The notes beneath the pieces were generated by a model. It ran no database searches, was not told the origin of the DNA, and saw only the letters and a program-made list of their open reading frames with translations. DNA of 64,000 bases from assembly GCF_024128855.1 (NCBI RefSeq), contig NZ_JAMYDV010000011.1, positions 1-64,000 of the forward strand. The letters run 5' to 3'. The translations under genes and the position numbers were made by a program. Below are positions 1-64,000 of this stretch, piece by piece (position 1 is the stretch's first letter; each line of letters starts with the position of its first letter). The DNA is from Rhodovulum tesquicola (GTDB lineage: Bacteria; Pseudomonadota; Alphaproteobacteria; Rhodobacterales; Rhodobacteraceae).

Positions 1-132
1 CTCTACAACGGCCAGCTCCCGCAATCAGTGCTCAAGGGCCGAACGCCCATCGACGCTCTGAAGGACTGGCAGCGGCAAAGGCCGGACATCTTCAAGAAAC
101 GACCGTATAATCACGCGGGATGTGACATCTAA
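1..132 (+). mobile_element. IS481-family transposase, C-terminal end (partial)
   Basis: Frame 1 is open from the window edge to a TAA stop and encodes 43 residues. They read like the end of an IS481/rve-type transposase: a YN-x-x-LPQS segment, then TPIDALKDW, then a basic RPYN tail ending GCDI. The catalytic DDE core would lie outside the window, so whether the element is intact is unknown. It overlaps by four bases the stop of an AT-rich gene on the other strand, which suggests a small mobile region next to lepA. No terminal inverted repeat was identified. Confidence 0.75.
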
Positions 133-701
133 CTCTTTCCTGTGCCAGTACGTCGCTTTCTCGTAGTTGGCATCGATTTTTTTACCCTTCGCTCAGACCA
201 AGCCGCATCTTCAATCCGTGCGATTTCGAGATCAAGCCAACTAACGCATTCACTTATCGCATTTGAGGCGAGGCACATCTGCCCAAAAAAAATAATTTTC
301 ACAGGAAACTCCAACGCCTCTCCGTCCTCCTTCACTTCACAGACAATACTACTGCGCCCATTCTTCAGTAGTGAGTTTCTTTCGTCTTCAATAAAGCCAA
401 AGTAGTCATTGCCGCATTTTTTTGGCGATTTCCAAAATACATAGCGCTTCTCGACAGATGCCCGGAGAAATGCATTGCGCGCCCCATCAGATTTCTGTAG
501 GACATGGGCAACACTCCTAAGTTGAACAACGCACGCCTTCCAGGCAGACTCAAACTCAAACCTCGATTGGGCACCCATCAAAATACGATTAAAGTATCTC
601 ACCCGGGCAAGTTCCCGCCGCGCTGAGAAAGCATAGCAATGCCCAAGTCGGGACTTTTCCTTATTTATTCGCCTATCTTGCACTTTATTTTTCTTAGCCA
701 T
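129..701 (-). CDS. AT-rich orphan protein, function unknown
   Basis: A 190-residue, very basic protein (MAKKNKVQDRR at the start, RTGTGKS at the end) that I do not recognise. It has no signal peptide or membrane segment and several Cys and Trp residues scattered through the middle. The DNA is much richer in A and T than the rest of the window, so a long open frame is unlikely to be chance here, and foreign origin is likely. It converges on and slightly overlaps the IS481 transposase end. No strong Shine-Dalgarno sequence precedes the ATG. It may be cargo of, or hitchhiker with, the mobile element. Confidence 0.55.
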   Translation of the reverse strand: MAKKNKVQDRRINKEKSRLGHCYAFSARRELARVRYFNRILMGAQSRFEFESAWKACVVQLRSVAHVLQKSDGARNAFLRASVEKRYVFWKSPKKCGNDYFGFIEDERNSLLKNGRSSIVCEVKEDGEALEFPVKIIFFGQMCLASNAISECVSWLDLEIARIEDAAWSERRVKKSMPTTRKRRTGTGKS

Positions 702-861
702 TTCGACAAATTCACTTAAATTTCATTATCGGCCAACCCATAATATCACAAAATACATCTACGAACACCAGCGCTGCATCAGTCCGTGGCAGCGTCCCCG
801 GACGTTTGGCTCGAAAATCGGTCCATTGGAGCAATTTCCTGGCCAAGGCCGGGGTCGCCCA

Positions 862-2664
862 TCACCCATCCATCTTCAACGCATTGATGAACGCCTGCTG
901 CGGGATCTCGACCTTGCCGAACTGGCGCATCTTCTTCTTGCCCGCCTTCTGCTTGTCCAGCAACTTCCGCTTGCGCGTCGCATCGCCGCCATAGCACTTG
1001 GCGGTCACGTCCTTGCGCAGCGCCGCGATGGTCTCGCGGGCGATGACGCGGCCACCGATGGCGGCCTGGACGGGGATCTTGAACATGTGGCGCGGGATCA
1101 GTTCCTTGAGCTTCTCGCACATCACGCGGCCGCGGGTTTCGGCGCGGTCGCGATGGACCATGACCGAAAGCGCGTCGACGGGTTCGTCATTGACCAGGAT
1201 CTGCATCTTGACCAGGTAATCCTGCCGATAGCCCGACATCTGGTAATCGAAGCTGGCATAGCCCTTGGTCACCGATTTCAGGCGGTCGTAGAAATCGAAC
1301 ACCACCTCGTTCAGCGGCAGGTCATAGACCACCATGGCGCGCTGGCCGGCATAGGTCAGGTCGAGCTGTTCGCCGCGCCGGTCCTGGCAGAGTTTCAGCA
1401 CGTCGCCCAGATATTCGTCGGGCACCATGATCGTGGCCTTGATGCGCGGCTCCTCGATATGGTCGACCAGGGTCAGGTCGGGCATGTCGGCGGGGTTGTG
1501 CAATTCCCGCATCGTGCCGTCGCGCAGGTAGATGTGGTAGATCACGCTGGGCGCGGTGGTGATCAGGTCGATGCCGTATTCGCGTTCCAGCCGGTCGCGC
1601 ACCACTTCGAGATGCAGCAGCCCCAGGAACCCGCAGCGGAAGCCGAAGCCCAGCGCGGCCGAGGTTTCCATCTCGTAGGTGAAGGAGGCGTCGTTCAGCG
1701 CGAGTTTCTCGATCGCGTCGCGCAGGTCCTCGAACTCGTTCGCATCGACCGGGAAGAGGCCGCAGAACACCACCGGGATCGAGGGCTTGAAGCCCGGCAG
1801 CGGCGTCTTGATGCCCTTCTTCTCGGTGGTGATGGTGTCGCCGACGCGGGTGTCGCGGACCTGCTTGATCGAGGCGGTCAGAAATCCGATCTCGCCCGGG
1901 CCGAGTTCCGCGATGTCCTGCATGGCGGGGCGGAAGACGCCGATGCGGTCGACCTGATAGGCGCCGCCGGTCTTCATCATCCTGATGCGGTCGCCCTTTT
2001 TCAGCACGCCGTCGATGATGCGCACCAGCACGACGACGCCGAGATAGGCGTCGTAATAGCTGTCGACCAGCAGGGCCTTGAGGGGTTTGGCGGGATCGCC
2101 CTCATGCGGGGGGGGCAGTCGGGTGACGATGGCTTCCAGCACGTCGGGGATGCCGAGGCCGGTCTTGGCGCTGATCTGGATGGCGTTGCTGGCGTCGATG
2201 CCGATCACGTCCTCGATCTGGGCGGCGATGCGCTCGGGCTCGGCGGCGGGCAGGTCGATCTTGTTCAGGACGGGGACGATCTCGTGATCGGCGTCAAGCG
2301 CGGTGTAGACATTGGCCAGCGTCTGCGCCTCGACCCCTTGCGTGGCATCGACGACCAGCAAGGATCCCTCGACCGCGCGCATCGAGCGGGAGACCTCATA
2401 GGCGAAGTCGACATGGCCGGGCGTGTCTATCAGGTTGAGAACATAGGTCTTTCCGTCCTTCGCGGGGTATTCGATGCGGACGGTGTTCGCCTTGATCGTG
2501 ATGCCGCGCTCGCGCTCGATATCCATCGAGTCGAGCAACTGCTCCTTCATGTCGCGCTCGGCGACGGTGCCGGTCAGCTGGATCAGCCGGTCGGCGAGGG
2601 TGGATTTGCCGTGGTCGATATGGGCCACGATGGAGAAGTTGCGGATTTGTGCGAGATCGGTCAT
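862..2664 (-). CDS. lepA: Elongation factor 4 (LepA), ribosome-binding GTPase
   Basis: A 600-residue translational GTPase of the usual LepA length. The G1 loop AHIDHGKST lies at residues 14-22, followed by DTPGHVDF and NKID motifs. The EF-G-like domains and the LepA-specific C-terminal domain ([17 protein letters not shown] region) follow. EF4 binds ribosomes and acts during initiation and elongation, especially under ionic or cold stress; this role is known for the family and not visible here. It is apparently monocistronic. An 11-bp-period repeat lies about 115-155 bases upstream of the start. Confidence 0.97.
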
Positions 2665-3119
2665 GGCCGGGATATGCGGCGCTTTCGTGGGCCGGTCAAG
2701 CGGCGGCGCGTGGCGGGGGGCGGATTCCGTGCCGCAGGACGAATCGCGGGGAACGGCCTTGTTTTTCAGGGCCGCGGCGATCGGACCCGCTTCGGGTTTT
2801 CATCGGGTTTTCATCGGACCCGGGCGCGGGGCGGGATGGCGCGGCGTGGCGCTGTCGGCGGGGCCGCGCGCGGGGCGCGAATTGTGCCTTTCCGGTCACA
2901 GACGGACAGCAAGTGCCTTTTCCGGACAGGCGGCAGATCCCTGCATTGTTGATTGACGGCGTTCAAATCATTGGAATTCATAATGATTAACAACCAGAAA
3001 TACCGAAAAAGACAGGTTGAGTCGCCTCATGCGCGATCATATAGGCGGAAATCGGCTCATCCACGGGCGGCCGCAATTGCCGGGCCGCCACGCACCATAA
3101 ACGGAACGAGGGGTAGGGC
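2665..3119. other. Intergenic region between lepA and the 3120 gene
   Basis: These 455 bases hold no gene I can support. They contain the four-copy 11-bp repeat at 2778-2818 and, around 2940-3030, an unusually AT-rich stretch that is probably the promoter region of the divergent gene at 3120. A near-consensus FNR-like sequence (TTGACGGCGTTCAA, one mismatch) lies at 2953-2966. Confidence 0.5.
2778..2818 (-). repeat. 11-bp-period direct repeat upstream of lepA
   Basis: Read on the minus strand (sense for lepA), units start every 11 bases: TCCGATGAAAA, CCCGATGAAAA, CCCGAAGCGGG, then TCCGATCG. The first two are near identical and the later ones degenerate. The same core unit in the same orientation occurs upstream of lpd at 36489-36529. 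Eleven bases is close to one helical turn, so a protein could contact all copies on one DNA face. Confidence 0.55.
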
Positions 3120-3710
3120 ATGTCTGTACAGAACGCCGGTCCGGTCGACCGGGCACGACCCTTGCCGGGCGCCGCGTTGCCCAGCGAGCAGAGCCGGGGC
3201 CTTCAGGCCCTGATCCTCGATTACGAGTATTTCGAACAGCTCTGCGCCGAGGCGCTGGACGAACAGGCCGCGCTGGGCCGAAAGATCGCGCGCCGCAGCG
3301 CCGCCGCCCCGGCCCTGCGGGATGCCCCCGGCCGGTCCGCTGGCGTCGCGGAGGCCGCCCCGTCCGGCGCGGCGCCGCTGTCCCCGGCGCGGATCGTCCG
3401 CCGCGGCACACTGGCCCGCAGCGTCATCGGACCCGACCTGCCGCTGCGCGGCAAGAACGTCGTGCTGAACGGATCGGACGCCGATCTGCAGGAACTGGAC
3501 GCGATCGAAAGCCGGATCATGCTGCTGAAATACCAGATGCAGGATCTGGAGCGCACGATCCTGGAAACCCGGCCGATCCATGCGCGGGACGCGTCGACCA
3601 AGCTGAAATTCATGGTGGCCCTGCTGATGAGCGCGCCGCATTTCGAGAAGGATTATTTCGCCTATCTCGTCGAGGAATGCGCGCAGGTGGTCGGCGCCCA
3701 GCCGACCTGA
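3120..3710 (+). CDS. Hypothetical protein with coiled-coil-like C-terminal half
   Basis: A 196-residue protein I cannot place in a named family. The N-terminal two thirds are Ala/Pro/Arg rich and probably poorly ordered. Residues from about 115 on form a charged helical segment (DLQELDAIESRIMLLKYQMQ) that looks like a short coiled coil and ends in an acidic, Phe/Tyr-rich stretch. There is no signal peptide, so it is probably cytoplasmic. GAACGAGGGG just before the ATG is a plausible ribosome binding site. It is divergent from lepA. Confidence 0.6.
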   Translation: MSVQNAGPVDRARPLPGAALPSEQSRGLQALILDYEYFEQLCAEALDEQAALGRKIARRSAAAPALRDAPGRSAGVAEAAPSGAAPLSPARIVRRGTLARSVIGPDLPLRGKNVVLNGSDADLQELDAIESRIMLLKYQMQDLERTILETRPIHARDASTKLKFMVALLMSAPHFEKDYFAYLVEECAQVVGAQPT

Positions 3711-3734
3711 GGGCGCGCGCCCGCGCGGTCGCGA

Positions 3735-3748
3735 TTGACCTTGGTCAA
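3735..3748. promoter_or_regulatory. FNR/FnrL-type box upstream of the 3834 gene
   Basis: TTGACCTTGGTCAA is a perfect inverted repeat and fits the TTGAY-N4-RTCAA pattern bound by FNR-family regulators. Its centre is about 92 bases before the ATG at 3834. Similar boxes occur at 5279, 6111 and 41111. Confidence 0.6.
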
Positions 3749-3833
3749 TGCCGCGATGCCGGATTCTGGCACCATCCACGGGGGTGCGCCTGCGCCCCCG
3801 GGGAATGCCGGTCGATCCGCAGAGGGGTGCAAG

Positions 3834-4337
3834 ATGTCTTTCCGCCTGAGCGTCGCAATCGTGGCCACCTGTCTTGCGGCCACGCCCGCCGCGGCGCAAT
3901 TCGCCGAACAGGTCCTGCTGCGCCAGGGCGCGTGGCATGTGTCCCATGTGCGCAACACCCATACCGGCGAGGATTGGTGCGAGGCGGCGACGGTGAACCG
4001 CGACGGCACCTCCTTCGACATCACGCTGTTCTCGGACGGGGCGGCGGCGATGTATATCATGGACGAGGCGTGGGATTTCGGCGGGCATACCTATTTCCCG
4101 ATCTTCGTCGATATCGACCGCTCGCGCTGGACGGTCGAGGCGACCGCGGGCGGAACCGCGATCTCGTTCTTCTTCGGCGAGGATGTCGCGACGCGGCGTT
4201 TCCTGCGCGAATTGCAGGCGGGCAACGCGGTCGCGGTCCATGAACAGGGCCTGTCGCGGCCCTTTGCGCGGTTCTCGCTCAGCGGGTCGCGGGTGGCCAT
4301 CGACGCGGTGTTCGAGTGCTGGAGCATGATCCAGTAG
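3834..4337 (+). CDS. Exported protein of unknown function
   Basis: A 167-residue protein with a clear Sec signal peptide (basic start, hydrophobic stretch to about residue 17, then ATPAAAQF with cleavage after AAA). The ATG at 3834 is preferred over upstream in-frame starts because it begins the signal peptide and follows AGAGGGG. The mature part is beta-rich, with two Cys residues (one in EDWCEAA, one in FECWSM near the end) that could pair in the periplasm. No family recognised. An FNR-type box upstream suggests expression at low oxygen. The DUF218 gene starts at or just after its end. Confidence 0.7.
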   Translation: MSFRLSVAIVATCLAATPAAAQFAEQVLLRQGAWHVSHVRNTHTGEDWCEAATVNRDGTSFDITLFSDGAAAMYIMDEAWDFGGHTYFPIFVDIDRSRWTVEATAGGTAISFFFGEDVATRRFLRELQAGNAVAVHEQGLSRPFARFSLSGSRVAIDAVFECWSMIQ

Positions 4338-4846
4338 GCAGGCCAGTTGACCCGGCCGCGGGGCCGCGCCACGCTTGGCCTGTGCGACATGCGATCCTGA
4401 TCCTGGGCGCGGCGATGCGGCCCGACGGCACGCCCGGCGCGGCGCTGGTGCGGCGGGCCCGGCATGGCGCGGCGCTGTGGCGCGCGGCGCCCGGGGCGGT
4501 GGTGCTGGCCAGCGGCGCGCATGGCGAGGCCGAGGCGATCGGGGCGATCTGCCGGGCCGAGGGCGTGCCCGAAGACCGCCTGCTGCTGGAATGCGCGGCG
4601 CGCAACACTGCGCAGAACATCGCGCTTTCGGCCCCGATCCTGGCCGCACATGGCATCGCGCAGGTGACGCTGGTGACGGATTACTACCACCTGCCGCGGG
4701 CGCGGCTGCTGGCGGCGCGCGCGGGGCTGCGGGTGGCCGGGGCCGCGCCGCGCCACGGGATCGGGCGGCCGCATCGCCATGCCTGGCTGGTGCTGCGCGA
4801 GGCGGCGGCGCTGGTCGCGGCGCTCAGCGCCAGACATCGACCGTGA
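4316..4846 (+). CDS. YdcF/ElyC-like DUF218 protein
   Basis: Up to 176 residues and a match to the DUF218 (YdcF/SanA/ElyC) fold: HAILILGAAMRPDGTPG near the start, VVLASGAHGEAEAI, the RNTAQNI segment, and VTDYYHLPRA, which carries the conserved polar residues. Members are linked to envelope maintenance, but their chemistry is unsettled. The first start (GTG at 4316) overlaps the preceding gene by 22 bases. A second GTG at 4382, directly before RHAILILG, would give a more typical N-terminus. Neither has a good ribosome binding site. The 3' end overlaps the opposite-strand gene at 4824. Confidence 0.75.
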   Translation: MLEHDPVGRPVDPAAGPRHAWPVRHAILILGAAMRPDGTPGAALVRRARHGAALWRAAPGAVVLASGAHGEAEAIGAICRAEGVPEDRLLLECAARNTAQNIALSAPILAAHGIAQVTLVTDYYHLPRARLLAARAGLRVAGAAPRHGIGRPHRHAWLVLREAAALVAALSARHRP

Positions 4847-5216
4847 CGTAATCGCCACGGCCGCCCTGCCCCCAGATCCGCACCACGACCGTCGCTCCGC
4901 CCGCGACGATGCTGCGCGCGGCGACCGGGTCGATCCGGCCGCCCATCAGCATGCGTTCCATCGCCGCGCGGTTGTTCGCGTCGGCGAAGAACGGATCGCC
5001 CTCGTCGCCCGGGTCGCGCTGCCCGAAGCGGTGGAAATTGGCACGGTCCTGGCGCAGGATCTGCCAGGGCTCGCGCAGCCGCTCGCCGCGCGAATTGTAG
5101 AGATCCTGCGGGCCGATGACGGCCACATATTCCCCGACAAGCTGCTGCGCCGGGGCCGCGACGGGGGCAAGCGCAAGCGCGGCGGCAAGCAGGGCGGAAC
5201 GGGCAAGCGACGGCAT
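4824..5216 (-). CDS. Small secreted protein, unknown function
   Basis: A 130-residue product with a signal peptide (MPSLARSALLAAALALAPVAAPAQQ, cleavage likely after APA). The mature part has a YVAVIGPQDLYNSRGERL segment and ends GDYVTVDVW. I chose the ATG at 5216 because it starts the signal peptide and follows GGAGGTGCC; an upstream in-frame start would add 21 residues of no apparent use. It overlaps the DUF218 gene tail-to-tail by 23 bases. An FNR-type box is centred about 70 bases upstream. Confidence 0.7.
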   Translation of the reverse strand: MPSLARSALLAAALALAPVAAPAQQLVGEYVAVIGPQDLYNSRGERLREPWQILRQDRANFHRFGQRDPGDEGDPFFADANNRAAMERMLMGGRIDPVAARSIVAGGATVVVRIWGQGGRGDYVTVDVWR

Positions 5217-5278
5217 CGGCGGCACCTCCGGGTCTGGCGCGATCCGGTCCTGTGTGGTCCGGCACGGACGAACCTGCA

Positions 5279-5292
5279 TTGACGCCGGTCAA
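5279..5292. promoter_or_regulatory. FNR/FnrL-type box upstream of the 5216 gene
   Basis: TTGACGCCGGTCAA fits TTGAY-N4-RTCAA with perfect outer symmetry. It lies between the ABM gene stop (5300) and the minus-strand start at 5216, a normal promoter position for the latter. Confidence 0.55.
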
Positions 5293-5299
5293 GGCCGGG

Positions 5300-5620
5300 T
5301 CAGTTGAAACTGTCGAAGACCTCGTACATCACCGGCTCGAAATTCTTGCACAGTTCGGCAAAGCGGCGGTTGCGCGCGCGCATCTCGTCCGAGCGCAGCA
5401 TCGCCTGGAAATCGTCGCGCCGCTGCCATTGCGAATAATTGGCGATCCGGGTCTGGGCGTCGTTGACATGCAGCCCCGCGCCGATGAAGCCGGGCTGGCG
5501 CGAGATGAAGTTGCGATAGGCGTCCTGCAATTCGTCCAGCAGGTCCTGGCAGGTGCCGGGGGTCACCTCGAAGGTGGTGATGACCGTCTGCAACTCGGCG
5601 CTGCGCGATATGGTGGGCAT
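5300..5620 (-). CDS. Antibiotic biosynthesis monooxygenase (ABM) family protein
   Basis: 106 residues, typical of a single dimeric alpha-beta ABM domain: an initial strand (AELQTVITTFEV), a helix ending in DAYRNF, then FIGAGLHVNDAQTRIANYSQW, a classic ABM pattern. The family covers quinol monooxygenases, haem-degrading enzymes and many uncharacterised members, so the substrate is not inferable. A GAGGTTCCC sequence precedes the start. It sits between the UspA gene and the small secreted gene, all on the minus strand, and could be co-transcribed with uspA (27-base gap). Confidence 0.8.
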   Translation of the reverse strand: MPTISRSAELQTVITTFEVTPGTCQDLLDELQDAYRNFISRQPGFIGAGLHVNDAQTRIANYSQWQRRDDFQAMLRSDEMRARNRRFAELCKNFEPVMYEVFDSFN

Positions 5621-5647
5621 GGGAACCTCCGCTTGGGTCTCGTGGAA

Positions 5648-6055
5648 CTAACGCAGCACATGCACCGAGCAGGGCGCGTGGCGCACCACCCGGGCGGCGG
5701 TCGAGCCGAGGAAGTAATCCTTCAGCCCCGGCCGGTGCGACTGCATCACGATGCAGTCGATGTCATGCGTCTCGGCATAATCGACGATGGTGATCCCGGC
5801 ATGTCCGGTGACCACGCGGATCTCGACATCGGGGGCGTCCTGAAGGTCGCCGGCCAGATCGGCGCGGATCGCCTCGCGGGTCTGCGCCTCCTGATCTGCG
5901 GCGAGATATTGCGCCACATAGGGCGGGATCGCCTCGGCCACGGTCAGCACGGTGATGCTGCCGCCCTCGGCGCGCAGCTTGCGGGCCAGCGCGATCACGT
6001 CGTCGAGCTGGGGCCCGTGATCGACGGCGACGGGAACGAGAATGTTGTTGTACAT
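5648..6055 (-). CDS. Universal stress protein (UspA family)
   Basis: A 135-residue single Usp domain: MYNNILVPVAVDHGPQ at the start, ITVLTVAEAIPPYV after the first helix, DIDCIVMQSHRPGLKDYFLGSTAARVVRHA and a final strand ending VLR. The ATP-binding glycine motif is only partly kept. Start chosen at 6055 because it begins the Usp fold; the upstream in-frame start adds eight residues without a family match. A well-placed FNR-type box (centre 62 bases upstream) suggests induction at low oxygen, as known for several usp genes. Confidence 0.9.
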   Translation of the reverse strand: MYNNILVPVAVDHGPQLDDVIALARKLRAEGGSITVLTVAEAIPPYVAQYLAADQEAQTREAIRADLAGDLQDAPDVEIRVVTGHAGITIVDYAETHDIDCIVMQSHRPGLKDYFLGSTAARVVRHAPCSVHVLR

Positions 6056-6110
6056 GGGGTCTGCCCTCCCTCGCTCCATCTAGAATGGCAAAGCCGGGAA
6101 GATGCAACCT

Positions 6111-6124
6111 TGACCCAGGTCATG
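6111..6124. promoter_or_regulatory. FNR/FnrL-type box upstream of the uspA-like gene
   Basis: TTGACCCAGGTCAT matches TTGAY-N4-RTCAA except for the last base. Its centre is 62.5 bases before the Usp start codon, the same distance as the box at 41111 from its cytochrome c gene. It overlaps the end of the upstream ParA gene. Confidence 0.6.
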
Positions 6125-6755
6125 CCCGCGCGAAGGCCAGCACCTCGTCGGCGAGCGCGGCGATCTCGGCGGCGGCCGGGCCGCGCCGCGCGGCCTCCTG
6201 TACGCCCTGGCCATGGCCCAGCGTCTCGGCATAGGCGACGCGGTTGGCCAGCCGGGCAACCGCCAGCGTGGCGGCAAGACCGGCGGCGGTCTCGGCCACC
6301 TCGGCGGCCAGCCTTGTGCCCGCCTTGATCCGGTTCAGCACCACCAGCGCCATCTTGTCCTCGCGCCGGGCCAGATCCAGAACGCCCTCGGTCGCCCAGA
6401 GGTCCACATGGCTGACCGCCACGGGCACCAGCACCAGATCGGCAGCGCGCAGGGCGGGGCGCAGGTCGCTGTCGGCCTTGGGCGGTGTGTCGATCAGCAC
6501 GACGTCATGGGCACGGGCGAGTTTCGCGCATTCATATTCCACGCCCCAGGCCGAGGCGGTGGAAAACTCCATGTCCGGCGTCTCGCGCCCCTCGAGGCGG
6601 GCCATGAACCAGCGGCCGAGGCTGCCCTGCGGATCGGTGTCGATCAGCGCGACGCCCAGCCCCTGGCGCGCGAATTCCACGGCCAGATTGGCCGCGAGCG
6701 TCGTCTTCCCCGAGCCGCCCTTCTGCTGCGCGATGGTGATGATCGTGCCGGTCAT
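6120..6755 (-). CDS. ParA/MinD-type ATPase, stand-alone
   Basis: A 211-residue ParA-family ATPase. The deviant Walker A motif KGGSGKTT is at residues 12-19, with the signature lysine (K12), followed by LIDTDPQGSL and VLIDTPPKADSD. Start at 6755 chosen because it begins the ATPase fold. No ParB gene or obvious centromere site lies beside it, so it is more likely an orphan ParA that positions some cellular cargo than a chromosome partition ATPase. The cargo cannot be told from sequence. It is divergent from the gene at 6954. Confidence 0.88.
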   Translation of the reverse strand: MTGTIITIAQQKGGSGKTTLAANLAVEFARQGLGVALIDTDPQGSLGRWFMARLEGRETPDMEFSTASAWGVEYECAKLARAHDVVLIDTPPKADSDLRPALRAADLVLVPVAVSHVDLWATEGVLDLARREDKMALVVLNRIKAGTRLAAEVAETAAGLAATLAVARLANRVAYAETLGHGQGVQEAARRGPAAAEIAALADEVLAFARA

Positions 6756-6953
6756 GCCCGCTGCACCCCTCTGCGGCCCGAGTTTTCCGCCGCGCCGCAG
6801 CATAGGGCGCGCCGTCGACCTTGCCCAGCCCCAAATCGGCCCCCGCCCCTGTGGCCGCGGCACCGCGCGCGCGGGCGAAATGCCGCCGGAGGCTATCCCG
6901 CAACGAAAGGTGGATTATTCTGCCCGAAGGCTCGCCTCACGAGGGAATGCGCG

Positions 6954-7664
6954 ATGCGATGGACCGCCCTGCTGGCGCTGACATTCTGGCCGCTCGCCGC
7001 GCCCCTGGCGCAGGCGGGGGCCTGGCTGCGCGAGGATGGCGCGGGGATGCTGGCCTTTTCGCAGGAAATCGCCGGGTCGGGCGCGAATTACAGCTCGGTC
7101 TATGCCGAATACGGGCTGAATGCGCGGATGACGCTGGGCCTGGACGCGGGCAAGGGCGAGGCGGCCGAGGACTGGATAGCGGTGGTCTTCCTGCGCATGG
7201 GGCGCGAATTCGACTGGCTGCCGGGCCGCGTCGCCACCGAGTTGGGCCTTGGCGCGGCGGGCGCGGCGGAGGGCGGCGCCGAGGGCGTCCTGCAATCGGG
7301 GCTGAGCTGGGGCAACAGTTTCCAGACCGGGCTGGGCTGGGCCTGGGTCAATCTGGACGCGAAGGGCATCTTTCACCTGGCCGCCGCCTCCGAGACCGCG
7401 CCGCCCGCGGTCGCGGGCCTGCCCGTGACGCTGACCGAGGGCTACAAGCTGGACCTGACGCTGGGACTGAACCTGTCCGAGCGGATGCAGGTCAGCCTCG
7501 AGATGCGCTTCGAGGATCCGGCCGAGGGCGCGGACAGCCTGCGCCTTGTCCCCGCCATCGCCCGGCGCGTGGGCAGGCGCGGCTGGATCAGCCTGGGCGC
7601 CATCGTCGGGCTGGACGGCACCAGCGCGTCGGGCCTGGTGCTGGGCAGCCGGGTCGAGTTCTGA
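6954..7664 (+). CDS. Exported beta-rich protein, possible outer-membrane barrel
   Basis: 236 residues with a signal peptide (MRWTALLALTFWPLAAPLAQAGA). The rest alternates polar and hydrophobic residues in short strands (ELGLGAAGAAEGG, SGLSWGNSFQTGLGWAW, LDLTLGLNLSERMQVSLEMRF) and ends in RVEF, with a terminal Phe as in outer-membrane barrel proteins. GAGGGA seven bases before the ATG fixes the start. No named family recognised. It is divergent from the ParA-like gene. Confidence 0.7.
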   Translation: MRWTALLALTFWPLAAPLAQAGAWLREDGAGMLAFSQEIAGSGANYSSVYAEYGLNARMTLGLDAGKGEAAEDWIAVVFLRMGREFDWLPGRVATELGLGAAGAAEGGAEGVLQSGLSWGNSFQTGLGWAWVNLDAKGIFHLAAASETAPPAVAGLPVTLTEGYKLDLTLGLNLSERMQVSLEMRFEDPAEGADSLRLVPAIARRVGRRGWISLGAIVGLDGTSASGLVLGSRVEF

Positions 7665-7878
7665 GCGTTCCCCGATTCGAGCCCGCGCCCCGGTTTGCGC
7701 GGCACCGTTCCCCCGCGGCGAACAATCCCCGCCCCGCCCCCCCGCATTGCCCGGATGCACCGGCACAATGAATCGCGAAACTTTGACAGGTCGGGCGGGA
7801 TCGCGGCAGGTTCGTCCTGTCTTTCTGCATCCGGGTGGGGGCCCTTGCAGATGTGACCGGACCGGAAGGACTGATCGC

Positions 7879-8646
7879 ATGGGAACCCACGACCGCCTTG
7901 TGCCCCCGGGCCTGTGGCAGATCCGTCCGTTGCATGCGGGGCCGGGCGATGAGCCCATGCCCAGGCGCCGCTACGAGGTGAGCGGGCTTTGCCCCGACGG
8001 CTACCCGCAGCACTTTGTCCGCGCCCTGCCCGCCGAGCCCCATATCGACGAGGCCTTCTGCGCCTTTGCCCATGGCACGCTGATCGCCACGCCCGGCGGG
8101 CCGGTCGCGGTCGAGGATCTGCATCCCGGCGTGATGCTGAGCACGGCCGATGCCGGGGCGCGGCGGCTGATCTGGGTGGGATCCACCGTGCTGATGCCGA
8201 TGACGGATGCCCTGCGCCCGGTGCCGCCGATGCTGACCCGGCTGACGGCGGACAGCCTGGGCCTGGGTCGGCCGATGCCCGACCTGATCTTGGGGCCGCG
8301 CGCGCGGATGCTGTTCCGCCATCCCGGCTGCCACGACATCCTGGGCACCGGCGCGGCATTCGGGCCGGCCTCGGCCCTTGTCGATGGCATGGCGCTGATC
8401 GGCCTGCGGGTGACGCGCCCGACCCGGGTGTTCCACCTGGCGCTGGAGGCGCAGCACATCCTGCTGGCCAATGGCGTCGAGGTCGAGAGCTACCACCCCG
8501 GCGAGAATGCCGCCGACCTGATGGACCCGGCCGCGCGGCTGCGATTCCTGGCGCTGTTCCCGCATCTGTGCGGGTTCGAGGGGTTCGGGCCGATGTCCCT
8601 GCCCCGGCTGACCGCCTTCGAGATGGAGCGGATGCGCGCCGCCTGA
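7879..8646 (+). CDS. Hint-domain protein
   Basis: 255 residues. From about residue 60 it reads as a Hint (hedgehog/intein) fold of the type common in Rhodobacterales: FAHGTLIATPGGPVAVEDLHPG, then LILGPRARMLFR, then FHLALEAQHILLANGVEVESY, which contains the late H-x-L-L-N-type block. In the usual CFxxGT start the catalytic Cys is replaced by Ala (A62), though C61 stands next to it. Self-processing is therefore uncertain. GGAAGGA precedes the ATG. No signal peptide; many relatives are tied to surface or type I-secreted proteins. Confidence 0.82.
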   Translation: MGTHDRLVPPGLWQIRPLHAGPGDEPMPRRRYEVSGLCPDGYPQHFVRALPAEPHIDEAFCAFAHGTLIATPGGPVAVEDLHPGVMLSTADAGARRLIWVGSTVLMPMTDALRPVPPMLTRLTADSLGLGRPMPDLILGPRARMLFRHPGCHDILGTGAAFGPASALVDGMALIGLRVTRPTRVFHLALEAQHILLANGVEVESYHPGENAADLMDPAARLRFLALFPHLCGFEGFGPMSLPRLTAFEMERMRAA

Positions 8647-8655
8647 CCCGCCGTC

Positions 8656-9156
8656 TCAGGCCTGGCGGGCAAGGCGTTCCTCGAGCACCTCGAAGGGAAC
8701 GCCGGGATCGTCCTTGGCGCCGCGGATCACCAGCGAGGTCTTGACCGAGGCGACATTCTCGGCCGCCGTCAGTTCCTCGGTCAGGAAGCTCTGGAAGGTC
8801 GAGAGGTCGGGGGCGACGCATTTCAGGATGAAATCCACCTCGCCATTCAGCATGTGGCACTCGCGCACCAGCGGCCAGGCCCGGCAGCGGTTCTCGAATT
8901 TCGTCAGGTCCGCCTCGGCCTGGCTTTGCAGCCCGACCATCGCAAAGACCTGCACCTCGAAGCCCAGCGCCCGGCTGTCCACATCGGCGTGATAGCCGCG
9001 GATGAAGCCCGCCTCTTCCAGCGTGCGCACCCGGCGCAGGCAGGGCGGCGCCGAGATGCCGACGCGGCGGGCCAGTTCCACATTGGTCATGCGCCCATCG
9101 GCCTGCAACTCGGCCAGTATCATGCGGTCGATCGCGTCGAGCTTTGCGCCGGGCAT
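8656..9156 (-). CDS. Lrp/AsnC-family transcriptional regulator
   Basis: 166 residues, standard length. The N-terminal winged helix-turn-helix ([47 protein letters not shown]) is followed by a RAM ligand-binding domain ([27 protein letters not shown]). Such regulators sense amino acids and form octamers on DNA. It is divergent from trxB. A 21-bp-spaced direct repeat and a CTTGCGCAAG palindrome lie in the shared intergenic region 47-80 bases upstream of its start, consistent with autoregulation. Confidence 0.93.
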
Positions 9157-9202
9157 CCTGCTTCCCTCGAATTTTTGCGGATCATAGGTTCGGGGTGCGT
9201 CC

Positions 9203-9234
9203 TGCGCAATATTGTTTCACGCTTGCGCAAGATT
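9203..9234. promoter_or_regulatory. Candidate Lrp-type operator between lrp and trxB
   Basis: Two direct copies of TGCGCAAnATT, at 9203-9213 and 9224-9234, are exactly 21 bases apart, and the second contains the palindrome CTTGCGCAAG (9222-9231). Two helical turns is a usual spacing for neighbouring dimers of an Lrp octamer. The site is in the divergent lrp/trxB promoter region. Confidence 0.5.
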
Positions 9235-9354
9235 TTAACGGTCCTGCCCCCCCGGCGCAACGCTGCGACGGATCGGCACGGCGGGGCTTCCATGGGGCGG
9301 GCGCGGTGGCTATATCGGCCCGGCGCGGAAAACCGCAGGACAGGAGATCGGCAG

Positions 9355-10296
9355 ATGGGCGAGACGCGGCACAGCAAGGTTCTGATCATCGGCTCGGGTC
9401 CGGCGGGCTATACCGCCGCCGTCTATGCCAGCCGCGCGATGCTGGAGCCCCTGCTGATCCAGGGCATCCAGCCCGGCGGCCAGCTGACCATCACCACCGA
9501 GGTCGAGAACTGGCCCGGCGAGGTCGAGATCCAGGGCCCCGAGCTGATGCAGAAGATGGAGGCCCATGCCAGGGCGATGGGCACCGAGATCGTGGCCGAC
9601 ATCATCACCGCGCTGGACCTGTCGAAACGCCCCTTCACCGCCACGGGCGACAGCGGCACCACCTATAGCTGCGACGCGCTGATCCTGGCCACGGGGGCCC
9701 AGGCGAAATGGCTGGGCCTGCCGTCGGAGGAGAAGTTCAAGGGCTTCGGCGTCTCGGCCTGCGCCACCTGCGACGGTTTCTTCTATCGCGGGCAGGACGT
9801 GGCGGTGATCGGCGGCGGCAATGCGGCGGTCGAGGAGGCGCTGTTCCTGACGCGGTTCGCGTCGAAGGTGACGCTGGTGCATCGCCGCGACGAGCTGCGC
9901 GCCGAAAAGGTGTTGCAGCACCGGCTGTTCAACAATCCCAAGGTCGAGATCCTGTGGGACCATTCGCTGGACGAGGTGACGGGCACCGACGCCCCACCCG
10001 GCGTCGAGGGGATCCGCGTGCGCCATGTCCATACCGGCGCGGTGACCGAGATCCCCTGCAAGGGCGTCTTCATCGCGATCGGCCACGCGCCCGCCTCGGA
10101 ACTGGTGCTGGGCCAGCTGGACACCCATATGGGCGGCTATGTCGTGACCCAGCCCGACTCGACCGCAACCTCGATCCCCGGCGTCTTTGCCGCGGGCGAC
10201 CTGACGGACCACAAGTATCGCCAGGCCGTCACCTCGGCGGGCATGGGCTGCATGGCCGCGCTGGAGGCCGAACGCTTCCTCGCCGAACAGGGCTGA
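9355..10296 (+). CDS. trxB: Thioredoxin-disulfide reductase
   Basis: A 313-residue flavoprotein that passes electrons from NADPH to thioredoxin. The FAD-binding loop GSGPAGY is at residues 13-19, the redox-active CATC at 136-139, the NADPH-binding [10 protein letters not shown] segment follows, and the second FAD motif ending in [13 protein letters not shown] lies near the C-terminus. The AGGAGA ribosome binding site supports this start. A small GC hairpin (GGGCG/CGCCC) directly follows the stop. Confidence 0.97.
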
Positions 10297-10336
10297 GGAG
10301 GGCGCCTGCGCCCCCCTGCCCGATCCTGCGCGGCGC

Positions 10337-11122
10337 TCAGGCGGCCCGGGCGCGGCGGCGCAGCGCGGCGATGCCGCCAAGCCCCGCCAGCAGCATCAGC
10401 CCCGAGGCGGGCAGCGGCACCGGCGCCAGCGTCTCGACCTCGAACGCGATGCCGTCCCAGTCGGCGACCATCGGCCGGCCGGCGCTGTCCAGACGGACCT
10501 CGACGATGCCGGTATTGCGCAGGTTGTTCGACAGCGCGAAGCCCAGCGTCACGTTCTCGGCGAAATAGGGCATGACCCAGCCGATCGAGCCGCCATGCCC
10601 GACGATCGCCACCACGCCGTCCTCGTCCTTGTGCGCGTCGATGATCGCCCGATAGGCTGGAACGATCCGCGCCACCAGTTCGTCCAGGGATTCGGACGCG
10701 TCCACGCCCGCGATCCGGGCCGCGGTGTTCCCGCTCGCCCATTCTCCGAACATGGCGTAGATCGCATTGTAGTCCAGCCCGGCCGACCCGTCGCCGAAAC
10801 TCCATTCCCGGATCTCCGGCTCGACAACCGGGGTCAGGCCGAATTCGGCCGCCGTCGGCGCGATGGTCAGCGCGGTGCGCTGGTAGCTGCTGACATAGAT
10901 ATGGGTCAGGTCCAGATCCTTCAGCACCCCGACGAGGTCCTGCGCCTGCTGCTGGCCCAGCGCAGTCAGCGGCGGATCGAGGATCTCCTCGGGCGTCGAA
11001 GCGGCGCCCGAATTGGTGGTGCTTTCGGCGTGGCGGATGAACAGGAAGGTGGCGGCATCGGCGACGCTGACCGGGGCGACAAGGCCGGTCAGGGCGACTG
11101 CCAAGGCAAGACGCAGAGACAT
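10337..11122 (-). CDS. Exported histidine phosphatase with VPLPA-CTERM sorting tail
   Basis: 261 residues. A signal peptide (MSLRLALAVALTGLVAPVSVADA) is followed by a phosphoglycerate-mutase-type domain: FLFIRHAEST (catalytic RH), SSYQRTALTIAPT, IREWSFGDG and IVGHGGSIGW (second catalytic His). The last 27 residues are VPLPASG, a hydrophobic stretch and RRRARA, which is the VPLPA-CTERM signal processed by exosortase-like enzymes in marine and phototrophic Rhodobacterales. It is therefore probably a surface or exported phosphatase. The ATG at 11122 has GGAG upstream; an ATG at 11134 is also possible. Confidence 0.87.
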   Translation of the reverse strand: MSLRLALAVALTGLVAPVSVADAATFLFIRHAESTTNSGAASTPEEILDPPLTALGQQQAQDLVGVLKDLDLTHIYVSSYQRTALTIAPTAAEFGLTPVVEPEIREWSFGDGSAGLDYNAIYAMFGEWASGNTAARIAGVDASESLDELVARIVPAYRAIIDAHKDEDGVVAIVGHGGSIGWVMPYFAENVTLGFALSNNLRNTGIVEVRLDSAGRPMVADWDGIAFEVETLAPVPLPASGLMLLAGLGGIAALRRRARAA

Positions 11123-11422
11123 TCCAGGCTCCATGGCTGTGAATGCGGCGATGGTTAACGGGCGGGTGTGACGGCGCCATGACAGCCCCCGCCCCGACAC
11201 CGGCGCGACACCGGCCCGTCCGCAACCGGAACCTGCACCCTGTCGCACCGGAGAGCCGGCGAACAATTTCCCCCGAACCGATGCGTTTTCGCCAGATCCG
11301 GCCATTCTTCGCGGGTGCACCCGGGTTCCGCTTGAACTGCGCCGCACTTGCACGCTATGGCGCCCGCGAGGTCGGCACGGCCCGGCCGATCCCAGCTTGC
11401 GCCCAGCAAATCAGGTTTTCCC

Positions 11423-13132
11423 ATGTCCCTTTCCAACCTCACCCCGATCCCCGAACTCTTTGTCTCGCCCGAAAGCGCGCAGAAGCTGAAGATCGAGGCG
11501 GGCACGCTGCCCAGCTGGGATCTGACGCCGCGCCAGATCTGCGACCTGGAACTGCTGATGAATGGCGGGTTCAACCCGCTCAAGGGGTTCCTGTCCCAGG
11601 CCGATTACGACAGCGTGGTCGAGAACATGCGGCTGGCCGATGGCACGCTCTGGCCGATGCCGATCACGCTCGACGTCTCCGAAGACTTCGCCGCGGGGAT
11701 CGAGCCCGGCCAGGACATCGCGCTGCGCGACCAGGAGGGCGTGATCCTCGCAATCCTCAGCGTCACCGACCGCTGGACGCCGGACAAGGCGCGCGAGGCC
11801 GAAAAGGTCTTCGGCGCCGACGATCTGGCCCATCCGGGCGTCAACTACCTGCACCACACCGCCGGAAAGGTCTATCTGGGCGGCCCGGTTACCGGAATCC
11901 AGCAGCCCGTGCATTACGATTTCCGCGGCCGCCGCGACACGCCCAACGAGCTGCGCGCCTATTTCCGCAAGCTCGGCTGGCGCCGCATCGTCGCCTTCCA
12001 GACCCGTAACCCGCTGCACCGCGCGCATCAGGAACTGACCTTCCGCGCCGCGCGCGAGGCGCAGGCCAACCTGCTGATCCACCCCGTCGTCGGCATGACG
12101 AAACCGGGCGATGTCGACCATTTCACCCGCGTGCGCTGCTACGAGGCGGTGCTGGACAAGTATCCGCAGGCCACCACCACGATGAGCCTGCTGAACCTCG
12201 CCATGCGCATGGCCGGCCCGCGCGAGGCGGTCTGGCACGGGCTGATCCGCAAGAACCACGGCTGCACCCATTTCATCGTCGGCCGCGATCATGCGGGCCC
12301 CGGCAAGAACAGCCAGGGTGCCGATTTCTACGGCCCCTACGAGGCGCAGGAATTGTTCAAGCACTATGCGGACGAGATCGGCATCGAGATGGTCGATTTC
12401 AAACAGATGGTCTATGTGCAGGAAAAGGCCCAGTATTTCCCCGTGGACGAGGTGCCCGAAGGGGCGACCGTGCTGGACATCTCGGGCACCGAACTGCGCC
12501 GCCGCCTGCGCGAGGGGCTGGATATCCCCGACTGGTTCTCCTTCCCCGAAGTGGTCGGCGAACTGCGCCGCACCTCGCCGCCGCGCGCGAGCCAGGGCTT
12601 CACCGTGTTCTTCACCGGCCTGTCCGGCTCGGGCAAGTCGACCATCGCCAACGCGCTGATGGTGAAACTCATGGAGATGGGCGGCCGGCCGGTGACGCTT
12701 CTGGATGGCGACGTGGTGCGCAAGCACCTGTCCTCGGAACTCGGCTTCTCCAAGGAACATCGCGACATCAACATCCGCCGGATCGGCTATGTCGCCTCCG
12801 AGATCACCAAGAATGGCGGCATCGCGATCTGCGCCCCGATCGCGCCCTATACCGCCACGCGCCGCGCCGTGCGCGAGATGATCGAGGCCTATGGCGCCTT
12901 CTGCGAGGTCCATGTCGCCACGCCCCTCGAGGAATGCGAGAAACGCGACCGCAAGGGGCTCTACCGGCTCGCGCGCGAGGGCAAGATCAAGGAATTCACC
13001 GGGATTTCCGACCCCTACGAGGCCCCCACCGCGCCCGAACTCAGCGTCGACACCACCGGCGTCGATGTCGACAATTGCGCCCATCAGGTGATCCTGAAAC
13101 TCGAACAGATGGGGCTGATCGCGGGCAACTGA
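11423..13132 (+). CDS. sat/cysC: Bifunctional sulfate adenylyltransferase / adenylylsulfate kinase
   Basis: 569 residues with two enzymes in one chain. ATP sulfurylase fills the first roughly 390 residues: [13 protein letters not shown] starts at 193 and GRDHAGPG at 287. APS kinase follows, with the P-loop GLSGSGKST at 399-407 and [11 protein letters not shown]. Together they turn sulfate plus ATP into APS and then PAPS for cysteine synthesis. This Sat-CysC order is known from Rhodobacterales. A GC hairpin and a repeated 22-bp element follow the stop. No other cys gene is adjacent. Confidence 0.96.
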
Positions 13133-13147
13133 CCCGCGCCCCGCCTG

Positions 13148-13200
13148 CTTCTTCTGGCTGCAAATATCCCCGCCGGAGGGGCGCGGCCGCAAGGCCGCGC
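13148..13200 (+). terminator. 3' repeat element plus GNRA hairpin behind sat/cysC
   Basis: 13148-13169 is a copy of the CTTCTTCTGGC...AAATATCC element also found behind the MAPEG gene and proS. It is followed at 13181-13200 by a perfect 8-bp GC stem (GCGCGGCC/GGCCGCGC) closing a GCAA tetraloop. There is no U-tract, so termination or 3'-end stabilisation is inferred from position. Confidence 0.55.
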
Positions 13201-13273
13201 CACGCCCAACCCCGGACAAGCAGGGCGTCAGCCCTGCGCCGGACGGGGGCGAGAGCGCCCCCCGCGCCCCGGC

Positions 13274-13501
13274 TCAATGCACGTTGACCGGGGCCAGGTC
13301 GTTCTGCCGCGCCAGCGCGAAGGCCAGCGCGCGGTCGCGCACCAGGGCCAGCCGCTCGCCGCTGGCCGCATGCAGCGCGTAAAGCCCGTCCAGCCCCCCG
13401 GCCTCGCGCTGCACCTCTTCGGGCAGTTCGGCCAGCTTCACGGGCCGCACATAGACGATCCGCTCGCCCCCTTCGGGAAAGACCTCGTGTTTCCTGTCCA
13501 T
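13274..13501 (-). CDS. DUF1150 family small protein
   Basis: 75 residues, fitting DUF1150: acidic start MDRKHEVFPEGGERIVYVRPV, then KLAELPEEVQREAG, LYALHAASGERLALVRDRALAFALAR, and a short tail. Function unknown. It follows the Hsp20 gene with a 14-base gap, a pairing often seen in Rhodobacterales, so it is probably co-transcribed and may be part of the same heat or protein-quality response. Confidence 0.85.
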   Translation of the reverse strand: MDRKHEVFPEGGERIVYVRPVKLAELPEEVQREAGGLDGLYALHAASGERLALVRDRALAFALARQNDLAPVNVH

Positions 13502-13515
13502 CAAATCTGCCCTCC

Positions 13516-13929
13516 TCACGCGCGCCTGATGCGGATCGTCTGCACCACGCTTTCGGGCACGAGGCGCTCCAGATCGACATGCAGCAGGCCGTTTTCCATG
13601 GTCGCGCCCGTCACCTCGACCCCGTCGGCCAGCACGAAGCTGCGCTGGAACTGGCGGGCTGCGATGCCGCGATGCAGGAACACCCGGTCGGCGCCCTCCT
13701 CGGCCTGTCGGCCGCGGATCACCAGTTGCCGGTCCTCGACGGTGATCGCCAGATCCTCCTCGCGAAAGCCCGCCACCGCCAGCGTGATGCGATAGCCCGT
13801 TTCCGAGGTCTGTTCGATGTTGAAGGGGGGGTAGCCCTCGTTGCCGGTCTTGGCGGTCCGTTCCACGAGGCGTTCGAGCTGCTCGAATCCCAGCAGGAAG
13901 GGATGCGAGCCGAGGGTCAGTTTCGACAT
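13516..13929 (-). CDS. Small heat shock protein, Hsp20 family
   Basis: 137 residues. A short N-terminal arm (HPFLLGFEQLERLVERT) is followed by an alpha-crystallin domain: YPPFNIEQTSETGYRITLAVAGFREEDLAITVE, LVIRGR, FLHRGIAARQFQRSF, then ATMENGLLHVDLER. The arm resembles class A rhizobial and IbpA-type Hsp20. ATP-independent holdase for unfolding proteins. Start set at 13929, the first Met of the Hsp20 match (MSKLTLGSHPF). It precedes the DUF1150 gene. Confidence 0.93.
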   Translation of the reverse strand: MSKLTLGSHPFLLGFEQLERLVERTAKTGNEGYPPFNIEQTSETGYRITLAVAGFREEDLAITVEDRQLVIRGRQAEEGADRVFLHRGIAARQFQRSFVLADGVEVTGATMENGLLHVDLERLVPESVVQTIRIRRA

Positions 13930-14096
13930 ATGGGCAAGTCCTTGAACAAGCGACCTGAAGTGCGATCCGCCCCGCATCCGCGGCGGCGTGGACGGGATAT
14001 GGGGATGGCGCGCGCGCGCCGCAAGTCCGGCTTCCCGCCGCGGGGCAAACGCGATAACTTGACAGGATCAGGGAACGCAGCGACTCAGCCCCGGGA

Positions 14097-14321
14097 ATGT
14101 CGATGAACATCGCCAGCGAGATGAACTCCGAAGAAGTCCTGCGCGTGAAGCTCGAGGTCCTTCGGCGTGAGCATCGCGATCTCGACGACGCGATCCGCGC
14201 CCTTCAGGACACCGGGACCGGCGACAGCTTCACGCTGATGCGGCTGAAAAAGCAGAAACTCGCCCTCAAGGACCGCATCGCGCTGATCGAGGATCAGCTG
14301 ACCCCCGACATCATTGCGTAA
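14097..14321 (+). CDS. YdcH/DUF465 family small helical protein
   Basis: 74 residues forming a helical hairpin: LRVKLEVLRREHRDLDDAIRALQDTGTGDSFTLMRLKKQKLALKDRIALIEDQL matches DUF465 (YdcH/SlyX-like). No defined role. The start could be at 14097 (MSMN) or 14103 (MN); neither has a strong ribosome binding site. It lies upstream of purE with a 49-base gap. Confidence 0.85.
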   Translation: MSMNIASEMNSEEVLRVKLEVLRREHRDLDDAIRALQDTGTGDSFTLMRLKKQKLALKDRIALIEDQLTPDIIA

Positions 14322-14370
14322 GGCCCGCACCCGTCTATAGTGCCCGCTCGCGAATCCGGGAGGGCGCTGC

Positions 14371-14859
14371 ATGGCGGACGTGAAAGTGGGCATCATCATG
14401 GGCAGCCAGTCGGACTGGCCCACCATGAAGGAGGCCGCCGCGATCCTCGACGAGCTTGGCGTCGCGCATGAAACGCGCATCGTCTCGGCCCATCGCACCC
14501 CCGACCGGCTGTGGGAGTATGGCCGGGCCGCTGTCGGCCGCGGCCTTCAGGTCATCATCGCGGGCGCGGGCGGGGCGGCGCATCTGCCCGGCATGATGGC
14601 GTCCAAGACCCGCGTGCCGGTGATCGGCGTGCCGGTCCAGACCCGTGCGTTGAACGGGGTCGACAGCCTCTATTCCATCGTCCAGATGCCCAAGGGCTTT
14701 CCCGTCGCCACCATGGCGATCGGGGCGGCGGGCGCGGCCAATGCCGGGCTGATGGCCGCGCAGATCCTCGCGCTGTCCGATCCCGTGCTGGCGGCCCGGC
14801 TCGACCGCTGGCGGTCCGATCTCTCGGCCTCGATCCCCGAGGAGCCCGCCGATGACTGA
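14371..14859 (+). CDS. purE: N5-carboxyaminoimidazole ribonucleotide mutase (PurE)
   Basis: 162 residues, class I Pur[14 protein letters not shown] at the start is the nucleotide-binding SDxxxM signature, followed by [17 protein letters not shown] and [11 protein letters not shown]. It converts N5-CAIR to CAIR in purine synthesis. GGGAGGG precedes the ATG. Its end overlaps the start of purK by eight bases, implying translational coupling. Confidence 0.97.
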
Positions 14860-15934
14860 GCCGCTTGCGCCCGGCGCCACGATCGGCATCCTTGGCGGCG
14901 GCCAGTTGGGCCGGATGCTGTCGGTCGCGGCCGCGCGGCTGGGCTTTCGCAGCCATGTCTTTGATCCCGCGCCCGAACCGCCTGCGGGCCATGTCGCCGA
15001 CAGGGTGACGACCGCCGCTTACGAGGATACCGCGGCGCTGGCCGCCTTTGCCGCCTCGGTCGCTGTCGTCACCTACGAGTTCGAGAACATCCCCACCGCC
15101 GCGCTGAACGCGATCGAGGCGCAGGTCGCGATCCGGCCGAACCGGCGCACGCTGGCCGTGTCGCAGGACCGGCTGACCGAAAAGGCCTTTGTCACCGAGC
15201 TTGGCCTGAAGACCGCGCCCTTCGCCGCCGTGGATGACGAGGTGGACCTGGCCGAGGCCATGGCCGAGATCGGCCTGCCCGCCATCCTGAAAACCCGCCG
15301 ACTGGGCTATGACGGCAAGGGCCAGGCGCGGATCAACCGGCCCGAGGATGCGCCCGCCGCCCTCGCCGCGATGGGCGGGGCGCCCGCGATCCTGGAGGGT
15401 TTCGTGTCCTTCACGGCCGAGATCTCGGTGATTGCCGCCCGCGGGCTGACGGGCGAGGTGGCGTGCTACGATCCCGGCCTGAACGTGCATCGCGACGGCA
15501 TCCTGCACACGACCCGGGTGCCCGCGCCGCTGACGACCGCGCAGCGCACCGATGCCGTGCTGCTGGCGGGCCGCCTGCTGAACGCGCTCGATTATGTCGG
15601 CGTGATGGGGGTGGAACTGTTCGTCGCCCCCGATGGCCTTCTGGTCAACGAGATCGCGCCCAGGGTGCACAATTCCGGCCACTGGACCCAGGATGGCTGC
15701 ATGATCGACCAGTTCGAGCAGCATGTCCGCGCCATTGCAGGCTGGCCGCTGGGCGACGGGTCGCGCCATTCCGATATCGAGATGGAGAACCTGATCGGCG
15801 CGGATATCGACAAGGTGCCCGCGCTGGCCCGTGATCCTGCCGTGGCGCTCCATCTTTACGGCAAGGCCGAGGCGCGGCCGGGCCGCAAGATGGGGCATGT
15901 CAACCGCTGGCTGGGGCCTGCCGCGCGCCGGTAG
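14852..15934 (+). CDS. purK: N5-carboxyaminoimidazole ribonucleotide synthase (PurK)
   Basis: 360 residues with an ATP-grasp fold. [13 protein letters not shown] at the start, [21 protein letters not shown], and [29 protein letters not shown] with the metal- and ATP-binding residues. Uses ATP and bicarbonate to carboxylate AIR to N5-CAIR, the substrate of PurE just upstream. Length and motif order are normal. Confidence 0.97.
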
Positions 15935-16006
15935 ACGCCCCGACGCCCCGGCAAGGCCCGGATCGGCGCGCTTGTGCCCGGGGCGCGGGCCGGGCAGTCT
16001 CGCGCC

Positions 16007-16453
16007 ATGACCGCCGCCACGCCCCGCCTTGCCGTCCGCGCGCTGATCCTGCACGAGAACCGCCTGCTGCTGGTCAATGCTTGGCCCGGCGGGATCAGCG
16101 ACCTGTGGTGCGCGCCGGGCGGCGGGGTCGAACGGGGCAGTTCCCTGCCCGACAACCTCGCCCGCGAGGTGCATGAGGAAACCGGGCTGCGCATCGCCAT
16201 CGGCGCGCCCTGTCTGGTGAACGAGTTCCACGACCCCGGCCGCCCGTTCCACCAGGTCGACATCTATTTCCGCTGCACCATCACCGGCGGCAGGCTGGAT
16301 GCCGACTGGCGCGACCCCGATGGCGTGGTGACCGAACGCCGCTTCTTCGCCCGGGACGAGATGACCGCCATCCGCTACAAGCCCGACAGCCTGCCCCGGG
16401 CCGCCTGGGGCAGCGGCGTGATCTACGACCCGCTGGAGCCGCTGGTGCGGTAA
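16007..16453 (+). CDS. NUDIX hydrolase
   Basis: 148 residues. The Nudix box reads GGGVERGSSLPDNLAREVHEETGL. The catalytic REVHEE core is complete, but the conserved Glu six residues after the first Gly of the box is Ser here. LAVRALILHENRLLLVNAW is the typical first strand pair. Substrate (a nucleoside diphosphate linked to X) cannot be predicted. Start at 16007 chosen as the Met directly before the fold (MTAATPRLAVRAL). Confidence 0.9.
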   Translation: MTAATPRLAVRALILHENRLLLVNAWPGGISDLWCAPGGGVERGSSLPDNLAREVHEETGLRIAIGAPCLVNEFHDPGRPFHQVDIYFRCTITGGRLDADWRDPDGVVTERRFFARDEMTAIRYKPDSLPRAAWGSGVIYDPLEPLVR

Positions 16454-16515
16454 CGCGCCCGATTTTCGTCCCATTCCGCACCTGGCACGGGGGAAATTCA
16501 TTTGGGGACCGGGCG

Positions 16516-17247
16516 ATGTTTCAGGGTTCAGCAATCGGCCGCGTGGCGGTCTTCGTCGATGGCGACAATGTCCCGGCCCCCCATGCGCCCGCAATCCTGA
16601 CCGCCGCCCGCGAATGGGGCGAGCCGCATGTCCTGCGAACCTACGGACAGGCGCAGAACCTGACGCCCTGGCAGGAGGTGCCCGGCTTCCGCTTCTTCTG
16701 CGCGGGCATGGAAAAGAACGGGGCCGACCTGCTTCTGGCCATCGACGCGATCGAGCTTGCCCTGACCGATCCGCCCGAGACCTTTGTCATCGTCAGCAGC
16801 GACCGGGATTTCCGCCATCTCGCGATCCGCCTGCGCGAAAGGCGGTTGCGGGTGCTGGGAATGGGCCGGGCCAGTTCCGCGCCGGCCTTCCGGTCGGCCT
16901 GTTCCGCATTCATCGAACTGGGCGCCGCCTCGCCCCCTGTCTTCAGGACATCGAACAGCGTGGCCGCACCCGCGCCCGCAAAGACCGAACCGATGCCGAC
17001 CGATCCGGCAATCGCCCCGCTCGACCGCAAGATCCGCGAAACGATCCTTGCAGCCCCAGGAAAGGGAAGGATGGAAATCACCCGGCTTTCGGCCGAATTG
17101 CACAAACTCCATGGCGTCCGGATCGGCAGCCAGCCCGAGAAGACCTGGCGCGGCTATCTGGGCAAGCGGCCGAACCTCTACCTGCTCGATCCCAAGGGAC
17201 CGAATGCCTGTGTCCGGCTCCGCACCGAAGGCTGGCCCGCCGGGTAG
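16516..17247 (+). CDS. NYN-domain putative RNase with OST-HTH/LOTUS-like tail
   Basis: 243 residues. The N-terminal half is a NYN/PIN-like (LabA-type) domain: VAVFVDGDNVPAP, FFCAGMEKNGADLLLAIDA and VIVSSDRDFRHLAIRLRERRLRVLGMG supply the acidic residues used for metal-dependent RNA cleavage. A Pro/Ala linker leads to a C-terminal region (KIRETILAAPGKGRMEITRLSAELHKLHG, then GYLGKRPNLYLL) resembling an OST-HTH/LOTUS RNA-binding module. Probably acts in RNA metabolism; target unknown. Apparently monocistronic. Confidence 0.85.
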   Translation: MFQGSAIGRVAVFVDGDNVPAPHAPAILTAAREWGEPHVLRTYGQAQNLTPWQEVPGFRFFCAGMEKNGADLLLAIDAIELALTDPPETFVIVSSDRDFRHLAIRLRERRLRVLGMGRASSAPAFRSACSAFIELGAASPPVFRTSNSVAAPAPAKTEPMPTDPAIAPLDRKIRETILAAPGKGRMEITRLSAELHKLHGVRIGSQPEKTWRGYLGKRPNLYLLDPKGPNACVRLRTEGWPAG

Positions 17248-17337
17248 ACCGCCCTTTCCCTGTCTGCCCCGCAGCACCCTGCGGATTGCCGCAGGCCCGC
17301 GCCCGCGCTAGCCTGCGCCGACCGGAACGGAGGCCCC

Positions 17338-18042
17338 ATGACCATTCATATCGGCGCGAAACCCGGCGAGATCGCCGAGACCGTGCTGCTGCCCGGCGAT
17401 CCGATGCGCGCGCAATGGGCGGCCGAGACCTTTCTGAGCGATCCGGTCTGCATCAATCGCGTGCGCGGCATGCTGGGCTTTACCGGTTTCTGGCGCGGCA
17501 ACCGCGTGACGATCCATGGCAGCGGCATGGGCATGCCCTCGCTGTCGATCTATGCCAACGAACTGATCCGCGATTACGGCGCGAAGACGCTGATCCGCAT
17601 CGGCTCGGCCGGGGCGATGCAGCCGCATGTGGGCTTGCGCGACATCGTGCTGGCGATGACGGCCTCGACGCTGTCGACGCCCTCGCGCGGCATCTTTCGC
17701 GAGTTGAACTATGCCCCCTGCGCCGATTTCAGCCTGCTCTCCGCCGCGCATGCCGCCGCCACCGCCCGCGGCATCGCGGCCCATGTGGGCGGCATCTATT
17801 CGTCGGACGTGTTCTACGATGAACGCCCCGACCTGAACGACCAGATGACCCGCCACGGGGTTCTGGCGGTCGAGATGGAGGCCGCCGAGCTTTATATCCT
17901 GGCCGCCCGGCATGGGGCACGGGCGCTGGCGGTGCTGACCGTTTCAGACCATCTGCCGACCGGCGCCGCCCTGCCGCCCGAGGCCCGCGAGCAGGGTTTC
18001 GCGGACATGGTCGAGATTGCGCTGGAGGCCGCCTTCGCCTGA
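17338..18042 (+). CDS. deoD: Purine-nucleoside phosphorylase, DeoD type
   Basis: 234 residues, typical of hexameric Deo[19 protein letters not shown] near the start holds the phosphate-binding GDPxR, followed by [25 protein letters not shown], and [13 protein letters not shown] with the ribose-binding Glu residues; SDH at VLTVSDHL supplies the purine-contacting Asp. It splits purine (deoxy)nucleosides with phosphate for salvage. CGGAGGCCCC precedes the ATG. Confidence 0.96.
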
Positions 18043-18071
18043 GCGCAGCGCCTGTTGAGACCGCGCGACAT

Positions 18072-18093
18072 GGGTATTTTTGCCAAGAAGAAA
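18072..18093 (-). repeat. Diverged copy of the 3' repeat element
   Basis: On the minus strand this reads TTTCTTCTTGGCAAAAATACCC without its last two bases in a 20-base view. It aligns with the element behind sat/cysC, MAPEG and proS at about 16 of 21 positions. It lies nine bases downstream of the DUF1989 gene stop, in the same orientation relative to that gene as the other copies. Confidence 0.45.
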
Positions 18094-18102
18094 CCCCCAG
18101 GG

Positions 18103-18945
18103 TCACAGTCCGTGACTGCGGTCATAGGGGGCGGGGGCGGGCGAGCGCCGGCCCTCCAGCGTGCCGGGGGCGGGGGCGAGGATCTCGACCAGAAGCGGGT
18201 GGCAGGTGGCCGTCATGGGGCTGTTCGTGCCGCAATCGCCCCAGGGGCAGGCCGAGAGCGCGCCCAGAAGGTCGATCTCGGCGAAGAACTCGACATGATC
18301 GCCCGCGCGCGCGGGGCTGGCCTTGGTGAAATAGCGTTGGCTGTCGCGGGTGAATCCCGTGCACATGAACAGGTTCAGCACGTCATGGACATGCGGCTCG
18401 GCCGCATCCGGGGACAGGCCGGTTTCGGCGGCCAGCGCGCGGACCAGGTTGGAATGGCAATGGTGGTGATACTGCCCGCCGGTCAGCAGCGCGCCCGTAT
18501 AGGGATCGCAGCGCGTGCCGATCACGTCATGCACCCCCGCCCCATCGGCATCGACCCCGTACCAGCCCAGGCTGTCGGCGATGATCGTCGCCATCGGCCG
18601 CAGGAAGGGCAGGCAGGACCACAGCCGGTCGCCCACGCCCAGATGCGTGCCATGCAGCGCCCGGGTCTTGCCCGAATAGAACCGTTCGGACAGATCGTCC
18701 GCCGCCCACAGGTTCAGATCGCCCACCTGCGACCCTTCGGGGCAGGAGATCCGCAGGACCTGCCCTGCCGCCACCCGGAAACAGCGCGCCGCGCGCGGGG
18801 GCACCAGCAATTCGGCGGTCTTTGCTGCGCCGTCGCGCGCGCGGGCGTAAAGCGCCAGATCGGGCGCGGGCAGCGTGTCGGGCGGGTAGCAGATCACCGG
18901 GGGCGCGGCGCGGCGGGCGGCGGCGTCGGGGGGCGTTTCGGGCAT
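18103..18945 (-). CDS. DUF1989 / urea carboxylase-associated family protein
   Basis: 280 residues matching the DUF1989 (urea amidolyase-associated, UAAP) fold: VAAGQVLRISCPEGSQVGDLNLW, RALHGTHLGVGDRLWSCL, GWYGVDADGAGVHDVIGTRCDP, HHHCHSNLVRAL and VLNLFMCTGF. The Cys and His set suggests a metal site. Relatives cluster with urea or guanidine degradation genes, but none is nearby here, so the role is open. The ATG at 18945 is preceded by GGAGG. It is divergent from the secreted protein at 19020. Confidence 0.82.
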   Translation of the reverse strand: MPETPPDAAARRAAPPVICYPPDTLPAPDLALYARARDGAAKTAELLVPPRAARCFRVAAGQVLRISCPEGSQVGDLNLWAADDLSERFYSGKTRALHGTHLGVGDRLWSCLPFLRPMATIIADSLGWYGVDADGAGVHDVIGTRCDPYTGALLTGGQYHHHCHSNLVRALAAETGLSPDAAEPHVHDVLNLFMCTGFTRDSQRYFTKASPARAGDHVEFFAEIDLLGALSACPWGDCGTNSPMTATCHPLLVEILAPAPGTLEGRRSPAPAPYDRSHGL

Positions 18946-19019
18946 CGGTCCTCCGGGGCAAGGCTTGACAGGGCGCGGTCGCGCCGACACCCTTTTCCTA
19001 ACACCGGAGGAGCGCGGCC

Positions 19020-19454
19020 ATGAAGACCCTGCTTGCCTGCTGCCTGATCGCATTGGCCGGTCCCGCCTGCGCGCAGGACTGGGGCGATCTGGACAGCGCC
19101 CTGATCCGCGACCTGGCCCCCGGCGGCGAGAGCCTCGGCAGCTACTGGATGCCCAACCATGCCGATCCGGCAGAGGCGACCCGCGCGCTGGCGGTGCTCT
19201 ATGCCCATATCCCCGGCTCGGCCAGCGGCTTCACGATCCATGCCGGGCTTTATGCCCGCGATGCGGAGGGGTTCCGCTATGCCGGGCCGGTCTCGGGGCT
19301 TTTCGGCACCGAGCCGCGCGAGCCGGTCTTCCATGCCGAGAGGATGGAACTGACCACCTCGATGCCCGGCCCGGACGATCCGCGTTGCTGCCCCAGCCGC
19401 GCGCAGCGCTGGTCGATCGACTATGCGACGCTGGCGGCGACGGCGCTGGACTGA
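19020..19454 (+). CDS. Small secreted protein, unknown function
   Basis: 144 residues. Signal peptide MKTLLACCLIALAGPACAQ with a good cleavage site (ACA-Q). The mature domain (WMPNHADPAEATRALAVLYAHIPGSASGFTIHAGLYARDAEGFRYAGPV) is well formed but not a family I can name, and it has a paired CC in PDDPRCCPSRAQRW. GGAGGAGCG precedes the ATG. The stop is 11 bases from the convergent sdhB stop. Confidence 0.75.
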   Translation: MKTLLACCLIALAGPACAQDWGDLDSALIRDLAPGGESLGSYWMPNHADPAEATRALAVLYAHIPGSASGFTIHAGLYARDAEGFRYAGPVSGLFGTEPREPVFHAERMELTTSMPGPDDPRCCPSRAQRWSIDYATLAATALD

Positions 19455-19465
19455 GGCGCGTCGCC

Positions 19466-20245
19466 TCAGATCGCGCGCTCGACCATCATCTTCTTGATCT
19501 CGGCAATCGCCTTGGCCGGGTTCAGGCCCTTGGGGCAGGTCTTGGTGCAGTTCATGATCGTGTGGCAACGATAGAGCTTGAACGGATCCTCCAGCTGGTC
19601 CAGCCGCTCGCCGGTCGCCTCGTCACGCGAGTCGATGATCCAGCGATAGGCATGCAGCAGCGCGGCCGGTCCCAGATACTTGTCGCCGTTCCACCAGTAG
19701 GACGGGCAGGCCGTCGAGCAGCTGGCGCACATGATGCACTCGTAAAGCCCGTCCAGCTTCCTGCGATCCGCGGGCGACTGGCGCCATTCCTTGACCGGCT
19801 CGTTGGTCTCGGTCTCCAGCCAGGGCATGATCGAGGCGTGCTGGGCGTAGAAATGGGTCAGGTCCGGGACCAGATCCTTGACCACCGGCATGTGCGGCAG
19901 CGGGTAGATCTTCACCACGCCCTTGATCTCGTCCATGCCGTAGGTGCAGGCCAGCGTGTTGATCCCGTCGATATTCATGGCACAAGAGCCGCAGATCCCC
20001 TCGCGGCAGGAGCGGCGGAAGGTCAGCGTCGGGTCGATCTCGTTCTTGATCTTGATCAGCGCGTCCAGGACCATCGGCCCGCAGGTGTCGAGATCGACGA
20101 AATAGGTATCCACCCGCGGGTTTTCCCCGGTGTCGGGGTCCCAGCGGTAGATGCGGAACTCGCGCAGATTGGTGGCCCCCGCCGGTTTCGGCCAGGTCTT
20201 GCCGCTGCGGATCACCGAGTTCTTGGGGAGCGTCAGTTCAACCAT
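19466..20245 (-). CDS. sdhB: Succinate dehydrogenase iron-sulfur subunit
   Basis: 259 residues. Three clusters are visible: [13 protein letters not shown] for [2Fe-2S], [15 protein letters not shown] and [17 protein letters not shown] for [4Fe-4S] and [3Fe-4S]. It carries electrons from the SdhA flavin to ubiquinone at the membrane anchor. Last gene of sdhCDAB, ten bases after sdhA, with a GAGGAGAC ribosome binding site. Confidence 0.98.
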
Positions 20246-20255
20246 ATCCGTCTCC

Positions 20256-22061
20256 TCAATAGACCCGCGCCTTGGGCGCGATCTTCTTCGGGTCGATGCC
20301 GCCCTCGTCGAGGGTGGTCAGCGGCTCCAGCTTGACCGGGCGGTAGGCCAGGCGCACCCTGGGGCCGTCGACCCAGGCCAGCGAATGCTTGCGCCAGTTG
20401 GTGTCGTCGCGGTCGGGGTAGTCCTCGTGGGCATGTGCGCCGCGGCTTTCCTTGCGCGCCTCGGCGGCGACCACGGTGGCCAGCGCGTTGGGCATCAGGT
20501 TGGTCAGTTCCAGCGTCTCCATCAGGTCCGAGTTCCAGATCAGCGACCGGTCGGTGACCTTGATGTCGTCCATCTTGCCCGCGACGGCGGCCATCTTCTG
20601 GCAGCCCTCGGCCAGCGTCCTGTCGGTGCGGAAGACCGCGGCATCGGCCTGCATGGTCTTCTGCATCTCCAGCCGCAATTCGGCGGTTGTCAGGTTGCCC
20701 CTGGCATGGCGCAGCCCGTCGAAGCGGGAGAGCGCCGCGTCGATCGAGGCCCCGTTCGGGCTGGGCACCGCCGTGTTCGGATCGACCACGTCCCTGGCCC
20801 GGATCGCGGCGGCGCGGCCGAACACCACAAGGTCGATCAGCGAGTTGGAGCCCAGCCGGTTCGCACCGTGCACGCTGGCACAGCCCGCCTCGCCCACCGC
20901 CATCAGGCCGGGCGCGATGTTGTCGGGATTGTCCGCGGTCGGGTTCAGCACCTCGCCCCAATAGTTCGTGGGGATGCCGCCCATATTGTAATGCACGGTC
21001 GGCAGAACCGGGATCGGCTCGCGCGTCACGTCGACACCGGCAAAGATCTTGGCGCTTTCGGAAATGCCGGGCAGGCGTTCGGCCAGAACCTCGGGCGGCA
21101 GGTGGGACAGGTTCAGGTGGATATGGTCCTTGTTCGGCCCGACGCCCCGGCCCTCGCGGATCTCGATGGTCATGCAGCGGCTGACCACGTCGCGCGAGGC
21201 GAGATCCTTGTAGGTCGGCGCATAGCGTTCCATGAACCGCTCGCCTTCCGAGTTCGTCAGATAGCCGCCCTCGCCGCGCGCGCCCTCGGTGATGAGACAG
21301 CCCGCGCCATAGATGCCGGTGGGGTGGAACTGCACGAATTCCATGTCCTGAAGCGGCAGCCCCGCGCGCGCCACCATGCCGCCGCCATCGCCGGTGCAGG
21401 TATGGGCCGAGGTCGCGCTGAAATAGGCCCGGCCATAGCCCCCCGTCGCCAGCACCACCATCTTGGCGGCAAAGACATGGATCGTGCCGTCGTCGAGCTT
21501 CCACGCCACCACGCCCTGGCATTGCCCGTCCTCGGACATGATCAGGTCGATGGCGAAATACTCGATGAAGAATTCCGCCTTCTGTTTCAGGCTCTGGCCA
21601 TAGAGCGTGTGCAGGATGGCATGCCCCGTGCGGTCGGCGGCCGCACAGGTGCGCTGCACCGGCGGGCCTTCGCCGAACTCGGTGGTGTGGCCACCGAAGG
21701 GGCGCTGGTAGATGCGGCCCTTCTCGGTGCGGGAAAACGGCACGCCGTAATGTTCCAACTCGTAGACCGCCTTGGGCGCCTCGCGCGCGAGGTATTCCAT
21801 GGCGTCCGTATCGCCCAGCCAGTCCGACCCCTTGACCGTGTCATACATGTGCCACTGCCAATGGTCCGGGCCCATGTTGCCAAGGCTGGCCGCGATGCCG
21901 CCCTGGGCCGCCACCGTGTGCGAGCGGGTCGGAAAGACCTTGGTGATGCAGGCCGTCCGCAGGCCCTGTTCGGCCATGCCCAGCGTCGCGCGCAGCCCCG
22001 CGCCACCGGCGCCGACCACCACAACGTCGTATTCATGCGTCTCGTATTCGTAAGCGGCCAT
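20256..22061 (-). CDS. sdhA: Succinate dehydrogenase flavoprotein subunit
   Basis: 601 residues. [21 protein letters not shown] binds [19 protein letters not shown] contains the His that holds FAD covalently, and [23 protein letters not shown] forms the substrate pocket. Oxidises succinate to fumarate in the TCA cycle and respiratory complex II. Eighteen bases after sdhD. Length is normal. Confidence 0.98.
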
Positions 22062-22079
22062 CTTGGTCCCTCGAAGAAC

Positions 22080-22451
22080 TTACAGCGCGATGCGGATGAC
22101 CGCGTAAAGACCGGCCGCCATGGCCGTGTAGCTGACGCAGATCATCGCGATCAGCAGTATCGTGCGGCGGATGCCGCGGGTGTAATCCTCGATGGCCGTC
22201 TGCGCGCCCTTGCGGAAATGGTAGATCCCCACCCACAAGGTCAACAGCGCCACCAGCGCCGGAAACGGGCGCGAGAAGGTGGCGACCACCTCTTCATGGC
22301 TGCCGCCCAGCGTGCGGCCGAAGACCAGAACGAAGGCCGGGATCAGCCCCGCCAGCGCCACGCCGGTCACGATCAGGATCCAGTGATGTTCGGTCCCGCT
22401 CTTGGCGGCGCCAAGGCCCAGCGCGCGCTTGCGGTCGGTCAGATAACGCAT
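22080..22451 (-). CDS. sdhD: Succinate dehydrogenase membrane anchor subunit
   Basis: 123 residues with three predicted membrane helices (WILIVTGVALAGLIPAFVLVFG, FPALVALLTLWVGIYHFRKG, ILLIAMICVSYTAMAAGLYAVI). GIYHFRKGAQTAIEDYTRG carries the conserved haem/quinone-region residues of alphaproteobacterial SdhD. With SdhC it anchors SdhAB in the inner membrane. Start at 22451 fits the family N-terminus (MRYLTDRKRA). Eleven bases after sdhC. Confidence 0.93.
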   Translation of the reverse strand: MRYLTDRKRALGLGAAKSGTEHHWILIVTGVALAGLIPAFVLVFGRTLGGSHEEVVATFSRPFPALVALLTLWVGIYHFRKGAQTAIEDYTRGIRRTILLIAMICVSYTAMAAGLYAVIRIAL

Positions 22452-22462
22452 GGCTTCCCCCC

Positions 22463-22846
22463 TCAGACGACCAGCACGGTCAGCAGCGTCAGCACCGCCG
22501 AGCCGCCGATCACCGCCCAGCCCAGCGCCTCGGCCGTCTTCAGCTCCAGCCCGCGGCCGGTATCCCACAGCAGATGCCGCAGGCCCGCCAGCGTGTGATA
22601 CCACAGCGCCCAGAGCGACAGGGTCAGCACCAGATCGCCGAACCACGAGGTCAGCACCCAATCGGCGCGGGCAAAGGCCTCGGGGCCCTTGGCGGCGGCC
22701 AGGAACCACCACACGATCAGGATCACCGCCACGATCAGCGCATTCCCCGTGACCCGGGTCAGGATCGAGGTGACAGAGGTGATCTGCGGGCGATAGACCT
22801 GAAGATGCGGCGAAAGCGGCCTGTTACCGCGGTTGAAGTCAGCCAT
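22463..22846 (-). CDS. sdhC: Succinate dehydrogenase cytochrome b556 subunit
   Basis: 127 residues. RPLSPHLQVYRPQITSVTSILTRVTG is the SdhC signature (SPHL...SI.HR.TG type), followed by three membrane helices; the haem-ligand region is HTLAGLRHLLWD. First gene of sdhCDAB. About 120 bases upstream lie a pair of GTGATCAC palindromes and a further 23-bp palindrome, so this promoter is likely under tight control. Confidence 0.96.
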   Translation of the reverse strand: MADFNRGNRPLSPHLQVYRPQITSVTSILTRVTGNALIVAVILIVWWFLAAAKGPEAFARADWVLTSWFGDLVLTLSLWALWYHTLAGLRHLLWDTGRGLELKTAEALGWAVIGGSAVLTLLTVLVV

Positions 22847-22935
22847 GGCGTGCCTCTTGTCTGGGCGCAGCTATCGCCCGATCTGATAACGGTTTCTGCG
22901 CCCTTGTCACGGCTTGCGCCGCGCTTCGGGCGTGA

Positions 22936-22958
22936 TTTTTCGTCCGCCGGACGAAAAA
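22936..22958. promoter_or_regulatory. Perfect 23-bp palindrome in the sdh promoter region
   Basis: Arms TTTTTCGTCCG (22936-22946) and CGGACGAAAAA (22948-22958) flank one central C. Both strands have T before and A after the GC core, the reverse of an intrinsic terminator, so an operator is the better reading. It lies 90-112 bases before sdhC, next to the GTGATCAC pair. Confidence 0.55.
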
Positions 22959-22967
22959 ACCGGGTTT

Positions 22968-22998
22968 TGTGATCACGCCAACGCGGCATGTGATCACA
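22968..22998. promoter_or_regulatory. Paired GTGATCAC operator upstream of sdhC
   Basis: GTGATCAC occurs at 22969-22976 and 22990-22997, exactly 21 bases apart, with TTT outside the left copy and AA outside the right. The same layout is found upstream of sucC (28797 and 28818). A single copy sits in front of the GntR gene at 38610. Confidence 0.7.
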
Positions 22999-23013
22999 AC
23001 CCGGCGGACCGCC

Positions 23014-24048
23014 TTACATCGGGGTCAACGCCCAGTAGTCGAGGTCCAGCAACACATCGCCCAGATATTTCCCGTCCTCGCCGCGCAGCGCGCCCGGCAC
23101 CGCCCCCGGCTTGACCGCCACCAGCCGCAGCCGCAGCGCGCCGACGCCGGGCGCGGCCGTCTCGGCCTTGTCCAGCACCTCGGACCAGGCCGCGACCGTA
23201 TCGCCCGCGAAACAGGGATTGGCATGCGCGCCCGCGTTCAGCCCGACGATCATCTGTGCATTCGCCAGCCCGTTGAAGGACAGCGTGCGCGCCAGGCTGA
23301 TGACATGGCCGCCATAGATCAGCCGCCGGCCATCCTCGCGCAGGGTGGCGTCGAAATGCACCTTGGAGGTGTTCTGCCACAGCCGCGTGGCCAGCATGTG
23401 CTCGGCCTCCTCGACCGTCACGCGGTCGACATGGTCGATCACCTCGCCCACCGCGTAATCGCCCCAGCGATGCGGCTCGCCCGCCAGCGTGAAATCGTAG
23501 CGCGTGAAATCCAGCCCCTCGGGCAGCACCAGATCCCGCGGCGCCACGCTGTCGGCCAGCGCGGGCACCACCGTTTCGGGCGCGGGGGCTGTGGCATCGC
23601 GCTTGCGCACCATCACCCAGCGCACATAGTCCATGACCAGTTCGCCGCGCTGGTTCAGCCCCCGCGTGCGCACCCAGACGACACCCGATTTGCCGTTCGA
23701 GTTCTCCTTGAGCCCGATCACCTCGGATTCGGAGCGCAGCGTGTCGCCGGGCCAGACCGGCCGGTGCCAGCGCCCCTCGGCATAGCCCAGATTGGCGATG
23801 GCGTTCAGGCTGATATCCGGCACGGTCTTGCCGAACACGGTATGGAACGCGATCAGGTCGTCCATCGGCGCGCCGGGCAGCCCGCAGGATTGCGCGAAGG
23901 CATCCGAGGAACAGACCGCGTGCCGCGCGGGATAAAGCGCGTGGTAAAGCGCCCGCTCGCCGCCCGACAGGGTGCGCGGCACCGCATGCGCGATCACCTG
24001 CCCGACATGGTAATCCTCGAAGAAACGCCCCGGGTTGGTCTTCACCAT
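23014..24048 (-). CDS. mch: Mesaconyl-CoA hydratase (beta-methylmalyl-CoA dehydratase)
   Basis: 344 residues with two MaoC-like hot-dog repeats: the first starts FFEDYHVGQVIAHAVPRTL and the second RWGDYAVGEVIDHVDRVTVEEAEHM. This matches the double-hotdog mesaconyl-CoA hydratase of the ethylmalonyl-CoA pathway, which adds water to mesaconyl-CoA to give beta-methylmalyl-CoA. The neighbouring mcl2-type gene and pcc/mcm genes in the window support the assignment. Last gene of a tight four-gene minus-strand operon; the ATG at 24048 is four bases after the DUF1737 stop. Confidence 0.9.
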   Translation of the reverse strand: MVKTNPGRFFEDYHVGQVIAHAVPRTLSGGERALYHALYPARHAVCSSDAFAQSCGLPGAPMDDLIAFHTVFGKTVPDISLNAIANLGYAEGRWHRPVWPGDTLRSESEVIGLKENSNGKSGVVWVRTRGLNQRGELVMDYVRWVMVRKRDATAPAPETVVPALADSVAPRDLVLPEGLDFTRYDFTLAGEPHRWGDYAVGEVIDHVDRVTVEEAEHMLATRLWQNTSKVHFDATLREDGRRLIYGGHVISLARTLSFNGLANAQMIVGLNAGAHANPCFAGDTVAAWSEVLDKAETAAPGVGALRLRLVAVKPGAVPGALRGEDGKYLGDVLLDLDYWALTPM

Positions 24049-24052
24049 GACC

Positions 24053-24256
24053 TCACAACTCTCCCAGCTTGAGATCCGGGGCGTAAAGCCCCGGCACATC
24101 CTTCACCACCGCCTGCGCACAGCGCATCCTTCCGCTCGCCGGGTCATGCGCATAGGCGGGCGAGCCGTAAAGTTCCCACCCTTTGGCCAGCGCCTCGGTG
24201 ACCTTGTGGCAGAAGGCGGCGGTATCCTCGTCGGTCAGCAGGCGATAGGCGCGCAT
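24053..24256 (-). CDS. DUF1737 small protein
   Basis: 67 residues: YRLLTDEDTAAFCHKVTEALAKGWELYGSPAYAHDPASGRMRCAQAVVK fits DUF1737, a small alpha/beta domain of unknown role often found as a single gene. Its ATG overlaps the stop of the NnrU gene (TGATG), so the two are translationally coupled. It sits inside the mcl2/mch operon with no known part in that pathway. Confidence 0.75.
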   Translation of the reverse strand: MRAYRLLTDEDTAAFCHKVTEALAKGWELYGSPAYAHDPASGRMRCAQAVVKDVPGLYAPDLKLGEL

Positions 24257-24825
24257 CAGGCCGCGCCCGGCGCCGGCAGGGGCCAGACGCCCAGCCACAT
24301 GTGAACGCCAAGGATCACCAGGTAGAGCACCACGGAAATCACCCCCAGCTTGATGTCCCCCGCCAGGCTGCCGCCACGCCAGGTCGTGACCGGCTCCCTT
24401 GCGTTGATCAGCAGCACTTCGACAATCGCCCAGACCAGCAACCCGCCGAACAGCACGATGGACGCCAGATCGCCATTCACCAGCAGATGCGCCACCGCCC
24501 AGGTGGCAAAGCCATAAAGCATCGGGTGGCGGAACAACTGCCGCGCCCGGCTCTTGGAATTGCCGAGGCCAAAGAACACCACCGCCAGCAGCATCAGCGT
24601 GTTGTTGGCATGCACCATGAACCCGGGCGTCTGGTAGATCTCGGGCGCGGTGTTGCCGCGATAGCCGATCACCATCAGCACCACCGACAGGACCAGCGGC
24701 ACCGCAAAGAACGCCTTGGACGCCGCGCCGAAACGCTGGTCCAGCGCCGCACGCGGGCCGGGGAACAGCCGCTTGAACAGATGGGCAAAGCTCCAGAGCA
24801 GAACGCCGAGGATGATAAGGGTCAT
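24256..24825 (-). CDS. NnrU family membrane protein
   Basis: 189 residues with about six hydrophobic segments. MTLIILGVLLWSFAHLFKRLFPGPRA is the NnrU start; NTLMLLAVVFFGLGNSKSRARQLFRHPMLYGFATWAVAHLLVNGDLASIVLFGGLLVWAIVEV carries the conserved RHP...W..AHLL.NGD pattern. NnrU was first linked to nitrite/nitric oxide metabolism, but many copies lie outside denitrification loci, as here. It overlaps mcl2 by four bases (ATGA). Confidence 0.9.
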   Translation of the reverse strand: MTLIILGVLLWSFAHLFKRLFPGPRAALDQRFGAASKAFFAVPLVLSVVLMVIGYRGNTAPEIYQTPGFMVHANNTLMLLAVVFFGLGNSKSRARQLFRHPMLYGFATWAVAHLLVNGDLASIVLFGGLLVWAIVEVLLINAREPVTTWRGGSLAGDIKLGVISVVLYLVILGVHMWLGVWPLPAPGAA

Positions 24826-25682
24826 GTCACAGCCTCCAGTTGCGCGATCGCCGCCGCCTTGGCGAGCGTTTGTCGTGCCGTGACGATATGCAGATTCTCG
24901 ACGATGCGGCCATCCACAACGGCGATCCCCAGCCCGTTGCGCCGCGCCTCGTCGAAGGCGGCGATATGGCGGCGCGACAGTTCGATCTCGGCCATGGTCG
25001 GCGCAAAGACCGCATTGGCCGCGGCGATCTGTCCGGGGTGGATCAGGCTCTTGCCGTCAAAGCCCAGGTCGCGGCCCTGCGCGCATTCCGCGCGCAGACC
25101 CTCCTCGTCCTGAAAGGCGTTGTAGACCCCGTCGATGGCGACGATCCCATGCGCACGCGCCGCCAGCAGGCATTGGCTGAGGCTGGTGACCAGCGGCAGG
25201 CGGTCGGCGCGCGGGCGGCAGCGCAATTCCTTGATCAGGTCATTGGTGCCCATCACGAAGCCGCCGACCCGAGGATGGGCGGCCAGCGCATCCGCGTTCA
25301 GCACGCCGCGCGGCGTTTCCATCATCGCCCAGAGTTCCACCCCGTGGATCGCATCGCCCAGCGCATCCAGTTGCGCCGTGGTCTCGACCTTGGGCAGCAG
25401 CATCGCCTGCGCGCCGGTCCCGCGCATCGCGGTCACGTCATCGGCGCCCCATTCGGTATCCAGCCCGTTCACCCGCACGATCAGGAAGCGCGGCCCGAAG
25501 CCGCCCTCGCGCAGCGCCGCGGCCAGCAGGTCGCGCGCGGCGCGCTTTTCCTCGGGGGCGACGGCATCCTCCAGATCGAAGATGATCGCATCGGCGGGCA
25601 GCGTCCGGGCCTTGTCCAGCGCCCGCGCCTTCGAGGCCGGAATATAGAGAACGGAACGGAACGGGCGGGCACGCGGGTCCAT
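24822..25682 (-). CDS. mcl2: HpcH/HpaI-type lyase, probable (3S)-malyl-CoA thioesterase
   Basis: 286 residues of the CitE/malyl-CoA lyase superfamily. RSVLYIPASKARALDKA binds CoA, ADAIIFDLEDAVAPEEK has the metal-binding acids, VRVNGLDTEWGADDV the Arg, and GFDGKSLIHPGQI the CoA-binding end. The short CitE-like sequence beside mesaconyl-CoA hydratase fits Mcl2, which releases malate from malyl-CoA, better than the longer Mcl1. The ATG at 25682 follows GGGGAG. First gene of the mcl2-nnrU-DUF1737-mch operon. Confidence 0.82.
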   Translation of the reverse strand: MDPRARPFRSVLYIPASKARALDKARTLPADAIIFDLEDAVAPEEKRAARDLLAAALREGGFGPRFLIVRVNGLDTEWGADDVTAMRGTGAQAMLLPKVETTAQLDALGDAIHGVELWAMMETPRGVLNADALAAHPRVGGFVMGTNDLIKELRCRPRADRLPLVTSLSQCLLAARAHGIVAIDGVYNAFQDEEGLRAECAQGRDLGFDGKSLIHPGQIAAANAVFAPTMAEIELSRRHIAAFDEARRNGLGIAVVDGRIVENLHIVTARQTLAKAAAIAQLEAVT

Positions 25683-25870
25683 TGATTCTCCCCTTGGGTC
25701 ATTTTGTTGCGCCAATCACCATAGGCGGGACATAATCCGCAACCCCTTTCATGCCGCATCGCAGAAAAATCTTGCGCTGCGATGCAGAGCAGCGCGCGCT
25801 GCCCTCAGGCTTTGTTGCGCATTCCCCTTCAGGCTCGGCGCTGACAGCCACCCCGAACGGAGCCTTGCCC

Positions 25871-27389
<1,519 letters not shown>

Positions 27390-27402
27390 TCCCGGGCATA
27401 TC

Positions 27403-27429
27403 CGGGCCGGTCCCGCGCGGTCCGGCCCG
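27403..27429. terminator. Hairpin between mdh and the convergent PAP2 fusion gene
   Basis: CGGGCCGG (27403-27410) and CCGGCCCG (27422-27429) form an 8-bp GC stem with an 11-base loop, filling the gap between two convergent stops. No T-run on either side, so a bidirectional terminator is inferred from position. Confidence 0.5.
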
Positions 27430-28650
27430 TCAGAACCGATAGGCCAGCCCGATATTCAGCGCGTTGGTGATCACCTCGGTTTCCAGCGCGCCGCCGCCCG
27501 TCAGATCCGCGTCGATCCGCGACCAGGTGCCCTTGTATTCGCCGAACAGCGCGGTCCGGTCGGTCAGCCGCCATGTCGCCCCGAAGATCACCGCCACGCT
27601 CGGGCCGACCAACTGGTATTCCTGCGTGACCGGCGCACCGGGGCCGGTCCGCACCTCGACATGGGGGATGACCACGCCCGCGCTGGCGCCTGCATAGGGT
27701 GTCCAGGCACGGGACGGATCGGGCCATCGCCGGATGATGCCCGCGGTCAGGTTGTTCAGACCGTCGGTGAATTCCAGCATTTCGAAGCCCGACGCCGCCA
27801 GCGTTTCGTCATCGGCATAAATCTTGGTGTGGTTGAAATCCAGCGTGTAGCCGAAGGTCTCGCTCCGCCACCAGACCCCGCGCAGGCCCCAATGCGGCGG
27901 CATGTCGAAGGGTCTGCCCTCCCAGCCCGCCGTGAAGTCGAAATCGCCCGCGCCCGCCGGATCCGATCCGCGCACATTGCTATGCGGCGCCGACTGGTGG
28001 CCGGTATAAACCCAAAGCTCCATCTCGGCCTTCGTCGCGCTGCCCGTCGCCGCGGCAAGGGCCGACAGGGCGAGGATGGCACCGCGACGGCGCCAGCGCC
28101 GCGCCCGTCGGCGCACACCGCGCAAGACAGGCGTCACCGCCCGGAGCCACAGCCCGCGAAACGCCCGGTCGAACGCCCCGAGCTTCAGCACGGCCACCGC
28201 ATAGCCCAGAACGGCCCCCGCCAGCGTCTGCCAGATCGTGTGCTTGCCCGCGTCGATGCGCGATCCGCCGACGAACCCGGCCGACAGCACCGCCAGCGCC
28301 TGCGCGCCCGGGCTGTCGCGCAGGCAGCCCATGACCAGGGCGGTCGCGCCGAAACTCGCCGCCGCGGTGTGGCCCGACGGGAATCCATGCCCGCCGCCAC
28401 TCGGCCGCTGGTTGATCGGCGCATCGCCCAGGCCGAATTTCGGCCCCTTGATCGCCGACTCTAGCAGCAGGTATCGCCCCGTATAGCGCACGCCATCGCC
28501 CTGCGCGATGGCACAGGCCAGCCCGGCAAGCGGCAGGACGACCTGCAGCCGGTCACCGATCAGCTGCGCCTGCCGGTCGGACAGCACCACGACTAGCGAA
28601 ACGATGGCAAGCATGCCAAGCAAGGCCAGGTGGCGCATCAGACAGGACAT
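27430..28650 (-). CDS. PAP2 phosphatase fused to an LpxQ-like lipid A oxidase barrel
   Basis: About 406 residues. Residues 1-155 are a PAP2 phosphatase with membrane helices: KFG...NQRP (71-83), FPSGHT (90-95) and GGSRIDAGKHTIWQ (128-141), with Gln141 where the motif usually has Asp. A basic stretch, RRRARRWRRR (180-189), is followed by a hydrophobic AILALSALAAATGSATKA that looks like a second, internal signal peptide. Residues 209-406 are beta-rich (VYTGHQSAPHSNV, FDFTAGWEGRPFD, LNIGLAYRF with terminal Phe) and resemble rhizobial LpxQ-type outer-membrane lipid A oxidases. The start is uncertain: GTG 28743, ATG 28677 or ATG 28650, the last having the best upstream GGAG. Confidence 0.78.
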   Translation of the reverse strand: MSCLMRHLALLGMLAIVSLVVVLSDRQAQLIGDRLQVVLPLAGLACAIAQGDGVRYTGRYLLLESAIKGPKFGLGDAPINQRPSGGGHGFPSGHTAAASFGATALVMGCLRDSPGAQALAVLSAGFVGGSRIDAGKHTIWQTLAGAVLGYAVAVLKLGAFDRAFRGLWLRAVTPVLRGVRRRARRWRRRGAILALSALAAATGSATKAEMELWVYTGHQSAPHSNVRGSDPAGAGDFDFTAGWEGRPFDMPPHWGLRGVWWRSETFGYTLDFNHTKIYADDETLAASGFEMLEFTDGLNNLTAGIIRRWPDPSRAWTPYAGASAGVVIPHVEVRTGPGAPVTQEYQLVGPSVAVIFGATWRLTDRTALFGEYKGTWSRIDADLTGGGALETEVITNALNIGLAYRF

Positions 28651-28795
28651 CCCGGCAACCCGCTCCGGACCGCGCATGCGGACGATTTGCGCCTGTATCG
28701 CTTCGGCATGTAACGTTTTTGCAAGGCGGCCGAACGTCCGCACCGTTTCGGGCGACAGGATGCCGGCCGACGGGGCGGCGGAATCCCGGAGGCTT

Positions 28796-28826
28796 TGTGA
28801 TCACGCTTTTCTCGGGTGTGATCACA
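28796..28826. promoter_or_regulatory. Paired GTGATCAC operator upstream of sucC
   Basis: GTGATCAC occurs at 28797-28804 and 28818-28825, 21 bases apart, with TTT before the first and AAA after the second. This is the same layout as upstream of sdhC. The near copy ends 107 bases before the sucC ATG. The divergent PAP2 fusion gene could share it. Confidence 0.7.
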
Positions 28827-28932
28827 AAGGTCGAAAACATCGCGGAATCCCGCCGGTCCCGGCCGAAAACCATTTCGTCGCACCCTGTTCCGTGCTTAGA
28901 GATCCGGAAATCGACAAGCATGGGACAGCGTG

Positions 28933-30126
28933 ATGAACATCCACGAATATCAGGCCAAGGCCCTGTTGCGCAGCTATGGCGCGCCGGTGTCCAAGGGCCA
29001 TGTCGTCACCCGCGCCGAAGAGGCCAAGACCATCGCGGGCGAGGTTGACGGCCCGCTCTGGGTGGTCAAGGCGCAGATCCACGCGGGCGGCCGCGGCAAG
29101 GGCCATTTCCTCGAACCCGAGGCCGGCGAAAAGGGCGGCGTCCGGCTGGCCCGCTCGGTCGGAGAGGCCGCGGAAGAGGCCCGCAAGATGCTGGGCCGCA
29201 CGCTGGTCACCCACCAGACCGGCCCCGCGGGCAAGCAGGTCAGCCGCGTCTATATCGAGGCGGGTTCGGACATCGCGCGCGAGCTTTATCTCGCCATGCT
29301 GATCGACCGGCAATCCTCGCGCATCGCCTTCGTCTGCTCGACCGAGGGTGGCATGGATATCGAGGAGGTGGCCGCCAGGACCCCCGACCGCATCCTGTCC
29401 TTCACCATCGACCCCGTGACCGGCTACCAGCCCTGGCATGGCCGCCGCGTCGCCTTTGCCCTCGGCCTCGAAGGCAAGCAGATCCGGCAATGCTCGACGC
29501 TGCTGGGCCAGCTTTACAAGCTGTTCCTCGAACGCGACTGCGAGATGATCGAGATCAACCCCCTGATCGTCACCGATACCGGCGACCTGAAATGCCTCGA
29601 CGCCAAGTTCGCCTTCGATTCCAACGCGCTCTACCGGCAGGAGGACGTCCTGTCGCTGCGCGACGAGACCGAGGAAGACCCCAAGGAACTCGCCGCCTCG
29701 AAATATGACCTGAACTACATCGCGCTCGATGGCGAGATCGGCTGCATGGTCAATGGCGCGGGGCTGGCGATGGCGACCATGGACATCATCAAGCTCTACG
29801 GCGCGGAGCCCGCCAATTTCCTCGACGTGGGCGGCGGCGCGACCAAGGAGAAGGTGACCGAGGCGTTCAAGATCATCACCTCCGACCCGAACGTGAAGGG
29901 GATCCTCGTCAACATCTTCGGCGGCATCATGCGCTGCGACGTGATCGCCGAAGGCGTGGTCGAAGCCGTCCGCGAGGTCGGCCTGAAGGTGCCGCTGGTG
30001 GTCCGGCTCGAAGGCACGAATGTCGAGAAGGGCAAGGCGATCCTCAACGGCTCGGGCCTCGACGTGATCGCGGCGGACGACCTGTCGGACGCGGCGGAGA
30101 AGATTGTCAAAGCGGTGAAGGGGTAA
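28933..30126 (+). CDS. sucC: Succinyl-CoA synthetase (ADP-forming) beta subunit
   Basis: 397 residues with an N-terminal ATP-grasp domain: [57 protein letters not shown], and the CoA-ligase domain ending [22 protein letters not shown]. It makes succinate and ATP from succinyl-CoA with SucD. The ATG at 28933 is chosen over the adjacent GTG at 28930 because MNIHEYQ is the family start. First gene of sucCDAB; the paired GTGATCAC operator lies upstream. Confidence 0.98.
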
Positions 30127-30131
30127 GGCGA

Positions 30132-31016
30132 ATGGCCGTTCTCGTCGACGAAAACACCAAGGTCATCTGCCAGGGCTTCACCGGCTCCCAGGGCACCTTC
30201 CACTCCGAACAGGCGATCGCCTATGGCACGAAAATGGTCGGCGGCGTGACGCCCGGAAAGGGCGGGCAGAAGCATCTCGACCTGCCGGTCTTCGATTCCT
30301 GCCACGAGGCGGTGGCGAAGACCGGGGCGAATGCCACGGTGATCTATGTCCCGCCGCCCTTTGCGGCCGACTCGATCCTCGAAGCCATCGACGCCAGGAT
30401 CCCGCTGATCGTCTGCATCACCGAAGGCATCCCGGTGCTGGACATGATGACGGTCAAGCGCGCGCTCGAAGGGTCGGATTCAGTGCTGATCGGCCCCAAC
30501 TGCCCCGGCGTCATCACGCCCGAGGCCTGCAAGATCGGCATCATGCCCGGCCATATCCACCGCCGCGGCAGCGTGGGCGTGGTCTCCCGCTCGGGCACGC
30601 TGACCTATGAGGCGGTCAAGCAGACCACCGATGTGGGCCTCGGCCAGTCCACCTGCGTCGGCATCGGCGGCGACCCGATCAAGGGGACCGAGCATATCGA
30701 CGTCCTCGAATGGTTCCTCGCCGATGACGAAACGCAAGCGATCATCATGATCGGCGAGATCGGCGGCTCGGCCGAGGAGGAAGCCGCCCAGTTCCTGCGC
30801 GACGAGGCCAGACGCGGCCGCAGGAAACCCACCGCGGGCTTCATCGCGGGCCGCACCGCACCGCCCGGCCGCCGCATGGGGCACGCGGGCGCCATCGTCG
30901 CCGGCGGCAAGGGCGGCGCCGAGGACAAGATCGAGGCGATGAAAGCCGCCGGGATCGTGGTGGCCGACAGCCCGGCACGCCTCGGCGAGGCCGTGCTGAC
31001 AGCCATCAAGGCATAA
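30132..31016 (+). CDS. sucD: Succinyl-CoA synthetase alpha subunit
   Basis: 294 residues. [28 protein letters not shown] binds Co[13 protein letters not shown] follows, [23 protein letters not shown] is the SCS-alpha signature, and the phosphorylated His lies in [15 protein letters not shown]. Five bases after sucC. A GC hairpin separates it from sucA. Confidence 0.98.
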
Positions 31017-31030
31017 CCCCAGAGGGGCGC

Positions 31031-31056
31031 GCGCGGCCGTCGGGAACCGGCCGCGC
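31031..31056 (+). other. Hairpin between sucD and sucA
   Basis: GCGCGGCCG (31031-31039) and CGGCCGCGC (31048-31056) form a perfect 9-bp stem with an 8-base loop in the 66-base sucD/sucA gap. It may set the ratio of sucCD to sucAB mRNA through partial termination or processing. There is no U-run, so it is not a strong terminator. Confidence 0.45.
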
Positions 31057-31082
31057 CCCCCATACGCGCGAGGGAGGATTCC

Positions 31083-34055
31083 ATGACCGAGCAAAGCCCC
31101 AACACCGCCTTCCACGACTCGTCCTTCCTGCAAGGGCATAATGCCGAGTATGTGGAACAACTCTACGCCCGCTACGCCAACGACCCCGACACTGTCGACG
31201 AGCAATGGCGCCGCTTCTTCGCGGACCTGGGCGATGACGAGGTCTCGGTCAAGCGCGAGGCGGCGGGCCCCTCCTGGGCGCGCCGCGACTGGCCGCCCGC
31301 GCCCAATGACGACCTGACCGCCGCGCTGGATGGCCAATGGCCCGGCCTGCCCCCGGTCAGCGAGGCCCGCGCCGCCGAGGACAAGATCCGCGAAAAGGCC
31401 GAGGCACAGGGCGTCAAGGTCACCGATGACGAGATCAAGCGCGCGGTGCTCGACTCGATCCGGGCGCTGATGCTGATCCGGGCCTACCGGATACGCGGCC
31501 ATCTGGTCGCCGATCTGGACCCGCTGGGCCTGCGCAACGCCACGCCGCACCCGGAACTCGACCCCGGCTCCTACGGCTTCACCGATGCCGACATGGACCG
31601 GCCCATCTTCATCGACAACGTGCTGGGCCTTCAGGTCGCCTCGCTGCGCGAGATCCTCGCCATCGTGAAACGCACCTATTGCGGCACCTTCGCGCTGCAA
31701 TACATGCACATTTCCGACCCCGAGCAATCCGCCTGGCTCAAGGAACGGATCGAGGGCTACGGCAAGGAAATCAAGTTCACCCGCGAAGGCCGCCGCGCGA
31801 TCCTGAACAAGCTGGTCGAGGCCGAGGGCTTCGAGAAGTTCCTGCATGTGAAATACATGGGCACCAAGCGGTTCGGCCTTGACGGCGGCGAGGCGCTGAT
31901 CCCGGCGATGGAACAGATCATCAAGCGCGGCGGCGCGCTGGGGGTCCGGGAAATCGCCATCGGCATGCCGCACCGGGGCCGCCTGTCGGTTCTGGCCAAT
32001 GTGATGGGCAAACCCTATCGCGCGATCTTCCACGAATTCCAGGGCGGCAGCTTCAAGCCCGAGGATGTGGACGGTTCGGGCGACGTGAAATACCACCTTG
32101 GCGCGTCAAGCGACCGGGAATTCGACGGCAATGTGGTGCACCTGTCGCTGACCGCGAATCCCTCGCATCTCGAGGCGGTGAACCCCGTGGTGCTGGGCAA
32201 GACGCGCGCCAAGCAGGAACAGGCGAACGACCGCGAGCGGCGCACCGTTCTGCCGCTGCTGCTGCATGGCGATGCGGCCTTTGCGGGCCAGGGCGTCGTG
32301 GCGGAATGTTTCGGCATGTCGGGGCTGGTCGGCCATCGCACCGGCGGCACGATCCATATCGTCGTGAACAACCAGATCGGCTTTACCACCGCACCGCATT
32401 TCAGCCGGTCCAGCCCCTATCCCACCGATATCGCGCTGATGGTCGAGGCGCCGATCTTCCACGTCAATGGCGACGACCCCGAGGCGGTGACCCATGCCGC
32501 CAAGGTCGCCATCGAGTTCCGCCAGAAATTCGGGCGTGACGTGGTGATCGACATGTTCTGCTATCGCCGCTTCGGCCATAACGAGGGGGATGAGCCGATG
32601 TTCACCAACCCCCTGATGTATCAGAAGATCAAGAAGCACAAGACGACGCTGCAACTCTATACCGAACGTCTGGTGGCCGACGGGCTGATCCCCGAGGGCG
32701 AGATCGAGGACATGAAGGCCGCGTTCCAGTCGCATCTGAACGAGGAATTCGAGGCCGGCAAGGAGTACAAGCCGAACAAGGCCGACTGGCTGGACGGCCG
32801 CTGGTCCCATATCAAGCGCGGCGGCGGCGATGATTACCAGCGCGGCGATACCGCGATCTCCGAAGAGACGATGCAGGCGATCGGCCAGGGCCTGACCACC
32901 GTGCCCGAGGGCTTCGACCTGCACAAGACGGTGGGCCGGTTGCTCGACGCCAAGCGCGAGATGTTCGGTTCCGGCAAGGGGTTCGACTGGGCCACCGCCG
33001 AGGCGCTGGCCTTCGGCAGCCTGCTGACCGAGGGCTACCCGGTGCGTCTGGCGGGCCAGGACTCGATCCGCGGCACCTTTTCCCAGCGCCATTCCGCGCT
33101 GATCGACCAGAACACCGAGGAACGCTATTTCCCGCTGAACCATATCCGCAAGGGCCAGGCGAAATACGACGTCATCGACTCGATGCTGTCGGAATATGCC
33201 GTTCTGGGCTTCGAATACGGCTACAGCCTCGCCGAACCCAACGCCCTGGTGATGTGGGAGGCGCAATTCGGCGATTTCGCCAATGGCGCGCAGATCATGT
33301 TCGACCAGTTCATTTCCTCGGGCGAACGCAAATGGCTGCGCATGTCGGGCCTTGTCGTCCTGCTGCCCCATGGCTTCGAGGGCCAGGGCCCGGAACACAG
33401 TTCCGCCCGCCTCGAACGCTTCCTGCAGATGTCGGCCGAGGATAACTGGATCGTCGCCAATTGCTCGACGCCCGCCAACTATTTCCACATCCTGCGCCGC
33501 CAGTTGCACCGCAGCTTCCGCAAGCCGTTGATCCTGATGACGCCGAAATCGCTCCTGCGCCACCGGCTGGCGGTGTCCGAGGCCAAGGCCTTCCTGACCG
33601 GCTCCTCCTTCCACCGGGTGCTCTGGGACGACGCCGAAACCCACCGCGCCTCGGACTTCAAGCTGAAACCCGACGCCGAGATCCGCCGCGTCGTGCTCTG
33701 CTCCGGCAAGGTCTATTACGACCTTCTGGAAGAACGCGACGCCCGCGGGCTGGACGATGTCTACCTCTTGCGGATCGAACAATTCTACCCCTTCCCGGCG
33801 CTGAGCCTGGTGAAGGAGCTTGAACGCTTCCACGACGCCGAAGTGGTCTGGTGCCAGGAAGAGCCCAAGAACCAGGGCGCCTGGTCCTTCATCGAGCCCA
33901 ATCTCGAATGGGTGCTGACCCGCATCAACGCCCGCCACCACCGCCCGCATTATGTCGGCCGCCCCGCCGCCGCCTCGCCCGCCACCGGGCTCGCCAGCCA
34001 GCACAAGGCCCAACAAGCCGCGCTCGTCAACGACGCGCTCACCATCGAAGGGTGA
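31083..34055 (+). CDS. sucA: 2-oxoglutarate dehydrogenase E1 component
   Basis: 990 residues, full length. The short N-terminal helix that binds E2 ([40 protein letters not shown]) is followed by a thiamine-dependent E1 core: [30 protein letters not shown], the TPP motif VNGDDPEAV...[27 protein letters not shown], and [18 protein letters not shown]. Decarboxylates 2-oxoglutarate in the TCA cycle. GGGAGGA precedes the ATG; sucB follows after four bases. Confidence 0.98.
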
Positions 34056-34059
34056 TCCC

Positions 34060-35565
34060 ATGTCCACCGAAGTCCGCGTGCCCACCCTGGGCGAAAGCGT
34101 CACCGAAGCCACCGTCGCCACCTGGTTCAAGAAACCCGGCGATCCCGTCGCCGCCGACGAGATGCTGTGCGAGCTGGAAACCGACAAGGTGACGGTCGAG
34201 GTGCCCGCCCCCGCCGCCGGAACGCTGGGCGAGATCGTCGCCCCCGAGGGCGAGACCGTCTCGGTCGACGCGCTGCTCGCCACCATCACCGAGGGCGCCG
34301 CGAAACCCGCCGCGGGCAAGGCCAGGGCCGCCCGGCCCGACGCCGCCCCCCAGGCCGCGCAGGACATCGCCGTCATGGTCCCCACGCTTGGCGAAAGCGT
34401 GGCCGAGGCGACCGTCTCGACCTGGTTCAAGGCCCAGGGCGACCATGTCGAGCGGGACGAGATCCTGTGCGAGCTGGAAACCGACAAGGTCTCGGTCGAG
34501 GTGCCCGCGCCTGCCGCCGGAACCCTTGGCGCGATCCTCGCCGCCGAGGGTACCACGGTTGCCGCGGGCGGCCAGCTGGCCACGCTGGTCGCGGGCGAAG
34601 GCGCCGCCGCATCCCCCGCGCCCAAACCCGCCGCGGCGCCCGCCCCGACCACCGGCAAGGATATCGAACACGCCCCCTCGGCAAAGAAACTGATGGCCGA
34701 AAAGGGCCTCTCCCCCGATGCCGTGACCGGCTCCGGCCGCGACGGCCGCATCATGAAAGAGGATGTCATGCGCGCCGCCGAGGCCCCGAAACCCGCCCCC
34801 AGACCCGCCGAACCGCCCAGACCCGCCCCCGACGCCGCCCGCGCCCCGATCCCCGCCGAGGATGCCGCGCGCGAGGAACGGGTGCGCATGACCCGCCTGC
34901 GCCAGACCATCGCGCGCCGGCTCAAGGACGCGCAGAACAGCGCGGCGATGCTGACCACCTATAACGAGATCGACATGTCCGGCGTCATGGCGCTGCGCAA
35001 GGAATACAAGGATCTCTTCGAAAAGAAGCACGGCGTCAAACTCGGCTTCATGTCCTTCTTCACCAAGGCCTGCTGCCACGCGCTCGCCGAAGTGCCCGAG
35101 GTCAATGCCGAGATCGACGGCACCGACATCGTCTACAAGCAATTCGTCCATATGGGCATCGCCGTCGGCACCCCCTCGGGCCTCGTCGTGCCGGTGCTGC
35201 GCAATGCCCACGCCATGGGCTTCGCCGAGATCGAGAAACGCATCGCCGAACTGGGCATCCGCGCCCGCGACGGCAAGCTGTCGATGGCCGAAATGCAGGG
35301 CGGCACCTTCACCATCTCGAATGGCGGCGTCTACGGCTCGCTGATGTCCTCGCCCATCCTCAACCCGCCGCAATCGGGCATCCTGGGGATGCACAAGATC
35401 CAGGACCGCCCCGTGGTCGTCGCCGGCCAGATCGTCATCCGCCCGATGATGTACCTCGCGCTCAGCTACGACCACCGGATCGTGGACGGCAAGGGCGCGG
35501 TGACCTTCCTCGTGCGGGTGAAGGAGGCGCTGGAGGATCCGAGAAGGCTGTTGATGGATTTGTGA
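34060..35565 (+). CDS. sucB: Dihydrolipoyl succinyltransferase (E2) with two lipoyl domains
   Basis: 501 residues. Two lipoyl domains come first, each with ELETDKV: lysines 43 and 143, exactly 100 residues apart and nearly identical over about 25 residues. An Ala/Pro linker, an E3/E1-binding domain ([27 protein letters not shown], about 205-240) and the catalytic acyltransferase domain follow, ending with [13 protein letters not shown] (His472, Asp476). Most bacterial 2-oxoglutarate E2 chains have one lipoyl domain. It passes the succinyl group to CoA. Confidence 0.97.
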
Positions 35566-35599
35566 GGTTGCCCTTTTGACGATGATGGCGAGGTAAGCC

Positions 35600-36001
35600 G
35601 TGGAAGAGGTCGAAAAAATTCAGGCCGAAGTCCGGCAAGCAAACATTGAAGTAATAAGGGAGATCGGCTTCTTTGCCTATCGCACTCTGATCACTCTTAA
35701 CTCGGGCGCATTCATCGTGATCCTCACCTTTGTGGCAAACGCAAAAGAGAATAGTGAGTTTGAGTTAGATTCTTTCTGGCTCAAATCGGCTATGTGGGCA
35801 TTTTTGGCTGGGATCACCCTTACCTTCTTGAGCGCAACGGTTGCCTACCTCCAGGCTCAGCTGAACCTATTAAATAAGTCACTTCCATTAGGTTCTGGGG
35901 CGGCCGGGCATTTGGTATGGCTCCTTACACCTGTCATCCTCGCATTCCTCGCATTCGTAATTGGTGGGGTTTTCGCAATTTCTGGAATCACAGCAAAATG
36001 A
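35600..36001 (+). CDS. AT-rich orphan membrane protein inside the suc operon
   Basis: 133 residues, no family recognised. A helical N-terminal part (MEEVEKIQAEVRQANIEVIREIG) leads to a first hydrophobic segment (ITLNSGAFIVILTFV), a second (LKSAMWAFLAGITLTFLSATVAYL) and a third (LLTPVILAFLAFVIGGVFAI). The DNA is clearly more AT-rich than sucB and MAPEG on either side, which suggests a recent insert. GTG start at 35600 with GGCGAGG nine bases upstream. Its stop overlaps the MAPEG start (ATGA), so the operon frame is kept. Confidence 0.7.
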   Translation: MEEVEKIQAEVRQANIEVIREIGFFAYRTLITLNSGAFIVILTFVANAKENSEFELDSFWLKSAMWAFLAGITLTFLSATVAYLQAQLNLLNKSLPLGSGAAGHLVWLLTPVILAFLAFVIGGVFAISGITAK

Positions 36002-36393
36002 CCCCCGAACTCTATGCCCTCGCCCTCGCCATCCTGCTCCAGGCCGTCCAGCTCATCCTTCTGGCGATCCCCGCCAATATGGAACTGGGCGCCAACTACA
36101 CCGCCGGTCCGCGCGACACGCCGCCCGAACGGCCGCTCTCGCCCCGCACCGCCCGGATGCAGCGCGCGCTGAACAACCATTTCGAGGCGCTGATCCTCTT
36201 CACCGCCGCCACCGCGCTGGTCACCCTCTCGGGCCAGTCCTCGCTCTTCACCGCCATCTGCGCCTTCACCTATCTCGGCGCCCGCATCCTCTATGTCCCG
36301 GCCTATGTCCGCGGCTGGGTGCCCGGCCGGTCGATCCTCTGGGCCGTGGGGTTCTTCGCCACGCTGCTGATGACGCTGGCCGCACTCCTGTGA
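35998..36393 (+). CDS. MAPEG family membrane protein
   Basis: 131 residues with four membrane helices. MTPELYALALAILLQAVQLI, then RMQRALNNHFEALILFTAATAL (the conserved R-A-x-x-N-x-x-E motif of MAPEG), then YLGARILYVPAYVRGW. MAPEG proteins conjugate or reduce lipids with glutathione in eukaryotes; bacterial roles are mostly unknown. The ATG overlaps the upstream stop. The suc operon seems to end its first part here, with a repeat element and hairpins after the stop. Confidence 0.9.
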   Translation: MTPELYALALAILLQAVQLILLAIPANMELGANYTAGPRDTPPERPLSPRTARMQRALNNHFEALILFTAATALVTLSGQSSLFTAICAFTYLGARILYVPAYVRGWVPGRSILWAVGFFATLLMTLAALL

Positions 36394-36462
36394 CTTCTTC
36401 TGGCCGGAAATATCCTCGGGGGGGGCCGCGCCAGGGGCGCGGCGGGGGGCAGACGGCCCCCC
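36394..36462 (+). terminator. 3' repeat element and two hairpins behind the MAPEG gene
   Basis: The 22-bp element (CTTCTTCTGGCCGG then AAATATCC) at 36394-36415 begins directly after the TGA and is identical to the copy behind proS. Two GC hairpins follow: GCCGCGCC/GGCGCGGC at 36425-36443 and GGGGGGC/GCCCCCC at 36444-36462. No U-tract; a 3'-end role is inferred from position. Confidence 0.55.
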
Positions 36463-36488
36463 TGCCCCGGTCCGAGACCCGAAAGAAG

Positions 36489-36529
36489 TCCGATGAAATT
36501 CCGATGAAAGTCCGATCGAATTCCGACAG
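36489..36529 (+). repeat. 11-bp-period direct repeat upstream of lpd
   Basis: TCCGATGAAAT, TCCGATGAAAG, TCCGATCGAAT and TCCGACAG start every 11 bases and end 25 bases before the lpd ATG. The same unit in the same orientation lies upstream of lepA (2778-2818). Confidence 0.6.
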
Positions 36530-36553
36530 CCCGAACCGGCAAGGGAGACCGCA

Positions 36554-37942
36554 ATGGCAAGCTATGACGTGATCATCATCGGCGCCGGCCCCGGCGGCTA
36601 TGTCTGCGCCATCCGCTGCGCGCAACTCGGCCTGAAAACCGCCTGCGTCGAAGGCCGCGAGACCTTGGGCGGCACCTGCCTGAACGTGGGCTGCATCCCC
36701 TCCAAGGCGCTGCTGCATGCCTCCCACCAACTCCATGAATCCCAACACAATTTCGAGAAGATGGGGCTGAAGGGCGCGGCCCCCAAGGTGGACTGGACCC
36801 AGATGCTCGCCTACAAGGACGAGGTCATCGCCCAGAACACCAAGGGCATCGAATTCCTGTTCAAGAAGAACAAGATCGACTGGATCAAGGGCTGGGCCAC
36901 GATCCCCGAACCCGGGCTGGTCACCGTCGGCGACGAGACCCACAAGGCGAAAAACATCGTGATCGCAACAGGTTCCGAACCCGCCACCCTTCCGGGGATC
37001 GAGATCGACGAGAAGCTGATCGTCTCCTCCACCGGCGCGCTGTCCCTGCCGAAGATCCCGAAGAAACTGGTCGTGATCGGCGCAGGCGTGATCGGGCTGG
37101 AACTGGGCTCCGTCCATGCCCGTCTCGGCACGCAGGTGACGGTGCTGGAATATCTCGACCAGATCACCCCCGGCCTGGATGCCGAGATCGCCCGCAGCTT
37201 CCGATCCATCCTGAAGAAACAAGGGCTTGAGATCATCACCGGCGCCGCCGTCCAGTCCGCCGAGGCGCTGAAGACCAAGGCAAAGGTGACCTACAAGCTC
37301 CGCAAGGATGACAGCACCCACCAGGTGGACGGCGATGTGGTCCTCGTCGCCACGGGGCGCAAACCCTTCACCCAGGGCCTCGGCCTCGACGCGCTGGGGG
37401 TGGACCTGACCCAACGCGGCCAGATCGCGACGGACGGCCAGTACAAGACCTCCGTCAACGGGCTTTACGCCATCGGCGACGCAATCGAGGGCCCCATGCT
37501 CGCCCACAAGGCCGAGGACGAGGGCATGGCCGTCGCGGAAATCCTCGCGGGCCAGAAAGGCCATGTGAATTATGGGGTTATCCCCGGCGTGATCTATACC
37601 GCGCCCGAGGTGGCGGCGGTCGGCGCGACCGAGGAAAGCCTGAAGGAAGCAGGCCGCGCCTACAAGGTCGGCAAGTTCTCCTTCATGGGCAATGGCCGGG
37701 CCAAGGCGATGTTCGCCGCCGACGGATTCGTCAAGATCCTGGCCGACGCGGAAACCGACCGCATCCTCGGCGCCCATATCCTGGGCCCCAATGCGGGCGA
37801 GCTGATCCACGAGATCTGCGTCGCGATGGAATTCGGCGCCTCCGCCGAAGACCTCGCCCGCACCTGCCACGCCCACCCCACCTGTTCCGAAGCGGTGCGC
37901 GAGGCGGCGCTCGCCTGCGGCGACGGGGCAATCCACAGCTAG
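36554..37942 (+). CDS. lpdA: Dihydrolipoyl dehydrogenase (E3)
   Basis: 462 residues. FAD-binding [19 protein letters not shown], redox disulfide in [22 protein letters not shown]-binding [20 protein letters not shown], and the C-terminal dimer domain with the catalytic His-Glu pair in [14 protein letters not shown]. Reoxidises lipoamide of the 2-oxoglutarate complex made by sucAB. GGGAGACC precedes the ATG. Convergent with the GntR gene. Confidence 0.97.
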
Positions 37943-37949
37943 GCCCCGC

Positions 37950-38600
37950 TCAGGTGGCCAGCATCCGCAGCCCCTGGGTCACGTCGGTCCGGATCGCCAG
38001 CCGCAGCGCGGGTTCATCGCCCGCCCGCAGCGCCGCCAGGATCATCCGGTGGTGCTGCGGCGGCTCGGTCCGGCCCAGGCGTCCGTAAAGCGCGCGCATG
38101 GTGGGGCCGAGTTGCAGCCAGACGGTTTCGGCCATGGCCAGCATCGCGGGCGCCTGCGCGCGCAGGTAAAGCGCGCGGTGAAACTCCAGATTGGTGCGGA
38201 TGAATCCCACCGCATCGCCGCGCGCCACCACCTCGCCGATCTCGGCATTGATCTTCTGCATCCGCTCGATCAGCGCCATATGGGCACGCGGCAGCGCGCG
38301 GCTGGCGAGTTCCGGCTCCAGCAGGGCGCGCAGGGCGGCCAGTTCCTCGATCCGCTCGTTCGACAACTCGGGCGTCGCGACCCGCCCCGAGGAGGACAGC
38401 GTCAGCGCGCCTTCGGCCACCAGTCGGCGCACCGCCTCGCGCGCGGGGGTCATCGACACGCCGAATTGCCGCCCGATGCCGCGCAAGGTCAGCGCGGCCC
38501 CCGGGGTCAGTTCCCCGTGCATGATCTGGGTTCTGAGCGTGCGGTAAAGCCGGTCATGGGCCGCGGTGCCCGTCTCGCCCGGCCGGGTCTGGATCAGCAT
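37950..38600 (-). CDS. GntR-family transcriptional regulator (FCD type)
   Basis: 216 residues. The winged helix-turn-helix (LRTQIMHGELTPGAALTLRGIGRQFGVSMTPAREAVRRLVAEGALTL) is followed by an all-helical FCD-like effector domain (RNE.. type: LRALLEPELASRALPRA, GFIRTNLEFHRALYLRAQAP, HHRMILAALRAGDEPALRLAIRTDV) with His and Asp that may hold a metal and a carboxylate. It lies beside lpd, and its own start region contains a GTGATCAC site matching the sdh and suc operators. It may correspond to the TCA regulator AkgR reported in Rhodobacter; that link is from memory. Confidence 0.93.
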   Translation of the reverse strand: MLIQTRPGETGTAAHDRLYRTLRTQIMHGELTPGAALTLRGIGRQFGVSMTPAREAVRRLVAEGALTLSSSGRVATPELSNERIEELAALRALLEPELASRALPRAHMALIERMQKINAEIGEVVARGDAVGFIRTNLEFHRALYLRAQAPAMLAMAETVWLQLGPTMRALYGRLGRTEPPQHHRMILAALRAGDEPALRLAIRTDVTQGLRMLAT

Positions 38601-38609
38601 GGATCGACT

Positions 38610-38617
38610 GTGATCAC
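38610..38617. promoter_or_regulatory. Single GTGATCAC site in front of the GntR gene
   Basis: The palindrome is centred about 13 bases before the GntR start codon, overlapping its ribosome binding region, a position suited to autorepression. No second copy lies 21 bases to either side. Confidence 0.55.
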
Positions 38618-38631
38618 GGGCGCGTCAAACG

Positions 38632-39324
38632 TCAATCGCCGAAGCGCACCCGATGCAGCGCCGCCCCGTTCGCGCGCAGCCAGGACCGCGGGGCGGCATA
38701 GTCGGGCATCAACCGGCGCACCACGGCCCAGTAGGCGGGGGAATGGTTCATCTCGGCCAGATGCGCGACCTCGTGGGCGGCGACGTAATCCAGCACCTGC
38801 GGCGGCGCCATGATGAGCCGCCAGGAAAACATCAGATCCCCCCGCGACGTGCAGGACCCCCAGCGCGAGCGGGTGTCGCGCAACGTCAGCCGTCCATAGG
38901 GGCGGCCCAGTGCGCCCGCGTGGCGGTCCACGGCCTCGGCCAGCGCGGCCCGGGCCTCGGCCTTGAGGAAGGCCTGCACCCGGCCCGCCACGCCCGCCGC
39001 GGGGCCGGGCACCGCCAGCGCCTCGTCGATCAGGCGCGGCGCGCGGCCGGGTCCGGTCACGATGGGCAGCGCGCGGCCGCGGAACGGCACGGTTCCGCCC
39101 AGCGCAACGGCGTGATCGTCGGGCCGTGCGGCCAGGTGGCCGCGGATCCAGCCCTCCTTTTCGCGCAGGAAGGCCAGCCCCTCGGCCATCGGCGCGCGGC
39201 GGGGCAGGGTCAGCGTCACCCGCCCGTCAAGCTGCGAGATGCGCAGCGAATAGCGCCGCGCCCGCGCCGACCGGCGCAGCGCGACCTCAAGCGGGGGATC
39301 GCCGGGAAGGCGCGTGCTGTCCAT
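38632..39324 (-). CDS. YgjP/SprT-like zinc metallopeptidase (DUF45)
   Basis: 230 residues. The zinc motif HEVAHLAEMNHSPAYW (H184, H188 and a later His) and RDTRSRWGSCTSRGDLMFSWRLIMAPPQVLDYVAAHE match the YgjP/DUF45 metallopeptidase domain. The N-terminus (YSLRISQLDGRVTLTLPRRA) is the usual small beta domain. Cytoplasmic protein, substrate unknown. It starts upstream of the GntR gene on the same strand. Confidence 0.9.
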   Translation of the reverse strand: MDSTRLPGDPPLEVALRRSARARRYSLRISQLDGRVTLTLPRRAPMAEGLAFLREKEGWIRGHLAARPDDHAVALGGTVPFRGRALPIVTGPGRAPRLIDEALAVPGPAAGVAGRVQAFLKAEARAALAEAVDRHAGALGRPYGRLTLRDTRSRWGSCTSRGDLMFSWRLIMAPPQVLDYVAAHEVAHLAEMNHSPAYWAVVRRLMPDYAAPRSWLRANGAALHRVRFGD

Positions 39325-39437
39325 CTCTGCCTCGTCCGATTTCCCGCTTCAATAGCATTCCAAAAGGGCTTTGACACGTCGGGGGACTTGTGGCAGGTGG
39401 CTGCAACCGCAAAGACATCACCCCCGAGAGGACCTCC

Positions 39438-39776
39438 ATGCCAAAGGATGAATGGGGCGTAAAGCGCGTTTGCCCGAGTTGCGCGACCCGCTTCTACGAC
39501 CTTCAGCGCGATCCGATGACCTGCCCCGGCTGCGGGAACAGCTTCTCGCTGGAAAGCCTGACCGCAGGCAAGGGCAGAACGCTGCTGGCCGAGAAGGCGG
39601 CGCCGGTCAAGGCCGTTGTCGACGACGATCTGGAAACCGATGATGCCGTGATCGACGACGACGACGACGAGTCCACCGATGTCGATCTGGGCGACGACGT
39701 GCTGGACGACGATGACGACAGCGTGTCGCTGGACGATCTGACCGACATGTCCGCGGATGACGACGACGAGACGTGA
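39438..39776 (+). CDS. TIGR02300 family protein, zinc ribbon with acidic tail
   Basis: 112 residues. A four-Cys zinc ribbon (CPSCATRFYDLQRDPMTCPGCG) is followed by an extremely acidic tail of Asp runs (DDDDDESTDVD, DDDDDSVS). This is the alphaproteobacterial TIGR02300 layout. Function unknown; the combination suggests a nucleic-acid- or basic-protein-binding partner. GAGAGGACCTCC precedes the ATG. Confidence 0.9.
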   Translation: MPKDEWGVKRVCPSCATRFYDLQRDPMTCPGCGNSFSLESLTAGKGRTLLAEKAAPVKAVVDDDLETDDAVIDDDDDESTDVDLGDDVLDDDDDSVSLDDLTDMSADDDDET

Positions 39777-39955
39777 TGCGTCCTTGCCGCCATTCCGGCT
39801 GATCGCCGGGATGGCGTCCTTGCCCAGCCGGTGACCTGAAACCGCGCAGCGGCCGGGCACCGGCACGGCGGCTGCACTGCCCCGCACGCTCCTGCTTTCC
39901 CTTGCCAGGCGGCCTTTCGCGCGCTCAAACTCCGGCGAAATGCCAGGGGGAGCGC

Positions 39956-40666
39956 ATGTGCTGGAATGCCGGAGTGACCGTCGCGATGGTGGGGATTGGG
40001 GCCGCAGCCACGGTGATCGCGGCGCGGCGGGGCGAGCCCACGGCGATCTGGGCGACGCTGGGCTTCTTCACCGCGATGGAGGGGTTGCAGGCCGCAGGCT
40101 ACGGGGTGGTCGACCAGTGCGGCGATCCGGCGAACCGGGCGGTGACGCTGCTGTCCTATCTGCATATCGCGATCCAGCCCTTTTTCATCAATGCCTTCGC
40201 GATGGCGCTGGTGGCCCATGCGGTGCCCGCGCGCACCCGCCGCGCGGTCTGGGCGATCTGCGCGGCCTCGGCGGCGGTGATGGTGTTCCAGTTGGTGCCG
40301 GTCGAGGCCCTGGGACAATGCAGACCGGGCGAGGTGCTGTGCGGGCCGGGGCTGTGCACGATCTCGGGGGAATGGCATATCGGCTGGGAAGTGCCGCTGA
40401 ACGGGCTGTTCACACCGCTGTCGGACTGGCTGGGCTTTTCGGCGAATTTCCCGACCTACCTGTTCGCCGCCTTCGTGGTGCCGCTGATCTACGGCTCCTG
40501 GCGCTTCGTGATCTTTCACGCGCTGTTCGGGCCGGTCCTTGCGAACCTGCTGACCGACAACCCCAACGAGATGCCCGCCGTGTGGTGCCTGTTCTCGATC
40601 GCGCTGGTGCTGGTGGCGATGAGTCCCGCGATCCGGCGGCAGGTGGCCGGACCCGCGGCGGCCTAG
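39956..40666 (+). CDS. DUF5765-type membrane protein
   Basis: 236 residues with about six to seven hydrophobic helices. MCWNAGVTVAMVGIGAAAT start, VVDQCGDPANRAVTLLSYLHIAIQPFFINAFAMAL with polar residues inside the membrane, and several Cys (QCRPGEVLCGPGLCTISGEWHIGWE). This fits DUF5765, a family mostly from Rhodobacterales with no known role. AGGGGGAGC precedes the ATG. Its stop overlaps the cytochrome c stop on the other strand. Confidence 0.65.
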   Translation: MCWNAGVTVAMVGIGAAATVIAARRGEPTAIWATLGFFTAMEGLQAAGYGVVDQCGDPANRAVTLLSYLHIAIQPFFINAFAMALVAHAVPARTRRAVWAICAASAAVMVFQLVPVEALGQCRPGEVLCGPGLCTISGEWHIGWEVPLNGLFTPLSDWLGFSANFPTYLFAAFVVPLIYGSWRFVIFHALFGPVLANLLTDNPNEMPAVWCLFSIALVLVAMSPAIRRQVAGPAAA

Positions 40667-41055
40667 CGCTGGATGCTGTCCAGCCAGCGCGCGATGGCGG
40701 CGATCTCGGCGCTGGTGCGGATCTCCTCGCCCGTGGGGGCGGTCAGCGCGACCGCCTCGCCCCGCATCGAGAAGCCGAAGATCGGCATCGGCCCGCCATG
40801 GGCGGCAAGTTCGGTCCGCCCGTCGATGACGGCGATCACCCGTGCCAGCGGAAAGGCATTCCCTGCGCCCGCGGTCAGCAGGGTCAGATCGGGCATCGCC
40901 ACCGTCAGGATCGAGGCCATCGGCCCGTCGCCGCGCGCGTCCAGCCCGTGGCAGGTCGCGCAATGGGCGCGAAAGAGCGCCACGCCCGACGGCGGCTCGG
41001 CCGCAAGCGGCGTGGCGCCAAGGCCAAGGGCAAGCAGGACGGTCGGGAGGCGCAT
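40663..41055 (-). CDS. Periplasmic c-type cytochrome
   Basis: 130 residues. Signal peptide (MRLPTVLLALGLGATPLAAEP) and a single haem site CATCH (residues 32-36), with a likely Met ligand in GGPMPIFGF and the class I helix EIRTSAEIAAIARWLDSI at the end. Probably a small soluble electron carrier or a subunit of an oxidase or reductase; no partner lies nearby. The FNR-type box centred 62.5 bases upstream suggests expression at low oxygen. Confidence 0.9.
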   Translation of the reverse strand: MRLPTVLLALGLGATPLAAEPPSGVALFRAHCATCHGLDARGDGPMASILTVAMPDLTLLTAGAGNAFPLARVIAVIDGRTELAAHGGPMPIFGFSMRGEAVALTAPTGEEIRTSAEIAAIARWLDSIQR

Positions 41056-41110
41056 GGCAGGACTCCGAATTCTCTGCACCCAGCCTATGACGGGGCGTGG
41101 CCGCGACGCC

Positions 41111-41124
41111 TTGACCGGGATCAA
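41111..41124. promoter_or_regulatory. FNR/FnrL-type box upstream of the cytochrome c gene
   Basis: TTGACCGGGATCAA fits TTGAY-N4-RTCAA. Its centre is 62.5 bases before the cytochrome ATG, the same spacing as at the uspA-like gene. CATAGG at 41084-41089 (minus strand) is a possible -10 for a promoter with the box near -41. Confidence 0.65.
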
Positions 41125-41172
41125 CCGCCGATCGGGCTTGACGATCCCCGGGCGCGCGCAGAGATTCGGAAA

Positions 41173-42129
41173 ATGAATAGCGAATTGAGTGAACTGGAGC
41201 ATCTGCTCGACGCGGCCGAACTGCTGCGGGCCATTCAGGCACGGCGCCCCGCAATCGCGCAATTCCACAACGAGGAGGCCCTGTTCGCCGACGGGCGGAT
41301 GGCCGCGTTCCGTGGCCGATACAATGGCGCGGCCGTGGTGCTGACGCTGTTCCATGGCGAGGGTCACGTCGATCGGACACGCCGCCGCAAGCGCGAATTC
41401 GACCGGCTGGAGACGGCGCTGGCGGACGGGCGGTTCCGGATCGCGCCGCTTGTGGCCGCCTGGCCCGGCGAGGGCATCACGATGACCGCAGAGGTGACCG
41501 GCAGGGGGCTGGATGCCGAGATTGCGGCGGCAGAGCCTGCCGGGCGCGACGCGCTGGTCGGCGAGGCGGGCGAATGGCTTGCCACGGTGCTGGCCGGGGC
41601 GCACCGGCAGGCGGTCTTCGGCGGGCGGCACTGGGTGCGCAACGCGGCGCGGCAGCTGGCCCGGGTCGGCGGGGCCGAGGACCGGGCGCTGGCCCGGACG
41701 CTGGGCACGCGGCTTGAGGCGTTGCTGCCGACGGTCGCGGGAACGACCGTGACCCAGGCCCTCATCCATGGCGATTTCCGGCCCCGCAACCTGGTGCGCA
41801 GCGGCGAGGCGCTGTGCGGGATCGGGATGGCAGTCGCGCAATGGATGCCGGTGGCCCGCGATCTCGCCCGGTTCCTGGTCGATCTGCACCTGACCCATCC
41901 CCGGCCGGGCGGGCGCCGCGCCTTCGGCATAGATGCGGGCGACCTGGACGCCCTGAGCGCCCCGCTGGCCCTGCTGGAGAGGCGCGAGCGGGCGCGCCTT
42001 CTGCCCTTCTTCATCGGGGTCGAACTGGCCGACAGCTTCGCGCAGGGGGCGCGGGAACCGGACCGGTCGGAGGCGTTATGTGCGGCGGTGGCCCATTTCC
42101 TCGACGGTAACGGGCTGCCGCTGCTCTGA
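41173..42129 (+). CDS. Aminoglycoside phosphotransferase-like protein lacking the metal Asp
   Basis: 318 residues of the APH/choline kinase-like fold. The catalytic loop is HGDFRPRN at 199-206, as in active kinases. The following strand, normally ending in an Asp (DFG/IDF), reads CGIGMAVAQW, with Gly218 in that place, so one metal ligand is missing. It may be inactive or use a different metal site. Substrate unknown. It begins with MNSELSELEHLLDAAELL. Divergent from the cytochrome c gene. Confidence 0.75.
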   Translation: MNSELSELEHLLDAAELLRAIQARRPAIAQFHNEEALFADGRMAAFRGRYNGAAVVLTLFHGEGHVDRTRRRKREFDRLETALADGRFRIAPLVAAWPGEGITMTAEVTGRGLDAEIAAAEPAGRDALVGEAGEWLATVLAGAHRQAVFGGRHWVRNAARQLARVGGAEDRALARTLGTRLEALLPTVAGTTVTQALIHGDFRPRNLVRSGEALCGIGMAVAQWMPVARDLARFLVDLHLTHPRPGGRRAFGIDAGDLDALSAPLALLERRERARLLPFFIGVELADSFAQGAREPDRSEALCAAVAHFLDGNGLPLL

Positions 42130-42143
42130 CCGCGCGCAGGTGT

Positions 42144-42821
42144 TCAGACCAGCCGCCCCTCCTGAAGGTGCAGCACGCGGTCCATGCGCGCGGCAAGTTC
42201 AAGGTTGTGCGTCGCGATCAGAGCGGCAAGCCCGGCGCCGCGCACCAGGTCCATCAGCGCGGCAAAGACCCGGTCCGAGGTGGCGGGGTCGAGATTTCCC
42301 GTCGGCTCGTCCGCCAGCAACAGCCGCGGGCGGTTGGCCAGCGCCCGGCAGACCGCGACGCGCTGCTGTTCGCCCCCCGACAGCGCCGCGGGGCGGTGAT
42401 CGGCGCGCGCGCCCACCCCCATCCGGTCCAGAAGCTCCTGCGCCCGGGCCTCGGCCTCGGCGCGGGGGCGGCCGGCGGCAAGCTGGGGCAGCACCACGTT
42501 TTCGGCCGCGGTGAATTCGGGCAGCAGGTGGTGGAACTGGTAGACGAAGCCGATATCGGCACGCCGCGCGGCGGTGCGCTTTCGATCCGAGGCGCGCGCC
42601 ATGTCCTGCCCGGCGATCCGCACCGCGCCCGCATCGGGCGTGTCCAGAAGCCCCGCGATATGCAGCAAGGTGGACTTGCCCGCGCCCGAGGGCGCGACAA
42701 GCGCCACCACCTCGCCCGGCGCGACGGAAAGCGAAGCACCCGACAGCACTCGCACCTCGCCGGGCGTGCCGGGATTGTAGCTTTTCTCGACGCCATCAAG
42801 CGCCAGCGCCGGATCACTCAT
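42144..42821 (-). CDS. lolD: Lipoprotein-releasing ABC transporter ATPase
   Basis: 225 residues. Walker [10 protein letters not shown] at 43-51, Q-loop [17 protein letters not shown] (typical of LolD), signature LSGGEQQR, Walker [14 protein letters not shown]. Powers removal of outer-membrane lipoproteins from the inner membrane with LolC. It overlaps lolC by eight bases. Confidence 0.95.
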
Positions 42822-44100
42822 AGCGCAGCGCCTCCACCGGGTTCATGCGCGCCGCGCGGCGGGCGGGGAAGATCGTGACGACGAAGGACAGGCCCAGCGA
42901 CAGGATCACCGCCGAGGCGACGTCGCGGGCCTGAAGCTTGGCGGGCAGTTCGTAGATGCCGCGGATCGAGGGATCCCAGACCCCGCCCCCCGCGACATAG
43001 TTCACCGCCGAGAAGATCGGGTCGATCCAGATCGCGAACAGGCAGCCCAGGATCACGCCGAAGAAGGTGCCGATCAGCCCGACGAAGGCGCCGCAGATGA
43101 AGAAGACGCGCAGCACCGCGCCTTCGGTCAGGCCCATGGTGCGCAGGATGCCGATGTCGCGCCCCTTGTTCTTGACCAGCATGATCAGCCCCGAGACGAT
43201 GTTCATTGCCGCGATCAGCACGAGGATCGACAGGATGATGAACATCACGTTGTCCTCGATATCGAGCGCGCGCAGGAACGCCCCCGAGGCGTCGCGCCAG
43301 GTCCAGAGCAGAACCCGCTCGCCCCCTGCACGCAGCAAGGGCAGGGTCAATTCGTCTATCCTTTCGGGATCGGCGACCATGACTTCCAGTTCGTCGGCCA
43401 CGCCCTCGCGGTTGAAATAGCCCTGCGCCTCGGCAAAGGGCATGTAGACGCGGCTGCGGTCGATGTCGTAGCGGCCCGCCGAGAAGACATAGACGATTTC
43501 ATAGGCGTTCACGCGGGGGCTGGTGCCGAAGGGGGTCTTGACCCCCTCGGGCGAGATCAGCCGGATCCGGTCGCCCACGCCCACGCCCAGTTCGCGCGCG
43601 ACGCCCGTGCCGATGGCGATGCCCTCGGGGAAGCGCGCGATGTCGCCCAGCGCGGTTTCGGGATCGGCGATGCGCGGGATCGTGGCCAGGTCTTCGGGCG
43701 CGATGCCATAGACCTCGACCCCGGAATTGCCCGACCCGGAGGCCGCCATCACCTGCCCGCGGACCAGCGGCGCCACGCGGGTCACACCCGGCACCGCGCG
43801 CAGCCGTTCGGCCATCGCCTCGTAATCGGGGATGGTGCGGCTGGCCACGCCCTGCTCGTCCACGCGGGTCGAGGAATAGACGGTCACATGGGCGTTCGCG
43901 CCCAGGATCGTATCGACGAACTCGGCCCGGAACCCCGCACGGACGGCCAGCGTGGCGATCAGCGCAAAGACGGCCAGCGTGATGCCGATCAGGCTGATCC
44001 AGGTCATCACGGACACGCCGCCCTCGGCGCGGCGGGCGCGCAGGTAGCGCCAGGCGATCATCCATTCGAAGGGGGCGAAGGGGGCGGTGCCGTTGGCCAA
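42814..44100 (-). CDS. lolC: Lipoprotein-releasing ABC transporter permease
   Basis: 428 residues. Four membrane helices (residues about 30-50, and three near 280-410) frame a large periplasmic domain; [30 protein letters not shown] and [19 protein letters not shown] are the conserved ends. Alphaproteobacteria often use one LolC/E-type (LolF) permease. The likely start is TTG at 44100, since AGGA stands 12 bases before it and homologous N-termini include the APFAPFEWM segment. Confidence 0.95.
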
Positions 44101-44231
44101 GGGGGCTATCCTGTCGGTTGCGCGGGCGGACAGTGGTCGGCCGTCGCGGCAGCGTCAAGCGGCAAAACGGCCCCCCTCGCCGCGCATCGGCCGCCAGCGG
44201 GTCCCGGCGGCCGAGGTCGTGTCCTGGGGGG

Positions 44232-44645
44232 TCAGGCCGCGCTGGCCGAGGCCCGGACCTGATGGCGCGGCGGCTGCATCTGGATCTCGCCCAGCGTGAA
44301 GGTCGCGTAATGACAGGTCAGTTCGGTGCCCGCCGGAATGTCCCAGCGCGCGAAGCCGTGAACCTGATCGGAGAAATCCAGGTTCGGGTCGTCGGCATGG
44401 TTCATGAACCGCCCCTCGTCGCATTCGAGGATGATCCGGGTCGGGTCGGTCCAGTCGGGATAGGAATAGCGTTCGAGGAACTCGCGCACATGCGGCTCGA
44501 CGCTGTCGAGGATGCTTGCGGGATATCGGATGTCCAGCACCGGGTCGAAGCGCCAGACATTCTGACCCTTGCATATGTCGTCACGGCAGAAGACGCCGAG
44601 TCCTTCGATCTCGGACGGGGCGAGGTAGCAGCGCACTGTCATCAT
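44232..44645 (-). CDS. SET-domain protein
   Basis: 137 residues of a compact SET domain: EIEGLGVFCRDDICKGQNVWRFDP, then RFMNHADDPNLDF (the NHS..PN-type SAM and substrate motif) and RWDIPAGTELTCHYA (the conserved ELTxxY). Bacterial single SET proteins methylate Lys in unknown targets. It sits between proS and lolC in an order (proS-lolC-lolD) otherwise common in the group. Start at 44645 gives MMTVRC; 44642 is equally possible. Confidence 0.88.
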   Translation of the reverse strand: MMTVRCYLAPSEIEGLGVFCRDDICKGQNVWRFDPVLDIRYPASILDSVEPHVREFLERYSYPDWTDPTRIILECDEGRFMNHADDPNLDFSDQVHGFARWDIPAGTELTCHYATFTLGEIQMQPPRHQVRASASAA

Positions 44646-44815
44646 GCGCCTATTTCCTTCTGAAGGGCCGGGCCGCCAGCCGGGATGTCGAAGGTGACTT
44701 GCGTCAGCGCGTGGCGGCGCGCGCAACAGGCGAGAGTGAAGCAACGCGGACGAAAATCAATGGGCAAGATCGCGGGCCGGGCCGGCATCCGCGCGGGTGA
44801 CGCCGAAAGGCGGGG

Positions 44816-44863
44816 CCGGGGGCGCTGCCCCCGGACCCCCGGGATATTTCCGGCCAGAAGAAG
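44816..44863 (-). terminator. 3' repeat element and hairpin behind proS
   Basis: On the minus strand, the 22-bp element at 44863-44842 starts 13 bases after the proS stop and is identical to the copy at 36394-36415. It is followed by the stem CCGGGGGC/GCCCCCGG at 44816-44834 with a 3-base loop. Confidence 0.55.
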
Positions 44864-44876
44864 GCAGAAGCGCCGC

Positions 44877-46265
44877 TCAGAGCCAGGTGTGAAAACTGGA
44901 TTTCGCCATCGGCTCCCAATGGGTGGCGGTGTGGGGAGCGTAGATCTCGGCCACCCGGGCCACGGCCGCCTCGGGGGACATCTCCTCGCTGGTGCCGGTG
45001 CGGCGGCAGGTCAGTTCGACCACGCCCGATTTCAGGCCCCGCGGCCCGACGGTGATCCGCCAGGGCAGGCCGATCAGGTCCATCGTGGCGAATTTCGCGC
45101 CCGCGCGTTCCTCGCGGTCGTCATAGAGCGGCTCCAGCCCCTTTTCGGCCAGCGCCTTGTAAAGCCCGGCGCAGGCGGCGTCGGCCTCGGCATCGCCCTG
45201 TTTCAGGTTGACGATGCCGCAATGGAAGGGGGTCACGCCCTCGGGCCAGATGATGCCGTTCTCGTCGTGGTTCGCCTCGATCAGCGCGCCGACCAGACGC
45301 GACACGCCGATGCCGTGGCTGCCCATGTGGACCGGCACGCGCTCGCCCTTGTCATTGGTGACGGTGGCGCCCATCGGCTCGGAATACTTGGTGCCGAAAT
45401 AGAAGATCTGGCCGACCTCGATGCCGCGCGAGGATTTGCGCCGCGCTTCGGGGATCTGGCCATAGATCGCCGCGTCATGGGTTTCGTCGGTGCGGGCATA
45501 GGGGGTGGTCCATTCCTTGACGATCCCGGCGCATTCCGCCCGGTCGTCATAGTTCACCTGCCGGTCGCCCAGTTTCAGATCAAGGATGGCGCTGTCATAG
45601 AACACCTCCGACTCGCCGGTATCGGCGAGGACCAGGAATTCGTGCGTGTCCTCGCCGCCGATGGGGCCTGAATCGGCGCGCATCGGAATCGCCTTCAGCC
45701 CCATGCGCTCGTAGGTGCGCAGATAGCTGACCATGTGGCGGTTGTAGGCGTGGATGGCTGCATCGTAGTCGATGTCGAAATTGTAGCCGTCCTTCATGTA
45801 GAACTCGCGGCCGCGCATCACGCCGAAGCGGGGGCGGATCTCGTCGCGGAATTTCCACTGGATATGGTAGAGTGTCAGCGGCAGGTCCTTGTAGCTGCCG
45901 ACATGGGCGCGGAAGATGTCGGTGATGAGTTCCTCGTTGGTCGGCCCGTAGAGCATGTCGCGGCCATGGCGGTCCTTGATGCGCAGCATCTCCTCGCCGT
46001 AATCGTCGTAGCGGCCCGACTCGCGCCACAGATCGGCCGATTGCAGCGTCGGCATCAGCATCGGGATATGGCCCGCGCGGATCTGTTCCTCGTGGACGAT
46101 CTGCTCGATCCGTTTCAGCACCTTGAAGCCCATGGGAAGCCACGAGTAGATGCCCGCGGATGCCTGCTTGATCATGCCCGCGCGCAGCATCAGCCGGTGG
46201 CTGGCGATCTGCGCCTCGGCGGGGGTTTCCTTGAGCACCGGCAGGAAATAGCGGGACAGGCGCAT
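44877..46265 (-). CDS. proS: Prolyl-tRNA synthetase, short alphaproteobacterial type
   Basis: 462 residues. [44 protein letters not shown] is the bacterial ProS start, followed by [46 protein letters not shown] and [13 protein letters not shown] (class II motifs). It goes directly to the anticodon domain without the roughly 180-residue editing insertion of E. coli ProS, the normal state in alphaproteobacteria. Start chosen at 46265, the family Met. Confidence 0.97.
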
Positions 46266-46393
46266 TTTCGACCTTTTCCTCGTGAATTCGCGTTCCCGAC
46301 CCCTTATGTCATCGCGCAGGACCAGACAAGCGCCGCGCGTCTCGCAGGAGGCCCCCGGGGCATCGGGAGAGGGCGCAGGATCGGGAGGGGCGG

Positions 46394-47494
46394 ATGGCAT
46401 TGCCGGTGCGCGAACAGGTGACCTATTGGGGGATCGCGGCGGCGGTCTTCCTGGTGCTTTTGTGGTTTCTCGGCAATGTGATCACCCCCTTCGTGATCGG
46501 CATGGCGGTGGCCTATTTCCTCGATCCCGTGGCCGACCGGCTGGAACGGCTGGGGCTGTCGCGGGCGGGGGCGACGGTGGCGATCACGGCGGGCGCGGTG
46601 GTGATCTTCGTGGCGGTGGCGCTGCTGGTGCTGCCCACGCTGATCCAGCAGGCGATCAGCCTGGTCAATGCCGCGCCCGAGATCGCGCGCCAGGTCCAGG
46701 CCTTCCTGGTCGAGCGCTTTCCCACGTTGAACGACAACGGCTCGCCGATCTCCCGGACATTGGCCGGAATCGGCGACACGGTGCAGTCGAGGGGGGGCGA
46801 GGTGCTGAACGGGGTGATCGCCTCTCTGGCCAGCATCGTGAACGTGGTCGTCCTGCTGGTGCTGGTGCCGGTGATCACCTTCTACCTGCTGCTGGACTGG
46901 GACCGGATGGTGGCCCAGGTGGACCGGCTGCTGCCGCTGGACCACGCGCCGCAGGTGCGTCAGCTGGCCGGCGAGATCGACCGCACGCTGGCAGGCTTCA
47001 TCCGCGGCCAGGGCACGGTCTGCCTGATCCTCGGCATCTACTACGCCGCGGCGCTGAGCCTGCTGGGGCTGAAATACGGGCTGGTCGTGGGATTCACTGC
47101 GGGGATCATCTCGTTCATTCCCTATGTCGGCGCCATCGTGGGCGGCGCGCTGGCGATCGGGCTGGCGTTGTTCCAGTTCTGGGGCGAATGGTGGTTCATC
47201 GCGGGCGCGGCGGCGATCTTCGTGGCGGGCCAGATGATCGAGGGCAATGTGCTGACGCCCAAGCTGGTGGGCGGGTCGGTCGGGCTGCATCCGGTCTGGC
47301 TGATCTTCGCGCTGGCGGCCTTCGGCTCGGTCTTCGGCTTTGTCGGCATGCTGGTCGCGGTGCCGGTGGCGGCCGTTCTGGGGGTGATGGCGCGTTTCGG
47401 GATCGCGCAATACAGGGAGAGCCGGCTCTACCGCGGCCTTGCGGCCCTGGAAGATGCGCGCGACGGATCCGGGAAGGACGAGGACGCCGCCTGA
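46394..47494 (+). CDS. AI-2E family permease
   Basis: 366 residues with about eight membrane helices. [33 protein letters not shown] near the start, [14 protein letters not shown], then [29 protein letters not shown] and [21 protein letters not shown] are the conserved TqsA/YdiK pattern. Family members export varied small molecules or ions; the substrate cannot be told. GGGAGGGGC precedes the ATG. hdaA begins one base after its stop codon. Confidence 0.92.
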
Positions 47495-47495
47495 C

Positions 47496-48182
47496 ATGGC
47501 CCGCCAGTTGATCCTCGACCTGCCCGTGCGACCCGCACGGGGGCGCGCGGCCTTCTTCGTGGCGCCCGCGAACGAGATCGCCGTGGCGCAGATCGAGGAT
47601 TGGCGCGCCTGGCCGGGCGGCAAGCTGGTGCTGATCGGCCCGGAGGGATCGGGCAAGACCCATCTCGCCAATGTCTGGGCGGAACTGACCGGCGCCCCGG
47701 TCCGTTACGCCGCCGATCTCCCGGCCGCGGATCTGCCCGCGCTGGCCGAAACGGGTGCGGTGGCGGTCGAGGATGCCGACCGGATCGGTGGCGACCGCAC
47801 GGCCGAGACGGCGCTGTTTCACCTGCACAACCTGCTGGCCGCATCGGGCGGCGCGCTGCTGGTCACCGCGCGCGGCCCGGCGCGGGACTGGGGGCTGGGG
47901 CTGCCCGATCTGGCCAGCCGGATGCAGGCCGCCGCAACGGCGCATCTGGACCCGCCCGACGACGCGCTGCTGGCCGCGGTGCTGGTCAAGCTGTTCGCCG
48001 ACCGTCAACTGGCGGTGAAACCCGATCTGATCGGCTATCTCGTGGACCGGATGGAACGCTCCTTCGCCGCCGCCGCAGAAACGGTCGCCGCCATCGACCG
48101 CGAGGCGCTGGCCACCGGGCATCGGCCGGGCCTCCGGCTGGCCCGCACGGTGCTGGACAAGACCCTGCCCGAGGCCCGATAA
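47496..48182 (+). CDS. hdaA: DnaA-regulatory AAA+ protein HdaA
   Basis: 228 residues, DnaA/Hda family. The start carries a sliding-clamp-binding QLILDLP (residues 4-10), followed by the P-loop GPEGSGKT at 48-55, then [11 protein letters not shown] and the AAA+ lid with sensor-2 region. Alphaproteobacterial HdaA stimulates ATP hydrolysis by DnaA to prevent re-initiation. Paired with an AI-2E-family gene upstream and ppk1 downstream, a common order in Rhodobacterales. Confidence 0.93.
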
Positions 48183-48216
48183 CTGTCACTCAGCCGTCAC
48201 ACCCTGAATTCATAAG
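48183..48216 (+). promoter_or_regulatory. ppk: Pho box and -10 element in front of ppk1
   Basis: CTGTCAC (48183-48189), four bases, then CCGTCAC (48194-48200): an 11-base direct repeat matching the Pho box (CTGTCAT-N4-CTGTCAT) bound by PhoB. Ten bases later comes CATAAG (48211-48216), a plausible -10. The predicted transcription start falls at or next to the ppk1 ATG (48224). Confidence 0.65.
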
Positions 48217-48223
48217 CACGAGC

Positions 48224-50392
48224 ATGACCCAGGCCGATTTCCTCAAAGCCCCCTTCCCCGCGCCCGTCGAGATTCCCGAAGCCCAGCGCACGGGGCCGAA
48301 GCGGTTCTTCAACCGCGAACTCAGCTGGCTGGGCTTCAACTGGCGTGTCCTCGAAGAGGCCGACAACCCGCGCGTGCCGCTGCTGGAGCGGGTGCGTTTC
48401 GTGTCGATCTCGGCCACCAACCTGGACGAGTTCTACACCGTGCGCGTGGCGGGCCTGCGCGAACTGGCCAACAAGGGCAATACCACGCCCGCCGATGATG
48501 GCCTGACCCCGGCCGAGCAACTGGTGCTGATCGACCGCGATGCGCGGCGGCTGTTGCAGGCGCAGCAGGCAAGCTGGAACCGGCTGAAGAAACTGATGGA
48601 AGAGGCGGAAATCCACCTGCTGACCCGCTCGCGGCTGACCAAGGCCGACCGGGTGCATCTGGGCGAGCATTTCCTGCAACAGGTGTTTCCCGTGCTTTCG
48701 CCGCTGGCAATCGATCCGGCGCATCCCTTCCCCTTCATCCCGAATACCGGCTTCTGCCTGGCCTTGCAGCTGGAGCGCGAGAAGGACGGCCAGCCCTTGC
48801 AGGCGCTGCTGCCGATCCCGCACCAGATCGACCGCTTCATCCGCCTGCCCGCGCGCGAAGGGCAGGCGCGGTTCCTGCCGCTGGAGGAATCGTTGCTGAT
48901 GCATCTGCACCTGCTGTTCCCGGGCTATCGGGCGGTGGGCAGTTGCACCTTCCGCGTGCTGCGCGACAGCGATCTTGAGGTCGAGGAAGAGGCCGAGGAT
49001 CTGGTGCGCGAATTCGAGGTCGCGCTGAAGCGCCGCCGCCGGGGCGAGGTGGTGCGCATGAAGATGTCCTCGGGCGCGCCCGAGGAATTGCGCTCCGTCA
49101 TCATCCGCGAATTGCACATCACCGAGGAGGACGCGATCGAGGTGCGCGGTCTGATCGGGCTGGCGGATCTCAAGGAACTGGTGATCGACGACCGCCCGGA
49201 CCTGCTGTGGAAAAGCTTCACCCCCCGCGTGCCCGAACGGGTGCAGGACCATGAGGGCGACATGTTCGCCGCGATCCGGCACAAGGACATGCTGCTGCAC
49301 CACCCCTACGAGACCTTCGACATGGTGGTCCGCTTCCTGCAGCAGGCCGCGCGCGACCCGAACGTGGTGGCGATCAAGCAGACGCTCTACCGCACGTCGA
49401 AGAACTCGCCCATCGTCGAGGCGCTGTGCGAGGCGGCCGAGGATGGCAAGTCGGTCACCGCGCTGGTGGAGCTCAAGGCCCGCTTCGACGAGGCCGCCAA
49501 TATCCGCCAGTCGCGGCGGCTGGAACGCTCGGGCGCGCATGTGGTCTATGGTTTCATCAACTACAAGACCCATGCCAAGATCAGCACCGTGGTCCGCCGC
49601 GAGGGCGAGAACCTGGTGACCTATACCCATTTCGGCACCGGCAACTACCACCCGATCACCGCGCGCATCTATACCGACCTGTCGCTGTTCACCTGCGACG
49701 CGGCGCTGGGACGGGATGCGACCAAGGTGTTCAACTATATCGGCGGCTATGCCGAGCCCGACGGGCTGGAGAACCTGTCGATCTCGCCCTTGTCGCTGAA
49801 ATCCACGCTGTTGCAGCGCATCGCCGAAGAGGCCGGGCATGCCCGCGCCGGGCGGCCCGCGCGGATCTGGGCCAAGATGAACTCGCTGATCGAGCCCGAC
49901 GTGATCGACGCGCTTTATGCCGCGTCCAATGCGGGGGTGAAGATCGACCTTGTCGTGCGCGGGATCTGCGGCATCCGGCCCGGCATCAAGGGGCTGTCCG
50001 AGAATATCCGCGTCAAGTCGATCATCGGCCGCTTCCTGGAACATTCCCGCATCGTCTGCTTCGGCAACGGCTATGGCCTGCCCTCGCCCAGGGCGCGGGT
50101 CTATATCTCGTCGGCCGACTGGATGGGCCGCAACCTGAACCGCCGGGTGGAAACGCTGGTGGAATGCACCAACCCCACGGTCAAGGCGCAGATCGTGGAC
50201 CAGGTCATGTCCGCGAATCTGGCCGACGAGGCGCAAAGCTGGGTCATGCAGCCCGATGGCAGCTTCGTGCGGGCCAAGGCGGGACCGGACGCGTTCAACT
50301 GCCACAGGTTCTTCATGGAAAACCCGTCGCTGTCGGGCCGTGGCACCGCGGGGGCGGCCGATGTGCCCCGGTTGGCGAACGTCGCCGATTGA
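48224..50392 (+). CDS. ppk: Polyphosphate kinase 1
   Basis: 722 residues. [20 protein letters not shown] opens the N-terminal domain, the HFAPI-like head domain follows, and the catalytic His/Arg residues sit in [41 protein letters not shown] and the [18 protein letters not shown]-terminal segment. Transfers the ATP gamma-phosphate to growing polyphosphate. Start at 48224 fits the family (MTQADFLK); the ribosome binding site is weak. Followed 54 bases later by ppx. Confidence 0.97.
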
Positions 50393-50446
50393 CGACGGCG
50401 GACGTGCTTGGCAGAGTCCCGGCACGCCAGGGGCGAAAGGCAGCAG

Positions 50447-51994
50447 ATGGACGGCAGCGGCGACGACCGCCCAGAAGCATGGGAACCCTTTGGCCGCCCC
50501 CTGTTCGGCGGCCCCGAGGCGCGGGCGCTTTCTCGCGTGGGGGTCGTGGATATCGGGTCGAACTCGGTGCGGATGGTCGTGTTCGACGGCGCGGCCCGCA
50601 GCCCGGCCTATTTTTTCAACGAAAAGGTGATGTGCGGGCTGGGCGCGGGGCTGGGCCAGACCGGGCGGCTGTCGCCCGAGGGGCGCCGGCGCGCGCTGGC
50701 GGCGCTCAAGCGGTTTGCCCTTCTGGGTGAGGCGATGGGGGCGGCCCCCCTGACGGTGGTTGCCACCGCCGCGATGCGCGATGCCGAGGACGGCCCCGAT
50801 TTTCGCCGCCAGATCGAGCGCGAGACCGGCCTGCGGCCCTGGGTGATCGACGGCGCCGAGGAGGCGCGGCTGTCGGCGCAGGGCGTGCTGCTGGGCTGGC
50901 CCGGTGCCGAGGGGATCGTCTGCGACATGGGCGGCTCGTCGGTCGAACTGGCCGAACTGGACGGCGGCCGGGTCGGCAAGCGGCGCACCTCGCCGCTGGG
51001 TCCGCTGAAACTGCAGGACGTCAAGGGCGGCAAGAAGGGGCTGACCCAGTTCATCGCCCAGGAGGTCGAGACGCTGGCCCGCGGCATGGATTGTTCGCGG
51101 GGCCGGTTGTTCCTGGTGGGCGGGTCGTGGCGCGCGATCGCCCGGCTCGACATGGAGCGGCGCGGCTATCCGCTGACGGTGCTGCACGAATACCGGATGA
51201 CGCGGAAATCGCTGGCCGCCACGATCGACTGGATCGAGACCACCGGGGTCGACGCGCTCCGCGCCCGCACCGGCATCTCGATCGAGCGGCTCTCGCTGGT
51301 GCCGATCGCGGTGCAGGTGCTGAAACGGCTGGTCGCCCGTCTGAAGCCGCGCGAGATCGCCGTGTCGGGCTATGGCATCCGCGAGGGACTCTTGTACGAA
51401 CAGATGCCGGCCGAGCTGCGCGCCCGCGATCCGCTGGTCGAGGCCTGCCGTTTCGTCGAGGCAAGTTCCGCCCGCTTCCCCGGCTTCGGCAAGCGGCTCT
51501 ACAATTTCGTGCTGCCACTGTTCGGCGCGGCGGGACCCGAGAAGCGGCGGCTGATCAAGGCGGCCTGCCACCTGCATGACACCGCCTGGCGCGCGCATCC
51601 CGACTATCGCCACGAGGTCTGTTTCGACACCGCGACCCAGGCCAATCTGGGCGGGCTGGAGCATTGGGAGCGTGTGTTCCTCGGCGTGTCGCTGCTGCAC
51701 CGCTACAAGAACAGCCGCGCAGGCAGCCGGTTCGAACGGCTGTTCGGCCTGCTGGACCCGATCCAGATGCAACAGGCCGAGGTTCTGGGCAAGGCGCTGC
51801 GCTTTGGCGCGATGTTTTCATCGGACACGCCCGACACGCTGGCCGAACTGCGCCATTTCCCCAAGAAGAAGCGGCTGGAACTGGTGCTCGACGCCCGCGC
51901 CGAGCCGCTATTCGGCGAAGTGGCCGAGGCGCGGTTCGCCTCGCTGGCCAAGGCGCTGGGGGTCGAGACGGGCGTGCGGATCCGCCGGGCCTAG
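50447..51994 (+). CDS. ppx: Exopolyphosphatase (Ppx/GppA family)
   Basis: 515 residues. VGVVDIGSNSVRMVVFDG is the ASKHA phosphate loop, with TVVATAAMRDAEDG, EEARLSAQGVLLG, CDMGGSSVELAEL and VSGYGIREGLLYEQM following in order, then an HD-like helical C-terminal half (LHDTAWRAHPDYRHEVCF). Degrades polyphosphate made by the upstream ppk1, or pppGpp. Start at 50447 has no strong ribosome binding site (GGCAGCAG). Confidence 0.93.
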   Translation: MDGSGDDRPEAWEPFGRPLFGGPEARALSRVGVVDIGSNSVRMVVFDGAARSPAYFFNEKVMCGLGAGLGQTGRLSPEGRRRALAALKRFALLGEAMGAAPLTVVATAAMRDAEDGPDFRRQIERETGLRPWVIDGAEEARLSAQGVLLGWPGAEGIVCDMGGSSVELAELDGGRVGKRRTSPLGPLKLQDVKGGKKGLTQFIAQEVETLARGMDCSRGRLFLVGGSWRAIARLDMERRGYPLTVLHEYRMTRKSLAATIDWIETTGVDALRARTGISIERLSLVPIAVQVLKRLVARLKPREIAVSGYGIREGLLYEQMPAELRARDPLVEACRFVEASSARFPGFGKRLYNFVLPLFGAAGPEKRRLIKAACHLHDTAWRAHPDYRHEVCFDTATQANLGGLEHWERVFLGVSLLHRYKNSRAGSRFERLFGLLDPIQMQQAEVLGKALRFGAMFSSDTPDTLAELRHFPKKKRLELVLDARAEPLFGEVAEARFASLAKALGVETGVRIRRA

Positions 51995-52326
51995 ATCTCG
52001 ATATCGTCGGGTGGGGGCAAGGGCGGCGCGTCGGGCTTGCGGCGGATCAGGATATCGCCATTGGGCAGCCGCTCGGGCATCTGGTAGGCGTCGAAATCGT
52101 CCACGATCTCGACCAGCCGCCGCAGCGCGGGCTGCATCGTCTCGGCCAGATCGCGAAGCGCGGGTTCCAGCTCGTCCCCGAGCCCCTTGAACAACAGCCT
52201 CATGCCCTGACCAAGCAGGTCCATCCCCTCGCGCATCTTCGCGTCCGGCAAGGGTTCGGCCTCCTGCGCGGCGGCAGGACCGAACGCGACGAGGGCGGCT
52301 ACGCAAAGGGCGGCGATCCGGTTCAT
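51991..52326 (-). CDS. Small secreted protein, often mis-named AAA+ ATPase
   Basis: 111 residues. Signal peptide MNRIAALCVAALVAFGPAAAQEA, then a helical region (GMDLLGQGMRLLFKGLGDELEPALRDLAETMQPALRRLVEIVDDFDAYQMPERLPNGDILIRRKPDAPPLPPPDDIEI). I see no Walker motif; homologues are sometimes labelled AAA+ but the sequence does not support it. Probably an exported helical protein in the periplasm. Tail-to-tail overlap of four bases with ppx. Confidence 0.75.
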   Translation of the reverse strand: MNRIAALCVAALVAFGPAAAQEAEPLPDAKMREGMDLLGQGMRLLFKGLGDELEPALRDLAETMQPALRRLVEIVDDFDAYQMPERLPNGDILIRRKPDAPPLPPPDDIEI

Positions 52327-52356
52327 GGGCGCAGTATAGGCGCGGGCAAGGGCGGG

Positions 52357-53388
52357 TCAAAGCTCGATGTCGAGGCTGACCGGGAAATGGTCGGAGGCCG
52401 CCAGCAGCGCCTCGCGCAGTTCGGGCACGCGGTAAAGGTCCGGGTCGTCGAACGGATGCCAGATCCGCCAGGCCGGGCGGCGCGCGCGCAGGTCGGACGA
52501 GATCATCACATAGTCCAGCAGCGCCGAGAGATAGTGCCGCTCGGAATGGATGTAGAACCGGGCGGTGGCGGGCTGGGCGGCGGATCGGCCCTGTTGCGCC
52601 TGTCGCGCATGGGGATCGTAAAGCCGCATCTCGCGCGGCACGTCGAGGCCCATGACGATCTCGACCCCGGACCGGCCGAACAGCTTTTCGTATTCGTCCA
52701 GCCCCGGGCCATCGTTGAAATCGCCCAGAACGATCAGCGACTCCCCCTCGGCCAGATGCGCCTCGATCCGCTGGCGCAGCCAGATGCATTGCGCCAGTTG
52801 CTTGCGCCGGTTCTGGATCGAGATGCGCATCACCTCGTCGGGGGTCGAGGCGCCATAGGGGGCCTTGGATTTCACATGCACCCCGATCATCCGAAAGGCG
52901 AAACCCGCCGCACTTCGCACCGCCAGTTCCAGCGGCGGCTTGGAAAAGCGGATCAGTTCGGCCGCGGCATCCACGTCCAGATCCCAGCGGAACACGCCGT
53001 CAAAGCGCGGCGCCTCGGCCGAGCCCTTCTTTCCGGTCGGATCGCCCTGCGGGTCGTGATGCGCGCTGATCCGGTCGGGATCGTAGAGCAGCGCGATTTC
53101 CTGCTGGCTGTCGGAGGTGAAGCCGATCAGCACGCGCCGCGCGCGCAGGCCCATCACCTGCGCGAAATTCTCAAGCCCCGTGACAGTCGAGCGGCGGCCG
53201 GTATCGTCGGGCGCCTCGACCACCAGAACCGCATCGGCGTCCAGCGCGGTAAAGACGATGCCCAGCGCCTCGATCTGCTGGTGACGGGTGACGCCCGTGC
53301 GGGCGGAGGGCTGGTCATCGTCCAGAAGAGTGCCGAGGTCGTCGAACAGGGCATTGAACCATTCGACGTTATAGGTGGCGATCCTCAC
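52357..53388 (-). CDS. Endonuclease/exonuclease/phosphatase family protein
   Basis: 343 residues of the EEP fold: MRIATYNVEWFNALFDD at the start (ATYNVEWF is the first metal/active-site strand), DAVLVVEAP, GVHVKSKAP, LIVLGDFNDGPGLDEYE (the GDFN metal and catalytic Asp-Asn) and the final SDHFPVSLDI with the catalytic Asp-His. Could act on DNA, lipids or phosphodiesters; no signal peptide, so cytoplasmic. GTG start overlaps the upstream stop by four bases (GTGA). Confidence 0.9.
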   Translation of the reverse strand: MRIATYNVEWFNALFDDLGTLLDDDQPSARTGVTRHQQIEALGIVFTALDADAVLVVEAPDDTGRRSTVTGLENFAQVMGLRARRVLIGFTSDSQQEIALLYDPDRISAHHDPQGDPTGKKGSAEAPRFDGVFRWDLDVDAAAELIRFSKPPLELAVRSAAGFAFRMIGVHVKSKAPYGASTPDEVMRISIQNRRKQLAQCIWLRQRIEAHLAEGESLIVLGDFNDGPGLDEYEKLFGRSGVEIVMGLDVPREMRLYDPHARQAQQGRSAAQPATARFYIHSERHYLSALLDYVMISSDLRARRPAWRIWHPFDDPDLYRVPELREALLAASDHFPVSLDIEL

Positions 53389-54068
53389 GCCGCGCGGTCC
53401 TGAAGGATCTGTTCCCAGGCGGCGTTGACCGCGATCAGCCGCCGCTCGGCAAGGTGGATCGCCTCTTCGGGCACGCCGCGGGCATGCATCCGGTCGGGAT
53501 GGGTCTCGCGCACCTCCTTGCGCCAGACCTTGCGGATGGCCTCAAGATCGTAGCCGGGATCGACGCCCAGCACGGTATAGGGATCGGGCGCGGCATCGGG
53601 CACGAAGCGGGCGCGCAGCGTGCGGAACTGCGCCTCGCTGAGGCCGAAGGCGGCGGCGACGCGGGCAAGGAACGCATCCTCGGCGGGGTGATAGTCGCCA
53701 TCGGCCAGCGCGATGAAGAACAGCCCCTCCATCAGGTCGCAAAGCGGTTCCTTGCGGCCGCGGAACATGCGGCGGATGCGGCGGGCATATTCCTCGAACC
53801 CGGCCACGTCCTGGCGGGCAAGGTCAAAGACGCGCGCGGCATTCCCTTCCTCCGACGGCGGTATGGTAAAGACCTCGCGGAAGGCCGCGACCTCGCGGCG
53901 CGTCACCTGCCCGTCGGCCTTGGCCATCTTGGCGCCCAGCGCGATCACCGCGATGGTGAAGGCCACCGTCCGTTCGGGCGGCGTGCGCAGGCGGTCGAAG
54001 ACCGTGGCAAGGCTTTCCCCCTTGGCAAGCACAGAGACAGCGGCAGAGATGCGGGACCACAGCGACAT
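53385..54068 (-). CDS. DjlA-like protein: TerB-type domain plus J-domain
   Basis: 227 residues. The N-terminal half (AVIALGAKMAKADGQVTRREVAAFREVFTIP, then FIALADGDYHPAEDAFLARVAAAFGLS) is a TerB/DjlA-type helical domain with the conserved acidic metal-site patches. A C-terminal J-domain follows: DPYTVLGVDPGYDLEAIRKVWRKEVRETHPDRMHARG, with the HPD motif that stimulates DnaK. No N-terminal membrane anchor, unlike E. coli DjlA. It ends with an overlap into the EEP gene. Confidence 0.93.
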   Translation of the reverse strand: MSLWSRISAAVSVLAKGESLATVFDRLRTPPERTVAFTIAVIALGAKMAKADGQVTRREVAAFREVFTIPPSEEGNAARVFDLARQDVAGFEEYARRIRRMFRGRKEPLCDLMEGLFFIALADGDYHPAEDAFLARVAAAFGLSEAQFRTLRARFVPDAAPDPYTVLGVDPGYDLEAIRKVWRKEVRETHPDRMHARGVPEEAIHLAERRLIAVNAAWEQILQDRAA

Positions 54069-54078
54069 GACCGCGAGA

Positions 54079-54600
54079 TTAACCCGCGGCGGGGCCAGTG
54101 TCAGGTGCGACGGAAAGCATCTTCTGCATCAGCACAAGATCGAGAAAGCGCCCGGCCTTGACCCCCACCTGGGGCAGGCGGCCGACCTCGGCATAGCCCA
54201 GCGCGGCGTGAAAGGCGATGCCGCCGGGGTTGTCGGCGCTGACGGCCGCGATCATCGCATGCACCCCCGCATCGGCGGCATGGGTCTCCAGCGCGCCCAT
54301 CAGCGCCCGGCCAAGCCCCCTGCCCTGCCCACCCGGCGCCAGAAGGATCGTGTGCTCCATCGTGCGGGCATAGCCGTCGCCGGGGCGGAACGGGCCGTAG
54401 GTGGCCAGCCCGAGGATCGCACTGTCCTGCTCGGCGACGAAAAAGCCATGGCCCGCAGCGGTGCGGGTCTCGATCATCTCGGCGACGCCTTCGGGCGTCT
54501 TCCGGGCGGAATGAAAGATGATCGTCGTGTCGCGGATGATCGGGTTCCAGATCGCGACAAGCGCGGCGGCATCCCGGGCCGTGGCCGGGCGGATCGTCAT
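54079..54600 (-). CDS. GNAT N-acetyltransferase
   Basis: 173 residues of the phosphinothricin-type GNAT group. MTIRPATARDAAALVAIWNPIIRDTTIIFHSA is the usual start, and VEHTILLAPGGQGRGLGRALMGALETHAADAGVHAMIA carries the acetyl-CoA-binding Q/R-G-x-G-x-G/A loop. Acceptor not predictable. Start at 54600 overlaps the VOC gene by four bases (ATGA). Confidence 0.9.
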   Translation of the reverse strand: MTIRPATARDAAALVAIWNPIIRDTTIIFHSARKTPEGVAEMIETRTAAGHGFFVAEQDSAILGLATYGPFRPGDGYARTMEHTILLAPGGQGRGLGRALMGALETHAADAGVHAMIAAVSADNPGGIAFHAALGYAEVGRLPQVGVKAGRFLDLVLMQKMLSVAPDTGPAAG

Positions 54601-55214
54601 TCCAGCGCGCGCCGCCCGGACGGCGTGTCGATCAGCGCGCGCAGCGCGGGCGCGGGCGCCTGGTGCAGCGCGATCCGCGGGTCGTCGATCAGGCCGCGCA
54701 GCGCAAGGCGCAGCTCGTCGGCGCGCGGGTGATGCAGTTCCAGCGCGGCCAGCCGACAACCGGTTTCGGGCAGAAGCCCGGCGGGATGCGCCGCCCCCTG
54801 CCAGTCGATCAGCGCGGGGAACAGCCCGTCAAAGGGCAGCCGCCCATCCTCGGGCACGGCCATGCGCCAGCGCAGGTCGCCGCGGGCAAGCTCGATCGGC
54901 CTGCCGCTGCCCGAGGGCGCGCGGGCAAGCGCCGCATCCAGATCGTCGCAGCGCACGATCCAGTTCGTCAGCCGCGGCGGCCCGGCGAAACGGTCCAGGT
55001 CGAACCAGCGCGGGCGGCCGGGCGCGGGCGCCGCGGGGTCGATGGCGATGACTTCGAGATAGAGGCCGGGACCGAGACGCAACAGCCGGTTATGGGTGCC
55101 CATCGCGGCATGCCGTCCCCCGGGCGAAAGCCGCACCTCCAGGCGTTCCTCGACGGCGGCCATGCCCGCCTCAAGCGTCTCGGCCGAGATGGCGAGGTGA
55201 TCGAGGCTGAGCAT
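54597..55214 (-). CDS. VOC-family (glyoxalase-like) protein
   Basis: 205 residues. MLSLDHLAISAETLEAGMAAVEERLEVRLSPGGRHAAMGTHNRLLRLGPGLYLEVIAIDP has the metal-binding His and Glu of a VOC half-domain; the second half is degenerate (CRLAALELHHPRADELRLALRGL). This is the glyoxalase-like domain type with an unknown substrate. Coupled to the GNAT gene downstream. Confidence 0.87.
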   Translation of the reverse strand: MLSLDHLAISAETLEAGMAAVEERLEVRLSPGGRHAAMGTHNRLLRLGPGLYLEVIAIDPAAPAPGRPRWFDLDRFAGPPRLTNWIVRCDDLDAALARAPSGSGRPIELARGDLRWRMAVPEDGRLPFDGLFPALIDWQGAAHPAGLLPETGCRLAALELHHPRADELRLALRGLIDDPRIALHQAPAPALRALIDTPSGRRALE

Positions 55215-55252
55215 GTCGCGGGCACTCCTGTCGGCCGGGTCCGGTGCATGTG

Positions 55253-55272
55253 ATCCCCGCCGGGGCGGGGAT
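55253..55272 (-). terminator. Palindromic hairpin behind the mutase gene
   Basis: ATCCCCGCC (55253-55261) and GGCGGGGAT (55264-55272) form a 9-bp stem about 50 bases downstream of the mutase stop. No T-run follows, so termination is inferred. Confidence 0.45.
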
Positions 55273-55324
55273 GCAATGGCAAGCCTGCATCTGACGCAGC
55301 GTCGCCGCCGCCGGGGCCGTGCTG

Positions 55325-57457
55325 TCAGGCCCGCGCCTCGCGGATCAGGCGCAGGATGTCATTGGCCGCGGTCGGAATGTTGGTGCCCGGCCCGAAGATC
55401 GCCTTGACGCCCGCGGCCTTGAGGAAGTCGTAATCCTGCTGCGGGATCACGCCGCCGCAGATCACGATGATGTCCTCGGCCCCCTGCGCCTTGAGCGCCT
55501 CGATCAGCTTGGGCGCCAGCGTCTTGTGGCCCGCCGCCTGCGACGAGACGCCGATCACATGCACATCGTTGTCGATGGCATCCTGCGCGGCCTCTTCGGG
55601 GGTCTGGAACAAGGGGCCCACATCGACGTCGAAGCCGATATCGGCAAAGGCCGTGGCGATGACCTTGGCGCCGCGGTCATGGCCGTCCTGGCCCATCTTG
55701 ACCACCAGCATCCGCGGCCGCCGCCCCTCGGCCTCGGCGAAATCCTCGACCGCCTTCTGGATCGCGGCGAACCCCTCGTCGCCCTCATAGGCCGCGCCAT
55801 AGACGCCCGAGAGCGTCTTGACCTCGGCGCGGTGCCGCCCGAACGCCTTTTCCATCGCCATGCTGATCTCTCCCACCGTGGCGCGCGCCCGGGCGGCCTC
55901 GACCGCAAGGCGCAACAGGTTGCCCTGACCGCTGAACGCGGCCTGTTCCAGCGCGGACAGCGCCGCGTCGCAGGCCGCCGGGTCGCGGCTGGCGCGGATC
56001 TGCTCCAGCCGGGCGATCTGGCTGTCGCGCACCTTGACGTTGTCGATGTCGAGAATGTCGATCGGATCCTCCTTGGCCAGGCGGAACTTGTTGACGCCCA
56101 CGATCACCTCGTCGCCGCGGTCGACCGCGGCCTGCCAGCGCGCGGCGGCCTCCTCGATGCGCAGCTTGGGCATGCCGGTCGCGACCGCCTTGGTCATGCC
56201 GCCCATCTCGTCGACCTCTTCGATCAGATTCCACGCCGCCTCGGCCAGATCGGCGGTCAGCTTCTCGACATAGTAGGAGCCCGCCAGCGGATCGACCACC
56301 TTGGTCACCTTGGTCTCGTTCTGAAGGATCAGCTGGGTGTTGCGCGCGATCCGGGCCGAGAATTCGGTGGGCAGCGCGATCGCCTCGTCGAAGCTGTTGG
56401 TGTGCAGGGATTGCGTGCCCCCCAGCACCGCGCTCATCGCCTCATAGGCCGTGCGCACGATGTTGTTGTAGGGGTCCTGTTCCTGCAACGACACGCCGCT
56501 GGTCTGGCAATGAGTGCGCAGCATCAGCGAGCCGGGGTTCTTCGGCTCGAACTCCGACATGATGCGGTGCCAAAGGAAGCGCGCCGCCCTCAGCTTGGCG
56601 ATTTCCATGAAGAAATTCGTACCGATGGCGAAGAAGAAGGACAGCCGCCCGGCAAAGGCATCGACATCCAGCCCCCGGGCCAGCGCCGTCTTCACATATT
56701 CCTTGCCGTCGGCCAGCGTGAAGGCCAGTTCCTGCACGAGGTTCGCGCCTGCCTCCTGCATGTGGTAGCCCGAGATCGAGATCGAGTTGAACCGCGGCAT
56801 GTCAGTGGACGTGTATTCGATGATGTCGGCCACGATCCGCATCGAGGGTTCGGGCGGATAGATATAGGTGTTCCGCACCATGAACTCTTTCAGGATGTCG
56901 TTCTGGATCGTGCCCGACAGAAGCGCGCGGTCCACCCCCTGTTCCTCGCCCGCGACGATGAAGCTGGCCAGAACCGGGATCACCGCGCCGTTCATCGTCA
57001 TGGACACGCTGACCTGATCCAGCGGGATGCCGTCGAACAGGATCTTCATGTCCTCGACGCTGTCGATGGCCACGCCCGCCTTGCCGACATCGCCCACCAC
57101 GCGGGGATGGTCGCTGTCATAGCCGCGATGCGTCGCCAGGTCGAAGGCGACCGAAACGCCCTGTTGGCCCGCCGCCAGCGCCTTGCGGTAGAAGGCGTTG
57201 CTCTCCTCGGCGGTGGAAAAGCCCGCATATTGCCGGATCGTCCAGGGCCGACCGGCATACATCGTGGCGCGCGGACCGCGGGTATAGGGCGCCGCGCCGG
57301 GGACCGAGCCCATATGCGGCAGGCCCGCGATATCCGCTTCGGTATAGAGCGGCTTGACCGGGATGCCCTCGGGCGTCTCCCAGGTCAGATCCTCGGGGCT
57401 GCGGCCGCGCAGTTCCTTGGCGGCCATCTCGGCCCAGCTTCTGGTCTTGTCCGTCAT
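55325..57457 (-). CDS. scpA: Methylmalonyl-CoA mutase, B12-dependent
   Basis: 710 residues in one chain (catalytic plus B12 domain). [33 protein letters not shown] is the CoA-binding barrel, then [27 protein letters not shown]. The C-terminal cobalamin-binding domain has [22 protein letters not shown], with His as the lower Co ligand (DxHxxG). Interconverts (R)-methylmalonyl-CoA and succinyl-CoA, finishing propionyl-CoA use with pccAB downstream on the same strand. No epimerase gene is visible in the window. Confidence 0.97.
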
Positions 57458-57555
57458 CGGATCGTCCCTTTTCGTCTCGTTCCCCCGCCCGCGGGCGGGT
57501 TCAAGCTTCGCTTTCCGTTCCCGCGCGCCTATATCTGGACGCGACAGGAGGGTTC

Positions 57556-58032
57556 ATGAAAAAACGTCTCGTATCTCTTGCACTTGCCGCCCTCGTCCCG
57601 TTTGCCCTGACCGCAGGTGCGATGGAGGAGGCGACGCCGTTCGAACGCTGGCAGGCGGACCACATGACGATCCTGGACGCGCGCGAGGTCAGCCCGGACG
57701 AGTTCCACTGGATTGCCCGTCCCGTGGTCGTGTTCGCCGACAGCGAGGCCGATCCGCGGTTTGCCCAGCAGATGGACCTGCTGACCGCGCGGATGGACGA
57801 ACTGGCGCTGCGCGACGTCGTGGTGATCACGGACACCGATCCGGCCGCCCGCAGCGCCTTCCGCCAGGCGTTGCGCCCGCGCGGCTTCGCACTGGTGCTG
57901 GTGGCCAAGGACGGCAACGTGGCCTTGCGCAAACCCGCACCCTGGGACGTGCGCGAACTGACCCGTTCGATCGACAAGATGCCGCTACGCCAGCAGGAGA
58001 TCCGCGACCGCCGCGGCGCCGGGTCGGACTGA
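57556..58032 (+). CDS. DUF4174 secreted protein
   Basis: 158 residues. Signal peptide MKKRLVSLALAALVPFALTAGA. The mature domain is a thioredoxin-like DUF4174: RPVVVFADSEADPRFAQQMDLLTARMDELALRDVVVITDTDPAARSAFRQALRPRGFALVLVAKDGNVALRKPAPWDVRELTRSID. It has no CxxC, so it is unlikely to be a redox enzyme. GGAGGG precedes the ATG. Between the divergent mutase gene and the convergent pccA gene. Confidence 0.85.
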   Translation: MKKRLVSLALAALVPFALTAGAMEEATPFERWQADHMTILDAREVSPDEFHWIARPVVVFADSEADPRFAQQMDLLTARMDELALRDVVVITDTDPAARSAFRQALRPRGFALVLVAKDGNVALRKPAPWDVRELTRSIDKMPLRQQEIRDRRGAGSD

Positions 58033-58041
58033 GCCCGGCCA

Positions 58042-58079
58042 CGGGCCGCCCCCGAAGGTGGGGGGAAAGGGGCGGCCCG
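58042..58079. terminator. Long GC hairpin between DUF4174 and pccA
   Basis: CGGGCCGCCCC (58042-58052) and GGGGCGGCCCG (58069-58079) form a perfect 11-bp stem with a 16-base loop between the two convergent stops. It probably serves as a terminator for both, although no T-run is present. Confidence 0.55.
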
Positions 58080-58084
58080 GAAGG

Positions 58085-60085
58085 TCATTCGAACTCCATG
58101 ATCACATCGTCGACCGCAAGGCTGGCGCCGGGGCCGGCCTTGATGCTGGCGACGATGCCCTTGCGTTCGGCGCGCAGGATGTTCTGCATCTTCATCGCCT
58201 CGACCACGCACAGCGCCTGGCCTTCCTGCACCTCCTGGCCCTCCTCGACATCGACCGAGACGATCAGGCCCGGCATCGGGCAAAGCAGGAATTTCGAGGT
58301 GTCGGGCGGCAGTTTCTCGGGCATCAGCGCGGCAAGTTCCGCCTGGCGGGGGGTGAAGACCGCCACCTTCATCTCGGCGCCGCGATGGCGGATGCGGTAG
58401 CCGTTGGGCGACTTGCCGACCTTGAGCACCAGCGGCACGCCGTCGATATGCAGCACCGCCAGCGGGTTGCCCGGCGTCCAGTCGGAGGTGACGCGGTGGG
58501 CGTCGCCCTCGGCAAAGCGCACGGTCGAACCCTGGCGGTCGGCGTCGATGGTCAGCGCGAAGCGTTCGCCCTGGGCGACCACCACCCAGTCGCTGCCGAC
58601 CTTGCGTTCGTGATTGTCCATCGTGCCCGAGATGCGCGCGCGCCGGATCTCGGCCACGCGGAACATCGCCGCGGCCGCGGCGGCCACCCGGCGCAGTTCC
58701 TCGCGCGGCAGGCTGACGCCCGCGAAACCGTCGGGATATTCCTCGGCGATGAAGGCGGTGGTGATCTCGCCCGAACAGAAGCGCGGGTGATCCATGACCG
58801 CCGAGAGGAAGGGCAGGTTGTGGCCGATGCCCTCGACCTCGAAGGCATCCAGCGCGGTGCGCATCTCGTCGATGGCCTGGTCGCGGGTGGGCGCCCAGGT
58901 GCAGAGCTTGGCGATCATCGGGTCGTAATACATGCTGATCTCGCCGCCCTCGTAGACGCCGGTATCGTTGCGCACCACGGCCGCCTCATGCGCCGATTCC
59001 GCCGGCGGGCGATAGCGCGTCAGCCGCCCGATCGAGGGCAGGAAGTTGCGATAGGGATCCTCGGCGTAAAGCCGGCTTTCCATGGCCCAGCCGTTCAGCT
59101 TGACGTCCGCCTGCCCGAAGGACAGCTTCTCGCCCGCCGCGACGCGGATCATCTGTTCCACAAGGTCGATGCCGGTGATCAGTTCGGTGACGGGATGCTC
59201 CACCTGAAGCCGGGTGTTCATTTCCAGGAAGTAGAAATTGCGGCTGCCATCGACGATGAATTCCACCGTCCCGGCCGAGGTATAGCCCACGGCGCGGGCC
59301 AGCGCGCAGGCCTGTTCGCCCATCGCCTTGCGCGTCGCCGCGTCAAGGAAGGGGCTGGGGGCTTCCTCGATGACCTTCTGGTTGCGGCGCTGGATCGAGC
59401 ATTCCCGCTCGCCCAGATAGAGCGTGTTGCCATGCTTGTCGGCCAGCACCTGGATCTCGATATGGCGGGGCTGGGTGACGAATTTCTCGATGAAGATGCG
59501 GTCGTCGCCGAAGCTGTTCGCCGCCTCGGCCCGGGACGCCTGGAAACCCTCGCGGGTTTCCTCGTCGGTCCAGGCGATGCGCATGCCCTTGCCGCCGCCG
59601 CCCGCGCTGGCCTTGATCATCACCGGATAGCCGATTTCGCGGCTGATCTTCACCGCCTCGTCGGCATCCCCGATCAGGCCCATATAGCCCGGCACGGTCG
59701 AGACCCCGGCCTCGGCCGCCAGTTTCTTGGAAGTGATCTTGTCGCCCATCGCCTCGATCGCGCTTGCGGGCGGGCCGATGAAGGCGACGCCCGCGGCCTC
59801 CAGCGCCTCGGCGAACAGCCGGTTCTCGGACAGGAAGCCGTAACCGGGATGGACCGCCTGCGCGCCGCTGGCCTTGATCGCCTCCATGATCCGGTCGATC
59901 ACGATATAGGACTGGTTCGCGGGCGGCGGGCCGATATGGATCGCCTCGTCCGCCATCCGCACATGCAGCGCATGGCGGTCGGCGTCGGAATAGACGGCCA
60001 CCGTCTTGATGCCCATCTTGCGGGCGGTCTTGATGACCCGGCAGGCAATCTCCCCCCGGTTGGCGATCAGGATCTTCTCGAACAT
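58085..60085 (-). CDS. pccA: Propionyl/acetyl-CoA carboxylase biotin-carboxylase subunit
   Basis: 666 residues. Biotin carboxylase first (MFEKILIANRGEIACRVIKTARKMGIKTVAVYSDAD, AGGGGKGMRIAW, EMNTRLQVEHPVTELITGIDLVE), a linker domain, then the biotin carrier with EAMKMQN and biotin-Lys632 near the C-terminus. With pccB it carboxylates propionyl-CoA to methylmalonyl-CoA. Start at 60085 is the family Met, preceded by GGAAAGGACGG. Confidence 0.96.
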   Translation of the reverse strand: MFEKILIANRGEIACRVIKTARKMGIKTVAVYSDADRHALHVRMADEAIHIGPPPANQSYIVIDRIMEAIKASGAQAVHPGYGFLSENRLFAEALEAAGVAFIGPPASAIEAMGDKITSKKLAAEAGVSTVPGYMGLIGDADEAVKISREIGYPVMIKASAGGGGKGMRIAWTDEETREGFQASRAEAANSFGDDRIFIEKFVTQPRHIEIQVLADKHGNTLYLGERECSIQRRNQKVIEEAPSPFLDAATRKAMGEQACALARAVGYTSAGTVEFIVDGSRNFYFLEMNTRLQVEHPVTELITGIDLVEQMIRVAAGEKLSFGQADVKLNGWAMESRLYAEDPYRNFLPSIGRLTRYRPPAESAHEAAVVRNDTGVYEGGEISMYYDPMIAKLCTWAPTRDQAIDEMRTALDAFEVEGIGHNLPFLSAVMDHPRFCSGEITTAFIAEEYPDGFAGVSLPREELRRVAAAAAAMFRVAEIRRARISGTMDNHERKVGSDWVVVAQGERFALTIDADRQGSTVRFAEGDAHRVTSDWTPGNPLAVLHIDGVPLVLKVGKSPNGYRIRHRGAEMKVAVFTPRQAELAALMPEKLPPDTSKFLLCPMPGLIVSVDVEEGQEVQEGQALCVVEAMKMQNILRAERKGIVASIKAGPGASLAVDDVIMEFE

Positions 60086-60217
60086 TTCCGTCCTTTCCAG
60101 CATTCCGCCGGGCCGCACCCGCCCCGGCGCATAAACGAGAAAGGGCCACCGGAGCCCGCAGCCCCGATGACCCTGTCAACATTCCCGCAGGCCGACCCGA
60201 AGGCCCGCCCGGTCAGA

Positions 60218-60418
60218 TCATCTGCAGAAACCCGCGTCGTCGCACAGCGCGCCCGCAGCGGCGCCCACGGCCGCCCCGGCCGCGACATTGGTGTCGAGCA
60301 CATCGGCCACGACGGCACCGCCGACCGCACCGGCAAGCGCCCGCTCGGTATCGTTGGCCATGCAGCCCGCCAGAGAGCCAACGGCCGCGACCGCGACCAG
60401 AATCTTGAGAATACGCAT
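60218..60418 (-). CDS. Small lipoprotein with glycine-zipper
   Basis: 66 residues. Signal peptide with lipobox LAGC (cleavage before Cys19), then a glycine-zipper stretch (LAGAVGGAVVADVLDTNVAAGAAVGAAAGALC) of the YMGG/OmpA-linker type. Membrane-anchored small lipoprotein of unknown role. It lies between pccA and the genes toward pccB. Confidence 0.75.
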   Translation of the reverse strand: MRILKILVAVAAVGSLAGCMANDTERALAGAVGGAVVADVLDTNVAAGAAVGAAAGALCDDAGFCR

Positions 60419-60743
60419 CCTACTCTGCCTCCGTTCGGATTTTTGTTGCGCCGGGAGTTTACTGCGGATGGAACGCGGACGGAACGGAAATCGTTCCGCC
60501 TGCGGGCCGGCAAACCGTGGATGGCGACGGGAAGAACGGGGGTAGGCCTGACCCTAATGGGGTCAGGCCTGGGGGTTGGGGAAGGGTAACGGTAGTACAA
60601 GACGCGGGGATGAAGGGGTATCAGTCCACCGCGTCCTTGGTCAGGATTCCTCACTTGCGCCCAAAAGAAAAGGCCACAACGCACAGGCGAGTCAATTTTG
60701 GCCGATTCCCGCCGACAGGCCGAATCCCTGAGCAAATTCATGC
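60419..60743. other. Intergenic region with a strong hairpin
   Basis: No coding gene supported in these 325 bases. It holds the 11-bp-stem hairpin at 60544-60570 and a second shorter inverted pair (GACGCGG near 60601 and CCGCGTC near 60629). A structured RNA or 3' regulatory region is possible but I do not recognise an Rfam-type family. Confidence 0.4.
60544..60570. other. 11-bp hairpin in the pcc region
   Basis: AGGCCTGACCC, loop TAATG, then GGGTCAGGCCT: a perfect stem. There is no U-run on either side, so it does not look like a simple terminator. Confidence 0.5.
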
Positions 60744-61097
60744 CTAACCCTCGCCGCCGAAGATGTCGGGAAAGGCCATTCGGGCGCGCGCCACGTCAAT
60801 TCTGAGCAGGGCGTCGTAGCTTTCGGGATCGAAAGGATCTTCGGCAGGCACGACCTCGCGGCCAAAGACCCAGGACAACCGCCCTGCATCGAGATTGCCG
60901 CGCTCGAAGGGTTCGCCGCCGAAATGCTCCCACAGCGCGGCCATGAACGCCGCGTCGGCGCGGCGGTCGGAATTGCGGCGGTCGGCATAGCGTTCACGGG
61001 CGACAAGCCGCGTCGCGCCGTCCTTGTTCGCCCTGCGAATCGTGAACTGGAAATCGGTGCCCGGAAGGCGGCCGGGAAAGCCCCTGTGCTTCAGCAT
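60744..61097 (-). CDS. Hypothetical protein in the pcc gene region
   Basis: 117 residues with no signal peptide: MLKHRGFPGRLPGTDFQFTIRRANKDGATRLVARERYADRRNSDRRADAAFMAALWEHFGGEPFERGNLDAGRLSWVFGREVVPAEDPFDPESYDALLRIDVARARMAFPDIFG. Looks like a small folded cytoplasmic domain but no family recognised. GGGAGGAGAC sits before the ATG. Sits between two tiny lipoprotein genes in the pcc cluster. Confidence 0.6.
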   Translation of the reverse strand: MLKHRGFPGRLPGTDFQFTIRRANKDGATRLVARERYADRRNSDRRADAAFMAALWEHFGGEPFERGNLDAGRLSWVFGREVVPAEDPFDPESYDALLRIDVARARMAFPDIFGGEG

Positions 61098-61166
61098 CGC
61101 GTCTCCTCCCGGGCGGCAGGCGACGCGGAGGGTGTCGGGGCGGGCCAGGCCCGCCCCGCGCCCGTA

Positions 61167-61298
61167 TCAGTACTTGGTGTACTTCGGCTCGCCGACGACG
61201 GGCTCGGGCTCGACGTAGACGACTTCTTCCTGTTGGGCGCAGGCCGCGACGAAGGCCACGAGGGACAGCGCCATAAGGGCCTTGATGCTCTTGGACAT
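61167..61298 (-). CDS. Very small lipoprotein
   Basis: 43 residues: MSKSIKALMALSLVAFVAACAQQEEVVYVEPEPVVGEPKYTKY. Lipobox VAAC with Cys20, then a short acidic, Tyr-rich tail. A GGAG Shine-Dalgarno precedes the ATG at 61298. Such tiny lipoproteins are common in Rhodobacterales; role unknown. Confidence 0.7.
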   Translation of the reverse strand: MSKSIKALMALSLVAFVAACAQQEEVVYVEPEPVVGEPKYTKY

Positions 61299-61497
61299 CC
61301 AGAACTCCATTTTCTTGCAGGGGCCGACACCAGGTCGGCCACGATCACGTTGAAGGTCACAATTCCGGGACCCACTCGAATCATAGACCAATCACAACGC
61401 TTTGCACATGGGATGCGCCGCGAAACTGCCACCTGTGACTCAAAAGGCGCAGCTATCCGCCAAATCGGGACTCGGCGTGCAAGATGTTGCTTCATCG

Positions 61498-61941
61498 TCA
61501 GAAACCCTCCCACACGCAGCGTCCGTCCTCGGGGCGGAACGCCTCGAAGAACTGGGTGGCCTCGGGGTCTGCCTGACCGAAGGGAACGGGGCGATCCATC
61601 AGCGTGATGACGATCTGGGCAAGCTCGGGGCCGGTGTCGGACAGACGCGGCAAGGCGTAGCTGTCGCAGAGAAACTCGATGTCGCCCGCGGCCAGTTCGA
61701 ACGGCATGGTGCCGCCGTCGCGGGCGATCTGCGGGGCGAGAAAGCGGAAGCGGACGGCCATCCCCCCGGTTTCCGCCTCGCCGGTGATGGTCTCGTAAAG
61801 CGTGACGGGCTGGCCCGAGGGCACGTCGATCACCTCTTGCGCGGCGAGGGCGCCGGGGACAAGCGCAAGCGCAAGGGCCACCCGGCGCCCGGCGCGTCGG
61901 GCGGGCGGGCGGGCGCCTCGGGGAAGGGCAGGCTCGGGCAT
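61498..61941 (-). CDS. DUF6497-type secreted protein
   Basis: 147 residues. Signal region (GRRVALALALVPGALAAQE), then a conserved domain: VRFRFLAPQIARDGGTMPFELAAGDIEFLCDSYALPRLSDTGPELAQIVITLMDRPVPFGQADPEATQFFEAFRPEDGRCVWEGF. This matches DUF6497, a Rhodobacterales family of unknown function, with two conserved Cys. Start at 61941 begins the most plausible signal peptide. Downstream of pccB on the same strand. Confidence 0.72.
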   Translation of the reverse strand: MPEPALPRGARPPARRAGRRVALALALVPGALAAQEVIDVPSGQPVTLYETITGEAETGGMAVRFRFLAPQIARDGGTMPFELAAGDIEFLCDSYALPRLSDTGPELAQIVITLMDRPVPFGQADPEATQFFEAFRPEDGRCVWEGF

Positions 61942-61992
61942 CGGACCACCTCCGTCACGGGCCGACACGCGATGCGCCGACCCGACCTGGGA

Positions 61993-63525
<1,533 letters not shown>

Positions 63526-63589
63526 CGGCGCTGGCCCCTTGCGGAAATTTGCGGCAACCTATCGGGGGCGGACACGACATAAAAGAACC

Positions 63590-63616
63590 TTTCGGAATAT
63601 TTGCAAAGTTTTGGAA
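63590..63616. promoter_or_regulatory. TTTGCAAA-type cluster upstream of pccB
   Basis: TTTCGGAA (63590-63597), TTTGCAAA (63600-63607) and TTTTGGAA (63609-63616) follow each other at 9-10 base spacing, 65-91 bases before pccB. This resembles, with different spacing, the TTTGCAAA-N4-TTTGCAAA sites reported for the short-chain-acyl-CoA regulator PccR in Rhodobacter. Confidence 0.45.
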
Positions 63617-63729
63617 GATGTCCGCTTGCTAATTGTAAATCCGCTAACTTCCTCAGGCCCGGAGATACGCCGCCACAGGCCGGATTTGACCGGATGGACT
63701 AATCACGCGGCACGCCGTAAGCCGAGAAC

Positions 63730-64000
63730 ATGCCGACACGACCAGAGATCCGGCTTCTCGACCGGACGACCCCACCGCATATCCTGACGCTGGTCCTGCT
63801 TGCGGGGCTGTCGGCGCTGTCGATGAACATCTTCCTGCCGTCGCTGCCCAACATGACCGCGCATTTCGGCACGGATTACCGCCTGATGCAGCTGTCCGTG
63901 GCGCTGTATCTCGGCATGAACGCGGTGCTGCAACTGGCGATCGGGCCGATTTCCGACCGCTACGGGCGGCGCCCGGTTCTGCTGGTCTCGATCATGCTGT
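63730..64000 (+). CDS. Bcr/CflA-type MFS drug exporter (N-terminal part)
   Basis: Open to the window edge; 90 residues seen. MPTRPEIRLLDRTTPPHILTLVLLAGLSALSMNIFLPSLPNMTAHFGTDYRLMQLSVALYLGMNAVLQLAIGPISDRYGRRPVLLVSIML is the first two helices of a Bcr/CflA-type transporter, with the SDRYGRRP motif between helices 2 and 3. It is divergent from pccB. Confidence 0.9.
   Translation, partial: MPTRPEIRLLDRTTPPHILTLVLLAGLSALSMNIFLPSLPNMTAHFGTDYRLMQLSVALYLGMNAVLQLAIGPISDRYGRRPVLLVSIML

Follow-up and report, generated by a model that had tools for sequence, protein, structure and literature searches.

The window analysed here is a stretch of DNA of 64 kb that carries an sdh and a suc locus, lpd and, beside lpd, the gene of a GntR/FCD protein (Table 1). 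Copies of GTGATCAC, an eight-letter palindrome, lie upstream of three of these genes: sdhC and sucC are each preceded by a pair with a period of 21 bases, which is flanked on the plus strand by TTT before it and by AA (sdhC) or AAA (sucC) after it, and the GntR gene is preceded by a lone copy that ends 10 nt before the ATG. The five copies, the spacing and the flanks are as the initial annotation had described them, except that the lone copy, which was said to overlap the start region of the GntR gene, lies just upstream of it and does not overlap the frame that begins at the ATG.

Table 1. Coordinates of the genes and of the GTGATCAC sites and putative promoter elements in the window
Feature	Position	Strand	Remarks
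sdhB	19466..20245	-	2Fe-2S and 4Fe-4S domains
sdhA	20256..22061	-	
sdhD	about 22080-22460		between sdhC and sdhA
sdhC	22463..22846	-	
Putative -10 region of sdhC	22883..22889	-	TTATCAG; read by eye, weak
Putative -35 box of sdhC	22905..22910	-	GTGACA; 58 nt after the pair; from position and conservation
Putative sdhC tandem operator	22969..22997	-	GTGATCAC at 22990-22997 and 22969-22976, spacer 13
GTGATCAC	27467		within a PAP2-like ORF
Putative sucC tandem operator	28797..28825	+	GTGATCAC at 28797-28804 and 28818-28825, spacer 13
Putative -35 region of sucC	28873..28878	+	+47/48 from the pair, an offset at which TTT is kept in relatives; weak in this genome
sucC	28933..30126	+	ORF opens at GTG 28930; ATG at 28933
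sucD	30132..31016	+	identified from gene order and a match in the suc locus of R. sphaeroides
sucA	31083..34055	+	identified in the same way as sucD
lpd	36554..37942	+	
akgR ortholog	37950..38600	-	GntR wHTH and FCD domain, 216 aa
Single GTGATCAC, putative self-repression operator	38610..38617	-	
Putative -35 box of akgR	38631..38635	-	TTGAC; 18 nt upstream of the single GTGATCAC
GTGATCAC	46478 and 46871		within an AI-2E transporter gene
GTGATCAC	57823		within a DUF4174 gene

In total, the window contains nine copies of GTGATCAC, compared to a mean of 0.96 in shuffled sequences (none of the 100 shuffles reached nine). The four copies that are not before sdhC, sucC or the GntR gene are all intragenic; the one at 46478 is, in addition, 78 nt upstream of an ORF for a tRNA synthetase that runs on the opposite strand. 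In the whole genome (3.5 Mb), the pairs before sdhC and sucC are the only GTGATCAC pairs with a gap of 5–25, and TGTGATCACA occurs just twice, each time in the higher-coordinate copy of a pair. The reversed word gives no pair in this genome, but it is a weak control because of its CTAG and its unmatched composition. When up to three mismatches are allowed at the same spacing, 75 places are found compared to one for the reversed word; among these 75 places only the sdhC and sucC pairs are exact, and none has one mismatch. The genomes of the class outside Rhodobacteraceae, considered below, are a better control than this lenient use of the reversed word.

A sigma-70 consensus scan of positions 22800–23060 returned no promoter. 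The same scan marked two terminator-like sites on the plus strand.

The GntR/FCD protein and the site before its gene

The initial annotation had considered that the regulator is possibly of the AkgR type. Sequence comparison indicates that the GntR/FCD protein beside lpd is the ortholog of RSP_0981 (reportedly AkgR), since it is 79% identical to a GntR/FCD protein of the R. sphaeroides genome G051, the two genes have a YgjP-like neighbour in common, and this gene is the only one of the 19 FCD genes of G051 near 2.74 Mb, where RSP_0981 is expected. The RSP_0981 locus tag was placed in G051 by published coordinates and gene order (lpd, sucB, sucA, sucD, sucC; sdhC, sdhD, sdhA, sdhB; the GntR/FCD gene; the YgjP-like gene) rather than from annotation; G051 was recognised as R. 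sphaeroides by three published ChIP motifs, which are found in it at their published chromosome 1 coordinates. The protein of the window has both the GntR wHTH and the FCD domain and scores below the curated cut-off of the NCBIfam models PdhR, LldR, CsiR, NanR and phnR_burk. It shares 97–98% identity with its counterparts in Rhodovulum marinum and R. euryhalinum, so a Rhodovulum is the most likely source of the window.

We collected 121 distinct akgR genes (at least 70% identity; mostly best-scoring matches, not a random sample). The residues N137, H141, H184 and D206, presumably at, or close to, the positions where FCD domains usually bind their ligand, are invariant in all 121 proteins. The recognition helix of the orthologs reads SMTP, with at least 97% conservation at each position, in contrast to the SRTP of many FCD paralogs. 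The site also stands before the gene of two divergent relatives with SMTP (G122, G033) and of a relative from the class with SMMP (G302), but not before that of two relatives with GMTP (G195, G021). A link between SMTP and the site is a lead only.

An exact GTGATCAC is present within 100 nt upstream of 98 of the 121 akgR genes and begins 16–17 nt before the start in 67 of these 98, while five control words occur before none of the 121. The motif TTGA[CT] precedes the single site by 18–20 nt in 94 of the 98 genes. In the window, this box is TTGAC, and it overlaps with the stop codon at which the YgjP-like gene upstream ends. The idea that the box is a mere stop codon of the upstream gene was rejected: it is one in 55 cases, but 29 genes keep the box after an earlier stop. 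In 69 of the 94 genes, TTGA[CT] begins 34–36 nt ahead of the start codon, so transcription of akgR may start at that codon itself, which would produce a leaderless mRNA.

The single site lies where a self-repressor would bind, and AkgR probably represses its own gene, as had been proposed for the GntR gene from the window alone. The argument is one of position and conservation, since the exact site is absent before 23 of the 121 akgR genes, those of R. sphaeroides and 22 more, including R. kholense and R. visakhapatnamense, both of the genus Rhodovulum.

The pairs before sdhC and sucC and their helical phase

An exact pair (gap 9–17) occurs in 175 of 198 Rhodobacteraceae genomes and in 4 of the 187 other genomes of the class. 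Exactly two pairs are present in 129 of the Rhodobacteraceae genomes, according to a table count read by eye. Targets were examined in 39 of the 175 pair-carrying genomes (38 and the window's own): among 77 distinct pairs, 34 are before sdhC, 38 before sucC, one before sucA (L059 and L091, which are one place in G177), and four are without known target. Three pairs with a spacer of 10 or 16 (L055, L113 and L114) look like chance and have no target among the genes searched; beside L056 (G042, spacer 13), the two ORFs tested have no Pfam match. A spacer of 13 separates the palindromes in 65 of the 72 sdhC and sucC pairs and one of 12 in the other 7, and the T before the pair and the A's after it are strictest at sucC in the aligned pairs. 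This upstream comparison, in which 72 of 77 pairs precede sdhC or sucC, supports the idea that the pairs mark these two genes across Rhodobacteraceae.

We scanned the 198 genomes for pairs that have a GTGAC[AT] 48–78 bases downstream, and obtained 124 matches in 122 genomes; 53 of the 175 pair-carrying genomes have no such box in this range. The gap is 57–60 in 102 of the 124 matches, and most of the others (48–51 in 6 matches, 61–62 in 2, 66 in 3, 68–71 in 9 and 77–78 in 2) differ from this range by one or two helical turns. The 21 gaps outside 56–61 favour the phase of the main peak, with a period of 10.5, to an extent that was equalled in one of 100,000 uniform draws, kinship being uncorrected. 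Gaps of 62 and 66 (4 of 124) are out of phase; these are a sucC pair (G146), second matches within their genomes (G016, G123), and G169. A box is found in 28 of the 34 aligned sdhC promoters, and its distance to the pair has a standard deviation of 4.6, compared to 12.5 for its distance to the start codon. In an ungapped alignment of the 38 sucC promoters, TTT is found at +47 to +49, about one turn closer than the sdhC box.

Two other elements were noted between pair and gene or in the promoters. CceR-like sites ([AGT]GTT N6-8 AAC[ACT], a pattern taken from PMC4344238) were rejected, with 2 in the 34 sdhC and none in the 38 sucC promoters versus about 1.5 expected per set. An A-tract element, CGCCAAAAAAC, is present at a nearly fixed offset in 5 of the 34 sdhC promoters.

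A layout that is upstream and fixed in phase is, by its geometry, that of an activator that needs a fixed DNA face, and such a protein may contact the polymerase; sdh and suc are most likely activated, not repressed. Many FCD proteins are repressors, and the self-site of akgR is itself in a repressor position, so that AkgR might instead repress sdh and suc from the pairs until it is released by a TCA acid. We find this unlikely, since AkgR is called an activator in PMC6365646 and the pairs lie not over the promoter but well upstream, about 47–60 nt from the putative -35, in a near-fixed phase that is kept while the distance from the box to the start codon drifts. The initial annotation was right in that the GntR protein that it held to control sdh and suc is the AkgR ortholog; if repression was meant, this part of the claim is not supported, on the same grounds.

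Co-occurrence of AkgR and the pair

A close AkgR (E < 1e-80; the next best match has 1.9e-61) is encoded in 175 of the 198 Rhodobacteraceae genomes. Protein and pair are both present in 171 genomes and both absent in 19, four have the protein only and four the pair only, so that 190 of 198 are concordant. The Fisher p of 5e-19 for this co-occurrence includes no tree correction and overstates independence, because the well-supported branches of a SucC tree force only 2 changes. With 57 SucC rows, the pair label needs 8 changes versus 14.1 in shuffles, and the best tree has 8–9 changes (the protein was scored as present in G033 and G040 and as absent from G019 and G096, and G054 did not enter the protein count).

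Regarding the discordant genomes, G040 has a sucC pair with one mismatch, the only sucC-like gene found in G147 and in G166 is 49–53% identical, none was found in G155, and G033 has on its sucC contig a 46% identical AkgR-like gene with a site at -16 of its own. G019, G096 and G114, rated 91, 77 and 100% complete, respectively, yielded a pair and no close AkgR; assembly gaps are possibly the reason. Among the 19 genomes that have neither, 16 contain a sucC of at least 69% identity, and in these 16 the best upstream match to the pair reaches at most 13 of 16 positions. Only a broken akgR was found in G157 and G109. In G157 the best upstream match (12 of 16) has the usual position (-135), and it may be what remains of a pair. 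A decayed pair in G109 was rejected, the best match (10 of 16, at -132) being no better than the background in pair-less genomes. Outside the family, none of the 187 class genomes has a close AkgR (best E 6.6e-44), and in two of the four pair carriers the pair adjoins a GntR/FCD gene 31–37% identical to AkgR. As judged from these genomes, the layout is kept through most Rhodobacteraceae, and several lineages lack both it and the protein.

Another regulator, such as a different GntR paralog, might use the pairs and AkgR be a mere neighbour: further FCD genes exist (five in all in the window's genome, besides those of R. sphaeroides), and both the paralogs that adjoin the pair outside the family and the three genomes with a pair and no close AkgR would fit. 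This is a shade less probable than repression by AkgR, since AkgR tracks the pair in 190 of 198 genomes and the same site stands before akgR itself in 98 of 121 cases, whereas the three of the four other FCD genes of the window's genome that could be aligned have no site in their 3.4-kb locus and have SRT, not SMT, in the recognition helix.

A hairpin, be it an RNA structure or one that terminates transcription of the gene upstream, is a very improbable reading of the pair: a twice-repeated palindrome can always fold, and the sdhC pair of the window, which has T's after it, does so with a z of -3.6 (matched by 2 of 200 shuffles), but the complementarity outside the pair fades after about 3 positions in 65 aligned pairs, which as a rule have no T run after them, the position of the pair is tied to the downstream promoter, and the akgR site is single.

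The AkgR model and its closest known systems

The sites, the orthology, the co-occurrence, the helical phasing and the conserved self-site are best explained, with a probability that we estimate at about 0.83, if the pairs are AkgR operators that activate sdh and suc and the lone site serves to block akgR. Two AkgR dimers would bind side by side on each pair, two helical turns apart, and the 21-base period makes it plausible that they lie on one DNA face. At sdhC and sucC, the paired dimers would be bound about 47–60 bp ahead of the -35 box, where they would touch RNA polymerase from one fixed side of the helix and increase the transcription of sdhCDAB and suc. At akgR, one dimer bound to the lone site, which lies between the -35 and -10 positions, would block the polymerase, so that AkgR would limit its own amount. 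We infer that the AkgR of the window binds these sites, and its effector would be a TCA-related acid.

There is an even chance that AkgR acts in both directions, the number and the place of the palindromes setting the sign: a phase-locked pair would activate and a single site would repress. If this is true, the published picture of AkgR may lack a feedback loop, because the self-repression arm is missing in R. sphaeroides. The layout gives exact predictions, namely phase steps of about 10.5 bp and a single self-site.

McbR of E. coli has targets that are different from those of AkgR. It is the closest solved structure by sequence (PDB 4p9f, E 3e-23). AkgR (RSP_0981) of Rhodobacter sphaeroides is reportedly treated by Imam et al. 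2015, which was outside the reach of our literature search; among the papers listed in this search, no title or abstract treats autoregulation of AkgR or paired sites.

In PMC4344238, RSP_0981 is a GntR protein of R. sphaeroides predicted to regulate sucCD, sdhCDA and the 2-oxoglutarate dehydrogenase genes, and in PMC6365646, GTGATCAC is among the binding sites of AkgR. The latter source also describes PS417_07240, the GntR regulator of deoxyribonate use in Pseudomonas simiae, which is 32% identical to AkgR. Like AkgR, this protein is proposed to bind GTGATCAC before its own gene; unlike AkgR, it belongs to a different pathway, and one palindrome, at -47 to -40, is described there rather than a pair (PMC6365646).

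The closest system is AkgR of R. sphaeroides itself, an orthologous GntR/FCD protein with the same motif and the same target operons, sdh and suc, before which G051 has both pairs. R. sphaeroides differs from the window in that no exact GTGATCAC precedes its akgR, exact copies within 34 kb being found only in the two pairs, and in that akgR follows sdhB instead of lying beside lpd. The regulon and the motif of AkgR were known already; the present analysis adds an operator layout, shared across the family, for a TCA-cycle regulator that had been described in a single organism, as well as a likely feedback loop that is absent from R. sphaeroides, so that this model organism may be an exception.

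Promoters of sdhC and akgR

In the window, the sdhC pair of GTGATCAC palindromes lies within a longer inverted repeat that is followed by a run of T's, which suggests that this pair may have a second role, in ending transcription of the upstream hydratase gene. Five of the 34 aligned sdhC promoters carry a CGCCAAAAAAC element about 24 nt downstream of the pair, at a nearly fixed offset. The element also occurs in additional rows of the scan of the 198 Rhodobacteraceae genomes for a pair followed by GTGAC[AT].

In the window, as in many relatives, the YgjP-like gene has its stop codon within reach of the next promoter, overlapping the TTGAC box of akgR.

Additional copies within the family

One genome (G193) encodes two close AkgR copies; the single GTGATCAC that precedes akgR is present at one of them (L079) and absent at the other (L078). 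G042 has a third perfect pair, with a spacer of 13, and no target gene was identified at its locus. The single copy at 46478-46485, inside the AI-2E transporter gene of the window, is probably a chance occurrence.

Positions of the promoter features and additional GTGATCAC copies
Feature	Sequence	Positions	Context
Region with the longer inverted repeat	window	22940-23020	sdhC pair
TTGAC box	window	38631-38635	akgR
Single GTGATCAC	window	46478-46485	78 nt before divergent tRNA-synthetase ORF
Third pair	L056	1501-1529	
Pair outside the family	L311	992-1020	AkgR-like GntR paralog
Pair outside the family	L315	1501-1532	AkgR-like GntR paralog

Pairs outside the family

Two pairs found outside Rhodobacteraceae adjoin genes for AkgR-like GntR paralogs, hinting at a wider GntR subfamily that shares a single DNA code.
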